Source: Companilactobacillus formosensis
GTDB lineage: Bacteria; Bacillota; Bacilli; Lactobacillales; Lactobacillaceae
Reading direction: 5' to 3'
NCBI RefSeq assembly: GCF_005405305.1
Contig: NZ_BJDU01000009.1
Coordinates: 1-64,000 of the forward strand
Length of the DNA stretch: 64,000 nucleotides
The first letter of the stretch is position 1. Each line of letters starts with the position of its first letter. Made by a program: the position numbers and the translations under genes. This document shows positions 1 to 64,000 of the stretch, in pieces. The notes beneath the pieces are model-generated. The model worked only from the letters and a program-made list of their open reading frames with translations. It did not search any database and had not been told where the DNA came from.

Positions 1-948
1 TCTTAATGCTCTCCATGATTGATTAGCGATGGCACGTGATAGTTTATGATTGCCGAGAAGATTTTTGGTTTTCAAATCTTCAATAACAATCAAATCATTA
101 TTCTCAACTAATTCACGAGTTATTTTATGGAGATAGTCTTTTCTTTGATTAGCTATCTTCTCACTATACTTAGCTACCATTAGTTTAGCTTTCATATAGT
201 TTGAGTATTGTTCTAAAGGTTTTGGATCAATCAATCCAAATTTCTTTTTATACTGGATATCCTTTAGAGCTTGAGTACGTCTTCTTGCTAATCGTTTTTC
301 CCAATAGTGTTTCTTTTTGGCAAGTTTCTTATCAAAACGGATAGTCTTATACTTACTTCCGTCTGAACAGATTACTAAATCAGAAACACCCATATCAAGA
401 CCGACAGACTTGTTTGTTTTTGGTAATTGAGCTATTTCTTCATCAACTGTAAGAATTGCATAGTACTTGTTAGTTGATGATTTACGAATAGTCACGTACT
501 TGATGATACTAGGGATAACCTTCTTGTTCTTATACTTCATTACTCCAAGTTTAGGTAATTTGATATAAGAATCATCAATGATTTCAACATTGTTATTAAC
601 AAATTTAGATTGATAACTTTGTTTTGGATATTTCTTACTTTTGAATCGTGGGAATTTACGTTTTTTACTAAAGAATCCCTTATACGCTTCAAATAAGTCT
701 TTATTAGAAACTTGAAGACTAGTGCTTTCAGCTTTCTTTAGCCAAACATGTTCTTTTTTGAAAGTTGTTAAAATGTAATTCAAATCAAATGCTTTCAAAG
801 ATTTCAAATCAGGATTATTTTCATGACGTTTGATCATCATGTCTAACATATTATTCCAAACGAAACGATTAGCGCCAAAGTTATATTCAATCAGTTCCTT
901 CTGGTAACTATCGGGATAGATGCGTAATTTAATACCCTTTAAGACCAT
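1..948 (-). CDS. tnpB: IS605-family TnpB (OrfB) RNA-guided nuclease/transposon protein, C-terminus outside window
   Basis: Open from an ATG at 948 (ribosome site GGGAGGAGG just upstream) to the window edge, giving 316 codons without a stop. The N-terminal helix-turn-helix-like segment is followed by the RuvC-I motif GLDMGVSDLVI (Asp about residue 185) and the RuvC-II motif IVIEDLKTKNL (Glu about 290). The zinc finger and third RuvC Asp should lie beyond position 1. TnpB proteins of IS200/IS605 elements are RNA-guided DNA nucleases that help retain the transposon. No tnpA is visible on this side. The guide-RNA end would also be outside the window. Confidence 0.93.
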   Translation of the reverse strand, partial: MVLKGIKLRIYPDSYQKELIEYNFGANRFVWNNMLDMMIKRHENNPDLKSLKAFDLNYILTTFKKEHVWLKKAESTSLQVSNKDLFEAYKGFFSKKRKFPRFKSKKYPKQSYQSKFVNNNVEIIDDSYIKLPKLGVMKYKNKKVIPSIIKYVTIRKSSTNKYYAILTVDEEIAQLPKTNKSVGLDMGVSDLVICSDGSKYKTIRFDKKLAKKKHYWEKRLARRRTQALKDIQYKKKFGLIDPKPLEQYSNYMKAKLMVAKYSEKIANQRKDYLHKITRELVENNDLIVIEDLKTKNLLGNHKLSRAIANQSWRALR

Positions 949-1044
949 ATGAACCTCCTCCCATGATTTGGTATCGTAATTATATCACACAAGGGGAACG
1001 TATGTTTGTGAAAACATCTAAAATCGCATAAATCATTGATTTAT

Positions 1045-1064
1045 CACGGCAATAAATTACCGTG
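1045..1064. repeat. Imperfect palindrome, candidate left-end hairpin of the IS605-type element
   Basis: CACGG and CCGTG arms enclose an inner AAT/ATT pair with one C/A mismatch. It lies about 100 bp upstream of tnpB. IS200/IS605 ends carry subterminal imperfect hairpins recognised by TnpA, so this is a reasonable left-end candidate. The element boundary itself cannot be fixed from one copy. Confidence 0.4.
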
Positions 1065-1183
1065 TTTTCTCAATTAGCGATTTTTATAAAAAAATCTATA
1101 GAAAATGTTAGACAGTTCACAAGGTAACATGCTAGTATCATATTATACTAATAATAACGATAAGAATTTAGTGAGGTGAAACT

Positions 1184-2239
1184 ATGAAGTTATCAAAAAA
1201 TTTAATGAAATTACTCTCATCTGATATTGAGCCCAAAATCAGTATTATTATGCCAATCTATCAGCAGACCCAGCAGGTAGAAGTGAATTTGATTACATAC
1301 AAAAACCTCTTGAAAGAAGTAAAAAAAGAATTAAATCAATATCCACGTCGGGAGTGGATTAAAGCTGTTGAACAATTGGAGTCATTGATCCTTGATCGAA
1401 AATTATGGAATGAGACTAAGACTGCCTTACTGATTTTTGCCAATAATGAAGCGATAGAAATTTGTGAAGTGGAACATCAAGTGGCAGCTAAGTCGCATGT
1501 TGGAAGTACTTTCTTGATTCAAGACTTATTACTACCTGAAGAGCAGATTCATCGAGCTGATTTTTTGATTGATTTAAGTCGTGACCGAATTCGAATTTAT
1601 GATGTTAGTAGTTTGGAAAGAGTTAAGTTAGAGGGGTTACATACTCATTTTTCCAATTATTATGATGATTTTGACGTTAAATCTAAAATCAATTTCCGTT
1701 CTGTAGGTGGAGCGACTTTTTATCACGGACATCATACTAAGTCCGAGCAGCAAGAAAAAGAACAGCTGATTTATTATCGTTACTTAGATCGAAAATTGAA
1801 AAATCTTCATTTAAAATATGGCTACGAATTTTTAATAACAGGTTTGCCAACGGCTTTGGATAATTTCTTGAATTTATATGCTAATCGAAAATATGTGAGT
1901 GGAATTATTCATGATTCAGTGGCTAATTTATCTCATTCAGAATTAAAAAAAAGAATATCCGAATATTATGCTTTTGAAAGAATAGCCAGAATTGAATCAA
2001 TCAAGCAGAAGATTATCTCAGCTCATAAAGGGAATCAATTGTTGAATGATTTGAATATTATTGAATTTGCTCTTAATAATCGCGATGTTCAGACGTTAAT
2101 TTCATTTAATGATGGTAAATCATATTCAATTGCTCACAATAAATTACTGATAAAATCTTTATTAAATAAGATTAATTGTCGAGTTATTTATACACCAAAT
2201 TTTAATCGTTATTCTAGTATGAATGCCATTTTGTATTAA
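1184..2239 (+). CDS. baeRF-like protein (bacterial archaeo-eukaryotic release factor family)
   Basis: 351 aa, good ribosome site (GAGGTG) before ATG 1184. The N-terminus PKISIIMPIYQQ, the middle block GGATFYHGHH followed by a charged helix with YYRYLDRKLKNL, and the FLITGLP strand fit the layout I know for bacterial relatives of eRF1/Pelota (baeRF families). In those, an N-terminal alpha/beta domain is followed by an RNase H-like domain. No GGQ tripeptide is seen. Role in ribosome rescue is inference from the family. It stands alone and ends at its own terminator. Assignment by pattern only. Confidence 0.5.
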   Translation: MKLSKNLMKLLSSDIEPKISIIMPIYQQTQQVEVNLITYKNLLKEVKKELNQYPRREWIKAVEQLESLILDRKLWNETKTALLIFANNEAIEICEVEHQVAAKSHVGSTFLIQDLLLPEEQIHRADFLIDLSRDRIRIYDVSSLERVKLEGLHTHFSNYYDDFDVKSKINFRSVGGATFYHGHHTKSEQQEKEQLIYYRYLDRKLKNLHLKYGYEFLITGLPTALDNFLNLYANRKYVSGIIHDSVANLSHSELKKRISEYYAFERIARIESIKQKIISAHKGNQLLNDLNIIEFALNNRDVQTLISFNDGKSYSIAHNKLLIKSLLNKINCRVIYTPNFNRYSSMNAILY

Positions 2240-2250
2240 GTGGTAACTAA

Positions 2251-2297
2251 TAGAGGCTTAAAATTCTTTTTAAAAAGGATTCTAAGCTTCTTTTTTT
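2251..2297 (+). terminator. Rho-independent terminator after the baeRF-like gene
   Basis: GAGGCTTA...TAAGCTTC stem with an A/T-rich inner part, followed by seven T. Confidence 0.75.
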
Positions 2298-2390
2298 ACG
2301 ACTTGTAAATTTGTTTTTCTTAACAAACTTTTTAGGAAGGGGTTAAAATGAACTTGTAACGGAGAAGTAAAAAATCGGAGGTAGAGTACT

Positions 2391-2999
2391 ATGAAAAATA
2401 TTTTAATTATTGGTGCAACTAGCGCCATGGGTGAACTTGCTACTAAGTATTTTTTGAACAAAACTGATGATAATATTACTTTGATGGCACGTTATACGAA
2501 TCTTTTGACGATTGATGAGAAAAGAGAACGTGTATATCAGGGAGACATTATTGATAAAGATGTTTTGGATGCTGCAATGAAAGGAATCGATGTAGTTTTG
2601 GTCTCATTGGATAGTAATGAAGAGCGTCTTATCCAAAAGATTATTGAGGCTATGGACAGAGCAAATGTTGAGCGTTTTCTATTTTTAACATCAATGGGTA
2701 TTTGCAACGAGGTACCTATTTATGCCGGAGCATCTGGTAATTTAACTGAACGTTCGATTTTAGAACCATATCAACAAGTTATTTCTAGAATTGAAGACTC
2801 GGATTTAAATTATACGATTATTCGTCCTAGTTGGTTAGACGATGGATCAGATATTAAGAATTATCAAATTGATCATAATGGTAAACCATTCCAAGTTGAT
2901 ACAGTTTCACGCAATAGTGTAGCTGATCTAATTCTTCGTCTAGCTAGCAATGACCAGCTGGATGCTCGTGACAATATAGCTATCAGTCGTAAAATTTAA
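2391..2999 (+). CDS. NAD(P)-binding Rossmann protein (atypical SDR, NmrA/YwnB-like)
   Basis: 202 aa, ribosome site GGAGG before ATG 2391. The N-terminal dinucleotide motif reads IIGATSAMGE, departing from the usual GATGxxG. Further landmarks are a GD(I/V)IDKD strand after the second beta unit, FLFLTSMGICNEVP and NYTIIRPSW near the C-terminus. These are typical of small atypical short-chain dehydrogenases (NAD(P)H-binding, PF13460-like). Substrate unknown. A paralogue of the same length lies at 3798-4406, on the other side of the acetyltransferase, suggesting a duplication. The changed glycine motif may mean altered cofactor use. Confidence 0.8.
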   Translation: MKNILIIGATSAMGELATKYFLNKTDDNITLMARYTNLLTIDEKRERVYQGDIIDKDVLDAAMKGIDVVLVSLDSNEERLIQKIIEAMDRANVERFLFLTSMGICNEVPIYAGASGNLTERSILEPYQQVISRIEDSDLNYTIIRPSWLDDGSDIKNYQIDHNGKPFQVDTVSRNSVADLILRLASNDQLDARDNIAISRKI

Positions 3000-3008
3000 G
3001 AATAAATA

Positions 3009-3049
3009 AAAAGGCCTTGTGAGAACACAAATTCTCATAAGGTCTTTTG
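3009..3049. terminator. Bidirectional terminator between convergent genes
   Basis: Long stem AAAAGGCCTTGTGAGAA / TTCTCATAAGGTCTTTT (G-T pairs included). It sits between the stop at 2999 and the stop of the acetyltransferase at 3050, with T or A runs on both sides. Confidence 0.75.
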
Positions 3050-3619
3050 CTATTTTTGAGGTTCATTTTTTCTTAAAATTCTTGCGGGATTGCCGACAAC
3101 AATAACATTGTCAGGGAATGAATGAGTAACAACTGATCCTGCACCAACGATAACGTTGTTTCCTAAAGTGACACCGGGCAAGATGCTAGCGCCACCTCCA
3201 ACCCAAACATCATTTCCAATCGTAATTGGAGCGACTCTTTCGGCTTCGGTCCTTCTAACTGCTGGGTCCATGGGATGTTTAGGTGTGTAAAGACCAACTT
3301 TGGGTCCAAACTTAACATCATTACCGATAGTGATTTTTCCTTCGTCACAGAGCATTACATCGTGGTTAGCATAGAAATGGTTACCAATAGTAATGTTGAC
3401 TCCGTAACTGAAGTAAAGCGTTGGTTCAGCGAAGAATCTGTCACCAACTGATTTCATTAGGCTCTTGATCTTTTCGTTGCGCTCGTCACTGTCAGCAATT
3501 AAATTGTATTTCATTAATTTAGTACGTACATCGTTGCGTAGATCGGATAAAGGTTTTGATTCTAAATAAAGTTCTCCATTTATCATCTGCTGATACGCAG
3601 GATCTTGTTCAATATCCAT
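3050..3619 (-). CDS. Sugar O-acetyltransferase (maltose/galactoside acetyltransferase family)
   Basis: 189 aa from ATG 3619. A second ATG at 3631 abuts its GGGAG directly, so the inner start is preferred. The N-terminal helical maltose-acetyltransferase segment (INGELYLESKPL) precedes left-handed beta-helix hexapeptide repeats with LYTPKHPMDP (catalytic His), DVWVGGGASILPGVTLG, VIVGAGSVVT and VGNPARILR. It transfers acetyl from acetyl-CoA to a sugar hydroxyl in the cytoplasm. Substrate cannot be read. Flanked by two NAD(P)-binding paralogues. Confidence 0.88.
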   Translation of the reverse strand: MDIEQDPAYQQMINGELYLESKPLSDLRNDVRTKLMKYNLIADSDERNEKIKSLMKSVGDRFFAEPTLYFSYGVNITIGNHFYANHDVMLCDEGKITIGNDVKFGPKVGLYTPKHPMDPAVRRTEAERVAPITIGNDVWVGGGASILPGVTLGNNVIVGAGSVVTHSFPDNVIVVGNPARILRKNEPQK

Positions 3620-3797
3620 TTTTTTAAGCATCTCCCAAATAATTTATATACTAAGGATAGCATACTTGTGAAAATTTTAGAAAAATCTTTGAAAACGATA
3701 AATTTAGTTGAAAATGTGAAAAATAATTGTTTACTTAGGTTGAATTTTACTCAAAGCGGTACGATAGAAGTGTAAATAAATTTCGGAGGTAGATTAA

Positions 3798-4406
3798 ATG
3801 ACAAATGTTCTAATAATCGGTGCAACTGGCTTAGTTGGTCAAAAGGTCACCAAGTATTTTCTGGAAAAGACTGATGATTATTTAACTTTGATGGCTCGCA
3901 ATACTAGTATTTTGTCTATTGATGAAAAGCGTGAACGTACCATTGAAGGGGATGTCATTGATGATAAACCTTTAATGGAAGCTTTGAAGGGTAATGAGGT
4001 TGTTTTTGTAGCTTTGGATAGCAATCTGGAGCAATCAACGCAACGAATTCTCGATGGAATGAAGAAACTTGGTATCAAGCGGATTCTTTTTGCCAGCTCA
4101 ATGGGACTATACAACGATGTACCAGTCAGTGATGGTGCTTCGGGTAATTTGACTGAAGATGCTATTTTGAAGCATTATCAAGCTGCAGCACAGATGGTAG
4201 CTGATTCTGGATTGAACTATACGATAATTCGTCCAGGAAATTTTGATAATGGTCAAGATTTGAATTATGAAGTTACTGCTGACGGTGAAGAAAATAAGAG
4301 TCAGGATGTATCGATTGTCAGTGTGGCCGATTTCGTAGTGAAATTAGCTCAAGATGAAAAGCTAGGTTCTGAAGAAAGCTTAGGTATTAGTCGAAAAGAA
4401 GCATAA
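3798..4406 (+). CDS. NAD(P)-binding Rossmann protein (atypical SDR), paralogue of 2391-2999
   Basis: 202 aa, GGAGG ribosome site before ATG 3798. It has the canonical IIGATGLVG dinucleotide motif, ILFASSMGLYNDVP in the active-site region and NYTIIRPGNFDNG near the C-terminus. Identical length and co-linear motifs make it a clear paralogue of 2391-2999. Likely an oxidoreductase or NADPH sensor of the NmrA-like class; substrate unknown. The flavodoxin gene follows 62 bp later without an obvious terminator, so they may share a transcript. Confidence 0.82.
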   Translation: MTNVLIIGATGLVGQKVTKYFLEKTDDYLTLMARNTSILSIDEKRERTIEGDVIDDKPLMEALKGNEVVFVALDSNLEQSTQRILDGMKKLGIKRILFASSMGLYNDVPVSDGASGNLTEDAILKHYQAAAQMVADSGLNYTIIRPGNFDNGQDLNYEVTADGEENKSQDVSIVSVADFVVKLAQDEKLGSEESLGISRKEA

Positions 4407-4468
4407 TTTACTTGAGCTGAAGTCGACTTTAGGGATTAAGATAAAGGAAAATGATGCGAGGTAGTGTA

Positions 4469-4921
4469 ATGGCAAAATTAATTATCTATTTTTCACTTTC
4501 TAATAATACTAAAAAGGCCGCTCAAAAAGTCCAGGAGATTACTGGGGCTGATATTTATCGTCTAGAAGCTAAAAATCCTTATCCAGAAGGATATTCCAAG
4601 TATTCTAAAGTTGGGATGAAAGAATTTGAAGATGACATTCATCCTGAGATCAAAGAAGAAATTCCAGATTTGAAAAAATATGACACGATTTATTTAGGGT
4701 ATCCGACATGGAGTGGAAAAATTCCAATGATATTCCACACTTTGTTTGAACAGTATGATTTTTCGAATAAAAAAATCGTTCCTTTCACAACAACTGGTGG
4801 ATCAAGTGCCAGTGAGTCTTTGCCTTCCGTAAAAAAAGTGGCAAAACAAGCTGTTGTGACAGATAATTTTAGATATCAGTTTAATGATGAAAAACTAAAG
4901 ACATTTTTAAATGACAAATAA
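4469..4921 (+). CDS. Flavodoxin-like FMN protein
   Basis: 150 aa. I chose ATG 4469 (GCGAGG seven bases upstream) over ATG 4451. The phosphate-binding start is IIYFSLSNNTKKAA. The mid-protein YLGYPTWSGKIP and FTTTGGSSASESLP are the flavin-ring and second loop motifs of the flavodoxin_4 type found in lactic acid bacteria. Likely a low-potential electron carrier or FMN oxidoreductase. Downstream of an NAD(P)-binding protein, which suits a redox role. Ends in a strong terminator. Confidence 0.85.
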   Translation: MAKLIIYFSLSNNTKKAAQKVQEITGADIYRLEAKNPYPEGYSKYSKVGMKEFEDDIHPEIKEEIPDLKKYDTIYLGYPTWSGKIPMIFHTLFEQYDFSNKKIVPFTTTGGSSASESLPSVKKVAKQAVVTDNFRYQFNDEKLKTFLNDK

Positions 4922-4971
4922 AAAGTTGAAGCCACTCGGATCGGGAATTATCCAAGCGGCTTCAACTTTTT
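4921..4971 (+). terminator. Strong Rho-independent terminator
   Basis: AAAAGTTGAAGCC pairs with GGCTTCAACTTTT and is followed by T; the terminator begins inside the flavodoxin stop codon. Confidence 0.88.
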
Positions 4972-5305
4972 GAGGTTTATATAACCAATTAACCATTTTT
5001 GTGTGTAATATGGGAGAACGATTAATTGATATTGAATAATGGATTCCATTGGCTACCCCCAGCGGAGATAACCAATGTTATCAACAGTGGTTGTAATTGA
5101 TTATAATTAATATTTTTCTAATTTACAAGGGTAAACATTAAAAAAATACTAAGTAGATTAGTTTATAAATAATAAAGACTGTTATATCAACAATATTTAT
5201 AATAAAATATTCAAATTCTAGATATTAAAATTTAATTGGTCAAATCAATTGCAAACTGTTGATATTTGATGACATACTATCATGACGAAAGGAATGGGTG
5301 ATAAA
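4972..5305. other. Gene-free AT-rich stretch with one hairpin
   Basis: No convincing ORF in this ~330-bp stretch. A hairpin CATTGG...CCAATG at 5047-5077 encloses a C/G-rich loop (CTACCCCCAGCGGAG) that is unlike the surrounding AT-rich sequence. I do not recognise a riboswitch class. The rest holds the probable promoter of the next gene. Confidence 0.4.
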
Positions 5306-5794
5306 ATGCGTCATCGTAAAAGTAATAAAAAGCCATTGATCATCACATTGGTCTCAATATTAGTAATCTTAGTTTTATGCGTCATTTTCTTTTTCCCATT
5401 GAATAATGCAATCAGAAACATTACTGGTAATGACACGGCGAGTGATAAAGTAGTCAAATCAGAATTAGTAAAAAAAGTTAAATCAAAGAAAAATGGTAAT
5501 GCGCAAAGAGATAAAAAAATTGATCGAGCAGCATCTATCTTGGGCAAGAAGAAAATGTCCGAGATTATGTCCGCTGCTAATAATCAGAATAAAACTGCCA
5601 CTTTGATCGAAGATTCTTCTTCTTTATCTAAGGAGCAATCTCAAAAAGCAGCTGCAGAAATTTTTTCTAATGAAGATTACACTCCATTGAGAAAAGCAGT
5701 CAGTGATGGGAATTGGTATCAAGCTTATCAACAGTATCAAAAATTGTCCGATAATGGCGATTTAGGGCAGTTGCAACAAGATATTAGTCAATAA
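5306..5794 (+). CDS. Hypothetical membrane-anchored extracellular protein
   Basis: 162 aa from ATG 5306 (GGGTGA five bases upstream). In-frame ATGs at 5282 and 5294 have poorer spacing. A basic start (MRHRKSNKKP) leads into one hydrophobic segment of about 20 residues, then a Lys/Ser/Asn/Gln-rich, probably helical C-terminal domain ending LGQLQQDISQ. This topology predicts a cytoplasmic N-terminus and an outside C-terminal part. No enzyme motif seen and family not recognised. Monocistronic, with its own terminator. Confidence 0.65.
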   Translation: MRHRKSNKKPLIITLVSILVILVLCVIFFFPLNNAIRNITGNDTASDKVVKSELVKKVKSKKNGNAQRDKKIDRAASILGKKKMSEIMSAANNQNKTATLIEDSSSLSKEQSQKAAAEIFSNEDYTPLRKAVSDGNWYQAYQQYQKLSDNGDLGQLQQDISQ

Positions 5795-5801
5795 GAACAA
5801 A

Positions 5802-5831
5802 AAAAACGCGGGTTTTCGCCCACGTTTTTTT
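5802..5831 (+). terminator. Rho-independent terminator
   Basis: AACGCGGG / CCCACGTT stem with TTTTCG loop and a run of T. Confidence 0.78.
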
Positions 5832-5863
5832 AAAATTCTTAAGAAAAATTGTTTTTAAGGTTT

Positions 5864-6088
5864 CTATAAGAATTTTTTGATATCCTTTTCATCGGAACTG
5901 TCATAGAAAAAAGCTTCGATGGGGATGTCATATTTCTCATGAATGAGTAAAATCTCTTTTTGGGTAAAACCTAAATCATCATTCTTTCGACGAATAGTTG
6001 ATGTAGATTTTTCCAAGAGTTTGGCAATATCACTCTGTTTGATTTTTTTTAGAGTGAAAAAAGCCTTTAGATATTGATTGTTATACAT
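5864..6088 (-). CDS. Small helix-turn-helix protein (Cro/repressor-like)
   Basis: 74 aa from ATG 6088. A TTG at 6112 with AAGGA upstream is the alternative start and would add eight residues. The HTH reads IKQSDIAKLLEKSTSTIRRK, followed by FTQKEILLIHEKYDIPIEAFFYD, typical of short phage-like or plasmid-like repressors. It is transcribed away from the second small HTH gene at 6242, with a large inverted repeat between them. Likely a DNA-binding regulator of itself and/or its neighbour (inference). Confidence 0.6.
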   Translation of the reverse strand: MYNNQYLKAFFTLKKIKQSDIAKLLEKSTSTIRRKNDDLGFTQKEILLIHEKYDIPIEAFFYDSSDEKDIKKFL

Positions 6089-6152
6089 AGTTATGTGTAA
6101 TCTCCAACTCAAGCCTTTTTCCTTAATTTAGGAACAGTATTATGTTAAACTA

Positions 6153-6197
6153 AAAATACAAATTTTTCAAAAATATTTATTGAAAAATTTGTATTTT
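6153..6197. promoter_or_regulatory. 17-bp perfect inverted repeat between two divergent HTH genes
   Basis: AAAATACAAATTTTTCA (6153-6169) and its exact complement (6181-6197) flank an 11-base A/T spacer. One more base pair series (CTAA/TTAG) continues outward with an extra A. It lies in the 153-bp divergent promoter region and is a strong operator candidate. Neither side is a typical terminator position. Confidence 0.6.
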
Positions 6198-6241
6198 AGG
6201 TTAAAATATCATATATGAAAGGTATAGGTTGTATTTGACAT

Positions 6242-6496
6242 ATGATGACAATTGGAAGATATTTACGTACTAAGAGATTTTTTAAGGAATTAACTTTGCA
6301 ACAGGTAGTCGATACTGTACGAGAGAACTATAATTTTTCAACATCAACTTCAGTTTTGAGTGCTATTGAAACTGATAAGAACAAAATTCTGGATGGCGAA
6401 TTGTTATTTGTCTTAGCAGATTTATACGGTGCTGACTTAACAGAGTTAAGTGATTTGATCTTAAAGAATCTTAAAGCAAATAATAGAAGAAACTAA
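6242..6496 (+). CDS. XRE-family helix-turn-helix regulator (short)
   Basis: 84 aa. IGRYLRTKRFFKELTLQQVVDTV and FSTSTSVLSAIETDKNKI form an atypical XRE helix-turn-helix, then LLFVLADLYGADLTELSDLI, the usual end of the five-helix Cro/C1 fold. There is no effector domain. The ribosome site is weak (AGG far upstream), which may mean leaderless or low translation. Divergent from the other small HTH gene. Their shared intergenic palindrome suggests mutual control. Confidence 0.68.
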   Translation: MMTIGRYLRTKRFFKELTLQQVVDTVRENYNFSTSTSVLSAIETDKNKILDGELLFVLADLYGADLTELSDLILKNLKANNRRN

Positions 6497-6588
6497 AAAA
6501 GTTAGACTTAAATTCGTATGGGGTAGTCTAAAACTTGATATAAAAATATAAATATCAAGTTATTAAAGATATATATAAAGGGAATCGG

Positions 6589-6627
6589 AACAGTTTTACA
6601 TCAACCTTGATGTAGGACTGTTTTTTT
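6589..6627 (+). terminator. Rho-independent terminator
   Basis: AACAGT-TTTACATCA pairs with TGATGTAGGACTGTT (small internal loop), followed by seven T. Confidence 0.8.
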
Positions 6628-6699
6628 ACATTTTAGCAAGAGGAATGCTTTCACATTGACTCTAGAATCGACTACAATACATATGAGGGAAGTTTAAAC

Positions 6700-6783
6700 A
6701 TGTTATTGACATTACTAGTATTTAGACAAAATATCTTGAATGATTGGACGATGAGAAATGGAATTTTGCGTAGATACAAATAA
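6700..6783 (+). CDS. Possible 27-codon upstream ORF overlapping the GH65 start
   Basis: ATG 6700 has a better ribosome site (GAGGGAAG, seven-base spacing) than the GH65 gene. The ORF runs through the GH65 ATG in another frame and stops at 6783. It encodes a hydrophobic start (MLLTLLVF) and a basic end (ILRRYK). It could be a translational-coupling leader, or a chance ORF. No homologue recognised. Confidence 0.3.
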   Translation: MLLTLLVFRQNILNDWTMRNGILRRYK

Positions 6784-9091
6784 AAATAATAGTTGGTATA
6801 TCGGGACTAAAAATTACGATTCTAAAATGATCAATAAAATTGAAACAATTATGTTTCAAGGTAATGGTTATGTTGGTATGAGAGGCGTGACGGAAGAACC
6901 ACAATTAAATGAAAAACGTGATATGTTCGTCTCCGGGACGTTTGATGCTTTTCCAAGTGAAGTAACAGAGCTTCCTAATTTGCCTGATCTGTTGAATATG
7001 GTCTTTCAAGTTGATGGCAAAACTTTAAATTTAAAAGATGGTCAAGTAAAGGGATATCATAAATACCTTGATATGAAGAATGGTGAATTGACACGTGAAT
7101 TTACGTGGATTATCGATTATAAGCAAGTTAATTTTAAATTCACTCGCTTCGTTTCGATGGATAATTATCATTTGTTGGCATCGAAAGTAACTATTAGTGC
7201 TGATAAAGATATTGATTTAAAAATTAAATCAGGAATTGATGGTCAACAGTCAAACAGTGGCACGCAACATCTTATGGAAGGTAGTAAGAGATTTTATGAA
7301 GGTAAATTCATTCAATTAACTGAAAAATCACAACAATCTAAGATTGAATTTGTCTTTAATTCGATGCATAAATTGTTTGTGAACGAAGTTTTATTAAATG
7401 ACAAGCCTTATATCAAAATGGGACGTCGGCAGATTTTTGAAAATTATGACGTTGATTTGGCAGCCGGACAAGTCTTTCAAATTGTGAAGTATAGTAACGT
7501 CTTCACGAGTATTGATCAAGACGTTAAAGATGACGATTTGGCAGAAACTTCAGTTAATTGTTTGAAGAAATCAAGTTGGGCTAATTACCATGAGTTATTA
7601 CAAAAGTCGGCTCGAGCTTGGGATAAGAAAGTTTGGAAGAAGAGCTTTGTTGAAATCAAATCTAATGAAATTGAACCACAAGTAGCGATTAACTTTGCTC
7701 GTTATCAATTAGCTGCTAACACACCACATTCTCCAAATATGAATATTGGTGCTAAGGGGTTAACTGGTGAAGGTTATAAAGGTCATACATTTTGGGACAC
7801 AGAAATTTTCATGTTGCCATATTTTATTTTTACAATGCCTAAGATTGCTAGAAATCTCTTAGAGTATCGTTATTTAGGACTAGAAGGTGCTCACAAGAAA
7901 GCAATTAGAAATGGTTACCGTGGTGCTGAATTTCCTTGGGAAGCTGCCTGTCCTAGTGATGGCGAAACAGCTCCACTCTGGGGTTCTGCTGATATTGTGA
8001 CTGGTGAGCCGATGAAAGTTTGGTCTGGTTTTATTGAACAACATATTACTGGTGATGTCGTTTATGCAGTAATGGAATATCTGAATGCTACCAATGATCG
8101 TGACTTTGCTAAAAAGATGGGTTACGAGATTATTTTGGATGCGGCCAAGTTTTGGGTCAGCCGTTTGGAGTATGATCAAGATCACGAACGCTATGAAATA
8201 ACTAACGTTATTGGACCTGATGAGTATAAAGAACATGCGGACAATAATGCTTACACTAATTACTTGGCCCATTGGTGTATTCAAAAGGCTATTCAAGTCG
8301 TTAATATTTTGAAAGAAGACCATCCAGATCTTTACGTGATTTTGGATAAGAAATTAGATTTAGTTGAAGCTTACAATGATTGGATTTCACGTGTAAATAA
8401 AATTTATTTGCCACAACCAAATAAACAAGGAGTAATTCCTCAAGATGACAAATATCTTTCTAAGAAAAAAATTGATGTAACCAAGTATCAAATAAATGAT
8501 CAAATCAGCGAGATTTTTAAAGATTATAATTTGGATCAAGTTAATAATTTACAAGTTACTAAGCAAGCTGATGTGATGTTATTGATTAATCTATTCGATG
8601 ATTATTTTGATAAAGATGTGAAATTGGCTAATTGGAATTACTATGAGCCAAAAACAACTCACGAATCTTCTTTGTCTATGCCGCCACATTCAATGATTGC
8701 TAATGAATTAGGACTAGATGACCAAGCTTACAAATTTTACAGATGGACTTGTGAGACGGACATGGGAGTTCATGTTGGTAAATCCGTTCAAGGGATGCAC
8801 TTAGCATCATGTGGTGGAATTTGGAGCATGACCGTTCAAGGTTTCGGCGGTGTGAGGATTTCCAATGGTAAATTACGGATTGATCCACATCTTCCTAAAG
8901 CCTGGTCTAGTTTGAAGTATCGGATTTGTTGGCACGGTAGTATTGTCAAAGTTTCTATTACACATGATGAAATGGAAGTAGAAGTTGTGGGTGATGGGAT
9001 TGAATTCGTCAACAATGGTCAAGAGTATCAAGTTCCGGATAATTCTAAAATCGAAGTTGATGATTTTGTGCCTGAGAAAGTTAAAAGATAG
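6758..9091 (+). CDS. Glycoside hydrolase family 65 disaccharide phosphorylase (maltose phosphorylase type)
   Basis: 777 aa, the usual GH65 phosphorylase size. The N-terminal beta-sandwich contains GNGYVGMRG. The catalytic (alpha/alpha)6 barrel contains GLTGEGYKGHTFWDTEIF and the general acid in NVIGPDEYKEHADNNAYTN. A later block is TTHESSLSMPPHS. The C-terminal jelly roll includes HGSIVKVSITHDEMEVEV. It cleaves an alpha-glucosyl disaccharide with phosphate to beta-glucose 1-phosphate plus sugar, saving ATP. No beta-phosphoglucomutase or sugar transporter is adjacent, so maltose versus kojibiose or trehalose-type substrate is open. Its terminator appears to be the repeat module A downstream. 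Confidence 0.88.
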   Translation: MEFCVDTNKNNSWYIGTKNYDSKMINKIETIMFQGNGYVGMRGVTEEPQLNEKRDMFVSGTFDAFPSEVTELPNLPDLLNMVFQVDGKTLNLKDGQVKGYHKYLDMKNGELTREFTWIIDYKQVNFKFTRFVSMDNYHLLASKVTISADKDIDLKIKSGIDGQQSNSGTQHLMEGSKRFYEGKFIQLTEKSQQSKIEFVFNSMHKLFVNEVLLNDKPYIKMGRRQIFENYDVDLAAGQVFQIVKYSNVFTSIDQDVKDDDLAETSVNCLKKSSWANYHELLQKSARAWDKKVWKKSFVEIKSNEIEPQVAINFARYQLAANTPHSPNMNIGAKGLTGEGYKGHTFWDTEIFMLPYFIFTMPKIARNLLEYRYLGLEGAHKKAIRNGYRGAEFPWEAACPSDGETAPLWGSADIVTGEPMKVWSGFIEQHITGDVVYAVMEYLNATNDRDFAKKMGYEIILDAAKFWVSRLEYDQDHERYEITNVIGPDEYKEHADNNAYTNYLAHWCIQKAIQVVNILKEDHPDLYVILDKKLDLVEAYNDWISRVNKIYLPQPNKQGVIPQDDKYLSKKKIDVTKYQINDQISEIFKDYNLDQVNNLQVTKQADVMLLINLFDDYFDKDVKLANWNYYEPKTTHESSLSMPPHSMIANELGLDDQAYKFYRWTCETDMGVHVGKSVQGMHLASCGGIWSMTVQGFGGVRISNGKLRIDPHLPKAWSSLKYRICWHGSIVKVSITHDEMEVEVVGDGIEFVNNGQEYQVPDNSKIEVDDFVPEKVKR

Positions 9092-9118
9092 TGGTTGTGT
9101 TAATTGATGTCAGGTTAA

Positions 9119-9255
9119 AAAGGACGAACGTTTTCTAGGACCTCGCTCCCGACTAGGTAGTGATATCTATCTTTATATAAATTACTTCAGAAAATTAATA
9201 GAGGATATTATTAGAATTGTGGACTATTGCTGCATTCTAATGGTGTCCTTTTTGT
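9119..9255 (+). repeat. Repeat module A (copy 1) with terminator-like hairpin
   Basis: Begins in a remnant of module B's arm and then CCTCGCTCCCGACTAG, followed by the module A signature TCTTTATATAAATTACTTCAG. The hairpin at 9202-9249 (AGGATATTATTAGAATTG... with ...ATTCTAATGGTGTCCT) is followed by five T. Compared with the copy at 51.3 kb, the A-T pair near its base is replaced by G-C on both sides. It is the only terminator-like structure after the GH65 gene. Confidence 0.75.
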
Positions 9256-9288
9256 TTTATATATGTAAAGAATAAAGAAATAGTGCCG

Positions 9289-9341
9289 GCAGCGTTCCAA
9301 CCAATCACAGGGCTTTCGCGGATGACGGCAGTTTTCAAACA
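9289..9341 (+). repeat. Remnant of repeat module B (distal end)
   Basis: GCGTTCCAACCAATCACAGG...GCGGATGACGGCAG matches the outer end of the module B copies at 21.9 kb (reverse strand) and 42.3 kb; the rest of module B is absent. Confidence 0.7.
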
Positions 9342-9416
9342 GAAACATTTTCATGAAATTATTTCTAATCAAAATATATTAAAATATAACTAACTGAAAT
9401 TATGGAGGATGTTTGT

Positions 9417-10229
9417 ATGACTAAAGTGGTAGTAATTACTGGAATTTCGTCAGGAATGGGACGGGCAGCAGCCATTTATTTTAAAAATCAAGGATTTGAG
9501 GTCTATGGTGGTGCACGACGTGTTGAACGTTTGGCTGATTTGTCAGAAATGGGAATTCATACCCAAAAGCTTGATGTAACTGATAAACTGTCGGTTCGAG
9601 GATTGGTTGATCACGTTGTTAAGCAGCAAGGTAGAATTGATGTTTTGATCAATAATGCTGGTTATGGTGAATTTGGACCAATTGAAGAAGTTCCCGTAGA
9701 GAATGCTAAGCGCCAATTTGATGTCAACTTGTTTGGAGCAGATCGTATTACTCAATTAGTATTGCCAGTCATGCGTCGTCAAAATTCCGGTCGAATCGTG
9801 AACATTTCGTCAGTCGGAGCCAATATTTACAGTGCCCTGGGTGGTTGGTACTATACGACTAAGGCTAGTTTAAATATGTGGAGTGACGTTTTAGATCAAG
9901 AAGTAAAGCCATTCGGGATTCGTTCAGTGATAGTTCAACCAGGGTTGACTAAGTCAGAGTGGAGTAAGATTGCCTTTGAAAATGCGCGTAAGAATTTATT
10001 AGAAGATTCTCCATATGAAAATTTATTGGATAAGACTGAAGGTCTATTCGACAAAATCAAAGGTACCCAAGCTACGGCTGAAGATTTGGCAAAAGTATTT
10101 TATCAGGCAGCGACCGATATTCATCCAAAACGTCGTTATTACCATTCAATTATTGATCACGGAATGGTTTTGACGGCTACAACTATGCCAAGAGTTTATC
10201 GCTTTGCCTTGAATAAATTGATGAAATAA
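9417..10229 (+). CDS. Short-chain dehydrogenase/reductase (classical SDR)
   Basis: 270 aa from ATG 9417, with GGAGG seven bases upstream; an earlier in-frame ATG at 9402 overlaps that site. The cofactor motif is VITGISSGMG, then NNAGYGEFG, catalytic Ser in VNISSVG, and the YYTTK active-site Tyr-Lys pair. Basic residues in GARRVERL after the second strand suggest NADP(H). Substrate not readable; C-terminal RYYHSIIDHG... resembles oxidoreductases annotated only as SDR in lactobacilli. Single gene with its own terminator. Confidence 0.88.
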   Translation: MTKVVVITGISSGMGRAAAIYFKNQGFEVYGGARRVERLADLSEMGIHTQKLDVTDKLSVRGLVDHVVKQQGRIDVLINNAGYGEFGPIEEVPVENAKRQFDVNLFGADRITQLVLPVMRRQNSGRIVNISSVGANIYSALGGWYYTTKASLNMWSDVLDQEVKPFGIRSVIVQPGLTKSEWSKIAFENARKNLLEDSPYENLLDKTEGLFDKIKGTQATAEDLAKVFYQAATDIHPKRRYYHSIIDHGMVLTATTMPRVYRFALNKLMK

Positions 10230-10238
10230 AGATTAAAG

Positions 10239-10285
10239 ACATTACCGGAATAACGGATAATACTGTGTTCTGGTAATGTTTTTTT
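10239..10285 (+). terminator. Rho-independent terminator
   Basis: ACATTACCGGAA / TTCTGGTAATGT stem followed by seven T. Confidence 0.82.
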
Positions 10286-10431
10286 ATTATGGAAGATTTC
10301 ATCAAAAAAAAGAAAATTCAAAATTTTTTTATTTTTTTTAAATAATTTTCAAAACCTTATCAAATAGGCGTTATTGAGCTCCAGCTTTCTTAGAAAAGAT
10401 TAAATAGTCTAATTTTTCTCTAATTTTAAGG

Positions 10432-10460
10432 TTGAAAAAGAATTTATAAGGTGCTACTAT
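10432..10460 (+). promoter_or_regulatory. argGH promoter
   Basis: -35 TTGAAA, 17-bp spacer, -10 TACTAT, 44 bp before the argG start. I saw no clear ArgR box or T-box in the leader. Confidence 0.6.
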
Positions 10461-10504
10461 CTTTTTCATAAATTAATTTTTTTCTAATAAAGGGAGACAG
10501 TATT

Positions 10505-11746
10505 ATGACAGAGACAAAAAAAGTAGTTTTAGCATATTCCGGTGGATTGGACACATCAGTAGCCATTCCATGGTTGAAAAATAAAGGATACGACGTTATT
10601 GCATGTTGTATCAATGTTGGTGAAGGAAAAGATCTTGAGTTTATCAAGAACAAAGCGATTGACGCTGGTGCAGTTGATGCAATCGCCATTGATGCTTTAG
10701 ATGAATTCGCTGACGATTACGCATTAGTAGCATTACAAGGACATACCCTCTATGAAGGTATTTATCCTCTTCTCTCTGCCTTATCCCGACCTCTTATTAG
10801 TAAAAAATTAGTAGAAATTGCCAAAGAAAATGATGCAGTTGCCATTGCCCATGGCTGTACCGGAAAAGGTAACGATCAAGTTCGTTTTGAAGTTGCCATC
10901 CACGCTTTGGCTCCAGAAATGACCGTGTTAGGACCTGTTCGTGATTGGCATTGGTCACGTGAGGAAGAAATCGAATATGCCAAGGAACACAACATTCCAA
11001 TTCCGATTGATTTGGACTCACCATATTCTATCGATGCCAATATTTGGGGTCGTGCTAATGAATGTGGCGTTTTGGAAGATCCTTGGAACGAAGCACCAGA
11101 AGATGCTTTTGATATCACTAATCCAATTGAAAAAACACCTGACGAACCAACTAGTATTGAAATTGCCTTTGAACAAGGTGTTCCTGTTTCACTAGATGGT
11201 GAAAAGATGAAGTTCTCAGATATGATTCAAGAACTAAATGTGATTGCTGGTGAAAATGGTATCGGAAGAATCGACCATATCGAAAATCGTTTGGTTGGTA
11301 TCAAGTCACGTGAAGTTTATGAAACACCTGCTGCTGCAGTCTTGTTGAAAGCTCACAAAGAACTTGAAGATTTGACACTAGAACGTGATTTAGCTCATTT
11401 TAAGCCATATATCGAAAAACAATTGAGCGACACAATTTATAACGGACTATGGTTCTCACCATTGATGGATTCATTGTTGGCCTTCTTGCATGAAAGTCAA
11501 AAGACCGTTAATGGAGTTATTAAGTTGAAGTTGTTCAAGGGTAATGTTTTGGTACAAGGACGTAAATCACCAAATTCCCTATATGACAAGGATTTGGCAA
11601 CATACACTTCAGCTGATTCATTCGACCAAGAAGCTGCTCAAGGATTCATCAAACTATGGGGACTTCCAACACAAGTTTCTGCTCAAGTTAGCGAAAAAGC
11701 TGCTCAACAGAAGAACGAAGCTAGCCATACTGAGGTGAACCAATGA
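10505..11746 (+). CDS. argG: Argininosuccinate synthase
   Basis: 413 aa, GGGAG ribosome site before ATG 10505. The ATP pyrophosphatase loop [12 protein letters not shown] lies at residues 9-20. [14 protein letters not shown] and [18 protein letters not shown] are hallmark blocks of the family. It condenses citrulline and aspartate with ATP to argininosuccinate. Overlaps argH by four bases (ATGA), so the two steps are translationally coupled. No other arginine-biosynthesis genes are in the window. Confidence 0.97.
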
Positions 11747-13125
11747 GTACCGAAAAGCTCTGGGGTGGAAGATTTTCACAACAAGCCGACAGTTGGGTAG
11801 ATGAATTCGGTGCTTCAATCAGTTTTGATCAACAAATGGCTGATGAAGATATAACTGGATCTTTGGCTCACGTCAAAATGTTAGAAAAAACTGGAATTTT
11901 GAATCATGATGACGTTTCAAAAATAGTTGCTGGACTTGAGGATATTCAAACAGATTTGCATCAAGGAAAAATCCATTTCACAGTTGAAAACGAAGATATC
12001 CATATGAATATTGAAAGTATTTTAACTGATCGAATTGGACCTGTAGCTGGTAAATTGCATACGGGACGTTCAAGAAATGACCAAGTCGCAACTGATTTTC
12101 ATTTGTACGTCAAGAATCGTTTGCCTAAGATTATTGAAGAAATCAAGACTATCCAAACGACTTTGGTTAAACTAGCGAATGAAAATGTCGAGACTATCAT
12201 GCCTGGATATACTCACTTGCAACACGCTCAACCAATTTCTTATGGTCACTATTTGATGGCTTATTATTCAATGTTGAAACGTGATGTGGAAAGATTAGAA
12301 TTTAATCAAAAACACACTGATATTTCACCATTAGGTGCCGCTGCTTTAGCCGGAACGACTTTTCCAATCGATCGTCAATTTACAGCTGATGAATTGGGAT
12401 TTGGTGAAGTTTATGGTAATTCATTGGATGCAGTGTCTGATCGTGATTTTGCTTTAGAATTTTTGAGTAACGCTTCAATTTTGATGCTACATTTATCACG
12501 TTTTTGTGAAGAGTTGAGTATGTGGGTCAGTTATGAATTCAACTATTTGGAACTAAGCGACAAGTACACGACGGGAAGCTCTATCATGCCTCAAAAGAAG
12601 AATCCTGATATGGCAGAACTTATCCGTGGCAAGAGTGGTCGAGTGTTTGGACATTTGTTCGGATTACTTTCGACGATGAAGTCTTTACCTTTGGCTTATA
12701 ACAAGGATCTTCAAGAAGATAAAGAAGGCGTTTTTGATACTGTCAAAACTATTCTGCCAGCTTTGAGAGTGTTCAACGGGATGCTTTCGACTGTTAAAGT
12801 TAAAAAAGATAACATGTACAAAGCTACTACGCACGACTTTTCAAATGCGACTGAATTGGCTGATTACTTGGCTACGAAGGGGATTCCTTTTAGACAAGCA
12901 CATGGAATTGTTGGAGAATTAGTTTTGAAAGGTATCCAAAGTGGTCAAAACTTACAGGATATTTCGATGGCTGATTTTAAGAAAATTTCACCTTTGATTG
13001 AAGAAGACGTTTATGAAGTATTGAAACCAGAGGTTGCCGTGGAAAGAAGAAATTCTTATGGCGGTACTGGCTTTAAACAAGTTCGTGAACAAATTAAAAA
13101 AGCTCAAGAGGAATTAGATTTATAA
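11743..13125 (+). CDS. argH: Argininosuccinate lyase
   Basis: 460 aa. [30 protein letters not shown] and the signature [12 protein letters not shown] (flexible loop with catalytic Ser) place it in the fumarase/aspartase superfamily as ArgH. It splits argininosuccinate into arginine and fumarate. ATG overlaps the argG stop. Followed by a strong terminator. Confidence 0.97.
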
Positions 13126-13135
13126 AAATCAAAAG

Positions 13136-13181
13136 AATCCTACTATGAGTGTCGATTAAGGCATTCTAGTAGGATTTTTTT
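13136..13181 (+). terminator. Rho-independent terminator of argGH
   Basis: AATCCTACTA / TAGTAGGATT stem followed by seven T. Confidence 0.85.
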
Positions 13182-13234
13182 CGTTGATTGGTGTTTGCTA
13201 TAAAAATATGTTTAGTGATTTATGCAGTGAAAGG

Positions 13235-13353
13235 ATGTTCTCTTTAGAAGCAAAGACCCCCCGTTCTCAATTGAGAGATACTTGTTAATAATATCTTTGG
13301 TTATTGTCGCTTTGATTATTGATTCAGTTTACTATTCGTACCAAAGTAAATAA
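13235..13353 (+). pseudogene. Possible small one-helix membrane peptide gene, frameshifted at a C6 run
   Basis: ATG 13235 opens MFSLEAKTP and then leaves frame at six C (13257-13262). If the run had seven C, the frame would continue PFSIERYLLIISLVIVAL and end VYYSYQSK, a 39-residue peptide with one transmembrane helix, like small holin-like or Fst-type peptides of lactobacilli. A terminator follows at 13378. AAAGG abuts the ATG, a poor ribosome site. Could be a decayed or switching peptide gene, or chance. Confidence 0.3.
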
Positions 13354-13377
13354 AATTTTGAAATTAGGATTATTTTG

Positions 13378-13413
13378 ATCACTTTGTGTGGTTAAAGTGG
13401 TCCTATTTTTTTT
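13378..13413 (+). terminator. Rho-independent terminator
   Basis: GATCACTTT / AAAGTGGTC stem followed by a run of T; it terminates whatever is transcribed from the 13.2-13.35 kb segment. Confidence 0.75.
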
Positions 13414-13445
13414 GTTTAAGTAACTAAGAGGTAAAAAAGCAAAAG

Positions 13446-13622
13446 CACTATATAGTCCGGAATAGCAAAGAAAATTGGCTCAAATGTGAAATTTCTCTTG
13501 GCAATTTATTGCCTAGTGAAAGGTCGAGCTTGAAGACTTTGCCCGGGTCTGGGCTTAGCAAAGGCTCCAAGTCGTGCCCACATTGTTCCAGCCAAATTTT
13601 CTTTGCTATGGAGGACGGCATC
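13446..13622 (+). repeat. Repeat module B (full copy)
   Basis: From CACTATATAGTCCGG to GAGGACGGCATC. Predicted helices: closing stem TAGCAAAGAAAATTGGC with GCCAAATTTTCTTTGCTA; hairpin TTTCTCT-T-GGCAA / TTGCC-T-AGTGAAA; and a long hairpin with CTTTGC / GCAAAG. A long ORF running out of this repeat into the following gene (from 13574) is an artefact of the repeat; the true start of that gene is 13778. Confidence 0.85.
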
Positions 13623-13777
13623 CAATATTGACTAAAATTCTAAATCGGTTGTCTTCCACCCTCTATCTAAGATTTTCTTATTTTACCCTTACCAAATCAT
13701 CAAGACCGCGCCACTACTGGGATGCTATAACTTATATATGCTTTAGAAACGGTAAGAAATGTAACAGAGGTGACTTT

Positions 13778-14995
13778 TTGGCTGAAGTAAAAACTAGAAA
13801 AAAGAAATATCTCCATGAAGTGGACCTGATGCGTGTTCTTTTCATTGGCGGGGTGTTGTTGAATCATACAACGACCGCCTTTAGAAATAATGTCGGCAGT
13901 GGGTCAGGTAGTGAATTGTTCTTAGAAGCTTCTCACTTGGCACTTCACTTTACCAGAATGGGTTTCATGTTTATGACAGGACTGGTTTTGGTACTAAATT
14001 ATTACAATAAAGAACATCATTGGCTGAAGTTTTGGAAGAAACGTTATATCAGCGTTGGGATTCCTTATATTGGTTGGAATGCCATTATGATGTGGTTCAC
14101 GACTATTACAGCTGGGGTTGCCTTGAATTGGCCTAATTACTTCCAGAATTTATTTGATGCAATTATTCATGGTAACAAATTTTACATGTACTACATTATT
14201 GTTACTTTCCAGTTGTATTTGATTTTTCCATTGTTGGTGTACATGTTTAAGAAATTTAAGAATCATCATTTGGCTGTTTTAACTGTTAGTGCCATCTTAC
14301 AACTACTCTTAGTAATTGGAATTAAATATTGGTTGCCAGGAGTTGATCGTGACAGTTGGTGGTATTTATTTAGAGCCTATGGATTAAACATTTTAGTATA
14401 TCAATTTTACTTTATTGCTGGCGCCTTCGTGGCCATTCACTATGATTAAGTAGATCGTTTTATCGAAAAAAATCACCGTATGATCGGCTGGTCAACTTTG
14501 GCTTTAGCAATTAGTACAGTCGCATTATTCTTTGGAAATATCAATATTTTGAAACTTAGTTTGAGTGCCAGTTTATCAATTCATCAACCATTAATTTTTA
14601 TTTATGACACGTTTATGATTGCATTTGTCTTCTGGATTGGTCGTCAATATGCTCATGCTAGAAATCATGGTTTTCCAAATTGGTTAGAAAAAATTATTAA
14701 AAATATGTCAAAAGTTTCCTTTGGGATTTATTTAGTCCAAACAATTCCGGTAACAATGCTTTATGGAATATTGAATATGATCCATTTACCTTCAATCGTG
14801 ACGTTGTTGTTATTGCCATTCGGTTACGTTTTCGTGTTAGGAGGATCATTCTTAATTTCTTGGTTCTGTTACAAGGTGCCACCATTTGGAATTTTGATTG
14901 GACGCCCACAACACATATTTAGTGCAAAAAAAGCTAAAGGAGTAGTTGAAAATGTCAAAAATAACGAATCAATTAAACAAGCAGTTAAGGAATAA
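13778..14995 (+). pseudogene. Acyltransferase 3 family membrane protein, interrupted by one nonsense codon
   Basis: Start TTG 13778 (AGAGGTGA five to six bases upstream). YLHEVDLMRVLFIGGVLLNH is the usual catalytic-His N-terminus, followed by about ten hydrophobic segments. The frame stops at TAA 14447-14449 after AIHYD and continues in the same frame with VDRFIEKNHRMIGW to 14995, so a single codon breaks a ~405-codon gene. Such proteins O-acylate sugars or lipids at the membrane. It heads the ligase-transporter group. Either a pseudogene, or two polypeptides (ATG 14480 could restart). Sequencing error not excluded. Confidence 0.8.
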
Positions 14996-16469
14996 TATGA
15001 ATCAAGAAATAATTAAGGATGAAAAACGAAATCGTTGGTATAAAGGCTTTGAAGTTGCTGATGATGTTCGGATGTTGCGAGAGGAATTTTTAGACTTACA
15101 CATCGGATATGGTGACGTGGTTCTAGTTTGCTTGGCCAATACCGCAGCTTATCCCTTAATAACACAAGCGCTTTGGGAAGTTGGAGCCGTGATGCATCCA
15201 GTCGCTGCCACAACACCAGAAAAGGAATTGCAACAAGAATTAAAAGAACATGATTATGTGGCTTCTATCGTTGGACAAACATTAGTTGATGCGGCTTTAG
15301 ATGATCGTGTGGCGATTGTTTCAGCTTTACATTTGCAAACTTATTCTTTATTACATATCATTCGCGACCGTAGTTTGATGGGGCACGATGCCAGAATCCC
15401 TGAAGAAGATGATTTGGCTTTGATTATGAATACTTCTGGAACTACTGGTAAGCCCAAACGTGTTGGCTTGACGCATAGAATCTTGTTAAATGGTGTCAAA
15501 CATGATATTGAAAGCCACAAGATGACATCTGAAGATACTAGTTTGTTGGTTATGCCGATGTTTCATATCAATGCTCAAGCCGTAGTGATTTTGGCAACTA
15601 GATTATCTGGTGGCAAGTTAGTAATTGCTGAAAAATTCAGTGCATCTAAGTTTTGGAACCAAGTTAGAAATAATGATGTTACTTGGGTATCAGTCGTACC
15701 AACTATCGTCAATATTTTGTTAATCAATCAAAAAGCTAATGAAAGTTATAGTGATGATATTAGATTACGTTTTGTTAGATGTTCATCATTTGCTTTGCCA
15801 CTCGATAAATTGACTGCCTTCCAAACTCGTTTCCATACGAGAATTTTGGAAGGATATGGGATGACGGAAACTGCTAGCCAATGTACGATCAATCCATTTG
15901 ATGCACCAAAAGTTGGTTCAGCTGGAAAGCCATTTGAAACTGACTTAGGAATTATGGTTAATGACCAAATTACTAAACGTCCTAAACAAATCGGTGAAAT
16001 TGTTGTCCGTGGTGACCATGTTATTAGTGATTACTTAGATCCACATCCGGACTCGTTCAAAGATGGTTGGTTCTTAACTGGTGATTTAGGATATTTGGAC
16101 GAAGACGGCTACTTGTTCGTTAAAGGACGCAAAAAAGACATCATCAACCATGGTGGCGAAAAAGTTGCTCCCGCCCAAGTTGAAAATGTCTTGAGTCAAT
16201 TGAGTTTTGTTAAAGAAGTTTCCGTTATTGGTACACCAGATACGCTATATGGTGAAGCAGTGACGGCAGTTGTGATCAGTAATGGCGAACAAGATGAAGA
16301 ATTAGAACGTCAAAAAATCATTGCTCATGCTAAAGAAACTTTAGCTACTTATGAACAGCCGACGAGAATTTTCTTCGTGAAGGATTATCCACGTAATGCT
16401 ACAGGTAAAGTTATTCGTTTGAAATTACGCCAACAAGTTATGTCAACGTTAGTTAGGAGTGCTGGATGA
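14952..16469 (+). CDS. AMP-forming acyl-CoA synthetase/ligase (ANL superfamily), paralogue 1
   Basis: 505 aa from ATG 14952 (AAAGGAG nine bases upstream), overlapping the end of the acyltransferase frame. The P-loop is NTSGTTGKPKRVGLTH, A5 motif GYGMTETAS, hinge/A7-A8 WFLTGDLGYLDEDGY and VKGRKKDIINHGGEKV, and catalytic Lys in RNATGKVIR. It activates a carboxylate as acyl-AMP and loads CoA or another thiol. Its stop overlaps the next gene's start (ATGA). The partner transporter suggests that the substrate is imported, but the substrate is unknown. A paralogue lies at 20284-21786. Confidence 0.87.
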   Translation: MSKITNQLNKQLRNNMNQEIIKDEKRNRWYKGFEVADDVRMLREEFLDLHIGYGDVVLVCLANTAAYPLITQALWEVGAVMHPVAATTPEKELQQELKEHDYVASIVGQTLVDAALDDRVAIVSALHLQTYSLLHIIRDRSLMGHDARIPEEDDLALIMNTSGTTGKPKRVGLTHRILLNGVKHDIESHKMTSEDTSLLVMPMFHINAQAVVILATRLSGGKLVIAEKFSASKFWNQVRNNDVTWVSVVPTIVNILLINQKANESYSDDIRLRFVRCSSFALPLDKLTAFQTRFHTRILEGYGMTETASQCTINPFDAPKVGSAGKPFETDLGIMVNDQITKRPKQIGEIVVRGDHVISDYLDPHPDSFKDGWFLTGDLGYLDEDGYLFVKGRKKDIINHGGEKVAPAQVENVLSQLSFVKEVSVIGTPDTLYGEAVTAVVISNGEQDEELERQKIIAHAKETLATYEQPTRIFFVKDYPRNATGKVIRLKLRQQVMSTLVRSAG

Positions 16470-17443
16470 GTAAGAAAAAGAGAAATTTAAAAAAATTATT
16501 GATCAGTGTCGTCTTAGTCTTTTGGGCAGCGATTGCCATTTATGGTTTTAAACAGACTGATGCCGGGGCTGCTACTTCTGGATTAGAAACAGTGACGATT
16601 GGATATCAAAAAGGTGATCCGTTCGATATCGCCAAACAACGCGGTGAATTTTCTAAGAAGATGGAGAAGAAAGGCTATAAAGTAGTCTTTAAAGAATTCT
16701 CTGATGGAAATTCTCTAATGCAAGCGTTGAAAGCTGGTAGTGTCGACTATGCTAGAACCGGTGATACACCTCCAGTTTCAGCACTTTCAACTGGTACTAA
16801 ACTGACTTATGTTGCTGCCAGTTCATCGAAGGCTAAAGGCTCTGGTATCTTGGTTAAGAAATCTTCAAGCATTTCTTCAATTGAAGATTTGAAAGGTAAG
16901 AAAGTTGCCTATACTAAAGGAACTAGTTCTCAATACATGTTGCTAGCAGCCTTGAAGAAAGCCGGTCTGAGTGCTGATGACATCACTTGGGTCAACATGG
17001 ATCAATCTAGTGCTAGTGTAGCCTTTTCTAAAGGGAAGGTTGATGCCTGGGCAACTTGGGATCCATACACAGCTCAAGCGCAATTGACACAAAATGCTAA
17101 GTTAGTGACAAATGGTGTTGGAATTACCAACAATCGTGATTACATTTTAACAACGCAAAGTTATGCCAAGAAGAATACTGAAATTTCGAAGTGTTTGATT
17201 AAGTATCTACAAGAAGATATGACATGGGCTAACAACAATCACAGTGAGTTGATTACGATGATGAGTAAGTCGTTGAAAGTTTCCAAGTCGGTCGTTAAGA
17301 AGATGGTAGAACGTCGAACTTATGGAATCAGTACAATGAATAACACGTATGCTAAAGAAGAACAAAAGATTGCTGATTTATTTTATGAAGAAGGTTTGAT
17401 TGAAAATAAAGTTACAGTTAGCGATTCTGGAGATTATAAGTAA
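16466..17443 (+). CDS. ABC transporter substrate-binding protein, aliphatic sulfonate/NMT1 (SsuA-like) family
   Basis: 325 aa. It has an N-terminal hydrophobic signal/anchor without a lipobox Cys, unusual for a Gram-positive binding protein. The mature part starts TVTIGYQKGDPFDIAKQRG, then ALKAGSVDYARTGDTPP, IEDLKGKKVAYTKGTSSQYML and FSKGKVDAWATWDPY, all typical of SsuA/TauA/ThiY-type proteins. Four-base overlap with the ligase gene couples their translation. The cognate permease and ATPase are most likely the convergent genes at 18.7-20.3 kb. Confidence 0.85.
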   Translation: MSKKKRNLKKLLISVVLVFWAAIAIYGFKQTDAGAATSGLETVTIGYQKGDPFDIAKQRGEFSKKMEKKGYKVVFKEFSDGNSLMQALKAGSVDYARTGDTPPVSALSTGTKLTYVAASSSKAKGSGILVKKSSSISSIEDLKGKKVAYTKGTSSQYMLLAALKKAGLSADDITWVNMDQSSASVAFSKGKVDAWATWDPYTAQAQLTQNAKLVTNGVGITNNRDYILTTQSYAKKNTEISKCLIKYLQEDMTWANNNHSELITMMSKSLKVSKSVVKKMVERRTYGISTMNNTYAKEEQKIADLFYEEGLIENKVTVSDSGDYK

Positions 17444-17449
17444 TAAATG

Positions 17450-17475
17450 AGACGGCCGCTTGGTCGTCTTTTTTT
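17450..17475 (+). terminator. Rho-independent terminator
   Basis: GACGGCC / GGTCGTC stem, GCTT loop, then seven T. Confidence 0.82.
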
Positions 17476-17598
17476 GCTATTAAATGTAACGATGATATAA
17501 CGATAAAATTCACTTTACCAATCAAAAGCAACCGTCAACTTCTAGTTAAATTATCTCCGTCAAGATAAAATATTAAGTAATCAAAGGGGGATTTTTCG

Positions 17599-18105
17599 AT
17601 GAAAATTGGTTTGCAACTACAACAACAGCGAATACGTCACAACATGTCACAAAATGATCTAGCCGAAAAACTAAATATTTCTCGACAATCGATTTCTAAA
17701 TGGGAGAATGGTGGCAGTTTGCCTAGTTTTAATAATGTAGTGGCAATCAGTGATCTGTTTGATATTTCCTTAGATGAGTTGATTCGAGGAGATGAAGAAT
17801 TGATGAATAAGTTTAAAGATGACGGAAAGATAAGATTAAATCATGTTGAAACTATTATTTTTGGCGGAATTGGCTTAGGAATTATTGGTTTATTTCTTTT
17901 AAAGCAATTTAATGTGACTAATAGTGCAATTAATATTGGGATGTCAATTTTAGAAATAGTTAGTCTGCTGGGTCTCTTAATGAATATTAAATGGAAGTAT
18001 ATTGATCGTAGTCTCAATAAAAGAGCAGTATTTTTTGGTATTATTTTGTTAGCACTATTCGTAATTGATTTTTTGATCAGTTTTTGGTTGGGATTTAAGG
18101 ATTAA
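17599..18105 (+). CDS. XRE-family regulator with C-terminal membrane segments
   Basis: 168 aa, AAAGGGGG ribosome site. The HTH NMSQNDLAEKLNISRQSISKWENG and the DELIRGDEEL linker are typical of the XRE regulators of lactobacilli. The C-terminal half contains three hydrophobic segments (IIFGGIGLGIIGLFL, MSILEIVSLLGLLM, FFGIILLALFVIDFLI). It lies inside the split ligase-transporter cluster and may regulate it (inference from position). Confidence 0.82.
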   Translation: MKIGLQLQQQRIRHNMSQNDLAEKLNISRQSISKWENGGSLPSFNNVVAISDLFDISLDELIRGDEELMNKFKDDGKIRLNHVETIIFGGIGLGIIGLFLLKQFNVTNSAINIGMSILEIVSLLGLLMNIKWKYIDRSLNKRAVFFGIILLALFVIDFLISFWLGFKD

Positions 18106-18162
18106 TAGTAAAACTTCTAATGATAATTAAAGGATTTAATAAATATCGTTGTTCTGAATAAA

Positions 18163-18196
18163 AATGACACTGTGAATTAACACAATGTCATTTTTT
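18163..18196. terminator. Bidirectional terminator
   Basis: AATGACA-CT-GTG / CAC-AA-TGTCATT stem between convergent genes, with T run on the + strand and A run on the left. Confidence 0.75.
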
Positions 18197-18611
18197 AGTT
18201 GTTATCACTATCTGAAAAATCCAATATTGGTAAAGTCATTGCTGGAAAACCGCTGGCAGAAGTCATCATCGAAACCATTGGTCTTAAATATGACAATAAA
18301 ATTGAAGCTCCATCTGTTTGTAACAATTGTAAGGCGTCACTATGAGGAAGAAGCTCAGAGACTTGAAAAAGCGTCATGATTCTAGCAGTAATCGTATAAG
18401 GAACATTGTCGTTCTCTTGATTGATGAAGATAGTTAAGTAAACAGGGATGTCGTCATTCCAGTCGATCTCTTCTTCACTAGGCATTTCTACTAAGGTACC
18501 AATGTCAGCGGAATCGAAGTCATTTTCAAAATCAAAATCGTCATTAACTTGGAAATCAAATTTTAGAACGGTAGGATTATCAAACTGTAAATACTTACTA
18601 GTCATATTCAT
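18195..18611 (-). CDS. SecB-fold protein (DUF1149/SecB-like export chaperone)
   Basis: 138 aa, GGAG eight bases before ATG. An acidic N-terminal half (FDFENDFDSADIG) is followed by a beta strand LTIFINQEND, and then a C-terminal block ending YLRPMVSMMTSASGFPAMTLPILDF. The GFPxxxLP ending is characteristic of SecB. Lactobacillales carry small SecB-fold proteins of this kind, some linked to toxin-antitoxin chaperones, but no toxin pair is seen here. Function as a holdase is inferred from the fold only. Confidence 0.6.
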   Translation of the reverse strand: MNMTSKYLQFDNPTVLKFDFQVNDDFDFENDFDSADIGTLVEMPSEEEIDWNDDIPVYLTIFINQENDNVPYTITARIMTLFQVSELLPHSDALQLLQTDGASILLSYLRPMVSMMTSASGFPAMTLPILDFSDSDNN

Positions 18612-18690
18612 AAGCTTTTTCTCCAGTCATTTCTTACAATACTAGCATGGTTCCTAATTATTAACATTAATTTAGGTACAATATTTAATC

Positions 18691-18746
18691 AAAAAAAATC
18701 CTGAAATATCTATTTTCGATGTAATAGATAATTTCAGGATTTTTTT
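18691..18746. terminator. Bidirectional terminator
   Basis: AAATCCTGAAATATCTATT pairs with AATAGATAATTTCAGGATTT; T run on the right and A run on the left, at the end of the reverse-strand transporter operon. Confidence 0.82.
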
Positions 18747-18748
18747 GA

Positions 18749-19471
18749 TTAAGCAGTCTGTTGTTGTACTTCGGGTTCTTCCAAGATTTCACCAAGAACT
18801 CGATCAGCGACGATACCAATTTGACCAGCGTTGCGATTCTTAGGGCAATCTTCTTCATATGTATTAGTTGAATCTTTCATGACGACGATACGATCAGCCA
18901 TGCGTGCAGCTTCTTCGACATCGTGGGTAACTAAGATAGTCGTTAGATTTTGTTTCTTGCAAATATCTAAAATTAAATCCTGCATCTTGCGTCTTGTCAA
19001 AGCGTCCAAAGCTCCTAAAGGTTCATCCAATAATAAAATTTTAGGATGACTCATTAAAGCTCTAGCTAAGGCGACACGTTGTTTTTGACCACCAGATAAT
19101 TGGTTAGGGAAGTGATCAGCATAGTCTCCCAGTTCAACTAAATCGAGTAATTCTTTGGCATGCGCTTTAGTATTTTTATCTTTTGAACCAAAGGATAAAT
19201 TGTCTAAAACGGACATCCAGGGAAGTAATCTATCTTCTTGGAACATTACACGAATCAAAGATTTTGTATCGGTTGAATTGATTTGGACTGAACCGCTCGT
19301 AGGTTTTTCCAATCCAGCGATGAGGCGTAGCAAGGTACTCTTACCACCACCACTCATACCAACTAAGGCGATGAATTCACCTTGATTGATATCTAAATTT
19401 ACATCGTGTAAAGCAGTTAAATTATTATAAGTTTTATTTACGTTTTTAATTGTAATCATTGAATTATTCAT
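18749..19471 (-). CDS. ABC transporter ATPase, sulfonate/nitrate/taurine type (SsuB-like)
   Basis: 240 aa from ATG 19471 (AAGGAG nine bases upstream), whose first base is shared with the permease stop (TAATG). Walker A is GMSGGGKST, Q-loop FQEDRLLPWMSVLDN, signature LSGGQKQRVALARAL, Walker B ILLLDEPLGALD and switch His in LVTHDVEEA. It energises the permease encoded directly upstream and, most likely, the binding protein at 16466. Confidence 0.92.
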   Translation of the reverse strand: MNNSMITIKNVNKTYNNLTALHDVNLDINQGEFIALVGMSGGGKSTLLRLIAGLEKPTSGSVQINSTDTKSLIRVMFQEDRLLPWMSVLDNLSFGSKDKNTKAHAKELLDLVELGDYADHFPNQLSGGQKQRVALARALMSHPKILLLDEPLGALDALTRRKMQDLILDICKKQNLTTILVTHDVEEAARMADRIVVMKDSTNTYEEDCPKNRNAGQIGIVADRVLGEILEEPEVQQQTA

Positions 19472-20280
19472 TAAGCATTGCTCCTTCCAGTATTTTGCCA
19501 ATCTAATAAGAGACTTTCAAAACTTTTGGCAACTAAATCAGAAATTTTACCAAGTACGGCATAGACGACGATACATAAAATAACGGTTTCCATATCGACG
19601 AAGTCTTCCGCATTGTTGGCCATATATCCGATACCTGAACTAGCTGAGATAGTTTCAGCAACGATCAAAGTAGTCCACATTACACCTAAGGCATAACGAA
19701 TACCAACGAGAATTTGTGGTAAAGCAGCTGGGAAAATAATTTTGAAAAACATTTGGCGTTTCGAAAGTTCGTATGATTCACCCATTTCAATCAAATCTGG
19801 ATCGACTGAACGGATTCCATGGAAAGTATTGATATAGACAGGAAACATCGTTCCAATCGCAACTAGTGAAATCTTGGCTGATTCATTGATACCTAACCAA
19901 AGAATGATTAATGGAATCAAAGCCAAATGGGGGATATTACGAAACATTTGAATTGAAGAATCAAATAATAAGCGACAAGTGTTGGACATACCATTGATAA
20001 AGCCAAGAATAAAACCAACACCACCACCGATTAAGAGACCAACAGTAGCTCTATAAAGACTGATACTGAGATTTTTAGGTAGTTCTCCAGATTGCGTTAG
20101 TTTAATACCATCTTGAAGAACAGCTAGAGGTGAGGGTAAAACTGAACTTGATAACCAACCGAGTGTACTACTAACTTGCCAAAACAAAATTACGATAATA
20201 GGAATTAAGAAAGGCAAAATTTTATCGACTGGCAGATTGATTTTCTTACGTGTCGTCGTTAAAGTCACAGGTTTTTGCAT
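19471..20280 (-). CDS. ABC transporter permease, sulfonate/nitrate/taurine type (SsuC-like)
   Basis: 269 aa with about six membrane segments. The BPD permease EAA-like loop is ESYELSKRQMFFKIIFPAALPQI. It starts three bases after the ligase stop and its own stop overlaps the ATPase start, so ligase-permease-ATPase form one tightly coupled operon. Substrate class by family is sulfonate or similar small organic anion. The coupled ligase argues that a carboxylate is also possible. Confidence 0.9.
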   Translation of the reverse strand: MQKPVTLTTTRKKINLPVDKILPFLIPIIVILFWQVSSTLGWLSSSVLPSPLAVLQDGIKLTQSGELPKNLSISLYRATVGLLIGGGVGFILGFINGMSNTCRLLFDSSIQMFRNIPHLALIPLIILWLGINESAKISLVAIGTMFPVYINTFHGIRSVDPDLIEMGESYELSKRQMFFKIIFPAALPQILVGIRYALGVMWTTLIVAETISASSGIGYMANNAEDFVDMETVILCIVVYAVLGKISDLVAKSFESLLLDWQNTGRSNA

Positions 20281-20283
20281 CGG

Positions 20284-21786
20284 TTAGGCCTCCTTTTGTT
20301 GTTGAACCACTTCTTGAGCTAGAAGTGTACGTTGAATTTTTCCCGTCGCATTCTTAGGCAATTCAGTACTAAAAATGTACTTTGTGGGACGTTCAACAGG
20401 TAATAATTGCTCATTTGCTAATTCGTTCAACAACGCCAATTGGTGGCGATGATCATGACTGAGTTTCTTAGGGACAATAACGGCGGTGACAGTTTCACCA
20501 TAAATTAAATCGGGAGTACCAACGACGGCTACTTCACGGATAAATTTCAAGTTGTGTAAGCAATCTTCGACGGCTAGTGGATTAACATTTTTACCACCGC
20601 GAATGATCATTTCTTTACTACGACCGGCGATGTGTAAGTAATCGTTATCGTCTAGTGAACCAAGGTCTCCGGTCAATAACCAACCATCGTGGAAAGCTTC
20701 GGGTTGAGGGTCCAAATAATGAGTAATGACGCTGTCGCCTTTGAGAGCAATTTGTCCGATTTTGTTCTTTCCGACTTCATGATAGTTATTATCGAAAATT
20801 TTGATTTGTGTACCAACTACTTTACCAACCGTTTTTTGAATTGGTTTTTCGAGTGGATTTTGGGCAATTTGACTAGCAGCTTCAGTCATACCATAACTTT
20901 CAATTAGTGGAATATCGAAGCGGTGCTTAAATTGTGCATGGATGCTTGGGAGGAGAGGGGCTGAAGCAGTCCGGAGAAATCGCAAGTTAGTGTGAGTTGG
21001 TTGTTCATCACGTTGCAATAAGATGGCGATGATGGCTGGCGTTAATGACACCCAAGTTACCTTTTCACTACTAACTTCCTTCCAGAAAAGATGAGCACTG
21101 AATTTGGGACGGAATAATAATTGTCCGTGAGATAAACGAGTAGCTAGATTAGAAATAACCATGGCATTGATATGAAACATTGGCATTAAGATAAAAGTGC
21201 TATCTTGATCCGTTAGTTTTTCACTATCGATGACGTTAAAAGCTCCGGCTAAAAGTTGCTTGTGAGTTAGACCAACTCGTTTAGGTTTGCCAGTAGTACC
21301 AGAAGTATGCATAATCAATGCGATTTGGTCATCTTCCGGTGTTTCTGCCAAATGAGCGATGTGTTTATTACGAACGAAGATTTGTACTTCTGATTCGTGT
21401 AAAGTTGTCAAACGAGGTTGGTTAGTAAAAATATCGTTTAAGAATTTTAATTCTTTAACATCTGAATCAAAAATAATAGCTGAATAATGATATTGATCTT
21501 CAAGTTCACTGATTTGAATTTCAGTAGCAGCAGGATTCAAGGTTTGAACGATACTACCAATTTCCCAAAGACTTTGAATAACTAATGAGTAAGTAACTGA
21601 ATTTGTTAAGCTAACTAAAACGATATCGTTGTGGCCGATACCTTTATTTTTCCAATAATTTTTCCATACGTTTTTTTCTAAGTTAAGTTCACTGCCAGTG
21701 TACCAATGCTGATTTGCATCTTGCATTAAAGGACGAGTAGCGCCAGCAATTAATTGTTGTTGTAATCTTTCAGTAAGTTCTGACAT
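20284..21786 (-). CDS. AMP-forming acyl-CoA synthetase/ligase (ANL superfamily), paralogue 2
   Basis: 500 aa from ATG 21786 (GGTGA seven bases upstream). It matches the ligase at 14952 block by block: HTSGTTGKPKRVGLTH, SYGMTEAAS, WLLTGDLGSLDDNDY, IAGRSKEMIIRGGKNV and KNATGKIQR. All adenylate-forming motifs including the catalytic Lys are present. It is the first gene of the reverse operon with the permease and ATPase. Two such ligases around one transporter suggest two activation steps or two related substrates. Confidence 0.87.
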   Translation of the reverse strand: MSELTERLQQQLIAGATRPLMQDANQHWYTGSELNLEKNVWKNYWKNKGIGHNDIVLVSLTNSVTYSLVIQSLWEIGSIVQTLNPAATEIQISELEDQYHYSAIIFDSDVKELKFLNDIFTNQPRLTTLHESEVQIFVRNKHIAHLAETPEDDQIALIMHTSGTTGKPKRVGLTHKQLLAGAFNVIDSEKLTDQDSTFILMPMFHINAMVISNLATRLSHGQLLFRPKFSAHLFWKEVSSEKVTWVSLTPAIIAILLQRDEQPTHTNLRFLRTASAPLLPSIHAQFKHRFDIPLIESYGMTEAASQIAQNPLEKPIQKTVGKVVGTQIKIFDNNYHEVGKNKIGQIALKGDSVITHYLDPQPEAFHDGWLLTGDLGSLDDNDYLHIAGRSKEMIIRGGKNVNPLAVEDCLHNLKFIREVAVVGTPDLIYGETVTAVIVPKKLSHDHRHQLALLNELANEQLLPVERPTKYIFSTELPKNATGKIQRTLLAQEVVQQQKEA

Positions 21787-21910
21787 AAGTAAGTCACCAT
21801 GTCCTTTCGATTGAATAAACATAGTCTACAATCATTGAGGTGAGGTAACTACTTAGGTTTGGTAAGGGTTTAATAAGAATTTCTTAGAAAGATAGTGGTG
21901 TAGTGTAAAA

Positions 21911-22088
21911 TACCGTCTTCCGCACAAGCCCTGTGATTGGCTGGAACGCTGCCGACGCAACTTGTAGCCTTTGCTAAGCCCAAGACCGGGCAAAGTCTTC
22001 AAGCTCGACCTTTCACTAGGCAATAAATTGCCAAGAGAAATTTCACTACTGAGCCAATTTTCTTTGCTATTCCGGACTAAATAGTGGT
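21911..22088 (-). repeat. Repeat module B (copy, reverse strand)
   Basis: On the reverse strand it begins CCACTATTTAGTCCGGAATAG and ends CGGAAGACGGTA. Hairpin TTTCTCT-T-GGCAA / TTGCC-T-AGTGAAA and CTTTGC / GCAAAG are kept. Its distal end is the CCAATCACAGGGC type, which does not pair with its own AGCAAAGAAAATTGG arm, so this copy looks recombinant or decayed. It fills the intergenic space between two reverse-strand operons. Confidence 0.82.
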
Positions 22089-22111
22089 TTTATTTTTGAT
22101 TTTAGGTAAAT

Positions 22112-22148
22112 AAAAAGCATCTATCCAATCTGGATAGGTGCCGTTTTT
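22112..22148 (-). terminator. Terminator of the two-component operon
   Basis: GCATCTATCC / GGATAGGTGC stem, with the A run on the + strand giving a T run in the reverse transcript. Confidence 0.72.
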
Positions 22149-22223
22149 GAATCTAGTCGTCCGAAAAATCCTTGTAATTTTTATTATTGGCAATAATTTA
22201 AGGACGGCGTCACAGTTATATAT

Positions 22224-23612
22224 TTACTTATCTGCATCAAATTCAATTTTAAAAATAGAACCGCGTGGTTGGTTATCGAGAACTTTAATCAAACCGTTAT
22301 TCAATTTAACTAATTGTGAAACGATTGATAATCCCAGACCACTTCCTTTGATTTCGGTCGAATGAGAAGTGTCGACTCGGTAAAATCTTTGGAAAATGAG
22401 TTGCTTTTGATCGTCAGGAATACCGATACCTTGGTCAGCTACTGATAAATCTACTTTTGAACCATTTTGTTTAAGTGACAATTTGATTGGAGTATTATCT
22501 GGCGAATACTTGTTAGCATTATCTAACAATGCTACTGTAACTTGTTTCAAAGCATCGACATTGCCCAAAATGTGTATGTTAGGTTGAATATCTAAGTTTA
22601 ATTTTTGAGCAATTGTTTTTTTATATTGTTGACCGATACTGTTGGTGATTTCTGATAAGTCAATTTTTTCTAAAACTAATTCTGCTCGATCGGCTCGAGA
22701 TAAGTGGAGTAAGTTTTCAATTAGATGTTGCATCCGCAAAGATTCTTCATCGATATAGCCTAAAGACTCGGGAATCACTTCGGGATGTTTGTCACCGTGG
22801 CGCTTAATCAAATTTAAATTACCGCGCACAGCTGCAATTGGTGTTCTCAATTCGTGCGAAGCGTTAGAAACAAAATCTCTTTCTCGTTGCAGGCGTTTGT
22901 TTTGGGTATCGAGCAATTCATTGAAGGCATCGCCCAATTCTTTGATTTCTTGAGGGCTAGTTGGGACTGTTAATTTAGGTTGATCGAAGTCTGGGTCCTT
23001 AGTCGTGCTGCGAGTTTCGTTGACTAAGTCAATTGTTGGCGCACTGAGTTTCTCCGCTAAACGTTGGGCCCACCATGTACCGAATCCTAGAGTGACGAAA
23101 ACGATGATACTGATTAAAATCAATAACAAAATCAAACTGTTGATCAAACGAGATAGGCTAGTCCACAGTTGATAAGTCGTATCGTTGTCCTTTTTTTGAT
23201 AGAACAAGAAGAATCCAAAATTTTGAACGTAGACGATGTGCTGCCCTGGAAAAATACTGAATTTATGTTGGTTGATGAATTTTTTAGAAGCTGAAGTCGT
23301 CATGATTTGTTGACCGGCTCGATCCGAAGCTGCTGTGATAGATGATTTCTTAGTTTTGACTCGAATAACCGTATTTTGTTTTGTGTGGCGATTGTTTTGA
23401 TTGCTCCATTGAATGAAACCGGGAACGTCGTCAATATTAGAAAAGTACAAACTCATCATTTGACCACGTGCTTCATGGACAGTTTGCGAATATTGCTGTA
23501 CGCCAACTACTACCAAAATCAAAGCGCTGATAGCTAATGTAATGATGATAACTAATTTACGAATTGCGTTGTTTATCAGTTCTTGATAGGTCAGAGACTT
23601 TTTCTTCGTCAT
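22224..23612 (-). CDS. Sensor histidine kinase (two transmembrane segments, HAMP)
   Basis: 462 aa. TM1 at about residues 17-39, an extracellular sensor domain of ~110 residues, TM2 at about 148-170 (LINSLILLLILISIIVFVTL), a HAMP-like linker, H-box FVSNASHELRTPIAAVRG, N-box LLDNANKYSPDNTP, G-boxes DQGIGIPDDQ and GSGLGLSIV. It phosphorylates the response regulator whose stop overlaps its start (ATGA). The layout resembles the ArlS/CovS class of Firmicutes. The signal is unknown. Confidence 0.92.
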   Translation of the reverse strand: MTKKKSLTYQELINNAIRKLVIIITLAISALILVVVGVQQYSQTVHEARGQMMSLYFSNIDDVPGFIQWSNQNNRHTKQNTVIRVKTKKSSITAASDRAGQQIMTTSASKKFINQHKFSIFPGQHIVYVQNFGFFLFYQKKDNDTTYQLWTSLSRLINSLILLLILISIIVFVTLGFGTWWAQRLAEKLSAPTIDLVNETRSTTKDPDFDQPKLTVPTSPQEIKELGDAFNELLDTQNKRLQRERDFVSNASHELRTPIAAVRGNLNLIKRHGDKHPEVIPESLGYIDEESLRMQHLIENLLHLSRADRAELVLEKIDLSEITNSIGQQYKKTIAQKLNLDIQPNIHILGNVDALKQVTVALLDNANKYSPDNTPIKLSLKQNGSKVDLSVADQGIGIPDDQKQLIFQRFYRVDTSHSTEIKGSGLGLSIVSQLVKLNNGLIKVLDNQPRGSIFKIEFDADK

Positions 23613-24301
23613 TTGTTAACATCCTCAAGCGAATAACCAACACCACGAATTGTTTGAATCAACGGTTTATCGTTTTTGCCATCAACTTTGTTTCGTAAAT
23701 ATCCTACATATACATCGACCACATTTTGTTGACCAAGAAAATCTTCACCCCAAACGTTGTCGAGCAATTCGTCACGAGTAAATACTTTGCCGATATTTTG
23801 TAGGAAGAACAGCAATAAATCATATTCACGACGGGTTAATTGCACGTTTTCGTTGTTACGAGTGACTTGGTGTGATTTGGTATTTAAAGTTAAATCAGCG
23901 ATTTGATAAGTTTGGTCAGGTTCAGACATATTTTGAGCACGACGTTTAATGACACGAACTCGAGCTAGTAATTCTTCAATTTCAAAAGGCTTAGTAATGT
24001 AGTCATCTGCACCATTATCTAATCCGGCAACTTTATCACCAACGTAATCTCTGGCCGTCATAACGATTACAGGAACTTGGTCGTGCTTTCTGATTCGACG
24101 TAAAACTTCCATACCGTCTAATTTTGGCAACATCCAATCCAATAAAATCAATAACAAATCATTTTGATGTTTTTCATAGAGATCTAAAGCTTCAATTCCG
24201 TCATTAGCGACGATGACATCAAAATCCTCAAATTGGAGTTCTTTACTAACATAACTGGAAAGACTGCGCTCATCTTCGACAATTAAAATTGTATTTTTCA
24301 T
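23609..24301 (-). CDS. OmpR/PhoB-family response regulator
   Basis: 230 aa, GGGAG ribosome site. Receiver domain: acidic pocket VEDE, phospho-acceptor Asp in LLDWMLP, Thr in VMTARD and Lys in YITKPFEIEE. Winged-helix C-terminus: LTRREYDLLLFFLQNIGKVF through VDVYVGYLRNKVD to IRGVGYSLE. It resembles ArlR/CovR-type regulators. Operon with the downstream kinase. Confidence 0.94.
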   Translation of the reverse strand: MKNTILIVEDERSLSSYVSKELQFEDFDVIVANDGIEALDLYEKHQNDLLLILLDWMLPKLDGMEVLRRIRKHDQVPVIVMTARDYVGDKVAGLDNGADDYITKPFEIEELLARVRVIKRRAQNMSEPDQTYQIADLTLNTKSHQVTRNNENVQLTRREYDLLLFFLQNIGKVFTRDELLDNVWGEDFLGQQNVVDVYVGYLRNKVDGKNDKPLIQTIRGVGYSLEDVNK

Positions 24302-24439
24302 TAATAAAATCTCCCAAACAATATTTTCTATAATTATAGTAGCAATTTTACCTTAATACTAACTAAACTTTCTAATGCGTAATAATTACTAATTATGTTA
24401 CACTACAATACAATGGATTAGTTAGAAAAGGTGAGATAA

Positions 24440-24865
24440 GTGGATAAAGCAATTGAAGTTTTGAAAAAAAACCATTATAAAGTAACTAAACAGCGCAAAG
24501 ATTTATTAGAATTTCTCAGTAAATTTACCGTTCAATACGTATCAATCAACGATATTGCTGACTATATGCGTTCCTTGTATCCTGGAGTAAGTAATAATAC
24601 GATTTACCGTAATTTAAAAGAATTTGAAGAAATTGGTTTGGTTGAATCCCAAGAAAAAGATAAGACTTTAGTGAAATATCAATGTGATTTTGAGCATCGT
24701 CATCATCACCACTTCGTCTGTAAGAATTGTGGCAAAGTCACTGAATTAAAAGCTTGTCCAATCGAGTTTTTCACTGATCAATTACCAGGCTATACAGTCG
24801 AAGGACACGCTTTGGAAGTATACGGACTTTGTGCCGATTGTACAAAAAAATTGAAGGCTAAATAA
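24440..24865 (+). CDS. Fur-family regulator, probably zinc-responsive (Zur-like)
   Basis: 141 aa from GTG 24440 (AAAGGTGAG upstream). The winged helix has NHYKVTKQRKDLLEFL and NNTIYRNLKEFEEIGLVE. Metal-binding residues lie in FEHRHHHHFVCKNCGKV and LCADC, giving the two CxxC structural zinc sites. It sits immediately upstream of a zinc-type ABC transporter whose promoter holds a Zur-like palindrome, which is the reason to prefer Zur over Fur/PerR. Confidence 0.82.
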   Translation: MDKAIEVLKKNHYKVTKQRKDLLEFLSKFTVQYVSINDIADYMRSLYPGVSNNTIYRNLKEFEEIGLVESQEKDKTLVKYQCDFEHRHHHHFVCKNCGKVTELKACPIEFFTDQLPGYTVEGHALEVYGLCADCTKKLKAK

Positions 24866-24918
24866 AAGCATCTATTGGATAAAATAGTCCAACTGACTAT
24901 TGTCTAATAGATGTTTTT
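24866..24918 (+). terminator. Terminator after the Zur-like gene
   Basis: AAGCATCTATT...AATAGATGTT long stem with an inner AATAGT/ACTATT hairpin, then T run. Confidence 0.75.
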
Positions 24919-24939
24919 AAATTCTATTGAAAAAATAAA

Positions 24940-24964
24940 TCACTATCTAGTCCGGAATATAACA
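24940..24964 (+). repeat. Scar of repeat module B (proximal end only)
   Basis: CACTATCTAGTCCGGAATA is identical to the start of the 47.7-kb module B copy, but the rest of the module is missing. Confidence 0.6.
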
Positions 24965-24987
24965 TTAATCAACATGGAAAAAATGTT

Positions 24988-25008
24988 AAATAGTAAAATT
25001 TATCATTT
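24988..25008. promoter_or_regulatory. Candidate Zur box upstream of the zinc ABC operon
   Basis: A 21-bp 10-1-10 palindrome of form AAATrrTAAA-N-TTTAyyATTT, very close to the known Bacillus Zur box layout (AAATCGTAAT-N-ATTACGATTT). A partial second copy sharing TTAAATAGTAA lies at 25034-25056, nearer the start codon. The adjacent upstream gene is a Fur-family regulator. Confidence 0.6.
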
Positions 25009-25070
25009 ACTTTTTAAAGACATTAGTTTAGGGTTAAATAGTAACTTTTATTGTTTAAGGAGAATTTCTT

Positions 25071-25973
25071 ATGTTTTCTAAGGGAAAAAAATTTATTGGA
25101 ATTATTTTAGGATTGATTTTTATTGTAGTTTTAGCGGGATGTACTAATAAGAAGACTAGTACTTCCTCAGACAAACTAAATATTGTCACAACGACTGATT
25201 TTTACGGTGAAGTTGCTAAGAAGATTGTCGGTAACAAGGGTAGCGTTACTTCAATTATTAGTAATCCTGCCGTTGATCCTCATGATTTTGAACCAACAAC
25301 CAAAACGGCTCAAATTGTTAGTAAAGCTGATGTTACAGTTGCCAACGGTTTGGGATACGATTCATGGATGAATAAACTAGACAAGCAAGACGGAACATAT
25401 ATCAAAATTGGTGAGGATGTCATGAATAAAAAGACTGGCGATAATCCTCATATTTGGTACAATCCGCAGACGATGCCCAAATATGCACAATATTTGGCTA
25501 ACGAATTATCTAAGCAACAACCTAAGAATAAAAAGTATTTTCAACAAAATGCTAAAAAGTACATAGCTTCGTTGAAACCTGTGAAAAATGAGTTAGCAAA
25601 ACTTAAGACAGCTTCGCAAAAAGTAACTAATAAAGAAGTTTATGTCAGTGAACCAGTTTTTGATTATTCAATTAAGGCAACTGGGTTCAAAGTAGGTAAC
25701 AAAGAGTTTGAAAAGGCTGTTGAAAATGGAACTGACCCAACACCTCAAACGATTAAAACTATGCAAGACAATATTAAAGCTAAAAAAATTGCTTTCTTTG
25801 TTTTAAATATTCAAACAGACAGCAAGCTAGTTAATAATTTGGTTGATTTAGCAAAGAAAAATGATATTCCGGTTCTAGAAGTTACGGAAACATTGCCAAA
25901 AGATAAGACTTACACTGAATGGATGTTATCGCAATATCAAGCAATGAATAAAATTTTACAAGGTGAAAAATAA
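25071..25973 (+). CDS. Zinc (metal) ABC transporter substrate-binding lipoprotein (ZnuA/AdcA-like)
   Basis: 300 aa. Signal peptide with lipobox VVLAGC (lipidated Cys about residue 24). TTDFYGEVAKKIVG, VDPHDFEPTTK (metal His), NPHIWYNPQTMPKYA (metal His) and a C-terminal VTETLPKDKTYTEWM follow the cluster A-I metal-binding protein pattern. There is no His-rich loop. First gene of a three-gene zinc uptake operon behind a Zur-like box. Manganese cannot be ruled out from sequence alone. Confidence 0.88.
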   Translation: MFSKGKKFIGIILGLIFIVVLAGCTNKKTSTSSDKLNIVTTTDFYGEVAKKIVGNKGSVTSIISNPAVDPHDFEPTTKTAQIVSKADVTVANGLGYDSWMNKLDKQDGTYIKIGEDVMNKKTGDNPHIWYNPQTMPKYAQYLANELSKQQPKNKKYFQQNAKKYIASLKPVKNELAKLKTASQKVTNKEVYVSEPVFDYSIKATGFKVGNKEFEKAVENGTDPTPQTIKTMQDNIKAKKIAFFVLNIQTDSKLVNNLVDLAKKNDIPVLEVTETLPKDKTYTEWMLSQYQAMNKILQGEK

Positions 25974-25975
25974 TT

Positions 25976-26644
25976 TTGATTGAAGCAAAAAATTTAACTA
26001 AGCGTTTTGGAAACCAATTAGTTTTTCAAAATGTTAATTTTAAAATAAATCAGGGCGATTTTTTAAGCCTAATCGGACCTAATGGATCTGGAAAAACCAC
26101 TTTAGTCAAAATACTAATGGGGTTAGAGCCAAAAACTAGTGGCGAATTAAACTTCGATCACAAGCAGACAATCGGCTATGTTCCACAATTTCGAAACATC
26201 GATAACGATTATCCACTAAGTATCGAAGCTTTTATCCGACTTAATTTGAAATTTACGTTCAGTCCAACAAAACGTCATCAAAATGACCAATTGATTCAAG
26301 AAATTTTAGAGAAGACGGGATTGACTGATTTGAAAGATCGTCCTCTAGGATTAGCTTCTGGTGGTGAAAAGCAAAAAGCTTATTTGGCACAGGCATTGTT
26401 GAATGAGCCCAAAATCTTAATTCTTGATGAATCGACAGCTAGTTTAGATGTTGAGGTAAAAATGCAATTGATGGATTTAGTTGCCGAATTAAATAAAAAA
26501 TATCAATTGACAGTTATTTTCATTACACATGATTATGAATTGACCAAAAAATATACGACTAAGGCACTTTTCTTCCAAAATAAAACTCTGAAGGAAATTC
26601 CTATTAGTCATATTTCAGAAAAAATGTTTGAGATGGAGGGATAA
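25976..26644 (+). CDS. Zinc ABC transporter ATPase (ZnuC/AdcC-like)
   Basis: 222 aa from TTG 25976. Walker A GPNGSGKTT, Q-loop YVPQFRNID, signature LASGGEKQKAYLAQAL (LASGG for the usual LSGG), Walker B ILILDESTASLD with Ser following the catalytic Glu, and switch FITHDYEL. It energises zinc import with the flanking binding protein and permease. Its stop lies one base before the permease start. Confidence 0.9.
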   Translation: MIEAKNLTKRFGNQLVFQNVNFKINQGDFLSLIGPNGSGKTTLVKILMGLEPKTSGELNFDHKQTIGYVPQFRNIDNDYPLSIEAFIRLNLKFTFSPTKRHQNDQLIQEILEKTGLTDLKDRPLGLASGGEKQKAYLAQALLNEPKILILDESTASLDVEVKMQLMDLVAELNKKYQLTVIFITHDYELTKKYTTKALFFQNKTLKEIPISHISEKMFEMEG

Positions 26645-26645
26645 A

Positions 26646-27443
26646 ATGTTTGAATATGAATTTATGCGTCAAGCCTTTATCGCCAGTACTTTCATTGCTA
26701 TTACGGCTGGTATCGTTGGCGTCTTCGTGGTTTCCAGAAATATGTCCTTTCTCTCGCATACTTTGTCAGAAATTGGTTTTGCTGGAGCGTCATTTGGAAT
26801 TTTGATTGGAATATCTCCTTTAGCAGGGATGATTCTTTTCACGATTATTAGTTCAATAGCAGTTGGTAGTCTAAGTTCAGAAAGTTCACGACGGGAAGCT
26901 TCGATTAGTGCTATTTCTTCATTATTTATTGGTTTAGGAATTCTTTTTCTATCATTATCTTCAGAATCGAGTAGTTATGCGACGAATATTTTATTTGGTA
27001 GTATCGTTGGTATTAGTGCCAAAGAAGTTCAACAGTTAGTAATTTTGGCAGTAGTAGTAATTGCCATTTTCATAATTTTTTACAAGCCATTGTCATTTGA
27101 TTCCTTCGACCATATTGGCGCTCGTGCAGCTGGCTTGAAGACTCGTTTGTTATCGATCGCTTTCTTGGTAACTTTAGCTTTGAGTGTCAGTATCGGTGCC
27201 CAAATCGTTGGCTCATTGTTAGTCTTCGTGTTATTAACGTTGCCTGGTGCTACAGCTAAGTATTTGGTTCACACGATACCTAAGTTGTTGATGGTTTCAG
27301 TGGGATTATCATTGGCTGGTGTTTGGTTAGGCTTGTATCTTGCCTTTATTACCAATTGGCCAGTTACTTTCTTTATTTCTAGTTTTGAAGTTTTAGCTTA
27401 CTTCTGTGGTTTGACTTATAAAAATTGGAAATTAAATCATTAA
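26646..27443 (+). CDS. Zinc ABC transporter permease (ZnuB/AdcB-like)
   Basis: 265 aa from ATG 26646 (GGAGGG six bases upstream; the in-frame ATG at 26628 lies inside the ATPase gene). About eight membrane segments. FMRQAFIASTFIAITAGIVGVFVV, LSHTLSEIGFAGASFG and HIGARAAGLKTRLLSI are typical of the metal ABC-3 family. Last gene of the operon, followed by a terminator. Confidence 0.9.
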   Translation: MFEYEFMRQAFIASTFIAITAGIVGVFVVSRNMSFLSHTLSEIGFAGASFGILIGISPLAGMILFTIISSIAVGSLSSESSRREASISAISSLFIGLGILFLSLSSESSSYATNILFGSIVGISAKEVQQLVILAVVVIAIFIIFYKPLSFDSFDHIGARAAGLKTRLLSIAFLVTLALSVSIGAQIVGSLLVFVLLTLPGATAKYLVHTIPKLLMVSVGLSLAGVWLGLYLAFITNWPVTFFISSFEVLAYFCGLTYKNWKLNH

Positions 27444-27489
27444 TATTTAGACAGCAAGAGTTTGGGATATAACATCCGATTTTAAATAA

Positions 27490-27519
27490 AGCACGATAGA
27501 ATTTTCTATCGTGTTTTTT
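27490..27519 (+). terminator. Terminator of the zinc operon
   Basis: GCACGATAGAA / TTCTATCGTG stem and six T. Confidence 0.8.
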
Positions 27520-27568
27520 GATGTGTCAATTTTGCTATATCAAATGAAGAATAGAAAGTTATAGCTAA

Positions 27569-28441
27569 TTATTGTAAATTACGAAATTGCTTAGGAGTTT
27601 TGCCAATTCTTTTTTTAAAAATAGCGATGAAATGACTTGGTTGATTGAATCCCACTTTATTTGCAATATCAGTGATATTGGAGTCTGAATTTTGTAAAAG
27701 TATGATTGATTTTTGAAGTCGGTAATCAAGTAAGTATTCGTATGGAGTGATATTAAGTGTTGAATGAAAGCAACGTAAACATTCAGATTTACTAACGTGA
27801 GCACTATTAGCGATGGAAGTAATAGTTATTTTTTCCGCAAAATGGTGATGAATGTAATTTAAAAAAATATACATTCTCTCTTTGGTTAGATTATTATTGG
27901 GAATATCAGTTGGTAGATCAATGTTTTCTTGCATTAATAACCAAATATTGTGTAGATTTACTAAAACTCGGTAGGGATATAAATCAGAGTTTCTATCGTC
28001 AAGCGTGGTTAGTTTTTTCAACAATTTCAAAATTTTTCTATGCCAAGGAATACTAGGCAATAAATGGACAAAGTTAAAATTTTGATTGTTGATTAGTTTA
28101 TTTACTGTAGTATTTGCAGGACTATTCAAATAAAAATTCAGAAATTTTTCGGGAAAGATGAAACTATGGTAATTAGATTGGGTCGTGGGTTCAATGAGAT
28201 GAATTTGGTTTTTATTTAAAAATAATCCTTCATTTGAATTTAAAATGATGTTTTTGTTTTCTAATGTGGAAAAGGTAATAGGACCCTTGGAAATAAAAAT
28301 GAATTGTAGATCCTCATGCCAATGCCAGGTTCGAAAGCCTGGGTTATGTGGAAAAGCCGCTATTCCTTTGACGTTCAAAACCAAATAAGGAAAAGAATTT
28401 TTTTGATATAAATTAATAGAATTGATGATATTTTCAGCCAT
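27569..28441 (-). CDS. AraC-family transcriptional regulator
   Basis: 290 aa. An N-terminal cupin-like sensing domain (FRTWHWHEDLQFIFISKGPITF) is followed by two C-terminal HTHs: KITITSIANSAHVSKSECLR and the second with LLQNSDSNITDIANKVGFNQ, then SHFIAIFKKRIGKTPKQFR. It is divergent from a TauE/SafE-type permease gene, which it probably controls. The effector is unknown. Confidence 0.88.
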   Translation of the reverse strand: MAENIINSINLYQKNSFPYLVLNVKGIAAFPHNPGFRTWHWHEDLQFIFISKGPITFSTLENKNIILNSNEGLFLNKNQIHLIEPTTQSNYHSFIFPEKFLNFYLNSPANTTVNKLINNQNFNFVHLLPSIPWHRKILKLLKKLTTLDDRNSDLYPYRVLVNLHNIWLLMQENIDLPTDIPNNNLTKERMYIFLNYIHHHFAEKITITSIANSAHVSKSECLRCFHSTLNITPYEYLLDYRLQKSIILLQNSDSNITDIANKVGFNQPSHFIAIFKKRIGKTPKQFRNLQ

Positions 28442-28540
28442 TAGACAATTACCTTGAAGATATTGTGATATTTTTTGATGATTTAATGTGACTATAACAT
28501 TGAATGATTGGATATGATAATGAGAAGAAAGGAACTTATT

Positions 28541-29281
28541 ATGTTCAATTTTATTTTAATTTTAGTTTTTTTAGGCGGTATTTTCGGTGGCATGATTTCT
28601 TCAGTTGCGGGCGGAGCTTCAATAGTTTCTTATCCAATTTTATTGATCAGTGGAGTTCCACCAATTTTTGCTAACATAACTAATCATGGAGCATTGATTT
28701 TTGATTATTTGGGAGCAATTTCTTCATCTACTGAGGAATTAAAGGGACATTGGAAACAATCAATTTTCTATGCTATGAGTGCCACAGTTGGAGCAGTATT
28801 TGGTACATACTTATTATTGGCTTTTCCTTCAAAGGTATTCGAAAAAGTAGTACCCATTTTTTTAGTTTTATCAGGTATCCTTTTTTTAATTGGAAACAAG
28901 AAAAAAAACTCGACAAGGGTAATTCCTAAATTTTTGATTGTTGTCATCATGTTCATGATGGGATGTTATACAGGATATTTTGGTGGTGCTAATGGTGTCA
29001 TTCTTTTAGCTGCACTGGATTATTTAACTAATGAAAATTTTTTAGTTAATAATGCGATTAAAAATGTAATTTGTGGGTTAGCTAATGTTGTTGCGTTTGT
29101 CATTTTTATCTTCAGATCGCAAGTTTATTGGTTACAAGGTATCTTTTTAGCAGCGGGAATGTTGATAGGTGGTTTTTTAGGTCCAAGGATATTACGTCAT
29201 ATATCGATTGTTAAATTACGCTGGGTCATTGCCATATTGGCCTTTATACAAGCAAATTATTTCTTTATTCAATCCTATTAA
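28541..29281 (+). CDS. TSUP (TauE/SafE) family membrane permease
   Basis: 246 aa from ATG 28541 (AAAGGA seven bases upstream). Eight or so membrane segments. GGIFGGMISSVAGGASIVSYPIL and GCYTGYFGGANGVILLAALDY are the two family repeats. TSUP proteins move organosulfonates, sulfite or related anions. It is divergently paired with an AraC regulator. Whether it relates to the sulfonate-type importer 8 kb upstream is unknown. Confidence 0.85.
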   Translation: MFNFILILVFLGGIFGGMISSVAGGASIVSYPILLISGVPPIFANITNHGALIFDYLGAISSSTEELKGHWKQSIFYAMSATVGAVFGTYLLLAFPSKVFEKVVPIFLVLSGILFLIGNKKKNSTRVIPKFLIVVIMFMMGCYTGYFGGANGVILLAALDYLTNENFLVNNAIKNVICGLANVVAFVIFIFRSQVYWLQGIFLAAGMLIGGFLGPRILRHISIVKLRWVIAILAFIQANYFFIQSY

Positions 29282-29350
29282 ATGGTGAAAAAGGCTTGAA
29301 ATCTCTTCCTTTGTTATTTCTAAAAATGTTTTTTGTTATAGTATAGAAGC

Positions 29351-29394
29351 AAATAAAGTCCAGAAATCATTACGATTTCTGGACCTTATTTTTA
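29351..29394. terminator. Bidirectional terminator
   Basis: GTCCAGAAATC / GATTTCTGGAC stem with AATAA/TTATT flanks, T run on the + strand and A run on the other, between convergent genes. Confidence 0.8.
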
Positions 29395-29425
29395 TCGTCT
29401 AGAATTTTTGCCATCATTATTCAAA

Positions 29426-29839
29426 TTAATTATTTATGTGTTCAGCTAATTGAATAATTCGTTGTTTGATGTCATCTCGTGAAGATCTAAAAGCAGTCGC
29501 AATTTCTTCATCACTGCCAGTTGCTAGGGCAGGGTCATTAATAGGCCAATGCAACCAACGAGCATTTTGAGGAATAATACATTTATCGCGAGCTTCACCA
29601 CAAAGGGTAATTACTACTGTTGCTTGTTCAAGAAAATCAGAATCGATTAATTTTGAATACTGTTGCGAAATATCGATTCCATCTTCAGCCATAGTTTTAA
29701 CAGCCCAGGGATTCAATCCATCGACTCTCACGCCAGCACTTTGAACATTCCAGTCAGGTAAATATTGTTTAGCGTATCCTTCAGCAATTTGACTACGACA
29801 AGCGTTGCCACTACACAAAAAATAAATACTCTTAGTCAT
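29426..29839 (-). CDS. arsC: Low-molecular-weight phosphatase-fold protein, thioredoxin-type arsenate reductase (ArsC-like)
   Basis: 137 aa. P-loop CSGNACRSQIAEGYA contains the first catalytic Cys and Arg. LCGEARDKC supplies the second and third Cys of the redox relay, and WPINDPA supplies the general acid Asp. These three Cys define arsenate reductases that use thioredoxin. Its start lies inside the end of perR (8-bp overlap), so it is co-transcribed with a peroxide regulator. No arsR or arsB lies beside it, and a general oxidative-stress role is possible. Confidence 0.86.
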   Translation of the reverse strand: MTKSIYFLCSGNACRSQIAEGYAKQYLPDWNVQSAGVRVDGLNPWAVKTMAEDGIDISQQYSKLIDSDFLEQATVVITLCGEARDKCIIPQNARWLHWPINDPALATGSDEEIATAFRSSRDDIKQRIIQLAEHINN

Positions 29840-30296
29840 TTTGCTTAATTCCTAACTTGATCTGACATTCAGGGCATAAACCATAAACTTCCATATGATT
29901 ACCAGAAATCATATAACCGGAAATCTCGGCCGTTTTTTCTTCAAGGTTCTTTTCGGTATCGCTAAATCCAGGATACGTAACGTCTACAATCCGTCCACAA
30001 TTTGTACAAATGGCGTGATAGTGGGGTGTGCCGAAGTAATCGTAATGGGTACTTCCATCTCCGTTTTGTAATTCGACGACTAAATGGTGGTCAACAAAAG
30101 TGTTCAGCGTATTATAAATTGTAGATGCTCCAATATTAGGTAAATCTTTACTGAGTCCATCGCGGATCGTTTCAACGGTAGGATGATTATGATGACTAAC
30201 TAAGTATGCCAAAATAATGTGCCGCTGTGGAGTAACTCTGAGCTTATGATCTTTTAGGACTTGTAGTGTTTCTTCCATTACAGCATTACTAGCCAT
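29832..30296 (-). CDS. perR: Fur-family peroxide regulator
   Basis: 154 aa from ATG 30296 (AAAGGAAG upstream; TTG 30302 is the alternative). HKLRVTPQRHIILAYL and GASTIYNTLNTFVDHHLV form the winged helix. The YDYFGTPHYHAICTNCGRIVDVTYPG block closely follows known PerR proteins, with the DxxxxxHxH-type regulatory metal ligands and two CxxC zinc sites. Its own promoter contains a PerR-like box shared with the divergent CCC1-type operon. Confidence 0.85.
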   Translation of the reverse strand: MASNAVMEETLQVLKDHKLRVTPQRHIILAYLVSHHNHPTVETIRDGLSKDLPNIGASTIYNTLNTFVDHHLVVELQNGDGSTHYDYFGTPHYHAICTNCGRIVDVTYPGFSDTEKNLEEKTAEISGYMISGNHMEVYGLCPECQIKLGIKQND

Positions 30297-30319
30297 GAGC
30301 AATCTTCCTTTCTACCTTA

Positions 30320-30336
30320 GAATCATTTCAATGTAA
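30320..30336. promoter_or_regulatory. PerR-box-like motif upstream of perR
   Basis: GAATCATTTCAATGTAA, within TTAGAATCATTTCAA which fits 11 of 14 defined positions of the known PerR box TTATAATnATTATAA. A near-identical motif occurs upstream of the divergent operon. Confidence 0.5.
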
Positions 30337-30457
30337 TTATATGACGAAATTAGAGAGAATACCAAAGAAAACTTCTAAAAACCTTGAAAACGTTTTAAGG
30401 AGGTATTTCGTTTACTTTTAAAAAGGTCTGCGTTATTATGTAGTCGTTAACAGATGA

Positions 30458-30474
30458 GAACCATTCCAATGTAA
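30458..30474. promoter_or_regulatory. PerR-box-like motif upstream of the VIT/CCC1 operon
   Basis: GAACCATTCCAATGTAA differs from the perR-proximal motif by only two pyrimidine transitions over 17 bases. It lies 24 bases before the start codon of the first VIT/CCC1 gene. Confidence 0.5.
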
Positions 30475-30497
30475 CAAAAAATTAAGGAGTGAGCATC

Positions 30498-31187
30498 ATG
30501 CCTAAAGCAAAGAAAAAACAAAGTTTAGCTGAAAAAATCAATGTCATGCGTGCCAGTGTTATGGGTGCCAATGATGGAATTATTTCAATTGCCGGTATTG
30601 TTATCGGTGTTGCTAGTGCTCAAAGTAATAATCATGCTATTTTTCTATCAGGTATTGCCGGAATGTTAGCCGGAACAGTTTCAATGGCAATGGGTGAATG
30701 GGTATCAGTTAGTACCCAAAGTGATTCTGAAAAAAGAGCGGTAGAAAAAGAATCCGCAGCGTTAGATGGACATTACGATGATGAATTTGATTTCATTCGC
30801 AATAAATATCAAGCTACTGGAATCTCTAATGAATTAGCCACTCAAGCTACTAAAGAAATGATGAGTGATGATCCACTCGATGTAGCTGTTCGTGAAAAAT
30901 ATGGCTTTAATCCGAAAGAAAAGACCAGTGCGATTGCTGCAGCGATGGCCTCAATGATTTCTTTCCCAACTGGTTCAATTTTGCCGCTGGTTTCTATTAC
31001 AATGTTCCCTCAAAGTATTAAGATGATTGCAACTGTCATTGCAGTGATGATTGCTTTGGCAATTACCGGTTATACAGCTGCAGCTTTAGGTGGTGCCAAC
31101 CGTGGTAAAGCCGTTTTGAGAAATATCGTTTCCGGATTATTGACGATGTTAGTAACTTATTTAATTGGATCTTTATTCGCACATTAA
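30498..31187 (+). CDS. VIT1/CCC1-family membrane protein (iron/manganese transporter), paralogue 1
   Basis: 229 aa from ATG 30498 (AAGGAG eight bases upstream). VMRASVMGANDGIISIAGIVIG, MAMGEWVSVSTQSDSEK (metal-site Met/Glu) and a charged cytoplasmic loop precede three more membrane segments with IAAAMASMISFPTGSILPL. Family members export or sequester Fe2+/Mn2+. It is divergent from perR and shares a PerR-box-like motif, so peroxide- or metal-responsive control is likely. Confidence 0.88.
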   Translation: MPKAKKKQSLAEKINVMRASVMGANDGIISIAGIVIGVASAQSNNHAIFLSGIAGMLAGTVSMAMGEWVSVSTQSDSEKRAVEKESAALDGHYDDEFDFIRNKYQATGISNELATQATKEMMSDDPLDVAVREKYGFNPKEKTSAIAAAMASMISFPTGSILPLVSITMFPQSIKMIATVIAVMIALAITGYTAAALGGANRGKAVLRNIVSGLLTMLVTYLIGSLFAH

Positions 31188-31200
31188 GGAGTGAGAAACG

Positions 31201-31902
31201 TTGAAATCAATGACAATGTCTAAACCCAAAAAACAAAAGAAAACTATGGCCGAACGTTCAAATACTCTTCGTGCTGGAGTTTTAGGTTCAAATGATGGTA
31301 TTTTAACCGTTGTTGGTGTTTTGTTCTCAGTTGCTGTAGCGACAACTAACACCTTCACAATCTTTATTGCTGGACTATCAGATTTGCTCGCATGTGCTTT
31401 TTCAATGGCTTCTGGAGAATATGCTTCAGTTAGCTCTCAAAAGGATACCGAAAGAGCTGCAATTGAAAAAGAACGTGAACTAATCAAAACTAATTATCAA
31501 GATGAATTGGACGTTGTAGCTAAGTTCTACGTTGATCGTGGCGTCAAACAAGCTACTGCCGATAAGATTGCTAAAGAATTAATGGAACAAGATGCTTTAG
31601 GAACGGTTGTCCGTGTTAAATACGATTTGCAATTAGGTCATTATATGAATCCTTGGGATGCTGCCTTTTCATCACTAGTTTCAGCTGCATCTGGTGGGAT
31701 TTTCCCATTAGTAGCGATGACTCTATTACCAAACGCTATTAAATGGCCAGGAACAATTTTAGCCGTTACTTTGTCAGTCGCTTTGACAGGATTCTTAAGT
31801 GCTAAATTAGGTGATGGTTTAGTTAAAACTGCTATTATTAGAAATGTAATTGTCGGTATTGTAACTATGGCAATTCACTATTCAGTTGGTTTAATGCTTT
31901 AA
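31201..31902 (+). CDS. VIT1/CCC1-family membrane protein, paralogue 2
   Basis: 233 aa from TTG 31201 (GGAG nine bases upstream). Same architecture as the previous gene: TLRAGVLGSNDGILTVVGVLF, FSMASGEYASVSSQKDTER, and AFSSLVSAASGGIFPLVAM. It lies 13 bases downstream of its paralogue, so the two are co-transcribed and may act as a heteromer or have different metal preference (inference). Confidence 0.88.
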   Translation: MKSMTMSKPKKQKKTMAERSNTLRAGVLGSNDGILTVVGVLFSVAVATTNTFTIFIAGLSDLLACAFSMASGEYASVSSQKDTERAAIEKERELIKTNYQDELDVVAKFYVDRGVKQATADKIAKELMEQDALGTVVRVKYDLQLGHYMNPWDAAFSSLVSAASGGIFPLVAMTLLPNAIKWPGTILAVTLSVALTGFLSAKLGDGLVKTAIIRNVIVGIVTMAIHYSVGLML

Positions 31903-31924
31903 TAAAAATAAAATATTTCAATAT

Positions 31925-31975
31925 AAAAAATCTCATTAGAATGCAAATTTTCTAACATTTTAATGAGATTTTTTT
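31925..31975 (+). terminator. Terminator of the VIT/CCC1 operon
   Basis: AAATCTCATTA / TAATGAGATTT stem, T run follows. Confidence 0.8.
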
Positions 31976-31993
31976 AGTATTTATTGAATAGAA

Positions 31994-32036
31994 ATTGAAA
32001 CCAGTCACCGGATTTTCACAGACGATGGCAGTCTTA
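31994..32036 (+). repeat. Scar of repeat module B (distal end only)
   Basis: ACCAGTCACCGGATTTTC...CAGACGATGGCAG resembles the distal end of the 42.3-kb module B copy (CCAGCCACAGGATTTTTG...CGGACGACGGC). Confidence 0.5.
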
Positions 32037-32041
32037 GAAGA

Positions 32042-32311
32042 TTACTTAGTTTTTAACATCAAATCCAACGATTTTTGTAATTCCTCGAGTTGTTTTTCAT
32101 CGGTACAATTAGAATTCTTACGGATATTTTGGGCAATAACTAACTTCATCGCTTTATCGACACTGGATTTAACGGCAGATAATTGCATTAAAACTTGATC
32201 GCAAGGTTTGTCATCATCCATCATTCTCAGTACGGCATCTAGCTGACCCCGAGAACGTTTTAAACGACTAGTTATTTTTTTGCTGGCAATTTCTTCGGGT
32301 GTTTGAGACAT
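32042..32311 (-). CDS. CsoR/RcnR-family (DUF156) repressor lacking the canonical copper ligands
   Basis: 89 aa four-helix repressor: RLKRSRGQLDAVLRMMDDDKPCDQVLMQLSAV (shown in two motifs: RLKRSRGQLDAVL, KPCDQVLMQLSAV). The first Cys is present. By co-linear comparison with Bacillus CsoR, the expected His becomes Asn (IAQN) and the second Cys becomes Asn, with a Cys only three residues later. It may therefore sense something other than Cu(I), for example reactive sulfur or thiol stress. Divergent from a thioredoxin gene, with a palindromic operator inside each promoter. Confidence 0.86.
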   Translation of the reverse strand: MSQTPEEIASKKITSRLKRSRGQLDAVLRMMDDDKPCDQVLMQLSAVKSSVDKAMKLVIAQNIRKNSNCTDEKQLEELQKSLDLMLKTK

Positions 32312-32340
32312 AATTTCCTCCCAAATGGTTTGTTTAGTTA

Positions 32341-32369
32341 ATTATACCCATATGGGTAACGGGTCGCAA
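32341..32369 (-). promoter_or_regulatory. Promoter of the CsoR-like gene with operator in its spacer
   Basis: On the reverse strand: -35 TTGCGA (32364-32369), 17-bp spacer, -10 TATAAT (32341-32346). The perfect palindrome TACCCATATGGGTA (32345-32358) sits between, like known CsoR operators built on TACCC/GGGTA arms. Confidence 0.72.
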
Positions 32370-32413
32370 ATAATTGCATTTTAAATCTTGAATATGTTGA
32401 TAAAACAAAATAG

Positions 32414-32442
32414 TTGCACACTTTTACCCTAGGGGGTATATT
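32414..32442 (+). promoter_or_regulatory. Thioredoxin promoter with CsoR-type operator in its spacer
   Basis: -35 TTGCAC, 17-bp spacer, -10 TATATT. The operator TACCCTAGGGGGTA (32425-32438) overlaps the spacer and the -10, matching the arms of the repressor gene's own operator. Confidence 0.72.
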
Positions 32443-32474
32443 GGGTACATAAGATATGAGAAGGAGATTGAATG

Positions 32475-32798
32475 ATGGCAAATATCACTGAGTTATCAGA
32501 TAAGACATTCAACGATGAGACAAGTAAGGGACTAGTTATTACAGATTTTAACGCCGACTGGTGTCCTCCATGTAAGATGATGAATCCAATTTTGGAGAAG
32601 TTATCTTCTAAAGATGAATTAGGCGATAAGATCAAGTTTACTTCTATGAACGTTGATCACAATCCTGATACACCTAATAACTTCGGAATTCAAGGTATCC
32701 CAACATTTATCATCAAGAAAGATGGTAACGTTGTAGGACGTATGGTTGGTTATCAACCAGAAGAGAAATTCCGCATGGCTTTAGAGAAGTATATGTAA
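32475..32798 (+). CDS. Thioredoxin with CPPC active site
   Basis: 107 aa from ATG 32475 (AAGGAG eight bases upstream; ATG 32472 is also possible). The thioredoxin fold is clear, with FNADWCPPCKMMNP instead of the usual WCGPC, and the cis-Pro loop GIQGIPTFII. The Gly-to-Pro change should raise the redox potential. It is divergent from and probably repressed by the CsoR-like protein, which suggests thiol/persulfide stress. It could also serve ArsC. Confidence 0.9.
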   Translation: MANITELSDKTFNDETSKGLVITDFNADWCPPCKMMNPILEKLSSKDELGDKIKFTSMNVDHNPDTPNNFGIQGIPTFIIKKDGNVVGRMVGYQPEEKFRMALEKYM

Positions 32799-32806
32799 AA
32801 AGCACA

Positions 32807-32841
32807 ATATCCGATACTTTTTTGGTATCGGATATTTTTTT
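32807..32841 (+). terminator. Rho-independent terminator
   Basis: ATATCCGATAC / GTATCGGATAT perfect stem followed by seven T. Confidence 0.85.
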
Positions 32842-32908
32842 GCCCTCAAAAGGTGTTATATTTATCTGTGAAAACGGTCACAAAATTCTTCAGAAGGGAT
32901 GATTGCAC

Positions 32909-33178
32909 ATGGCTACTTTACCCAGAACGTTGAAATATATCAGTTGGTTTGAAGGAGAAATCATTACTATCGATTTTGGCAGGTCGGTTGATTTTGACCC
33001 CAAGATTTATCCTGAATTGTCGCAATTAGGACGTTGGATTTCTTCAGATGATTCCTCCAAATATTACTTAGCATACAAGATGGATGGCAGTTTCCCAGAT
33101 AAGACCATCAATCGAGTGTTGGGCGATTTGAATTTGAACGGATACGAGTTAGTTCACAGTGGCGTAACCTACGCATAA
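32909..33178 (+). CDS. Hypothetical small protein
   Basis: 89 aa from ATG 32909 (GAAGGG ten bases upstream; TTG 32903 is the alternative). Acidic/aromatic with alternating strands: TLKYISWFEGEIITIDFG, LGRWISSDDSSKYYLAYKM, NLNGYELVHSGVTYA. No membrane segment and no motif I recognise. Monocistronic with its own terminator. Confidence 0.65.
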   Translation: MATLPRTLKYISWFEGEIITIDFGRSVDFDPKIYPELSQLGRWISSDDSSKYYLAYKMDGSFPDKTINRVLGDLNLNGYELVHSGVTYA

Positions 33179-33181
33179 TAG

Positions 33182-33206
33182 AAGAGCCGAAATGATCGGC
33201 TTTTTT
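33182..33206 (+). terminator. Terminator
   Basis: AAGAGCCGA / TCGGCTTTT stem with T run, between convergent genes. Confidence 0.75.
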
Positions 33207-33211
33207 ATTTT

Positions 33212-33700
33212 TTACTGAAAGGTAACGAAGCGTTGATTCCAAATATTTTCAAAGAAAGAAATCGTATCTTCAGCAATCATGTAGTCATTATCAAAAGTAG
33301 TAGTCATATCGTGTCCCATTAAAATTTTGTAGCCAAGACCGTGCGCCATGACGATTGTGGCATTGCAACAATATTCAGTTTGAGCTCCGCAGAGTTCGAT
33401 TGTATGAATATTGTGATTCATCAAGACTTTATTTAAATTAGTTTGGTAGAAGGCATTAGGGTGAAACTTTTCAACCACAATGTCTTCTTTTTGTTTGTCT
33501 AATTTACCCGATAGTTGCCACAATTCACTACCTCGAACAACATCTTGATCGTTATGCTGAATAAAAATGATAGGTAAGTTGGCTTGACGGTATAGAGAGA
33601 TCCGGTCATTGATATTGCGAATCAGTCCATCGAAATTGTAACTGTATTGTAGAGCCTTTTGCATATCGATTACGATTAAAGCATCAGCCAATTCTGACAT
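33212..33700 (-). CDS. Isochorismatase-family cysteine hydrolase
   Basis: 162 aa from ATG 33700, with GGGGGG upstream; a longer frame to 33742 has no ribosome site. Catalytic triad: Asp in LIVIDMQKAL, Lys in VEKFHPNAFY, Cys in LCGAQTEYCCN. The family includes nicotinamidases and N-carbamoyl or oxamic-acid hydrolases. The substrate cannot be assigned. Confidence 0.86.
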   Translation of the reverse strand: MSELADALIVIDMQKALQYSYNFDGLIRNINDRISLYRQANLPIIFIQHNDQDVVRGSELWQLSGKLDKQKEDIVVEKFHPNAFYQTNLNKVLMNHNIHTIELCGAQTEYCCNATIVMAHGLGYKILMGHDMTTTFDNDYMIAEDTISFFENIWNQRFVTFQ

Positions 33701-33850
33701 TTTAATCCCCCCTAAAACATTTTTATAGTTTGAGATTATCATTTTGATTCAATTTATGAAAGCGATATTTTTGAAAAATGTTCCTAAAATTTGATAACAA
33801 GTATTATTTGCTCTTATAATAGGAATCATAAAAAATATAGGATATAAAAA

Positions 33851-34873
33851 ATGAAAAAATTAAAAATAATTTCAATAATTATAGGTGTACTTCTATTAGC
33901 AGCATTAGGTGCAGGGGGAGTGTTCATATATCATACGCAACAATCGCTTAATTCTTTGAATACTAATAAGAAAAGCGTTTCTAACAAAATAAATAATGGT
34001 AAACCATTTTCCATTTTACTTTTGGGAGCAGATACGGGAACTGATGGCCGTGTTGATCGTGGTAATTCGGATACCATGATGTTGTTGACTTTGAATCCTA
34101 AGACTGAAAAAACGGTTGCTTATTCCATTCCACGAGATGCTTTAGCTGAAATGGTTGGTGATAAAGAAAAGAATGTTCAAAAAATCAACGCTGCTTACAA
34201 TATTGGCTTATCAAAAATGGCTAAAAGTACTGTCGGTAGTATGTTAGGGGTTCCAGTTGACTATCACGTGGCAATCAATATGGAAGCTTTGGAAAAAACA
34301 GTTGATTTTGTCGGCGGTGTGACTGTGACAAGTGATTTAAAGGTTTCCTTTGACGGGATTACGATTCCTAAAGGAACGCACCATTTAAATGGTAAAGAGG
34401 CTTTGACATACGCTAGAATGCGTTATCAAGATCCTCGTGGGGATTATGGTCGTCAAATCCGTCAACAACAAATTTTGAGAGCTGTAGTAAAGAAGCTTGA
34501 ACAACCTAAGTATTTAACCAAATTACCTAAGTTGATTAAAGATTTGGGTAGTGATATCAGTACTGATTTGACTACTAGTCAGATAGATCAAATTATTTTG
34601 AAGTATCATAGCAGTGGTAAAACAATGGATTTCAATCAACTTCAAGGACGTAATGCTTGGATCAATGGTAGTTCTTATCAAATTTTACCAACAGACACGA
34701 TGCAGCAAGCTTCAGATAAATTACGCGAAAACTTGGGCTTATCAACTCAGACTTTGAATAATACTGAAACGCAATTGAATGCTAAAAATAAGACTTTCTT
34801 CGAAAATGAAGATGATACTGATTACAATACTTTTGGATTAGACAAGACTTTCTATACTAATAATACGTATTAA
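33851..34873 (+). CDS. LytR-CpsA-Psr (LCP) family cell-wall ligase
   Basis: 340 aa. N-terminal membrane anchor (IISIIIGVLLLAALGAGGVFI). LCP core: PFSILLLGADTGTDGRVDRGNSDTMMLLTLNP (motifs LLLGAD and NSDTMMLLTL), YSIPRDALAEM, KINAAYNIG, ALTYARMRYQDPRGDYGRQIRQQ with its Arg pairs. LCP enzymes attach teichoic acid or capsular polymers to peptidoglycan outside the cell. The C-terminal Asn/Thr-rich tail is not conserved. Confidence 0.93.
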   Translation: MKKLKIISIIIGVLLLAALGAGGVFIYHTQQSLNSLNTNKKSVSNKINNGKPFSILLLGADTGTDGRVDRGNSDTMMLLTLNPKTEKTVAYSIPRDALAEMVGDKEKNVQKINAAYNIGLSKMAKSTVGSMLGVPVDYHVAINMEALEKTVDFVGGVTVTSDLKVSFDGITIPKGTHHLNGKEALTYARMRYQDPRGDYGRQIRQQQILRAVVKKLEQPKYLTKLPKLIKDLGSDISTDLTTSQIDQIILKYHSSGKTMDFNQLQGRNAWINGSSYQILPTDTMQQASDKLRENLGLSTQTLNNTETQLNAKNKTFFENEDDTDYNTFGLDKTFYTNNTY

Positions 34874-34900
34874 AAAAGCGCACTTTCATGTGCGCTTTTT
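34872..34900 (+). terminator. Terminator of the LCP gene
   Basis: AAAGCGCAC / GTGCGCTTT stem and T run. Confidence 0.85.
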
Positions 34901-34908
34901 GTGTGGGC

Positions 34909-35631
34909 CTATAAAGTAATGTCAGCAGTTAGTTGACTAGTCTTATAAGGGAAACGGGATTCAGATATTTCAAAAGGTTGACCGTCTTCGAGGTAACTTA
35001 ACTGGTTAATAACTAAAACGGGTTCTCCAAGTTTTTCTGCAATGCCAGTGTCAACGTCAATTTGACTGGCTTTGTCAGCGGAAATAATTCGGTGAGTTCC
35101 TTCGATCGTCAGGCCTTCTTTTTGCATGTGACCGTAGATTGATTTCTTGAGAATATCTTCAGTCAAAGTCGTGATAGCAGTCGGCATAATTGTATTTTCG
35201 TAAGCAAAGACGACTCCATTAACGTAACGCACCCGTCTAATTACATATACTGGTTCAGTTGGTTTGATGAGCAATTTATCGGCTTCATCTTCAGTTGGAA
35301 TGCGAGCGGATAGTTCCAAAACCTTACTAGTTACAGATTTTCCGGCATTAGTCTTAGTAGCTCCGAAAGGTTTATCAATTGGAGAGACTTTTCCAAATTT
35401 GCTGTGATCATCAGCAACGTAATCTTTTCTGACAAAAGTTCCCGCACCACGTTTGGAGTAAATCATTCCTTCAACCATTAATAGTTGGAGCGCTTTGTGG
35501 ACGGTGATACGAGTTGTATTAAAATTTTTAGCAATTTGATTTTGATCTGGTAAATTCTCTCCAGGTTCATATTTACCTGCCTGGATTGCTTTGCGTAAAG
35601 AATTAGCAACTTCTTTGTATTTGTAAGCCAT
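34909..35631 (-). CDS. GntR-family regulator (HutC/UTRA type)
   Basis: 240 aa. Winged helix YKEVANSLRKAIQAGKYEPG, NFNTTRITVHKALQLL and YSKRGAGTFVR. The C-terminal UTRA domain binds an effector, usually a phosphorylated sugar. Divergent from a GH1 6-phospho-beta-glucosidase, which it very likely controls; a palindrome AAGTATATACTT lies in the intergenic region. Confidence 0.9.
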   Translation of the reverse strand: MAYKYKEVANSLRKAIQAGKYEPGENLPDQNQIAKNFNTTRITVHKALQLLMVEGMIYSKRGAGTFVRKDYVADDHSKFGKVSPIDKPFGATKTNAGKSVTSKVLELSARIPTEDEADKLLIKPTEPVYVIRRVRYVNGVVFAYENTIMPTAITTLTEDILKKSIYGHMQKEGLTIEGTHRIISADKASQIDVDTGIAEKLGEPVLVINQLSYLEDGQPFEISESRFPYKTSQLTADITL

Positions 35632-35699
35632 AACATTATCTCCCTAATTGTTCATGGTTAAGTTTATCATGAAAAAGAATAAATTTCTTTTGAATATAA

Positions 35700-35711
35700 A
35701 AGTATATACTT
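35700..35711. promoter_or_regulatory. Candidate GntR/UTRA operator
   Basis: Perfect 12-bp palindrome AAGTATATACTT. GTATATAC cores are typical of HutC/TreR-type operators. Confidence 0.5.
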
Positions 35712-35726
35712 ATCACCTATTTGTTA

Positions 35727-35767
35727 TTTACATTAACACTTTTTGTGATATGATGAAAGCGTATTCA
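35727..35767 (+). promoter_or_regulatory. Promoter and catabolite-responsive element of the GH1 gene
   Basis: -35 TTTACA (35727-35732), 16-bp spacer, -10 TATGAT (35749-35754). TGAAAGCGTATTCA (35754-35767) fits every position of the consensus cre TGnAArCGnwwwCA and starts in the last base of the -10, a repressing position for CcpA. Confidence 0.72.
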
Positions 35768-35787
35768 ATCAGAGAGGCGGAATGATT

Positions 35788-37197
35788 ATGACTAACAAGT
35801 TACCAAAGAATTTTTTCTGGGGAAATTCTACGTCTAGTATGCAAACGGAAGGTGCATGGAATTTGGATGGTAAAGGCAAATCAGTTTATGATGTCAGACC
35901 AGCTACTGATAGTACTTCTGATTGGAAAGATGGTATTGATGAGTATCATCGCTTTGAGGAAGATTTTAATTTGATGGCTAGTCAAGGCATGAACTTTTAT
36001 CGGTTTCAGATTTCTTGGAGCAGAGTTGACCCTGAAGGAGACGGCAACTTCAATGAAAAGGGAATCGAGTTTTATAACAGAATGATCGATGCACTTTTGA
36101 AACGTAACATTACACCGATGATTTGTTTATACCATTTCGACATGCCATTAGCCTTAGCTCAAAAATATAATGGCTTCTTATCGCGTCCAGTAGTGCAAGC
36201 ATTCGTTAGATACGGAATTGAAATGGTGAAAAGATTTGGAGATCGAGTTAAATATTGGATTACTTTTAATGAACAAAATCTTTATCATACGAGCGAAGCC
36301 TTTAATATTTCTGGTTATTTAAAGGGTGATAAGACAATTGATGAGTTATATCAGATCAGTCACCATGTTATGTTAGCTCATGCTGGAGTGGCCAATTTTA
36401 TTCACGAACACACTGATTGCCAAATTGGTGGGATGTTAGCTTACAGTGAAGTTTATCCAGCCACACCTAATCCTAAAGATGTTTTATATGCAAGAAAAAT
36501 TGATGAATTTTTAAATCGTAATTTACTTGATGCCTTTATTTATGGTCGTTACTCACATGAGGTAATGACATATATCAAAAATCATAAGATTGAAATGGAT
36601 TATCAATTAAACGATGACGAAGCTTTGATTCAAGTAAGTTCGGATTTCATTGCTTTTAGTTATTATCGTAGTGAAACGATTGATTCGACGAAGGTTCCAC
36701 TCAACACTGTGCCTAATTTGTATTTAGATTATGGTAGTAAAGAGAATCCTTATTTAGAAACGTCAGAATACGGTTGGCAAATTGATCCAGCTGGTTTTAG
36801 AGATATTTTGGCAAAAGTTTATAACGAATACAGCGTACCAATGTTTCCAATTGAAAATGGTTTAGGTATGCGTGAAGAGTATACGGGTCAAGAGATTCAA
36901 GATGATAAACGAATAAATTATATGCGCGACCACATTCAAGCAATGAAGGATGCTATCTTTGAAGACGGTGTTGAAGTTCTTGGCTATTTAGGTTGGGGCT
37001 TGATCGATATTCCAAGTTCTAGTGGCAATGTGGACAAACGTTATGGAACGGTTTATGTCAATCGGACGAACCATGATTTGAAGGATATGGAACGGATTCT
37101 TAAGAAGAGTTATTGGTGGTTAAAACAAGTTATTGAATCTAATGGTCAGAATTTGGATGATTTGAATTTAGTAACTGAAAAAAATCAATACGCATAA
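35788..37197 (+). CDS. Glycoside hydrolase family 1, 6-phospho-beta-glucosidase type
   Basis: 469 aa from ATG 35788 (GAGGCGG upstream). LPKNFFWGNSTSSMQTEGAW N-terminus, MNFYRFQISWSRVDPEGDG, acid/base region YWITFNEQNLY (NEQ in place of NEP, seen in a GH1 subgroup), nucleophile in FPIENGLG, and the C-terminal GYLGWGLIDIPS block. It hydrolyses PTS-imported phospho-beta-glucosides in the cytoplasm. No PTS genes adjoin. Controlled by GntR and probably CcpA. Confidence 0.9.
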   Translation: MTNKLPKNFFWGNSTSSMQTEGAWNLDGKGKSVYDVRPATDSTSDWKDGIDEYHRFEEDFNLMASQGMNFYRFQISWSRVDPEGDGNFNEKGIEFYNRMIDALLKRNITPMICLYHFDMPLALAQKYNGFLSRPVVQAFVRYGIEMVKRFGDRVKYWITFNEQNLYHTSEAFNISGYLKGDKTIDELYQISHHVMLAHAGVANFIHEHTDCQIGGMLAYSEVYPATPNPKDVLYARKIDEFLNRNLLDAFIYGRYSHEVMTYIKNHKIEMDYQLNDDEALIQVSSDFIAFSYYRSETIDSTKVPLNTVPNLYLDYGSKENPYLETSEYGWQIDPAGFRDILAKVYNEYSVPMFPIENGLGMREEYTGQEIQDDKRINYMRDHIQAMKDAIFEDGVEVLGYLGWGLIDIPSSSGNVDKRYGTVYVNRTNHDLKDMERILKKSYWWLKQVIESNGQNLDDLNLVTEKNQYA

Positions 37198-37292
37198 ATA
37201 ATTCTTTTAGTTAAGTTAACGCTAGATGCCATTTCCCAGGACGAGTATCATAATAATATAAGAACAAAAAAATTATATTGGGGGATTATAAA

Positions 37293-38729
37293 ATGACAGA
37301 GCTAGATCGGATCGAATCATCAGCATGTACATCCATAATGGTAGGTAAGAAGGCTTCGATGGATGGAGCTACTTATATTTCCAGAAACGAAGATCGCCTT
37401 AACGCTATTTATAGAAAGCGGATTATTGTCCAACCAGCAGTTTCAAATCGTCACGCAACTTATGTTTCACCATATAACAAAATGACAATGCCATATCCAG
37501 AAAGTGGCTATCGTTACACTTCAACACTAGATGCTGACCAAAGTGCTGGGCCTAATGAAGAGGATGGATTTAATGAAAAAAATGTTGGTCTTAGTGCAAC
37601 TGAAAGTGTTTATGCCAACGAAAAAGTTTTAGCCTTTGATCCATATGTTAAAAATGGTTTGGCTGAAGATTCACTGGCAACTTTAGTTTTGCCATACATT
37701 GACTCAGCTCGTGATGGTGTTAAATACTTAGGTAAATTAGTTGCTGAATATGGTTCGGCTGAAGGTAACGGATTGCAATTCATTGATAAAGATGAAGTTT
37801 GGTATATGGAAATTGTTACAGGGCATCAATGGGTAGCGGTAAGAATTCCCGATGACTGCTATGCCGTAGCTGCTAACCAAGTTGCTATTCAAGATATCGA
37901 CTTCAATGACCCAGATAACTACATGTGGGCTGACGGTATTCAAGAATTTGTTGAAGAACACGGACTAAACCCAGACTTTGACCGTTGGGACTTCAGACAT
38001 ATCTTTGGTACAAATACTGAACAAGACCACCATTACAACACACCACGTGTTTGGTTTGCTCAACGTTATTTGAATCCATCAGATGATACTCAAGATCCAG
38101 AATCACCAGAAATTCCTTTCATTAGAAAAGCTGAGAAGAAGATTGCTGTTGAAGATATTCAATATATTTTGAAATCACATTACAATGAAACAAAATACGA
38201 TCCACTAGGAAATGGTACTGAACACGAAAGAAGAACATACCGTGCTATTTCATTATCACGTACAGCCAATTCCCACATTCTTCAAATGAGAGATTCCGAC
38301 AAGAATGGTGCCGCTGGTGTTGAATGGACTGGATTCGGTGTACCAAGCTTTTGCCCACAAGTTCCATTCTTTACCAATGCCAATGATATTGACGAATCGT
38401 ATAGTTATACACCAGAAAAGCTCGATATGAAGAGTGCTTACTGGATGTACGAAACATTGGCTATGGTCGTTGAAAGCCACTACAGTGAATTTACTGAACC
38501 TAATCTTGATTATCAAAAGAAATTATCAGAGTGGGCTAGAAGAAAGATTGCTGAAGTTGACAAGAAGGCTGTTACAATGTCAGGGGAAGCTTTGACAGAC
38601 TATTTAACAGAGCAAAATCATGAAATCGTTAAACACTACAATGATGAAACAAAAGCTCATATTGCTGATTTGATTACTAAAGGTACAGAACTAAGCAAAT
38701 TAACATTTAAGATGGATCCAAATCTTTAA
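37293..38729 (+). CDS. pepD: C69-family dipeptidase (PepD), paralogue 1
   Basis: 478 aa from ATG 37293 (GGGGG upstream). SSACTSIMVGKKASMDGATYISRNED holds the N-terminal nucleophile Cys (about residue 11), followed by NVGLSATESVYAN, GLAEDSLATLVLPYIDSA and GSAEGNGLQF. Lactobacillar PepD enzymes are Ntn-hydrolases that cleave dipeptides after removal of a short propeptide. It lies upstream of the serine dehydratase genes and has a close paralogue just downstream of them. Confidence 0.92.
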   Translation: MTELDRIESSACTSIMVGKKASMDGATYISRNEDRLNAIYRKRIIVQPAVSNRHATYVSPYNKMTMPYPESGYRYTSTLDADQSAGPNEEDGFNEKNVGLSATESVYANEKVLAFDPYVKNGLAEDSLATLVLPYIDSARDGVKYLGKLVAEYGSAEGNGLQFIDKDEVWYMEIVTGHQWVAVRIPDDCYAVAANQVAIQDIDFNDPDNYMWADGIQEFVEEHGLNPDFDRWDFRHIFGTNTEQDHHYNTPRVWFAQRYLNPSDDTQDPESPEIPFIRKAEKKIAVEDIQYILKSHYNETKYDPLGNGTEHERRTYRAISLSRTANSHILQMRDSDKNGAAGVEWTGFGVPSFCPQVPFFTNANDIDESYSYTPEKLDMKSAYWMYETLAMVVESHYSEFTEPNLDYQKKLSEWARRKIAEVDKKAVTMSGEALTDYLTEQNHEIVKHYNDETKAHIADLITKGTELSKLTFKMDPNL

Positions 38730-38737
38730 AAAATACG

Positions 38738-38792
38738 AAAATAACGGTAAATACCTCCAAAAATTAGAGTGTATTTACCGTTATTTTGTTTA
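38738..38792 (+). terminator. Terminator
   Basis: AAAATAACGGTAAATAC / GTATTTACCGTTATTTT 17-bp stem followed by T-rich sequence. Confidence 0.85.
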
Positions 38793-38867
38793 ATAGATAA
38801 AAATATTAATGAATTTACCACCTAATAATTGTAAACTTTAATTAACGAAAAATAGGGGTAAATTATC

Positions 38868-39539
38868 ATGAAAGACGTACGTTTTAAAAGTGTTTTCGAT
38901 ATTATCGGACCAGTTATGGTTGGACCAAGTAGTTCTCATACTGCTGGTGCCGCTCGAATAGGAAAAGTGGTCCATGATATTTTTGGCGAAAAGCCAGATA
39001 AGATTACGATCGACCTATATGAATCCTTTGCTAAAACTTACCGCGGTCATGGAACCGATGTGGCGATTGTCGGTGGTTTGTTAGGAATGGAACCAGATGA
39101 TAGACGTTTGTCTGATTCTTTGAAAATTGCTTATGAATCGGGAATCAAGGTAGCCTTTGTGCCTAAGAGTGACAAAGTTGCCCATCCTAATACTGCCAAA
39201 ATCACCCTCGTTAAAGGAGATCATGAATTGTCAGTTACTGGTGTATCTATCGGTGGTGGAAATATTCAAATTTCAGAAATCAACGGTTTCAAGATGTCTT
39301 TGAGTTTGGGTACGCCAACCTATATCACAGTTCATCAAGATGTAGCGGGGATGATTGCCAAAGTTACTAATGTCTTTTCTAATTTTGATATCAATATTGG
39401 AACGATGACCGTTACTCGAGCTTCTAAAGGTGAAAAAGCCATCATGATCATTGAAGTTGATGAACGTCGTGATCGTGAAGATATTCTGAAACAATTAAAG
39501 TCATTGCCACATGTCGATAATGCAACGTATTTTGAATAG
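38868..39539 (+). CDS. sdaAB: L-serine dehydratase, beta subunit
   Basis: 223 aa. FKSVFDIIGPVMVGPSSSHTAGAARIG is the family's N-terminal block (motif GPSSSHTAGA). The C-terminal ACT domain contains ITVHQDVAGMIAKVTNVFS. With the alpha subunit (start 11 bases downstream) it forms the oxygen-sensitive iron-sulfur enzyme that deaminates L-serine to pyruvate and ammonia. Confidence 0.94.
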   Translation: MKDVRFKSVFDIIGPVMVGPSSSHTAGAARIGKVVHDIFGEKPDKITIDLYESFAKTYRGHGTDVAIVGGLLGMEPDDRRLSDSLKIAYESGIKVAFVPKSDKVAHPNTAKITLVKGDHELSVTGVSIGGGNIQISEINGFKMSLSLGTPTYITVHQDVAGMIAKVTNVFSNFDINIGTMTVTRASKGEKAIMIIEVDERRDREDILKQLKSLPHVDNATYFE

Positions 39540-39550
39540 GAGATAAAAAG

Positions 39551-40417
39551 ATGTTTTATACAATTAAAGAATTGGTTGAAAAGAGCGCTAATTATGATTC
39601 CGTTGCTGACTTGATGGTTCAAACTGAGATGGAGAACACTAATCGTAGCAAGGAATTCATCCGCTCACAAATGGAACGTAATTTGGAAGTCATGGAACAG
39701 TCGATTCAAGAAGGTGTTGCTGGAGTTAAATCTGTTACTGGTTTGACTGGTGGGGATGCTAAATTGATGAACGAATACATCGAGAAAGGTGACTTTTTAA
39801 GTGGCGAACCGATTTTAGAAGCAGTTAGAAATGCAGTTGCCGTCAATGAGGTTAATGCCAAAATGGGTCTAATCTGTGCCACACCAACAGCTGGTAGTGC
39901 CGGGGTTTTAGCCGGAGTTTTGGTTGCGGTTAGAGATAGATTGAAAATGACTAGAGATCAACAAGTTGACTTCTTATTTACCGCTGGAGCTTTTGGATTA
40001 GTGATTGCTAATAATTCATCGATTGCTGGGGCTGAAGGTGGTTGCCAAGCAGAAGTTGGATCAGCCGCAGCGATGGCTTCAGCAGCCCTAGTTTGTGCTA
40101 AGGGTGGCAGTGCTCAACAAGCAGCTGAAGCAATTTCTATCACTTTGCAAAACATGATGGGATTAGTCTGTGATCCTGTGGCTGGACTAGTTGAAGTTCC
40201 TTGCGTTAAAAGAAATGCCCTTGGTTCTTCACAAGCAATGATTTCTGCAGATATGGCTTTAGCTGGCATCAAGAGTGTCATTCCAGTTGACGAAGTCGTT
40301 GAAGCAATGCACAAAGTTGGTCAACAAATGCCATCTATTTTTAAAGAAACAGCTGAAGGTGGCTTAGCTACTACACCAACTGCCTTAAAATTGAAAAAAG
40401 AGATTTTTGGTGATTAA
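39551..40417 (+). CDS. sdaAA: L-serine dehydratase, alpha subunit
   Basis: 288 aa, GGAG ribosome site. TGGDAKLMNEYIEKG, CATPTAGSAGVLAGVL, AGAEGGCQAEVGSAAAM and CDPVAGLVEVPCVKRNALG hold the cluster-ligand Cys residues of the [4Fe-4S] enzyme. Operon with the beta subunit, and 17 bases before the second dipeptidase gene. Confidence 0.94.
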   Translation: MFYTIKELVEKSANYDSVADLMVQTEMENTNRSKEFIRSQMERNLEVMEQSIQEGVAGVKSVTGLTGGDAKLMNEYIEKGDFLSGEPILEAVRNAVAVNEVNAKMGLICATPTAGSAGVLAGVLVAVRDRLKMTRDQQVDFLFTAGAFGLVIANNSSIAGAEGGCQAEVGSAAAMASAALVCAKGGSAQQAAEAISITLQNMMGLVCDPVAGLVEVPCVKRNALGSSQAMISADMALAGIKSVIPVDEVVEAMHKVGQQMPSIFKETAEGGLATTPTALKLKKEIFGD

Positions 40418-40434
40418 TCGAAAGGTGGATAAAA

Positions 40435-41853
40435 ATGAAACAACATAAACATGCGGCCTGTACTTCAATTATGGTCGGTAAAAAAGCAGCCCAAGATGGT
40501 TCTAATTTTATAGCCAGAAATGAAGATAATTGTATTGCCAATTGGCCTAAGAGATTTTTTGTTCAACCAGCAGTAAAGAATCGTCATGAGACCTATGTTT
40601 CTCCATACAATAAATTGACCGTTGAATTACCCGAAAAAGCTTACCGTTATACGAGTTCACCTGATGCTAATCAAGATGAAGGTTGGTATGAAGAAGATGG
40701 GATCAATGAAAAAAATGTCGGAATGAGTGCAACTGAAAGTGTCTTTGCTAATGAATTGGTTTTAGCTTATGATCCTTTAGTTCCTGAAGGAGTAGCAGAA
40801 GATTCGATGACGACATTAGTTTTGCCATATATTGATTCTGCTCGCCAAGGGGTCGAATATTTAGGCAATTTAATTGAAAAATACGGTTCAGCTGAAGGCA
40901 ACGGCGTACAATTCTTTGACCAAGATGAAATTTGGTATGTTGAATTGGCTACAGGTCATCATTGGGTAGCAATTAGAATTCCTGACGACAGTTATGCTGT
41001 GGCTGCCAATCAAATTGGAATTGAAGAAATCGATTTTAATGATCCTGATAATTTCATGTGGTCGAAAGGAATTCAAGAATTCGTTGCTGATAATAATTTG
41101 AACCCTGATTTTGAAGGTTTTAACTTCAGACATATTTTTGGAACCGATACGAAACAAGATCGTCATTACAACACGCCACGAGTTTGGTACGGTCAAAAAA
41201 TGCTCAATCCATCAACCGAACAAGATCCAGAGTCTTCAGATTTACCATTTTTGAGAAAACCAGAAAAGAAGATTTCAGTAGAAGATATTCAGGCGGTTTT
41301 AGCATCGCATTATGATGAAACTGAATTTGATCCAATGAGTACGGGTAAAAATAGTAAAAAGTATCGTGCAATTTCCTTGTCCAGAACAGCAAACTCTCAT
41401 ATTCTACAATTGCCAAAGACATCGAAAACTAATGTTGGCGGTATCGAATGGAAGGCTCTGGGTATTCCAAGTTTCAGTCCTTACGTACCATTCTTCACTA
41501 ATGCTAATGATATTGATGAAACATACAGCTACGTGCCTGAAAAATTAGATATGAAGAGTGCTTACTGGATGTATGAAACATTGGCCATGATAGTGGAAAG
41601 TCATTACACAGAGTTTGTAGAGCCTAATTTGGACTATCAAAAGAAATTATCACAATGGGCTAGAAGAAAAATTTCCGAGGTTGAAACAGCAGCATCTGCT
41701 AAATCAGGTGAAGAGTTGACTAGCTTTTTAACAGAGCAAAATCATTTGATAGCCGAGCATTTTAATGAAGCTACTAAAGAACATATTGCTGATTTGATTA
41801 CTAAAGGGACTGAATTGAGTAAGTTGACATTTAAGATGGATCCAAATCTTTAA
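40435..41853 (+). CDS. pepD: C69-family dipeptidase (PepD), paralogue 2
   Basis: 472 aa. HAACTSIMVGKKAAQDGSNFIARNED carries the nucleophile Cys (about residue 9). Over its whole length it matches the dipeptidase at 37293, including the identical end TKGTELSKLTFKMDPNL. Co-transcribed with sdaAB-sdaAA, which suggests that serine-containing dipeptides feed pyruvate formation. No ordinary terminator follows; repeat modules B and A do. Confidence 0.92.
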   Translation: MKQHKHAACTSIMVGKKAAQDGSNFIARNEDNCIANWPKRFFVQPAVKNRHETYVSPYNKLTVELPEKAYRYTSSPDANQDEGWYEEDGINEKNVGMSATESVFANELVLAYDPLVPEGVAEDSMTTLVLPYIDSARQGVEYLGNLIEKYGSAEGNGVQFFDQDEIWYVELATGHHWVAIRIPDDSYAVAANQIGIEEIDFNDPDNFMWSKGIQEFVADNNLNPDFEGFNFRHIFGTDTKQDRHYNTPRVWYGQKMLNPSTEQDPESSDLPFLRKPEKKISVEDIQAVLASHYDETEFDPMSTGKNSKKYRAISLSRTANSHILQLPKTSKTNVGGIEWKALGIPSFSPYVPFFTNANDIDETYSYVPEKLDMKSAYWMYETLAMIVESHYTEFVEPNLDYQKKLSQWARRKISEVETAASAKSGEELTSFLTEQNHLIAEHFNEATKEHIADLITKGTELSKLTFKMDPNL

Positions 41854-41863
41854 TGTGTTAAGC

Positions 41864-42016
41864 TGCCGTCGTCCGTTCGGCACTGGAAAACGCTGGAACG
41901 CTGTGGCCACAACTTGGAGCCTTTGCTAAGACCAGAACCGGGCAAAGTCTTCAAGATTGGGCTTCCACTAAGCGATAAATCGCTAAGTGGAATTTCACGG
42001 CTGAGCATTTTCCAGT
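41864..42016 (-). repeat. Repeat module B (divergent copy, reverse strand)
   Basis: Starts GCCGTCGTCCG on the + strand. Its closing stem is a different sequence from other copies, ACTGGAAAACGC / GCATTTTCCAGT, yet still pairs in 11 of 12 positions. The hairpin is TTCCACT-A-AGCGA-TAAA-TCGCT-A-AGTGGAA, with compensating changes in both helices relative to TTTCACT-A-GGCAA...TTGCC-A-AGTGAAA, and the same mismatch and loop. Confidence 0.82.
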
Positions 42017-42135
42017 ACCTCGCTCCCGGCTAGATTGTGGTTTCTAGCTTTATATAAATTATTTCAAGAAGTTAATAGAAGATATTATTAGAATTGCAGT
42101 ATATTGCTGTGATTTTAGTAGTATCTTCTTTTTTT
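42017..42135 (+). repeat. Repeat module A joined to the preceding module B
   Basis: ACCTCGCTCCCGGCTAG then AGCTTTATATAAATTATTTC. The hairpin at 42079-42127 pairs over about 23 bp (AAGATATTATTAGAATTGC with GTGATTTTAGTAGTATCTT, G-T pairs allowed), then a T-rich tail. It is the terminator candidate for the sda-dipeptidase operon. Confidence 0.78.
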
Positions 42136-42202
42136 GTACTACAAGAAAATAGGATAGTTATTAAGAAAGTATGTGTCTAACTCTATCTATATAGAAACTG
42201 GA

Positions 42203-42374
42203 GTCTAGTCGGTAGCAAAAATCTTGTGGCGGCTCAATAGCCAAATTTCACTTGGCAATTTATTGCCTAGTGAAAGACCGAGTTTTGAGATTTTGCGTCT
42301 TTGGGTCCATGCAAAAGCTCAAAATCGCGTCGGCTATGTTCCAGCCAGCCACAGGATTTTTGCGGACGACGGCA
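42203..42374 (+). repeat. Repeat module B (divergent copy)
   Basis: Closing stem GCAAAAATCTTGTGGC / GCCACAGGATTTTTGC pairs throughout but differs in sequence from other copies. The long hairpin has TTTTGC / GCAAAA and CGA-G-TTTTGAG / CTCAAAATCG where others have CTTTGC / GCAAAG and CTTG / CAAG. Ends TGCGGACGACGGCA. An ORF across it (from 42224) is an artefact. Confidence 0.82.
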
Positions 42375-42550
42375 TATTTTTTCTAAAAAAATTTTGCATA
42401 ACTTTTTAATATAACATAAATAAAACGCTTTCTCACTAAAAACTCGCTATATCATGAGCTTTTTTTGCCCAAAGTGACAAAATTCAGTCTATAATAGAAA
42501 TTGGGAGTTCCCTGATTGGGAATCAAAAATCAATGAAAGGTAGCGAAGGC

Positions 42551-43084
42551 ATGCAGGTATATAAAAATTCACAAGAATTGATAGACCAGATTAGAGAGAG
42601 TTATCACAAGTTCATTGATGAATACGAGGGTATAAGTGACGATGTAGCCGATGAGAGAATTGAGCAAGTGGACAAGACTCCACGTGAAATGCTCTCTTAT
42701 CAACTTGGCTGGATCAACATGATTTTATCTTGGGAGAAAGCTGAAGCCAGTGGTGAAAATATCACGACACCAACTCCTGGATATAAATGGGATCAAATGC
42801 GTCAGTTATACCATGATTTTAATATCAAATACGGTTCAAACGGTTTGGAAAATGAGGAAGAGGAATTGAGTAGCGTGGTCGATGAATTAGTTTCATGGAT
42901 CGAGAACATGTCTCATGACGAACTTTTCAAACCAGGAGAACGTAAATGGGCTACAACTAAAGCAATGTGGCCAGTTGCAAAGTGGATTAGAATCAACGCC
43001 GTTTCACCATTCAACAATTACAGCAGACAAGTGAGAAAGTGGAAGAACTTTAATTTAAGAAAAAAGAATCCTGTTAACTCATAA
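42551..43084 (+). CDS. ClbS/DfsB-family four-helix protein (DinB-like)
   Basis: 177 aa from ATG 42551 (AAAGG ten bases upstream). VYKNSQELIDQIRESYHKF, DKTPREMLSYQLGWINMILSWE, TPTPGYKWDQMRQLYHDF and KWPVAKWIRINAVSPFNNY-type blocks match the family. ClbS itself hydrolyses the cyclopropane warhead of colibactin. In lactobacilli the family is common without a known toxin, so its substrate here is unknown. Confidence 0.85.
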   Translation: MQVYKNSQELIDQIRESYHKFIDEYEGISDDVADERIEQVDKTPREMLSYQLGWINMILSWEKAEASGENITTPTPGYKWDQMRQLYHDFNIKYGSNGLENEEEELSSVVDELVSWIENMSHDELFKPGERKWATTKAMWPVAKWIRINAVSPFNNYSRQVRKWKNFNLRKKNPVNS

Positions 43085-43133
43085 AAAAATAACCTTTTGA
43101 TTGTCGTGAAAAACAGTCAAAAGGTTATTTTTA
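43084..43133. terminator. Bidirectional terminator
   Basis: AATAACCTTTTGA / TCAAAAGGTTATT stem with A and T runs between convergent genes. Confidence 0.82.
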
Positions 43134-44249
43134 TTTAGTTGGTAAACCAAAATCGATTAAGAAATAACCGATCGTACCAATGATCAATAGCATAGCGAAG
43201 TTAATGATCGTGAAGTACATGAGATATTTACCAGGATTTTTCTTGAAGAAAAATCTATATTGTTTAAAGGCCAATAGATTAGCTAGCGAACCAACAACAG
43301 TTCCTAAACCACCAATATTCGTACCTAAGAAAATAGCATGAACATATTTAGAGAATTTAGAAACTAAGATAGTAGTTGGAACATTACTAATAAATTGACT
43401 AGTTATAATCGATGTTAAGTATGTACTAGTTCTTGTTTGTAAAAATTGGTGCAGATTGTTAACAATTGCTGGTTCACGATTGATATTACCAACGGCAATA
43501 AAGAAACACATGAAAATCAAAACAATTGAATAATCAACGGATGCTAGAATATGCGGATTGATGAAGATTACTAATAGTAAAGCCGCAATCAATGATCCCC
43601 ACATTGGGATAACGGAAAAAATTCCCAAAAATATTACTATTGTTACTGCTACTGTTAAAGATAAACTTGGAATATTTAACTCAACAGCGGGCAATTCGGT
43701 TAACTCAATCGGATCTTTTGGAAAAAAGCGAGTTGTTAGAAAAATTGCTATAAAAGTAATAATTGTTATTGGAGCTGACATGATAAAGAACTGTTTGATA
43801 CCCAAATTAAAATGTGTCAGCAAGAATAAGTTATGAGTATTACCAAATGGTGTAAACATACTTCCTAAATTAGCAGCCATCGCAATAATAATGACTGGAA
43901 AAATTGGATTAACTTTTATATGCTTAGATAACTGGTAAAATAAAGGAACCAAAGTTAAAATTGTAACATCGTTTGTTAAGAACATAGCTCCAAAAAATGC
44001 TAGAGAAGCTAACATAAATATCATCTGTCGCGTCGTTTTGGCTTTATGTGTCATATACGCCGCGTAATATTTTAGAAAATCCAAATAATCATAGATTTGG
44101 ATTATAATCATCATAGATAGTAGTGATGCAAGTGTCTTCCAATTGATGTCCATCATCTGTGGTGGACTGATGAAGATAGATGTTAAAATAGCTGCTGCCC
44201 CGGCTATCCACAACACTCTATCTGAAAATACACGTTTTAATACGGCCAT
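43131..44249 (-). CDS. ArsB/NhaD/SLC13-superfamily ion transporter
   Basis: 372 aa, about ten to eleven membrane segments, AGGGG ribosome site. FLTNDVTILTLVPLFYQL and AANLGSMFTPFGNTHNLFL are the first-half signature (Thr-Asn-Asp and GN motifs). The C-terminal half contains FISNVPTTILVSKF and GTNIGGLGTVVGSLANLLAF. These pairs define the arsenite/Na+/dicarboxylate ion transporter superfamily. The substrate cannot be assigned. Confidence 0.85.
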   Translation of the reverse strand: MAVLKRVFSDRVLWIAGAAAILTSIFISPPQMMDINWKTLASLLSMMIIIQIYDYLDFLKYYAAYMTHKAKTTRQMIFMLASLAFFGAMFLTNDVTILTLVPLFYQLSKHIKVNPIFPVIIIAMAANLGSMFTPFGNTHNLFLLTHFNLGIKQFFIMSAPITIITFIAIFLTTRFFPKDPIELTELPAVELNIPSLSLTVAVTIVIFLGIFSVIPMWGSLIAALLLVIFINPHILASVDYSIVLIFMCFFIAVGNINREPAIVNNLHQFLQTRTSTYLTSIITSQFISNVPTTILVSKFSKYVHAIFLGTNIGGLGTVVGSLANLLAFKQYRFFFKKNPGKYLMYFTIINFAMLLIIGTIGYFLIDFGLPTK

Positions 44250-44437
44250 TTACGTTTCCCCTACAAAAAAGAAGTACCTTATCTAGTATAAAGATAAAAG
44301 TACTGTTAAAAAAGATAATTATATAAAAAATACCAAATTAGTTTCAGATTGTTAGATTTTTGAAAATATTTTTATATAAAAAGCATTATGTATTATAACC
44401 TAACTATATTAAATATTAACATGAGGGAGAGGAATAA

Positions 44438-44590
44438 ATGCAAATAATTTTATCGATTTTAATGTTTATCATTGGAATTGCCATAATGACAATATCTTTC
44501 AAAGCAAAAAAAGAACCGGTATATTACCTTACTCTGGCGATTGGGGTAGCAATTTTCTTTGCTGCAATTTTCGTTATCTTTCCAAAATAA
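44438..44590 (+). CDS. Small two-helix membrane protein
   Basis: 50 aa, strong ribosome site AGGGAGAGGA before ATG 44438. Two hydrophobic helices (IILSILMFIIGIAIMTI and LTLAIGVAIFFAAIFVIF) are separated by a short basic loop FKAKKEP. It stands 61 bases before another small membrane protein, and the pair share one terminator. Family not recognised. Confidence 0.7.
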   Translation: MQIILSILMFIIGIAIMTISFKAKKEPVYYLTLAIGVAIFFAAIFVIFPK

Positions 44591-44651
44591 TTAATGCCAA
44601 ACAAAATGGAAATTGTTATAATCGACCTATCAAATAGGGGGAGGGATTTCC

Positions 44652-44834
44652 ATGATTTTGAAACGCACATCTCTTTTGGTCCTCGTCTCAATGATTGTTA
44701 GTGTGATTGAGATGACCGTTGATCCTGGATTTTTCTTTGGAAGGATTTCTTTAGCATTTTCAGGATTATTGATGCTTTTTTTAGCATTACTATTTGTAAG
44801 GAACTTATGGCGATTTAGTTCTAAAACCAAATAA
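44652..44834 (+). CDS. Small two-helix membrane protein
   Basis: 60 aa, ribosome site GGGGGAGGG before ATG. Two membrane helices (LLVLVSMIVSVIEMTV and LAFSGLLMLFLALLFV) with a basic C-terminus RNLWRFSSKTK. It lies downstream of the 50-aa membrane protein. Function unknown. Confidence 0.7.
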   Translation: MILKRTSLLVLVSMIVSVIEMTVDPGFFFGRISLAFSGLLMLFLALLFVRNLWRFSSKTK

Positions 44835-44843
44835 TAAAACCGC

Positions 44844-44891
44844 AAAAATGGGAGAGGTTAGTCTGTATTGACCAACTTCTCCCATTTTTTT
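44844..44891. terminator. Bidirectional terminator
   Basis: AAAAATGGGAGA / TCTCCCATTTTT long stem followed by T run. Confidence 0.85.
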
Positions 44892-44906
44892 GTCTAATTA
44901 TCTAAA

Positions 44907-45845
44907 CTAATATTCCCCGTCAGCAATCTTTTCTAGAGTTGTCTTGGAAGGAATAAAGAACAAATTACCAGTGATTGGCGTACTAAAATCAAGTAAACGA
45001 TCACTCTTAGTAAACATATTCGTTAACATTCGATTAGTTACTGCAAAATCTTTTGAGTAGCCAATGAAGTAAGTTCCGGTGATGTCTTTGGCAGGGTCAG
45101 AGAAAGGTACATTCATTCTGACAATTTTGTGTTCAACTCCACCTTCTTCATCTTTTGAAGCTACATTATGTGCATTAGGCAATTTTTCGTCATCGGGCAA
45201 TTCACGGTCAGAAAACTTGTGACGTCCAATAGCTTTTTCTTGATCTTCAGTTTTGAGACTCTTCCAAGCTTCCATATTGTGAATATACTTTTGAGCAAAG
45301 GCATATGAACCATTGTTAAACTCAGGGTCATCATCAATTAAAGTGTAGTCCATTGATTCGACACCAGCTGGATTTTCAGTTCCATCAATAAAGCCGATAA
45401 TTGCTCGACCTTCAATGTATCTGAAACCATGAGTTTCGTCTTCAACTGAAGTAATAGGACGTAAAATACCCATGAATTGATCCATTAATTCGTAACAAAC
45501 TGCCATTTTCTTAGAGCGGACGTGAATGAAAATATCGCCAGGTGTTGAAACGGCAGTGTATTTAGGACCTTTGATTTCTTTAAAATTCTCTAATTCTTTT
45601 GGCTTTGGAGCGTTGGGGAAAAGATAGTCCCAAGCATCTGATCCAAATCCCCAAGCAATGTGAGCTTGAGCTTCTGGGTCACGAATTCGCATACTATTAA
45701 TAATTGAATTGGACATGTCAGAAAATTCTGCAATGGCATCCTTTTCGGCTTTCAAATCTTTGTGATTAAGCATCAAGGTTGTAAAAATAACACTTTCACC
45801 AGCGTCTTTATACACATCTTGAGCTTTTTTAATATCGACTGTCAT
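44907..45845 (-). CDS. Dye-decolorising (Dyp-type) heme peroxidase
   Basis: 312 aa from ATG 45845 (GGAGGTAGG upstream; a longer frame to 45923 lacks a ribosome site). IIGFIDGTENP is the distal Asp GxxDG motif. Proximal heme His is expected in the EHKIVRMNVPF region, and YFIGYSKDF/GNLFFIPS complete the second ferredoxin-like half. It oxidises organic substrates with H2O2. No encapsulin or Tat signal is present, so it is cytoplasmic. Confidence 0.92.
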   Translation of the reverse strand: MTVDIKKAQDVYKDAGESVIFTTLMLNHKDLKAEKDAIAEFSDMSNSIINSMRIRDPEAQAHIAWGFGSDAWDYLFPNAPKPKELENFKEIKGPKYTAVSTPGDIFIHVRSKKMAVCYELMDQFMGILRPITSVEDETHGFRYIEGRAIIGFIDGTENPAGVESMDYTLIDDDPEFNNGSYAFAQKYIHNMEAWKSLKTEDQEKAIGRHKFSDRELPDDEKLPNAHNVASKDEEGGVEHKIVRMNVPFSDPAKDITGTYFIGYSKDFAVTNRMLTNMFTKSDRLLDFSTPITGNLFFIPSKTTLEKIADGEY

Positions 45846-46011
45846 GAACCTACCTCCGGAATATTTGTTTATACACACATACTTTATCATATCCTTACTA
45901 AAAGAGTTATATTTAAAAACCACAAAATAAAATTCTTGATAATGTCTTTAATTAAGAGAATAATTAATTTAATAATGGATTTTGATAATTCCCGAAAGGA
46001 AGTACAGATAT

Positions 46012-47001
46012 ATGTGTACAAGTCTTAGCTTAGGGGCTTTAGATGGCTCAAAATTTTTAGCTAGAACAATGGATTTTGCCTTTGAATTGAATGGCAGACC
46101 AACATTTTTACCTCAAGAATATAAATGGATTTCTTCTTATGATAAGAAAACTTATACAACCGATTATGCCATCATGGGAACTGGTGCTAAATATGGCAAC
46201 AATTACATGGTAGCTGACGGTTTTAACGAATATGGCTTATCGGCTGCAGAATTATATTTTGCCAATGCTGCTAAATACGATACAGAACCAACTGACGGAG
46301 CAATCAACTTAGTTGCTGAAGAATTTATCCTTTGGGCTTTGGGTAACAACAAGTCAATTGAAGACTTGAAAGAAAATATTAAACAAGTTCACTTGATTGA
46401 ATCAAATGCCGGTGTAATGGGTCAAAACCAACCCTTGCACTTCATTTTCAGTGATGCAACTGGCGCAACTTACGTCCTAGAACCACAAGGCAATGGTTTG
46501 GTACTTCAAGAAGATAAGGTTGGCGTAATGACTAACACACCTGATTACAATTGGCACAAGACTAATTTGGCTAATTACTTGGGTGCTCAAACAACTAACT
46601 TCGCTGCTAAAAAATTCGGTGACGAAGAAGTTATTCCTTTAGGTCAAAATGGTACTTTTAGATTACCTGGTGGTTACACTGCCGTTGACCGTTTTGTAAG
46701 AACTGCCTTCATTCGCAATGCTTCCGAAACACCTAAAGATAACAAACAAGCTGTCAATACGATTTTACATATGCTTGATAGTGTAACCATTCCTCGTGGG
46801 GTTAACATCAAGGACAACGGTGAATCCAGTTATACTCAATATCAAACAGTTTTGGATTTGACTAACAAGATCATGTACTTTGTTCCTTATGGCAATCGTA
46901 AAGTTTATGCTACTAAGATGACTGACGATTTGATTAAGAATCAAAAAGAACCAAAAGAGTTCGAAGTAGCACTTGATCAAGAATTTGAAGCATTAAATTA
47001 A
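46012..47001 (+). CDS. Choloylglycine hydrolase family amidase (bile salt hydrolase / penicillin V acylase-like)
   Basis: 329 aa. I chose ATG 46012 because it places the nucleophile Cys at residue 2 (MCTSLSLG); the longer frame would bury it. Arg18 and Asp21 follow in FLARTMDF, then VADGFNEYGLSAAELYF, GVMTNTPDYNWH (Asn) and AVDRFVRTAF (Arg). The enzyme is an Ntn-hydrolase cleaving amide bonds of conjugated bile acids, penicillin V or acyl-homoserine lactones. Sequence alone does not separate these. Confidence 0.88.
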   Translation: MCTSLSLGALDGSKFLARTMDFAFELNGRPTFLPQEYKWISSYDKKTYTTDYAIMGTGAKYGNNYMVADGFNEYGLSAAELYFANAAKYDTEPTDGAINLVAEEFILWALGNNKSIEDLKENIKQVHLIESNAGVMGQNQPLHFIFSDATGATYVLEPQGNGLVLQEDKVGVMTNTPDYNWHKTNLANYLGAQTTNFAAKKFGDEEVIPLGQNGTFRLPGGYTAVDRFVRTAFIRNASETPKDNKQAVNTILHMLDSVTIPRGVNIKDNGESSYTQYQTVLDLTNKIMYFVPYGNRKVYATKMTDDLIKNQKEPKEFEVALDQEFEALN

Positions 47002-47048
47002 AAAGAAGCATCTATTCAGATTTTATTTCTGAATAGATGCTATTTTTA
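47002..47048. terminator. Bidirectional terminator
   Basis: AGCATCTATTCAGA / TCTGAATAGATGCT perfect stem with A and T runs on either side. Confidence 0.85.
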
Positions 47049-47636
47049 TTCCATAAAAGGATTATTTTTCAAAGTTGAAGTGTAAAAATTAATTTCATTT
47101 ACAGCCTCATTCAATCGTTTAGCAAAGTGGTCGCTGTTCTTAACATCCAATAAAGTACCATCTTCAGCAAAATTGTCATCAGCGTTCCACAATAAGACCG
47201 GCGTTGGCAAAACAATCATTTTCAGCATTTGAAGTATTGGCACGATTGACTGAGCGGCCAACATACCGCCGTCACTGAAGTGTGAATAGGCAATTGTCAA
47301 AACAGGTTTGCGATTAACTTCTGGTCCCACTAAATCGAGGGCATTTTTCAAGGCTCCAGTAATAGCGTGGTCGTATTCCGGTGTCAAAATCAAATAGCCA
47401 TCTTGCTGGTTCAATTTTTTAAGCCAATCACTTTCGACACTATTTAAATCGTGAATGTGGTCTTCCAAAGGAGTTTCCTCGTGATCATAGAGTGGCAAAG
47501 GATAGTCACTAAGTTTGATCCAATTGTATTCAACATCAGCATTACTCTGCACTGTATTTTGTAAATATTTAAAAATCTTACCACCAAGCGAATTGTGGCG
47601 CGTCGTTCCTAAAATGATTCCAATTTTTATTCCCAT
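47046..47636 (-). CDS. NADPH-dependent FMN reductase family protein
   Basis: 196 aa from ATG 47636 (GAGGT eight bases upstream; the frame extends to 47750 without a start signal). IGIILGTTRHNSLGGKI is the flavin phosphate loop, DYPLPLYDHEETP and LILTPEYDHAITGALKNALDLVG are hallmark blocks of flavodoxin-fold NAD(P)H:FMN/quinone reductases. Substrate unknown. Confidence 0.88.
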   Translation of the reverse strand: MGIKIGIILGTTRHNSLGGKIFKYLQNTVQSNADVEYNWIKLSDYPLPLYDHEETPLEDHIHDLNSVESDWLKKLNQQDGYLILTPEYDHAITGALKNALDLVGPEVNRKPVLTIAYSHFSDGGMLAAQSIVPILQMLKMIVLPTPVLLWNADDNFAEDGTLLDVKNSDHFAKRLNEAVNEINFYTSTLKNNPFME

Positions 47637-47747
47637 AATATATACCTCACATATACAAAGGTTATATCTTGAGACGGTAGTATTGCAAATGATTAATTTG
47701 AGTGTGGCCTTAGTAAACGTGGATTGGTGGTAAAAAAAGAATAAAAT

Positions 47748-47922
47748 CACTATCTAGTCCGGAATAGCAAAGCAAATTGGCTCAAATGTGAAATTTCACT
47801 TGGCAATTTATTGCCTAGTGAAAGGCCGAGCTTGAAGACTTTGCCCGGTTCTGGTCTTAGCAAAGGCTCCAAGTCGTGCCCACATTGTTCCAGCCAAATT
47901 TGCTTTGCTATGGAGGACGGAA
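47748..47922 (+). repeat. Repeat module B (full copy, best-preserved stems)
   Basis: Closing stem TAGCAAAGCAAATT (47765-47778) pairs perfectly with AATTTGCTTTGCTA (47897-47910). The second helix TTTCACT-T-GGCAA-TTTA-TTGCC-T-AGTGAAA spans 47794-47823. The third, long hairpin carries CTTTGC / GCAAAG and CCC apical pairs up to about 47880. Ends GGAGGACGGAAT. A reverse-strand ORF across it (47750-47932) recurs in the 53.9-kb copy and is an artefact. Confidence 0.87.
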
Positions 47923-48032
47923 TATTAATCAAGATTCATAAGAACTATAAATTAAGAACCAATATTTTTTTGGTATGTAAGTGCAATACGTTATAAGATA
48001 TACTTAGAAAGAAAAATAATCACCATGTTTAT

Positions 48033-48050
48033 AATTGGTGCGACCCAATT
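48033..48050. promoter_or_regulatory. Operator candidate upstream of the GntR gene
   Basis: AATTGGTGCGACCCAATT: 6-bp arms around TGCGAC, 19 bases before the start codon. The same motif occurs inverted upstream of xfp. Confidence 0.62.
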
Positions 48051-48069
48051 TATGAAATGAGGAAAAGTT

Positions 48070-48798
48070 ATGGCTGATTTAGTTTATCAAAAAATTATTA
48101 CATCGTTAAAAAAGGCAATTGATGCAGGTGAATTCTCAGATATGCGTTTACCTGACGAGAGATCTTTAGCCGAAAGTTACAAAGTTAGTCGAAGTTCAAT
48201 CAAACGTGCTTTAGGATTGATGGCTGATCAAGGAATTATCTTTAAAAAACGAGGATCTGGAACTTTTGTTAACCCCTTGTATTTGAAGCAAGGTTCATCA
48301 TTTAACTATAGTGGTAAAAACTTAGGTATCACTGATAGTTTCAATGTCAATGGTCAAAAACCCGGCGTAAAAGTTTTGCAATTTGATGTGGTTCATCCGG
48401 ATAAAGATTTGCAAGATAACTTATTTTTGAAACCTAGTGAATTCGTCTATGCTTTCAAGCGCTTGCGGTCATTAGATGATGTGCCATTCATGATTGAAAC
48501 GGGATATATTCCTATCAAGTTGGCACCGGAATTATCAGAGCAAATTGCTTCTGAATCTATCTTTAATTATGTAGAATCTGAGTTAGGCAAAGAAGTTAAC
48601 AAGACTTATTTGAATATTTCGGCTGAACCTTCGGATGCTGAAGGCAAGGAGTTGTTGAATTTAGCTGATAATGAGCCTGTTGGCTTGATGGAAGGGATTT
48701 TCTTCTTAGACGATGGAACTCCCTTTGAATTCTCAACGATGAAACTACATTATAAATATTTCAAATACGATTCTTTCGTTGATTTAGCCAATAAGTAA
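48070..48798 (+). CDS. GntR-family regulator (UTRA type), probable regulator of phosphoketolase
   Basis: 242 aa. Winged helix YQKIITSLKKAIDAGEFSDM, YKVSRSSIKRALGLMADQG and FKKRGSGTFVNP. The UTRA domain runs to the C-terminus (DGTPFEFSTMKLHYKYFKY). It lies directly upstream of xfp. A shared 18-bp motif before both genes suggests that it represses itself and xfp. Confidence 0.88.
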   Translation: MADLVYQKIITSLKKAIDAGEFSDMRLPDERSLAESYKVSRSSIKRALGLMADQGIIFKKRGSGTFVNPLYLKQGSSFNYSGKNLGITDSFNVNGQKPGVKVLQFDVVHPDKDLQDNLFLKPSEFVYAFKRLRSLDDVPFMIETGYIPIKLAPELSEQIASESIFNYVESELGKEVNKTYLNISAEPSDAEGKELLNLADNEPVGLMEGIFFLDDGTPFEFSTMKLHYKYFKYDSFVDLANK

Positions 48799-48810
48799 GA
48801 GTTTACAAAC

Positions 48811-48866
48811 ATTGGAACGCACCAATTTTCAAAATGGTTGACTTTTGTTATAGTTCTCGCTATCAT
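48811..48866 (+). promoter_or_regulatory. xfp promoter with upstream GntR-type motif
   Basis: ATTGGAACGCACCAATT (48811-48827) is the inverse of the motif before the GntR gene. It lies 10 bp upstream of -35 TTGACT (48838-48843), 17-bp spacer, -10 TATCAT (48861-48866). Confidence 0.68.
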
Positions 48867-48900
48867 TACAATTGTAAATACATAAGGAGTGTGTGCTGGA

Positions 48901-51255
48901 ATGACAGATTACTCATCAAAAGAATACTTAAATTTAATCGATAAATACTGGCGAGCAGCAAACTACGTTTCTGTTGGTCAATTATATTTAAAAGATAATC
49001 CATTATTAAGACGTGAATTAAAAGCTAGTGATGTCAAAGTTCACCCAATCGGACACTGGGGAACTATTGCTGGACAAAACTTTATTTATGCTCATTTGAA
49101 TCGTGTAATTAACAAGTATGGTTTAAAGATGTTCTATATTGAAGGCCCTGGTCATGGTGGGCAAGTAATGGTTTCTAATTCTTACCTTGATGGTAGTTAT
49201 ACAGAAATCTATCCAGAAATTACTCAAGATACTAAGGGTATGCAAAAACTCTTTAAACAATTTTCATTCCCTGGTGGTGTAGCTTCTCATGCTGCTCCAG
49301 AAACACCAGGTTCAATGCATGAAGGTGGGGAATTAGGTTATTCTCTATCACACGGTGTCGGTGCTATCTTAGATAACCCTGATCAAATTGCTGCCGTAGT
49401 CATTGGTGATGGTGAATCTGAAACTGGTCCTTTGGCTGCTTCATGGTTCTCAAATACTTTCATTAATCCCGTTAATGATGGGGCTGTTTTACCAATCCTA
49501 AATCTAAACGGCTTTAAGATTTCTAACCCTACGATTTTGTCACGTAAGAGTGATGAAGATTTGACTAAGTACTTTGAAGGTATGGGTTGGGATCCAATGT
49601 TCGTTGAAGGCACAGATCCTCAAAAGATGCATCCTGAAATGGCTAAAGTTATGGATGAAGCTATTGAAAAAATTCAAGCTATTCAAACAGAAGCTAGAAA
49701 ACACCCTGCATCAGAAGCTAAAATGCCTAAGTGGCCAGTAATTATTTTCCGTGCACCTAAGGGTTGGACTGGTCCTAAGACTTGGGATGGCGAACCAATC
49801 GAAGGCTCATTTAGAGCTCACCAAATTCCAATTCCTGTTGATCAAAATGATATGCAACACGCTGATAAATTAGTTGAATGGCTAGAATCTTATAAACCAG
49901 AAGAACTATTTGATGAAAATGGTAAATTGGATAGTGATATTGCTGCTATTATCCCTAAGGGACAAGCAAGAATGGCAATGAATCCTATTGTAAATGGTGG
50001 GGTTGATCCTAAACCATTGAAACTTCCAGATTATAAGAATTACGCTTTGAAATTTGACAAGCCAGGTACTAAGATTGCTCAAGATATGATTGAACTAGGT
50101 AAGTATCTCGGTGATGTTATTAAGAATAATGAAAAGAACTTCAGAATCTTTGGACCTGATGAAACAATGTCAAACCGTCTTTATGGCGCCTTTGATGCTT
50201 CACCTCGTCAATGGATGGAACCAGTTAAGGAACCAAATGATCAATTTGAAGCTCCAGTTGGTCGTATCATCGATTCACAACTTTCAGAACACCAAGCTGA
50301 AGGATTTAACGAAGGTTATACTTTAACAGGTCGTCATAGTATTTTCCCAAGTTACGAAGCTTTCTTGAGAGTTGTCGATTCAATGTTGACACAACACTTC
50401 AAGTGGTTGAGAAAAGCTAACGAATTGAGCTGGAGAAACAAGTATCCATCACTTAATGTGATTGCTACATCAACTGCTTTCCAACAAGATCACAATGGTT
50501 ATACTCACCAAGATCCAGGTATCATTACTCACTTAGCTGAAAAGAAACCTGAATACATTCGTGAATACTTCCCAGCTGACACAAATTCGTTGCTTGCTGT
50601 TATGCCTAAGATTTTGGATGATCAAGAAAAGATCAACTTATTGGTAACTTCAAAACAACCTAGACTCCAATTCTATTCAATTGAAGAAGGTCAAGAATTA
50701 GCCGATAAAGGTCTTAAAGTAATCGATTGGGCATCAAACGATAATGGTGATCCAGATATCGTTATTGCTGCTGCTGGTACTGAACCAAACCTTGAATCAT
50801 TGGCTGCTATCAGTATTTTGAGAAAAGCTAAACCAGAGCTCAAAATCAGATTCGTTAACGTTGTTGACTTGTTGAAACTGAGATCACCAAAGGTTGACCC
50901 TCGTGGTTTGACTGATGAACAATTCAATGAGATCTTTACCGTTGATAAACCAGTTCTATTCGCATTCCACGGCTTTGAAGACATCATCAAGGAAATCTTC
51001 TTTGACCGTGACAATCACAATCTATACGTTCATGGTTATCGTGAAAATGGTGATATTACAACTCCATTCGACATGCGTGTAGTTAATGAAATGGATCGTT
51101 TCCACTTGGCTGAAGTTGCTGCTGTTGCTGTTCAAGGTGACGCTGCAAGTGACTTTGCTGATGAAATGGAAGCTAAGGTCGATAAACACAACAAGTACAT
51201 CCGTGAGTATGGTGATGATTTGCCAGAAGTTAATAACTGGACTTGGGATGTTTAG
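48901..51255 (+). CDS. xfp: D-xylulose 5-phosphate/D-fructose 6-phosphate phosphoketolase
   Basis: 784 aa from ATG 48901 (AAGGAG upstream). [69 protein letters not shown] (motifs [14 protein letters not shown] and [10 protein letters not shown]) and the thiamine diphosphate motif [19 protein letters not shown] through the Asn-rich end [10 protein letters not shown] are diagnostic. It converts xylulose 5-phosphate plus phosphate to acetyl phosphate and glyceraldehyde 3-phosphate, the key step of heterolactic pentose use. Likely under GntR control. Repeat module A supplies the terminator. Confidence 0.96.
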
Positions 51256-51267
51256 GATAGATAATCA

Positions 51268-51400
51268 AGTTTCTCGTTACTGACTAGACAGTGATTTCTA
51301 TCTTTATATAAATTACTTCAGAAGTTAATAGAAGATATTATTAGAATTGCGGCATATTGCTGTAGTTCTAGTAGTATCTTTTTTTTGCAGACGACGGTAT
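51268..51400 (+). repeat. Repeat module A with distal module end
   Basis: CTGACTAGACAGTGATTTC then TCTTTATATAAATTACTTCAG. The hairpin at 51332-51380 pairs over 23 bp (AAGATATTATTAGAATTGC with GTAGTTCTAGTAGTATCTT, some G-T) and is followed by seven T, then GCAGACGACGGTAT. It is the only terminator-like structure after xfp. Confidence 0.8.
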
Positions 51401-51524
51401 CCTTAGTCGAAATATATTAGAAAAATTAAAAATATAAATCGAATAATACTGTTCACAATCAATAAACAACTGTCCACAAAGACCGGCATATCAGTGTTTG
51501 TGACATAAATAAGTTTAAAAATAA

Positions 51525-51716
51525 TTGTCTAAATTTAGTTTTAAGAATTCTAAGAAAAGATTTCAAAATAATTTGAACGATTTTCAAAAACATACTGCCA
51601 GTAGTAAGAAATCTTTAATTTATTTTAAGAGTGCCACTCGGTTTATTAGAAAGAAAATGACAGTTGTAAATAGTCGTCTAAACGCCGGTGTAAAGGGGTT
51701 GTCAAACCTTTTTTAG
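51525..51716 (+). CDS. Doubtful small basic protein
   Basis: 63 codons from TTG 51525, directly after a stop codon and without a ribosome site. The product is Lys/Ser/Phe/Asn-rich with no membrane segment. It precedes the well-supported small membrane protein at 51770. The open frame may be chance. Confidence 0.25.
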   Translation: MSKFSFKNSKKRFQNNLNDFQKHTASSKKSLIYFKSATRFIRKKMTVVNSRLNAGVKGLSNLF

Positions 51717-51769
51717 CATGGTATTGTCATCTATGGAAAAAAAGAAAAAGACACTAAGGGGTGGATGTT

Positions 51770-51955
51770 ATGACAACAAGAAACGTAAAATTCATGAAAG
51801 TAGCACTAATGGCGGTGGTCGCAGTCTTATTGATGATGTTATTCGTTTTGCAAAGTCGATACACCATTCCAGCAGTTGCTCTAGCAGCGGTTGCATTGGC
51901 TGTCTACTCAGAAGATAGAATTTCAAAGAAACATACATTCAAATTTACTGATTAA
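51770..51955 (+). CDS. Small membrane protein
   Basis: 61 aa from ATG 51770 (AAGGGGTGG upstream). MTTRNVKFMK then a hydrophobic segment VALMAVVAVLLMMLFVL, then a second one IPAVALAAVALAVY, and a charged C-terminus. Followed by a perfect terminator. Family not recognised. Confidence 0.65.
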   Translation: MTTRNVKFMKVALMAVVAVLLMMLFVLQSRYTIPAVALAAVALAVYSEDRISKKHTFKFTD

Positions 51956-51980
51956 TCAATCCGTAATAAATTATATGCTG

Positions 51981-52010
51981 ACAGATCTCAATTTGAGATC
52001 TGTTTTTTTG
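51981..52010 (+). terminator. Rho-independent terminator
   Basis: ACAGATCTCA / TGAGATCTGT perfect stem, ATT loop, seven T. Confidence 0.88.
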
Positions 52011-52011
52011 T

Positions 52012-52050
52012 AAAAAAAAGCCTGGACTCGCAATGAGCTCAAGCTTTTTT
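52012..52050 (-). terminator. Terminator of the HxlR gene
   Basis: In the reverse transcript AAGCTTGAGCTC / GAGTCCAGGCTT (one mismatch) is followed by seven T. Confidence 0.72.
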
Positions 52051-52438
52051 AGTCTGCGTAAGGCAATTTGTCATATTCAACGTCTTCGCGGTTTAGAAGA
52101 ATAATATTTTCACCATTGGCTTTGCGACGGTCGATATCTTGTTCACCCCAGACACAAAGTTCTTCAAGAATTTTGTTGAGTGAGTGGCCGTATTCTGTCA
52201 GTGAATACTCTACCTTAGGGGGAACTTGACTGTAGACTTTACGAGCAACGATACCGTCATCTTCAAGTTCTCGTAATTGCTGCGTCAACATTTTTTGCGT
52301 GATATTAGGGATGGCGCGGCGTAATTGACCAGTCCGCATTTTGCCATGTTTTAAGTGACAGAGGATGATAGGCTTCCACTTGCCACCGATAATTCTCATA
52401 GTATTTTCAACCCCGATATTATAAATAGCTTGTTTCAT
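52049..52438 (-). CDS. HxlR-family winged-helix regulator
   Basis: 129 aa, GGAGG ribosome site. GGKWKPIILCHLKHGKMRTGQL, ITQKMLTQQLRELEDDGIV and YSLTEYGHSLNKILEELCVWG are the standard HxlR blocks. No Cys in the position typical of redox-sensing relatives other than those in CHLKHG and LCVWG. It lies 50 bp downstream of an MFS exporter on the same strand, the usual pairing. Confidence 0.9.
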   Translation of the reverse strand: MKQAIYNIGVENTMRIIGGKWKPIILCHLKHGKMRTGQLRRAIPNITQKMLTQQLRELEDDGIVARKVYSQVPPKVEYSLTEYGHSLNKILEELCVWGEQDIDRRKANGENIILLNREDVEYDKLPYAD

Positions 52439-52488
52439 GAAAGTTTTCCTCCGTTAAGTAAATGTTATTCTACCACCACCAATATTTC

Positions 52489-53694
52489 TTAGCAATTTTC
52501 TAAGTCTAAATCTTCGACCTTGACGTTATTTTCCATTTTGATTAATATGCCAATCAGTAAAATACCTACAACGAGCATGGCAACGCCCAACCAAGGAGTG
52601 TTGACTAATTGACTGTGAGCAACAGCTTGTCCACCAATTGTTGAGCCCAAAGTAATCCCAACGTTAAAAGCCGAAATATTTAAAGCTGAAGCTAAAGGAA
52701 CTTCGTTGGGTGTATATTTTTCAGCTAATTGCACGATGTAAAGTTGTAATCCAGGTACGTTCATGAAAGCAAATAGTCCTAATAGCATTACTGCCAAAAG
52801 TCCTAAGAAATGAAGATTGATAAAGAATCTCGTTACGATTAAAGCAATACCTAATCCGACAAACATTTTGAGTAAAGCGGGTAAAGGACGTTTGTTGGCC
52901 CATTTACCACCCAAAGTATTACCAACTGCCACGGCTACTCCGTAAAAAATCAAAATGATGACGATAGCATTTTGTGACCAATTCATATTTTTATTCAAGA
53001 TAGTTGTAAGGTAAGTGTAAACTGGGAAAGTTGCTCCATAACCTAAAGCTGTAATTAAAAGAATCAAAAGTAATTGTGGTTGCTTTAAAATTCTCCAGAT
53101 ACCTTTGACACTAGTAGGCTTAGGTAATGGTAATTCATTTGGTACAAGGACGATATTGGTGATCAAACCGACTAATCCTAAAGCTACTAAGAAGAAAAAC
53201 GATAGACGCCAACCAAATGTATTTCCAATAAATGTCCCAATCGGAACACCAGTGATAGTAGCAACTGTTAATCCAGTAAACATAACAGCAATCGCTGAAG
53301 CACGCTTATTCGGTGCTACCACGTCAGCGGCAATCAAAGAGGCAATCGTCATAAAAATTCCGTGTGATAAGGCAGCAATGACACGCCCAACTAAAAGAAT
53401 CGCAAAACTAGGAGCTAAAGCTGCCAAAGTATTACCGATGATAAAACTAATCATGATACCAATCAGCAATTTCTTACGATCCCAACGATTAGTTAGTAAA
53501 GCTAAAATTGGAGCACCAAACATAATTCCCGTTGCATAAATGGAAACAGTCAGACCTCCTTGTGCAAGAGAAATGCCAAAGGTTTTAGTGAGTAATGGCA
53601 TAATCCCTACACTGATAAATTCTGTTGATCCAATGGCAAAAGCACTGATAGCTAGTGACAAAAGAATCCATGTAGATGATATTTTCTTGTTCAT
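52489..53694 (-). CDS. MFS transporter (DHA1/AraJ-YdhP type exporter)
   Basis: 401 aa, 12 membrane segments. STEFISVGIMPLLTKTFGISLAQGG, the loop-2 motif LTNRWDRKKLLIGIM, motif C-like GVPIGTFIGNTFGWRLSF, and the second-half GQAVAHSQLVNTPWLG are typical of the DHA1 drug/sugar efflux group. It probably exports a small toxic or signalling compound under HxlR control. An inverted repeat spans its promoter -10 and ribosome site. Confidence 0.9.
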   Translation of the reverse strand: MNKKISSTWILLSLAISAFAIGSTEFISVGIMPLLTKTFGISLAQGGLTVSIYATGIMFGAPILALLTNRWDRKKLLIGIMISFIIGNTLAALAPSFAILLVGRVIAALSHGIFMTIASLIAADVVAPNKRASAIAVMFTGLTVATITGVPIGTFIGNTFGWRLSFFFLVALGLVGLITNIVLVPNELPLPKPTSVKGIWRILKQPQLLLILLITALGYGATFPVYTYLTTILNKNMNWSQNAIVIILIFYGVAVAVGNTLGGKWANKRPLPALLKMFVGLGIALIVTRFFINLHFLGLLAVMLLGLFAFMNVPGLQLYIVQLAEKYTPNEVPLASALNISAFNVGITLGSTIGGQAVAHSQLVNTPWLGVAMLVVGILLIGILIKMENNVKVEDLDLENC

Positions 53695-53703
53695 AATTTC
53701 TGA

Positions 53704-53744
53704 CCCCTATAGTTAAAATTTGAGTATGTGTACCAGTATAGGGG
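53704..53744. promoter_or_regulatory. Inverted repeat over the MFS promoter and ribosome site
   Basis: CCCCTATA (53704-53711) and TATAGGGG (53737-53744). On the reverse strand, the distal arm contains the -10 TATACT (-35 TTGTTT 16 bp upstream) and the proximal arm contains the Shine-Dalgarno AGGGG. Candidate HxlR operator. Confidence 0.45.
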
Positions 53745-53818
53745 GTTGAGACAAATAAACAATTACGCACTATAAAGTGCTGTAGGCACCAAAAAGTACC
53801 TAATGTATTCTTCTAGGG

Positions 53819-53927
53819 ATGCCGTCGTCCGCAAAAAGGAAATATTACTAGATTTGTAGCAATATATTACAGTTCCAATGATATTTTCTATTAATTTTCT
53901 GAAATAACTTACATAAAAATAGAAACT
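53819..53927 (-). repeat. Repeat module A (degenerate, reverse strand), part of the composite copy
   Basis: Begins ATGCCGTCGTCCGC on the + strand and contains, on the reverse strand, TTTATGTAAGTTATTTCAG and a mismatched version of the module A hairpin before CTTTTTGCGGACGACGGC. It joins directly to the module B that follows. Confidence 0.75.
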
Positions 53928-54102
53928 ACTATCCAGTCCGGAATAGCAAAGCAAATTGGCTCAAATGTGAAATTTCACTTGGCAATTTATTGCCTAGTGA
54001 AAGGTCGAGCTTGAAGACTTTGCCCGTACTTGGGCTTAGCAAAGGCTCCAAGTCGTGCCCACATTGTTCCAGCCAAATTTGCTTTGCTATGGAGGACGGA
54101 AT
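53928..54102 (+). repeat. Repeat module B (full copy), part of the composite copy
   Basis: ACTATCCAGTCCGGAATAGC to GGAGGACGGAATC. Same closing stem, second helix and CTTTGC/GCAAAG helix as the 47.7-kb copy. With the preceding module A it forms a 284-bp unit whose ends GATGCCGTCGTCC and GGAGGACGGAATC are inverted repeats matching at 11 of 13 positions. It ends about 40 bp before the promoter of the attenuated transporter. Confidence 0.85.
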
Positions 54103-54140
54103 CTTACACCAATTGAAATTAAAACGTTTTAATAAACTTA

Positions 54141-54169
54141 TTGACATTCTAATTTTTAAATGTTTTACT
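54141..54169 (+). promoter_or_regulatory. Promoter of the attenuated ABC operon
   Basis: -35 TTGACA (consensus), 17-bp spacer, -10 TTTACT. It lies 33 bp before the leader ORF and about 300 bp before the first transporter gene. Confidence 0.55.
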
Positions 54170-54201
54170 ATTCATTGTAAATTGAAAAGAGGAAATTTAT
54201 T

Positions 54202-54267
54202 ATGAAAATTAATAATCAACACTCACATTTGAATAATCAATTTGCCTTTAGCTTTTTCTTTAGATAG
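54202..54267 (+). CDS. Phenylalanine-rich leader peptide
   Basis: 21 codons, ribosome site GAGGAAA before ATG 54202. The last eight residues are FAFSFFFR, so five of eight are Phe, then TAG. It resembles enterobacterial pheA/pheST leader peptides in design. The stop and last codons overlap the first arm of a set of alternative RNA hairpins leading to a terminator, as expected for a ribosome-stalling sensor of charged tRNA-Phe. Confidence 0.82.
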   Translation: MKINNQHSHLNNQFAFSFFFR

Positions 54268-54446
54268 CGTTTGTATCCTTTGATTGGATACGGACGCGTA
54301 CGTGTTCGTATCTATCGAATGGCTAAAGCTTTTAAGCATGTTTAAGAAGCCAGATAGATACAGGGTTGAATCTATCTGGAGAAAATATTTCGGGCCCGTG
54401 TATTGAAACCAGTTAGATTCTAATCTGAATCTAGCTGGTTTTTTTT
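54261..54446 (+). promoter_or_regulatory. Six-segment transcription attenuator ending in a terminator
   Basis: Segments: A 54261-54266, B 54308-54324, C 54348-54361, D 54368-54379, E 54409-54420, F 54427-54438. Register 1: A:B (TAGATA/TATCTA, enclosing a 12-bp hairpin 54267-54297), C:D (CCAGATAGAT/ATCTATCTGG), E:F (12 bp, then eight T; terminator 54406-54446). Register 2: B:C (GTATCTATC/GATAGATAC plus TGGCT/AGCCA) and D:E (11 of 12 pairs). A ribosome stalled on the Phe codons would cover A and shift folding to register 2, preventing the terminator. Confidence 0.78.
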
Positions 54447-54467
54447 ATACTTCGGGAGGATTAAATA

Positions 54468-55433
54468 ATGAAAAAATCAATTATCAGTTTATTAACAATT
54501 GCCATGGTGGCTTTAGTTTTAGTGGGATGTTCAAGTAATTCAGCATCAAGTAAGGAATTGAATGTCGGTATTTTACAAATTGTGCCACACGGTTCACTCG
54601 ATGCCGCTAGAAAAGGTTTCAAACAAGAACTCAATCAAGAAATTAAAAAACACGATAAATCAATTAAAGTAAATTACAACTATCAAAATGCTCAAGGAGA
54701 TCAATCTAATTTGAACTCAATGGCGCAACAATTAACACAAAAGAAAAACAACTTGATTTTAGGAATCGCAACGCCATCAGCTCAAGCACTTGCTAAGAAG
54801 ACTAAGTCAACACCGATTGTAGTAACGGCGGTTACTAATTTACAAAGTGCCGGGTTGGTTAAATCAGATAAGAAACCTGATACTAATGTCACTGGAACTA
54901 AGGATCTTGGACCAGTTGATAAACAAGTGAAATTGTTGACGACTTTGACTAAGAACAATAAGCCAATCGGAGTTTTGTACAATTCATCAGAAGAAAATTC
55001 CGTACTTCAAATCAAGATGGTTAAAAAATACGCAAAGAATCACAATTTGAAATTAAATATCGTCAGTGTAACTAGCACCAACGATGTTGCCAGTGCCGTT
55101 TCTGGAATGGCTGACAAGGTATCCGGAATTTATCTACCAACTGATAATCTGATGGCTAGTTCTATGAAGACTATTGGTAAAAAGGCTCGTGAAGCTAAAC
55201 TTCCAGTTGTAACGGGATCGATTGAAATGGCGGAAGATGGTGGAACTGCCACTTATGGAATCAACTACGAAGATCTTGGCAAACAGACAGCTAAGATGGC
55301 TTATAAAATTTTGATCGACAAAAAGAAACCTCAAGATATGCCTGTTGAAACTTCACATACTTTGAGACTCTACGTTAACAAAGCTTATGCTAAAGAAATT
55401 GGCTTAAATCCTGATCAAATTAAACAACCTTAG
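54468..55433 (+). CDS. ABC transporter substrate-binding lipoprotein (TrpX/COG2984 type)
   Basis: 321 aa, GGAGG ribosome site. Signal peptide with lipobox LVLVGC. LNVGILQIVPHGSLDAARKGF, LILGIATPSAQALAKKT, TNVTGTKDLGPVDKQVKLL, IGVLYNSSEENS and LPVVTGSIEMAEDGGTATYGINYEDLG follow the ABC_sub_bind family. Relatives in streptococci and lactobacilli are predicted aromatic amino acid (tryptophan) transporters. The Phe-rich leader upstream suggests that phenylalanine, or aromatic amino acids generally, is the cargo here (inference). Confidence 0.88.
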   Translation: MKKSIISLLTIAMVALVLVGCSSNSASSKELNVGILQIVPHGSLDAARKGFKQELNQEIKKHDKSIKVNYNYQNAQGDQSNLNSMAQQLTQKKNNLILGIATPSAQALAKKTKSTPIVVTAVTNLQSAGLVKSDKKPDTNVTGTKDLGPVDKQVKLLTTLTKNNKPIGVLYNSSEENSVLQIKMVKKYAKNHNLKLNIVSVTSTNDVASAVSGMADKVSGIYLPTDNLMASSMKTIGKKAREAKLPVVTGSIEMAEDGGTATYGINYEDLGKQTAKMAYKILIDKKKPQDMPVETSHTLRLYVNKAYAKEIGLNPDQIKQP

Positions 55434-55444
55434 GAGGTAAACTT

Positions 55445-56392
55445 ATGATTATTTCAAGTCTTGGACAAGGACTATTATGGGCACCCTTAGCAATCGGTGT
55501 TTTCATCACATTTAGAATCTTAGATATTCCTGATTTGACGACTGAAGGCAGTTTTCCTTTTGGGGCTGCAGTTGCAGTTAGTTTGATGTTAAAAGGTCAA
55601 TCGGCTATTACGGCATCATTAGTAGGATTTCTAGCTGGCTGTTTAGCAGGATTGATTACAGGACTATTAGACACTAAATTACACATTCCTTCACTATTAG
55701 CAGGAATTTTAACAATGACAGGTTTGTATTCAGTCAACATGCACATTATGGGAAAATCAAATGTTCCATTACTAAATGAGAAAGTTTTGACAGAATATTT
55801 GCCAAGTTGGAACTTAGATATTCAAACGATTGTTTTAGGATTGATTGTTACCGGTCTAGTTGTGATTTTATTGTATTTGATGTTCAAAACTAGACTAGGC
55901 TTGTCGTTGATGGCAACTGGTAACAATAAAGAAATGTCGAGTGCCAATGGGATAAATACCGATGGAATGATAATTTTCGGTTACATGATCTCTAATGGCT
56001 TGATTGCCTTATCTGGTGCTTTAATTGCTCAGAGTAATGGCTACGCTGATATTGGAATGGGAATTGGTACGATCGTTATCGGTTTAGCTTCAGTTTTAGT
56101 AGGCGAAATCTTTTTACGTGGTCACAATATTTTAACTAGATTAATAGCAATGGTCGTTGGGGCAATTGTCTATCGGTTATTGCTAACTGTGGCGATGAGT
56201 TTAGGTTTCCCAGCCGATGATCTGAAAATTTTATCAGCTATTATTTTGGTAATCGTCATCTGTGTGCCAATCATTCAAAACAAAATTCAAACGAAGCGTC
56301 AATTGAAAAAATACTTACAACAAATGGAGGCAACGGACGATGAAAGTTCTACAAGTGCAACATCTACAAAAGGTATTCTTTCCCGGGACTGA
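55445..56392 (+). CDS. ABC transporter permease (COG4120 type)
   Basis: 315 aa, AGGAGG ribosome site, about eight to nine membrane segments. Starts SLGQGLLWAPLAIGVFITFRIL, with DLTTEGSFPFGAAVAVSLM, LHIPSLLAGILTMTGLYS and GTIVIGLASVLVGEIF, related to branched-chain/ribose-type permeases. Its last 53 bases overlap the ATPase gene in another frame, indicating tight coupling. Confidence 0.9.
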   Translation: MIISSLGQGLLWAPLAIGVFITFRILDIPDLTTEGSFPFGAAVAVSLMLKGQSAITASLVGFLAGCLAGLITGLLDTKLHIPSLLAGILTMTGLYSVNMHIMGKSNVPLLNEKVLTEYLPSWNLDIQTIVLGLIVTGLVVILLYLMFKTRLGLSLMATGNNKEMSSANGINTDGMIIFGYMISNGLIALSGALIAQSNGYADIGMGIGTIVIGLASVLVGEIFLRGHNILTRLIAMVVGAIVYRLLLTVAMSLGFPADDLKILSAIILVIVICVPIIQNKIQTKRQLKKYLQQMEATDDESSTSATSTKGILSRD

Positions 56393-57095
56393 AAATGAAC
56401 GTCACGTGTTAAAAAATATTAATTTACAAGTGGACGAGGGCGACTTCATTGCCGTGATTGGTAACAATGGAGCTGGTAAATCAACATTATTAAATACGAT
56501 TGCCGGAACTTTGTCAGCTGACAGCGGAGAGATTGATTTAGCAAGCCACGATGTTTCCAAAAAATCAGTCGCTTATCGGTCTCGTTGGATGTCACGTGTC
56601 TTTCAAGATCCTAAAATGGGAACTGCTGGAGATTTAACTGTTTTACAAAATCTAGTCTTAGCTCAAAGTCATACGAATACAGTCAATTTACACTGGTATC
56701 AGAAAAAGAATGATGTTGAAAAATATCAAGAACTTTTACAGACTTTGAATATGGGATTGGAGAATTTTTTAAACACTCAAGTAAAATATCTTTCCGGTGG
56801 TCAAAGACAAGCTTTGTCATTGTTGATGGCAACTTTGAGCCAACCAAAATTACTATTGTTGGACGAACATACGGCTGCACTTGATCCTAAGACTAGTCAA
56901 GAAGTTATGAAAATTACCGACGAAATGGTGCAGAGAAAACATTTAACGACAATGATGATTACGCATAAGATGTCCGATGCTTTAAAGTACGGTAATCGTT
57001 TGATCATGGTTCAAGATGGTCAGATTAAGTTGGATGTTAAAGGTATCGAAAAACAAAATCTAAATAAAGAACAATTATTAGAAGCTTTCGCCTAA
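56340..57095 (+). CDS. ABC transporter ATPase (COG1101 type)
   Basis: 251 aa, GGAGG ribosome site inside the permease gene. Walker A GNNGAGKST, Q-loop VFQDPKMGTAGDLTVLQN, signature LSGGQRQALSLLMA, Walker B LLLLDEHTAALD with His after the catalytic Glu (typical of this subfamily), switch MITHKMSDA. Third gene of the attenuated aromatic amino acid-type uptake operon. Confidence 0.9.
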   Translation: MKVLQVQHLQKVFFPGTENERHVLKNINLQVDEGDFIAVIGNNGAGKSTLLNTIAGTLSADSGEIDLASHDVSKKSVAYRSRWMSRVFQDPKMGTAGDLTVLQNLVLAQSHTNTVNLHWYQKKNDVEKYQELLQTLNMGLENFLNTQVKYLSGGQRQALSLLMATLSQPKLLLLDEHTAALDPKTSQEVMKITDEMVQRKHLTTMMITHKMSDALKYGNRLIMVQDGQIKLDVKGIEKQNLNKEQLLEAFA

Positions 57096-57098
57096 ACA

Positions 57099-57141
57099 AA
57101 AAAAGCTAGTTACTGAAGTAGAGATCAGTAACTAGCTTTTT
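57099..57141 (+). terminator. Terminator of the ABC operon
   Basis: AAAAAGCTAGTTACTGA / TCAGTAACTAGCTTTTT 17-bp perfect stem. Confidence 0.9.
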
Positions 57142-57170
57142 GATTCTAATCCATTTATCAGGGGGGAAGG

Positions 57171-57221
57171 ATGGATTTTTTCTGTTATGTTTTAGTGAGA
57201 ATCATTAATTTATATATATGA
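57171..57221 (+). CDS. Possible 16-codon peptide in a gene-free stretch
   Basis: ATG 57171 follows GGGGGGAAGG and encodes MDFFCYVLVRIINLYI. A second G6 run (57234-57239) lies further on, followed by the hairpin AAGTTAAAG / CTTTAACTT at 57242-57271. No coding gene of normal size lies between 57142 and 57341. Could be a leader peptide, or nothing. Confidence 0.2.
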   Translation: MDFFCYVLVRIINLYI

Positions 57222-57341
57222 AGATTATTTATAGGGGGGATAAGTTAAAGCTTTTTGATTTCCTTTAACTTACAAGTACATCATAACGAGTAAATGTGAA
57301 GAAAGTATGATGCTAATGTTTCAAAAATTGGAAGAATAAAT

Positions 57342-58145
57342 TTATTCGAGGTAAATCTTCTTCAAACTATTGATTTCTGAGTCAGTTACCCCCAGTTCGT
57401 TTTTGATATACTTATCTATGTTACCGTATTCTTTGTCGATAGTTCTCATGGCTGTGGCTAAATAATTAGTATGAACGGTCATTAAGTCGTGGACTGAACT
57501 AAGTACATCAGGATCGGTGTAGCCTTTTTCCTTTAACATGGAAAGTAAATCCGTAACGTATTCTTTGTTGGCCTTGTTAGTCAATAAATAATCTGACTTG
57601 ATAGTTTCAAATGGTACTCCTAAAGCTTGTAAGAAGAAAACAGCCCCCATGCCGGTTCTATCTTTACCAGCACTGCAATGGAAAATCAATGATTCATCTT
57701 TACCAGTATTTAGTAATAATTGATTAAAGAATTTACGATAAGCTGCCTTTGCTGAATCTCCTGTGATAATATCACGGTAAACGGCAATCATGTGGGCATA
57801 GCCATCAGTTGGATCACCGTCAATTTCAGGGATGTAGCCTTCACTTTGGACTTCGGAAGATTTTGTCTCATCTTCTTTAAATACTGGAGCCCAAACGTAA
57901 CGAACGCCATCAGGACGTTTGTCAGGTTTTTTGTCAATTTCTTGTTTAGATCGGAAGTCAACATCGATCTTTAGACCGTAATCCTTGAGAAATTTCAAAT
58001 CATTATCAGTCAAATCGGCTAAACCAGCAGATCTTAATATCTTGTGATATTTAACAGTTTTGCCATCACTAGTTTTATAGCCGCCAAGTTCACGGAAATT
58101 AACGCCTTTTTCAAGGTTTAAAACACGTTCATTATCGTTAGCCAT
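57342..58145 (-). CDS. Tyrosine/serine protein phosphatase (PF13350-like)
   Basis: 267 aa, AGAGG ribosome site. GVNFRELGGYKTSDGKTVK N-terminal block, DVDFRSKQEIDKKPD, and the P-loop FHCSAGKDRTGMG with catalytic Cys, Asp-Arg. Related to LipA of Listeria and MptpB-type dual-specificity or phosphoinositide phosphatases. Cytoplasmic; no signal peptide. Single gene. Confidence 0.9.
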   Translation of the reverse strand: MANDNERVLNLEKGVNFRELGGYKTSDGKTVKYHKILRSAGLADLTDNDLKFLKDYGLKIDVDFRSKQEIDKKPDKRPDGVRYVWAPVFKEDETKSSEVQSEGYIPEIDGDPTDGYAHMIAVYRDIITGDSAKAAYRKFFNQLLLNTGKDESLIFHCSAGKDRTGMGAVFFLQALGVPFETIKSDYLLTNKANKEYVTDLLSMLKEKGYTDPDVLSSVHDLMTVHTNYLATAMRTIDKEYGNIDKYIKNELGVTDSEINSLKKIYLE

Positions 58146-58208
58146 CTTAATTACCTCTCAATATTTTTCTACGTACTATTATAACAAAAAGGAAGAGTTA
58201 TCCTCATA

Positions 58209-59321
58209 ATGAAGTTCATTATTGCGCCCGGAAAATACAATGATAATATTAGTTCCAAAAAAATTGGCCAAGCCATTTATAGTGGCATTTCTCGCGCTTT
58301 GCCAAGTGCTGAAATTGTGACCATGCCAGTAACTGACAGTAAATATGGAATGCCAGCATTAGTTAAGCATACTATTGGTGGCCAGTGGGTCAAACTGTCG
58401 CTTTTTGATGCCTTTTGGGAGGAAAAAACTGGCCGCTATTTAGTTACTAATATTGATAGTCAAGATACCGCGATTATCGATTCTGAACAAGTCGTAGGAG
58501 TAGATTTAGCAAAAAATAAAAGCCGAGATCAGTTGTTCCATGCTACAAGTTATGGTATGGGTGAATTGGTAGTCGATGCCGTTACGAGTGGATTAAAAAA
58601 TATCGTGATTTGTTTGGGTAAGACAGCCATAGCTGATGGTGGCTTAGGAGCTCTACAAGCCTTAGGTGCTAAAATTTATGATGAAGCTGGGGATTTAGTT
58701 CCGGAAGGTGAAAATCCACTGATAAGCGCTCAGAGAATCGATTTAGAGGATGCTTTTGAATTATTAGGTAATCGGACTAAAATTACCGTATTGCTAAATT
58801 ATTCCAGTTCTTATAAATTATGCGATAAAGTTGAATATCTCAACGAAGCTCAAGAAGGATTTCTAGAAGATAATTTAGTTTATATTAGCGAAAAGATAAA
58901 TCAGAAGTATAATTTAGATATACACCCGATGCCACATTCTGATTCGATCAAGACATTGGCAGGGGCGTTTGCAATGATTAATGCACGTATTTTGCGATCA
59001 TCATTTGAGTGGGTCAGTAAGGTTACAGGGATGGATTCTATCATTCGGACAGCAGACATTTTAATTACTGCTACTGATAAAATATCTGGTGATTCGATGA
59101 ATGATGATATTTTATATCATTTAAGTCGAACAGCTGGAGATGAGAAAATTCCAACTTTTGTTTTGTGTAATAATTTTGTTGATAATTTTCAAAATTACGA
59201 GCAGATGTTCACAGGTATTTTTTCTACACAAATGACAGAGTATGATGATGAAATTACTATTTTTGAAAATTATGAATCAGTCGCAAATCAATTAACAAGA
59301 ACACTTTTGGCATTAAAATGA
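58209..59321 (+). CDS. Glycerate kinase family protein, divergent
   Basis: 370 aa. It follows the glycerate kinase type 1 fold: FIIAPGKYNDNISSKKIGQAI, SYGMGELVVDAVTSG, ADGGLGALQALGAKIYD, ENPLISAQRIDLEDA. The usual GGSATNDGG nucleotide loop reads CLGKTAIADGG, and the conserved central TGAEGAAG-type loop is not obvious. It may be a family member with altered substrate or reduced activity. It stands alone before the usp gene. Confidence 0.72.
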   Translation: MKFIIAPGKYNDNISSKKIGQAIYSGISRALPSAEIVTMPVTDSKYGMPALVKHTIGGQWVKLSLFDAFWEEKTGRYLVTNIDSQDTAIIDSEQVVGVDLAKNKSRDQLFHATSYGMGELVVDAVTSGLKNIVICLGKTAIADGGLGALQALGAKIYDEAGDLVPEGENPLISAQRIDLEDAFELLGNRTKITVLLNYSSSYKLCDKVEYLNEAQEGFLEDNLVYISEKINQKYNLDIHPMPHSDSIKTLAGAFAMINARILRSSFEWVSKVTGMDSIIRTADILITATDKISGDSMNDDILYHLSRTAGDEKIPTFVLCNNFVDNFQNYEQMFTGIFSTQMTEYDDEITIFENYESVANQLTRTLLALK

Positions 59322-59400
59322 CACAATTTATTGAATAATATAATTGAATGCATTAATCTAAAAACAAAGGAATCTATTAAGTGCATTGGAGGATTAAATT

Positions 59401-59871
59401 ATGGAACAAGATTATAAGAAGATTTTGGTTCCGGTAGATGGATCAAAAGAAGCTGAAATGGCTTTTAAAAAGGCCGTAAAAGTTGCACAAATGAATGGTG
59501 GACACCTAGATGTGTTAACTGTTCTGGACACCAAACAATTCATCGGATTACATGGTGGAATGCTTAACGGAGATGTGATTTACCAACTATCCGAAGATGC
59601 CCAAAAGTATCTTAACGAATTAAAAGATGGTGCTGTTAAGAATGGTTTCAACGAAGATGACATTGCTATTCACGTTCGTTTTGGGGAACCAAAGACAGTT
59701 ATTTCTCAAGAATTCGTAGAAGAATATGAAAATGATTTGATTATGATTGGTTCAACAGGTATGAATGCTGTAACTAGATTGCTAGTTGGTTCAGTTTCTG
59801 AATACGTTACAAGAAATGCTAGAACTGACGTTATCATCGTTAGAACTGATACTAACAACGATAAGATTTAA
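59401..59871 (+). CDS. Universal stress protein (UspA family)
   Basis: 156 aa, GGAGG ribosome site. KKILVPVDGSKEAEMAFKKA at the N-terminus, and the ATP-binding end MIGSTGMNAVTRLLVGSVSEYV matching G-2x-G-9x-G(S/T). Likely a nucleotide-binding stress protein. Expressed alone with its own terminator. Confidence 0.93.
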   Translation: MEQDYKKILVPVDGSKEAEMAFKKAVKVAQMNGGHLDVLTVLDTKQFIGLHGGMLNGDVIYQLSEDAQKYLNELKDGAVKNGFNEDDIAIHVRFGEPKTVISQEFVEEYENDLIMIGSTGMNAVTRLLVGSVSEYVTRNARTDVIIVRTDTNNDKI

Positions 59872-59887
59872 TTAGATTTATAAATTT

Positions 59888-59912
59888 AAGCTGGCAAATA
59901 GCCGGCTTTTTT
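59888..59912 (+). terminator. Terminator of usp
   Basis: AAGCTGGC / GCCGGCTT stem, AAATA loop, six T. Confidence 0.82.
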
Positions 59913-59926
59913 GATGGAGAAGAAAT

Positions 59927-60472
59927 ATGCGATGCAACTGGGCTAATAGCTCTAAAGAAATGCAACAATACCACGATACTGAGTGGGGAAAACCTAATCA
60001 CGATGAAACTTATTTTTTTGAGATGTTAACATTAGAAGGTGCTCAAGCTGGATTATCTTGGGCGACGATTATTAAGCGAAGAACGACATATCGTCTAGCT
60101 TATGATAATTTTGATATCGATAAAGTAGCTCACTATACAGACACTAAAAAATCAGAATTATTGCAAGATAAGGGGATTATTCGCAATCATCTTAAAGTCG
60201 ATTCTTCTATTAATAATGCTCAAATAATTGAAAAAATGCATCAAAATGGAGAAAAATTTTCGGATTATATCTGGAATTTTGTTGATAATAAACCGATAAT
60301 TAATCATTATAGTGATATGGATGAAATGCCAGCACAGACTGATTTGTCGCAAAGAATTAGCAAGGATTTGAAGAAACGTGGTTTTCGATTCGTTGGACCT
60401 ACGATTGTTTATTCTTTTTTGCAAGCAGTTGGGGTTATTAACGACCACTTAGATTCCTGTGATTTTAAGTAA
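59927..60472 (+). CDS. tag: DNA-3-methyladenine glycosylase I
   Basis: 181 aa, GGAGAAG ribosome site. RCNWANSS, YHDTEWGKPNHDET, FFEMLTLEGAQAGLSWATIIKRR (two motifs: FFEMLTLEGAQAGLSW, IIKRR) and the C-terminal INDHLDSC. The Cys and His at both ends form the zinc snap of the Tag family. It excises N3-methyladenine in base-excision repair. Confidence 0.94.
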   Translation: MRCNWANSSKEMQQYHDTEWGKPNHDETYFFEMLTLEGAQAGLSWATIIKRRTTYRLAYDNFDIDKVAHYTDTKKSELLQDKGIIRNHLKVDSSINNAQIIEKMHQNGEKFSDYIWNFVDNKPIINHYSDMDEMPAQTDLSQRISKDLKKRGFRFVGPTIVYSFLQAVGVINDHLDSCDFK

Positions 60473-60511
60473 AAATTAGTATAATGGTATTGAAGACGGA
60501 GGATAATTTTT

Positions 60512-61000
60512 ATGAATTCTGAAACTATTAGCACTTTGGCCGACTGGCTTTATACAAACAGAAAAAAAATTGAAGACAAATCAGAAAAATTTGATGCTCA
60601 AAAAGTTTACGATATTTTGGACTCACTAGAAGTTTTAAGAAAGCCTATCAAAGAATATTTTGATATGACTGAAGATGACTACTATCAAAACGAGTCTGAC
60701 CATCGTTTAACATTGCAAAACCCTGATCAAAAGTTAAGTGAATTACATGATCGTGTACAAGTAAACCACGTTGACGGTTCACTTGAGGGACACGACATTA
60801 ATTTTACGTACAATCATGAAGACCCATATGCAGAAAAAGAATATCAAGTTAAAACTGACATCAATTTGGTCAACTATTCTTTTACTGTTATTGGTGCTGT
60901 TTATGATAATACTATCGTCGCCGATGTAAGAAATTCTATTTCTAAAGATGCAATCCTATCAATTGGATTAGCAGCTCACGCTATTGAGGAATGGCAATAA
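60512..61000 (+). CDS. Hypothetical protein coupled to an ABC transporter
   Basis: 162 aa, GGAGG ribosome site. Acidic, soluble: helical N-terminal half (IEDKSEKFDAQKVYDILDSL), then strands with VQVNHVDGSLEGHDINFTY and FTVIGAVYDNTIVADV. No recognised motif. Its TAA shares a base with the ATPase start (TAATG), so it belongs to the ABC operon and may be a regulator or accessory factor. Confidence 0.72.
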   Translation: MNSETISTLADWLYTNRKKIEDKSEKFDAQKVYDILDSLEVLRKPIKEYFDMTEDDYYQNESDHRLTLQNPDQKLSELHDRVQVNHVDGSLEGHDINFTYNHEDPYAEKEYQVKTDINLVNYSFTVIGAVYDNTIVADVRNSISKDAILSIGLAAHAIEEWQ

Positions 61001-61815
61001 TGAAATTAATATCAGTCAATGACTTGTCATTGCAAATTGAGGGCTACTTTGCATTTAAGCATGTAGCTTTTTCTTTATCTCAAAATGAAGTAATTGGTAT
61101 CAACGGCGATAATGGTAGTGGTAAAACGCAACTTTTAGAAGCAATTGTGAACAACAAAACACCGGATAGTGGAACGATCGACTATACACCGGGTGTTAGG
61201 ATCGGTTATTTGCCCCAGGAAAATCCTCAGATAATTGAACAAAGTACCGGAAAATATTTGGAAGATATGAGACGTTTGTCCAAAAATTTGGCTGTTCGTA
61301 AAGATCAACTTCAAGGTATGATTACTTTCATGGGGCTGAGTCCTTATTTAAGTACGCCCGTTAATCAATTGTCACTCGGTTTAAAAAGACAGGTAGACTT
61401 TTTAGCTGCCGCAGCTGGACACCCCAATGTTTTAGTTTTAGATGAACCCTTCGCATTTCAAAGTGAAAAAACTATTCAAAAGATGCTAGATTTGATAATG
61501 GATTTAAAGAGTAATAATTCGGGCGTGATTTTGTCAGCTACACAGTTTGATAAAAAAATCGCCACAAATTTTGATCAACTTTACTTATTAGATGGTGATT
61601 TGAAGGTTCAAAATTCCAGAGAAGATACCGCGCTTAGTTTGTTGATTTTTCGAGTTAATCCTAATTCAAAGGCAATCACGCATGATATTGAGAACTTTTT
61701 AGTATCTAATCAAGACAATCAAATTGAACTAGAGGTTCCATTAAAATTACGGCAAGCAATTTTAGACAAGATGATTCAATTAAATTATCAATTTGAAGGG
61801 ATGAAGGAAAATTGA
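61000..61815 (+). CDS. ABC transporter ATPase (exporter type)
   Basis: 271 aa from ATG 61000. Walker A GDNGSGKTQLLEAI, Q-loop YLPQENPQ, a weak signature LSLGLKRQVDFL (LSLG for LSGG), Walker B VLVLDEPFAF, and no clear switch His (LSATQFDKK). The missing standard residues suggest a divergent or degenerate ATPase. Stop overlaps the membrane protein start. Confidence 0.82.
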   Translation: MKLISVNDLSLQIEGYFAFKHVAFSLSQNEVIGINGDNGSGKTQLLEAIVNNKTPDSGTIDYTPGVRIGYLPQENPQIIEQSTGKYLEDMRRLSKNLAVRKDQLQGMITFMGLSPYLSTPVNQLSLGLKRQVDFLAAAAGHPNVLVLDEPFAFQSEKTIQKMLDLIMDLKSNNSGVILSATQFDKKIATNFDQLYLLDGDLKVQNSREDTALSLLIFRVNPNSKAITHDIENFLVSNQDNQIELEVPLKLRQAILDKMIQLNYQFEGMKEN

Positions 61816-62489
61816 AAGTAAGAATTCTTTTAAAAAGTTATTTACAGTTATATTTTCAAAACTTTTTGTATTTAACGATGTTATTTTCAATCATTGTCTT
61901 TGGATTGTTGGTCGATCATCTGTTAGAAATTGGTAATTTAAAAAAATTTAGTTTATTGTTAATAGCAATGTTTCTCCTGTCACTTTTTTCGACTATGAAT
62001 CTTTACTACAATGACAGTCAACAGAACAAATACTTGAAACAAAAAATCAACAGTCATTGGGCTGATTGGTTGAGTCAATTGTTAGTTGCAGTCATAACAA
62101 ATTTGTTTTCGAGTATTTTGATTTTTATCTTTAGTTTAATTTTAGATGGTAATATTTTCTTAGACTTTGTTGGAATCTTAAGTCTTTTCAGCGTTGGATT
62201 TTTAGGCAGTGGAATTGCTACTTTATTTCAAACTCAATGGTATAGTCATTCCACAGTTGGCCAAATTGGCGTGTTGATTTTTACTTATCTAGCGTTTTCC
62301 GGCAGTGTCGTTGGTATTTTGACTGCAGTGGAGTGGCTATTACCTCCTTTATCAAAAATAATAATAACTTTGCAAAATACTTCTTCAATAACGAGACTTT
62401 TGCCAGTGGCTGGGCAGACATTATTATATGCAGTAATTCTATTTTTTATAAGTGGATTAATTTATAAAAAAACTAGAAAAAGCATATAA
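61812..62489 (+). CDS. ABC transporter membrane subunit (putative)
   Basis: 225 aa from TTG 61812, overlapping the ATPase stop by four bases. About six hydrophobic segments (for example FLYLTMLFSIIVFGLLVDHLL-type first helix, and LLPVAGQTLLYAVILFF at the end). Low sequence conservation, as for ABC-2-like exporter permeases. Cargo unknown. Confidence 0.72.
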   Translation: MKVRILLKSYLQLYFQNFLYLTMLFSIIVFGLLVDHLLEIGNLKKFSLLLIAMFLLSLFSTMNLYYNDSQQNKYLKQKINSHWADWLSQLLVAVITNLFSSILIFIFSLILDGNIFLDFVGILSLFSVGFLGSGIATLFQTQWYSHSTVGQIGVLIFTYLAFSGSVVGILTAVEWLLPPLSKIIITLQNTSSITRLLPVAGQTLLYAVILFFISGLIYKKTRKSI

Positions 62490-62550
62490 AAGTATTGCAA
62501 TGTTATAGTAAATTCTGTTTTAATACTTTGGATAAACAAGGAGGATTTTT

Positions 62551-63075
62551 ATGAGTAACGTTTTTTTGCGCCAGGCGAAGCTTGATGATCTACCAAGAAT
62601 CATTGATATTATTGACAGTGCTAAGAAGACCTTAAAAGACCGAGGCGTTGATCAATGGCAACAAGGTTATCCAAATAAAGAAATCCTTGAACAAGACATT
62701 CAAGAAGGCATCAGTTTTGTTTTGATATTAAATGGTCGTGTCGTAGGGAGTGCAGCTTTACAACAAGGCTATGATAAAAATTATCAAGATATGAATTCTG
62801 GTTCATGGGATGATGATTCCGATGTAACGTATTCAATTATTCACCGTATAGCTATTGAAGCAGATCACCAAGGAGAACATCTTAGTGCAGCTTTGATCCA
62901 ACAATTAATGACAATGTCTTATTACTTAGGTTATCGTGATGTGAGAATCGATACTCATCCTGACAATTTAGTAATGCAACATATCATTACTAGTAATGGT
63001 TTTGAAGAAAAAGGCACGATTACGATGGACGAAGATAAAGGTGTCAGATTGGCATATCAAATTCTTTTGAAATAA
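62551..63075 (+). CDS. GNAT-family N-acetyltransferase
   Basis: 174 aa, AAGGAGG ribosome site. VFLRQAKLDDLPRIIDIID N-terminus, SYSIIHRIAIEADHQGEHLS-like strand and acetyl-CoA loop region (IHRIAIEADHQGEHLSAALI), then GYRDVRIDTHPDNLVMQHI and NGFEEKGTI. Typical of lactobacillar GNAT proteins of unknown substrate. Confidence 0.88.
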   Translation: MSNVFLRQAKLDDLPRIIDIIDSAKKTLKDRGVDQWQQGYPNKEILEQDIQEGISFVLILNGRVVGSAALQQGYDKNYQDMNSGSWDDDSDVTYSIIHRIAIEADHQGEHLSAALIQQLMTMSYYLGYRDVRIDTHPDNLVMQHIITSNGFEEKGTITMDEDKGVRLAYQILLK

Positions 63076-63124
63076 GCGTAGAAAGATTATTTTTCATATA
63101 TTTGATATATAATTAAGCCATAAT

Positions 63125-63150
63125 TAACCATCGTTAAGATGGTTTTTTTA
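63125..63150 (+). terminator. Terminator of the GNAT gene
   Basis: TTAACCATC / GATGGTT stem, GTTAA loop and seven T. Confidence 0.78.
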
Positions 63151-63191
63151 ATATATTTTTCCAAGGTATTGGATATTAGGAGAATGCGAAA

Positions 63192-64000
63192 TTGAAATTT
63201 AATAATGTTGCTAGAAGGGTGCTATCACCTAGACCTTCAGAATTTATTTCGACTCAAACTGAGAACTTTTTGAGAAGATTAAAACCAAGACCGTTCGTCG
63301 TTGATTATATTGAGGGCGTTTATAAAACCAATGTCTTACCAAACGTTAACGACGATACAGTGACAATTTCTGTTCTAACTGATACTCATGCCAAGGCCGT
63401 AGTCAGTGCTTCTTATTATGGAATCAATGGCATGAGGCATATAATTGAAGCAAATCAGGTCAGCAATGACGTTGGAGTAGATCTTAATGTCCATTTAGGT
63501 GACTTGATGGATGGTAGTGACAAGCCCGAAATCAGTCGTGGACTGTTGAAGTTTGCGGTTGAAAATTATCAAGCTAGTAAGCCACCATTTTTTATCGTTG
63601 AGGGTAATCATGATGAAAATGACAAATATGATGAACATCGCTTTTTCAAGTCAGCGTCATTTCACCGAGATGATTATGATTCATTAGTAACAAAGTACGA
63701 TTTTGAACAATCTGAGATTCTACGTTTGAATCCCGTTTCTAGAGTGGGTTGGTTCGATAAAGGTGATGTACGAATCATCTTCATCGATACTAGTGATATT
63801 CCTTATATTCTTAGTAATGGTTCTAAGAAATATGACTTTAAGAAGGTTCGAGGGGTCAGAGAGCAACAATTAGAGGATTTGACCACCGTTTTGCAAAGAA
63901 CTGTCGACAAACATGTAGTTGTGATGGGACATGCCAATATAGTTAGTCCTTCTGGACGCAGTGCTTTGAATTTTAACGGTGACCTAGTTCAACAGTTATT
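63192..64000 (+). CDS. Metallophosphoesterase (calcineurin-like), C-terminus outside window
   Basis: Open from TTG 63192 (AGGAGAA upstream) to the window end, 269 codons without a stop. Metal-site motifs in order: SVLTDTHA (D-x-H), LGDLMDGSD (GDxxD), EGNHDEND (GNHD/E) and VVMGHANI (GHx-like). FIDTSDIPYI fits a DD-type strand between them. The N-terminal 60 residues precede the catalytic core. Substrate unknown. Confidence 0.85.
   Translation, partial: MKFNNVARRVLSPRPSEFISTQTENFLRRLKPRPFVVDYIEGVYKTNVLPNVNDDTVTISVLTDTHAKAVVSASYYGINGMRHIIEANQVSNDVGVDLNVHLGDLMDGSDKPEISRGLLKFAVENYQASKPPFFIVEGNHDENDKYDEHRFFKSASFHRDDYDSLVTKYDFEQSEILRLNPVSRVGWFDKGDVRIIFIDTSDIPYILSNGSKKYDFKKVRGVREQQLEDLTTVLQRTVDKHVVVMGHANIVSPSGRSALNFNGDLVQQL

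Follow-up and report, generated by a model that had tools for sequence, protein, structure and literature searches.

What controls the genes that begin at position 54468 of the window, the whole 64,000-nucleotide stretch of Companilactobacillus formosensis DNA analysed here? They encode a binding protein, a permease and an ATPase of the TrpX/Y/Z kind. The original prediction was attenuation at Phe codons through a relay of hairpins ahead of an aromatic amino acid importer; comparison upholds this core idea, but not the number of segments or the polarity that came with it. Our main reading, which we hold at a probability of roughly three in four, is that the element is a ribosome-mediated transcription attenuator that senses charged tRNA-Phe, in which a relay of three toggles links leader peptide to terminator; in relatives, the attenuators would sense Tyr, or Phe and Tyr. 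The leader, its codon bias, the alternative pairings with their covariation and the gene context can be read from sequence comparison, and computed folding suggests, with exceptions, that the choice of helix depends on ribosome position.

Leader peptide and alternating segments in the window

An ORF of 21 codons that ends in FAFSFFFR, preceded by a good ribosome site, was found as predicted (Table 1), and Phe takes up 5 of the final 8 sense codons of MKINNQHSHLNNQFAFSFFFR*. The predicted terminator with its run of eight T was also found, as was the pairing with one mismatch once called D:E, which we take as 5:6 (ATCTATCTGG with CCAGTTAGAT). Neither a T-box, in line with the prediction, nor any other Rfam family was found in the window at gathering score.

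Six segments had been proposed from the stop codon onward; we found seven alternating segments downstream of the leader ORF, plus a segment 0 inside the Phe codons. Segments 1-7 lie in the space from the stop codon to the gene at 54468, and the neighbours on either side of each are its possible pairing partners. As we read it, the six-segment scheme, being one segment short, fails to give the right sign of regulation: it had a stalled ribosome cover the first hairpin arm, whereas such a ribosome would leave segment 1 free, and it is a ribosome at the stop codon that would cover it.

Folded alone, the hairpins of the window's own leader have computed energies of -17.6 (1:2), -16.5 (2:3), -16.5 (3:4), -13.7 (4:5), -12.0 (5:6) and -17.5 kcal/mol (6:7). 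The leader as a whole folds at -84.7 kcal/mol against a mean of -54.7 for shuffled sequences (z -6.5; 0 of 200 shuffles as good). To judge by complementarity, terminator and antiterminator are mutually exclusive. The window-leader folds also contain a second pairing, of late Phe codons with segment 5, which by eye seems incomplete in other species. Between segments 5 and 6, the flanks of TCGGGCCCGT shift in concert and its GGCC core is mostly kept (Phe clade, by eye); this element is possibly a spacer or a pause hairpin.

Since the binding protein falls short of the TrpX cut-off (Table 1), it is plausible that the window's transporter takes an aromatic substrate other than that of TrpX. The same protein shares 97% identity with its counterpart in L004, and the leader region of L004 recurs in C. 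futsaii (L078).

Table 1. Features of the proposed attenuator locus, in window coordinates; ON and OFF refer to the proposed states
Feature	Position	Strand	Remarks
Promoter-like TTGACA...TTTACT	54141..54169	+	putative, by eye; 17-nt spacer, TG 1 base 5' of second hexamer
Shine-Dalgarno-like AGAGGAAA	54188..54195	+	5' of leader ORF ATG; from sequence
Leader peptide ORF MKINNQHSHLNNQFAFSFFFR	54202..54267	+	21 codons, ends FAFSFFFR
Segment 0	54246..54266	+	in Phe codons; CTTTAGC (54246-54252) would pair with 3b
Segment 1	54267..54278	+	first base is last base of stop codon; partner 2
Segment 2	54286..54297	+	partner 1 (ON) or 3 (OFF)
Segment 3	54302..54316	+	partner 2 (OFF) or 4 (ON)
Segment 3b GGCTAAAG	54321..54328	+	partner Phe codons if ribosome-free
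Segment 4	54350..54361	+	partner 3 (ON) or 5 (OFF)
Segment 5	54370..54379	+	partner 4 (OFF) or 6 (ON, antiterminator)
Palindromic conserved TCGGGCCCGT	54390..54399	+	between segments 5 and 6; 60-leader alignment, by eye
Intrinsic terminator	54405..54446	+	segments 6 and 7 with T-run; hairpin 54405-54442, eight T 54439-54446
Segment 6	54409..54420	+	partner 5 or 7
Segment 7	54427..54438	+	partner 6 (terminator)
Substrate-binding lipoprotein, TrpX-like	54468..55433	+	PF04392; NCBIfam TrpX 319 bits, cut-off 390 not reached
ABC permease	55445..56392	+	PF02653, domain match
ABC ATPase	56340..57095	+	PF00005, domain match

Conservation, gene context and covariation

We found the leader at all 30 loci reached through the downstream binding protein, the window's own included; a 27-nt core is exact in 29 of them and carries a synonymous TTC in one. 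A 31st locus, L112, also has the leader. Within Companilactobacillus, the window's genus, the motif occurs in 21/21 genomes with the orthologue and in 0/5 without it. With up to 3 mismatches, the core is present in 58 of 397 genomes of the family and in 6 of 40 genera; it is exact in 51 stretches of a named sequence collection, from Companilactobacillus, Levilactobacillus, Lactiplantibacillus, Pediococcus and Lentilactobacillus, plus two "Lactobacillus sp." records. The window's genome holds a single match (54241-54267) and no other copy when up to 3 mismatches are allowed. The binding-protein gene lies downstream in 63 of 65 unique leaders, and the records of the remaining 2 end too early. 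The leader ORF, with its ribosome site, appears translatable and is kept in homologues.

The codons TTT GCC TTT AGC TTT TTC TTT AGA TAG recur without change in 62 of 63 leaders, 33 of which were found by this very motif; with the same limit, the invariance of the Phe codons includes their wobble positions and exceeds what pairing of segment 0 with 3b explains. Downstream of the codons, the pieces of 60 aligned leaders drift yet stay complementary (left out were the truncated L081, L099 as a repeat of L016, and three identical to others). For example, a change from CTATC to CTAA in segment 3 is accompanied by changes in segments 4 and 5 (L027, L029, L060, L071 and L106; by eye).

Homologous Phe/Tyr leaders occur in other Lactobacillales and in some other Bacilli. 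Upstream of binding-protein homologues from other families, the leaders have their aromatic run at the same place, with peptides such as LNNFFFSYFR, LNNFYFSYFR, LNKAYFSYFR, LNNRYYYSYYG and LNTNFFFDFFG. A Phe/Tyr leader was found in 14 of the 19 regions L113-L131 (missing in L113, L114, L115, L116 and L127), in 30 of 30 regions L132-L161 (the run of L143 being broken by an N) and in 12 of 18 usable regions of a third set, counting L162, which repeats L124, and L170, which ends YSYF*. In the remainder of the third set, L172, L173 and L175 have leaders with WQ, L178 has a T-box, and no leader was found in the upstream regions of L166 and L169. Trp-codon leaders (SLNIVN.RWQSR*, ..SWQTWRR*, ..RWQSR..) precede a second TrpX paralogue, or else a homologue, in L113, L114, L116, L172, L173 and L175.

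Some relatives of the leader match the Rfam family RF02863 (5/20 and 10/20 sequences at gathering score, with two places common to both sets). In a strictly filtered search of 299 Bacilli genomes, the family had matches in 26 at E <= 0.001, 7 of them above its cut-off; the window's own genome gave no match. We inspected 17 matched places outside the earlier loci (L187 repeats L177) and found the same kind of leader. Six precede aroE-aroF operons (L184-L186, L188-L190), and the L186 operon, when followed further (L201), includes tyrA and pheA as well. Four precede a transporter gene (L187, L191, L195, L200), three aroF (L192, L193, L197), two pheA (L194, L199), one a transketolase and DAHP synthase (L196) and one a sodium symporter (L198). 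The products in L192, L194, L195, L196, L198 and L201 were named by NCBIfam, with the PheA of L194 at 209 bits, just below the cut-off of 219; those at other places were named by resemblance. In relatives, the codon run matches the amino acids handled by the downstream genes (Phe/Tyr codons; aroE, aroF, tyrA and pheA). Since their products synthesize or transport aromatic amino acids or provide a precursor of these, the genes lend independent support to an aromatic attenuator. The element is no peculiarity of one genome: its family reaches beyond Lactobacillales, uses Tyr as well as Phe codons and also precedes aromatic biosynthesis genes.

The codons themselves are predicted to take part in the pairing. 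Among 112 unique leaders, codon segment and 3b are paired in 773 of 784 cells, a count that is favoured because the 3b block was the best of a few registers tried. The middle base T of the sensing codon faces A or G in 105/105 Phe leaders; in the Tyr leaders, where the middle base is A (n = 7), it faces T in 6 and C in 1.

The other helices were compared in 47 diverse leaders, the 112 thinned at 93% similarity; these are related sequences, so that the statistics are not independent. Two-sided changes were found in 12 of 17 pairs of 1:2 and 4:5 taken jointly, a count that none of 500 shuffles reached, and in 4 of 8 pairs of 3:4, which 6 of 500 shuffles reached. For 2:3, 17 cells had two-sided changes, whereas the shuffles gave 6.1 and none of 500 came as high. 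Counted as pairs with two-sided change (3/9), 2:3 beat neither the shuffles (269/500 as high) nor two slid versions (5 each), and it did not beat the shuffles in further pair types (493/500 as high). In 1:2, 2:3, 3:4 and 4:5, the percentage of paired cells is higher than after any slide of the partner by 1-3 columns. These alignments show covariation of four helices predicted to be mutually exclusive, weakest for 2:3. Homologous loci, to which the original prediction had looked for its refutation, thus keep the aromatic codons and the alternative pairings.

When partners were swapped with those of the other clade, the leader's own partner was better in 1605/1605 swaps for 6:7, 1644/1680 for 4:5, 1532/1605 for 5:6 and 1373/1680 for 2:3; the test is weak for 1:2 (1030/1680) and 3:4 (951/1680). 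The 52 other-clade leaders leave out L112, L143 (an N), L162 (the repeat of L124) and two sequence duplicates. For 5:6 and 6:7, as for the folds after segment 6 described below, L130, L131, L164, L167 and L168 were also set aside (107 of 112 used). The alignment of L181 gives almost no pairing for 4:5 (-0.2 kcal/mol) or 5:6 (-0.6 kcal/mol), and L170 and L177 have a weak 5:6.

In L130, L131, L167 and L168, a T-rich run comes after helix 4:5, with a second terminator behind it; L123 and L171 also satisfy the rule of a T-rich run after 4:5. We considered whether these four Gly-type leaders are a shorter, five-segment version and rejected it: 5:6 was computed in them at about -12 kcal/mol or better. 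Hence, they are apparently tandem terminators tied to one relay rather than a five-segment device.

Proposed mechanism and computed folding

When Phe is plentiful, a ribosome at UAG would hide segment 1, since that segment begins at the stop codon (the footprint is assumed to reach about 15 nt to each side of the first P-site base); 2:3, 4:5 and 6:7 would form, and transcription would terminate 5' of the transporter genes. When Phe is scarce, a ribosome stalled on the Phe codons would leave segment 1 free to form 1:2 and would also mask segment 0, so that 3b is not taken by the codons. Segment 3, together with 3b, would then pair with 4, after which 5:6 would form and RNA polymerase would read through. 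Without translation, the codons would pair with 3b, 4:5 would form and the gene would be off; since 3b belongs to the 3:4 side, 0:3b should hold 3 off 4. In the trp attenuator, the last hairpin competition is settled by the order and speed of synthesis, and the contest of 5:6 with 6:7 should be decided likewise. We infer that charged tRNA is the signal, that the transporter takes an aromatic substrate and that 5:6 wins kinetically over 6:7.

We folded transcripts cut just after segment 6 while a ribosome mask was shifted codon by codon, for 60 Phe-clade and 47 other leaders. In the Phe clade, mean P(5:6) was 0.79-0.90 for A-site positions -33 to -21, 0.96-0.97 at -18 to -12, 0.87 at -6, 0.58 at -3 and 0.44 at the stop codon, compared with 0.60 without a ribosome, and it was high again with the A site beyond the stop (+12, +15). 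In the other clade, the means were 0.36-0.45 at -33 to -27 and 0.67-0.70 at -21 to -12, with 0.48 for a ribosome at the stop and 0.38 for none. The other clade thus has a peak over the aromatic codons, whereas the Phe clade has mainly a drop near the stop. Since 5:6 in the Phe clade already stands at 0.79-0.90 further upstream and at 0.60 without a ribosome, the fold alone fails to single out the Phe codons.

For the window leader at the end of segment 6, the contrast is small: P(5:6) is 1.00 when the ribosome stalls at F14-F18 and still reaches 0.89 when it sits at the stop; with no ribosome it is 0.985. At full length, 6:7 beats 5:6 at equilibrium in every ribosome state of this leader, and the full-length equilibrium fold is therefore uninformative for the last step. 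Computed folding, taken alone, leaves the choice between 5:6 and 6:7 undecided. Before segment 6 is made, 4:5 stands at 0.92-0.96 in the other clade whatever the ribosome position.

Co-transcriptional folding of the window leader was simulated in 24 Kinwalker-like runs. By the end of segment 6, stalls at F14-F18 gave 1:2 and 3:4, and a ribosome at the stop gave 2:3 and 4:5. With these stalls, however, 5:6 failed to form, and the F16 and F18 stalls had switched to 4:5 in the end. Without a ribosome, 0:3b and 4:5 formed at the higher barrier limit only. Since 6:7 formed in 22 of 24 runs, both exceptions being F20 stalls, the simulation does not reproduce read-through. As to dependence on ribosome position, the mean fold over the 107 leaders agrees with it, the window leader gives the 1.00 against 0.89 above, and the simulation yields the upstream toggles but not the last one.

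Alternative explanations, known systems and flanking features

Could a nascent-peptide arrest of the TnaC kind account for the locus, a conserved LN..FAFSFFFR peptide stalling at the stop codon for free Phe or another effector, with the codons no sensor? In the Phe clade, the final nine sense codons of the peptide are invariant as amino acids except for Q/E/K at the first, a leucine-asparagine upstream is kept, and segment 1 starts exactly at the stop codon, all of which would suit such a peptide. Simple attenuators are not known to need such peptide conservation. Across the family, however, the aromatic positions hold either Phe or Tyr, and the last residue is Arg, Gly, Ser or missing, with compensating RNA changes, and some leaders continue beyond the motif (RSCL*, RNCL*). 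A stall at the stop codon would, moreover, favour the OFF pairing 2:3, so that arrest of the inducer type has the wrong sign for an importer; we think this explanation quite unlikely. An ordinary short attenuator is unlikely too. Here, leader, one antiterminator and one terminator would suffice, and the extra hairpins would be by-products of repeated sequence: segments 3 to 7 are alike, so that alternative pairings might follow from this likeness by themselves, and the full relay is not demonstrated by computed folding. A shorter device may also suffice in the 6 of 52 other-clade leaders in which a T-rich run follows 4:5, yet the same rule holds in only 2 of 60 leaders of the window's clade. 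Helices 4:5, 5:6 and 6:7 are, furthermore, kept across differing clades, with the leader's own partners winning by the swap counts given above.

A metabolite riboswitch or T-box, whose structured leader would respond to the free amino acid or the tRNA itself and carry only an incidental ORF, would fit the CATGA-like conserved stretch between 3b and 4, the conserved GGGCCC element and the T-box that homologue L178 has instead. We consider it very improbable: no Rfam family reaches its gathering score in the window, while the T-box model gives 25 matches at E <= 0.001 in the same genome (6 over its cut-off); each of 63 Phe-clade leaders has an in-frame start codon preceded by a purine-rich stretch; and codon identity covaries with pairing. 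T-boxes are thus common in this genome, as the original prediction held for lactic acid bacteria, but leader peptides are not thereby excluded. It is likewise highly improbable that the element is a trans-acting small RNA, as Rfam labels the Enterococcus relatives (RF02863, sRNA_2410). RF02863 has no match in the window at gathering score; it covers the homologous leader in relatives, yet it is filed as a small RNA gene. Passages of PMC5593968 describe the E. faecium sRNA_2410, of 195 nt, which RNA-seq and Northern blots revealed as two transcripts, and its main text lacks the words "leader" and "attenuat". Against a small RNA, a leader with its ORF lies in cis 5' of aromatic genes wherever the sequence suffices (63/65, plus the 17 RF02863 places). 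The match in L133 begins inside the leader codons and stops before the 3' arm of the terminator hairpin; hence, the ends of RF02863 need not define a gene. The system is real and conserved, and it is most likely an aromatic attenuator that is ribosome-mediated and has a lengthened relay; its family is far larger than the original prediction implied.

Leader-peptide attenuators (pheA, pheST, trp, his) are classical in Proteobacteria. Like these, the window element has a short leader ORF with regulatory codons, ribosome position would pick antiterminator or terminator, and untranslated codons would pair. Unlike these, which have one toggle (segments 1-4), it would have three successive toggles, with seven segments and a codon segment, in Bacilli, and its sensing codon covaries with a downstream partner on Phe/Tyr exchange. 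A Leu leader-peptide attenuator has reportedly been described in S. aureus. For His, such attenuators are reported in Firmicutes in passages of PMC2965389 and PMC9413887. The Firmicutes His and Leu attenuators resemble the window element in using leader peptides, not T-boxes, in Gram-positive bacteria; they differ in serving other amino acids and genes and, by the same passages (PMC2965389, PMC9413887), in having the usual terminator/antiterminator arrangement. The trpXYZ genes of S. suis encode a homologous kind of transporter but carry a T-box element according to the main text of PMC9382623, which does not contain the words "leader peptide". The trpB motif (RF04312), as passages of PMC11109978 describe it, is like the window element in often lying 5' of Firmicutes ABC transporter genes with a terminator and a possible antiterminator; its authors favour a riboswitch there and leave an attenuator possible. 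It differs in being a separate motif, here found on the Trp-codon leader L175, where it may be a Trp leader-peptide attenuator.

Ribosome-mediated attenuation is already known; the Phe/Tyr family in Bacilli and the extended relay appear to be new. The full-text literature searched, with subscription papers mostly outside its scope, gave no description of either. Panina et al. is a likely earlier source. On balance, we lean towards the view that Bacilli have a large, unnamed class of Phe/Tyr attenuators for aromatic synthesis and uptake, in which the codons are a covarying arm of the switch and up to three toggles follow, RF02863 is a misfiled part and the trpB candidate is probably the Trp counterpart. 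If so, a change of specificity from Phe to Tyr would need a matching change about 70-80 bases downstream (the distance in the window), and up to three sequential toggles could sharpen or delay the response relative to the one-toggle trp design. Ribosome-based sensing of aromatic amino acids would be added to organisms thought reliant on T-boxes, with a hint at the transporter substrate, and the Rfam small RNA RF02863 would be re-labelled a cis attenuator. The natural series of relays, with Phe, Tyr or mixed codons and with or without a T-rich run of its own after 4:5, would let the purpose of chained toggles be tested.

Upstream of the leader, related loci look alike by eye at the promoter-like sequence; a consensus scan of the window missed it because the scan rule accepts only A as the second base of that hexamer pair's second member. 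Further 5', the intergenic region holds an imperfect inverted repeat (53931-53957 and 54076-54102; 27-nt arms, 81% complementary, 118 nt apart). At L009 (1184-1461), from Companilactobacillus mindensis as identified through L064, 4.6 copies of a 61-bp unit lie between attenuator and transporter gene. In the window, the ATPase and permease genes overlap by 53 bases (56340-56392).
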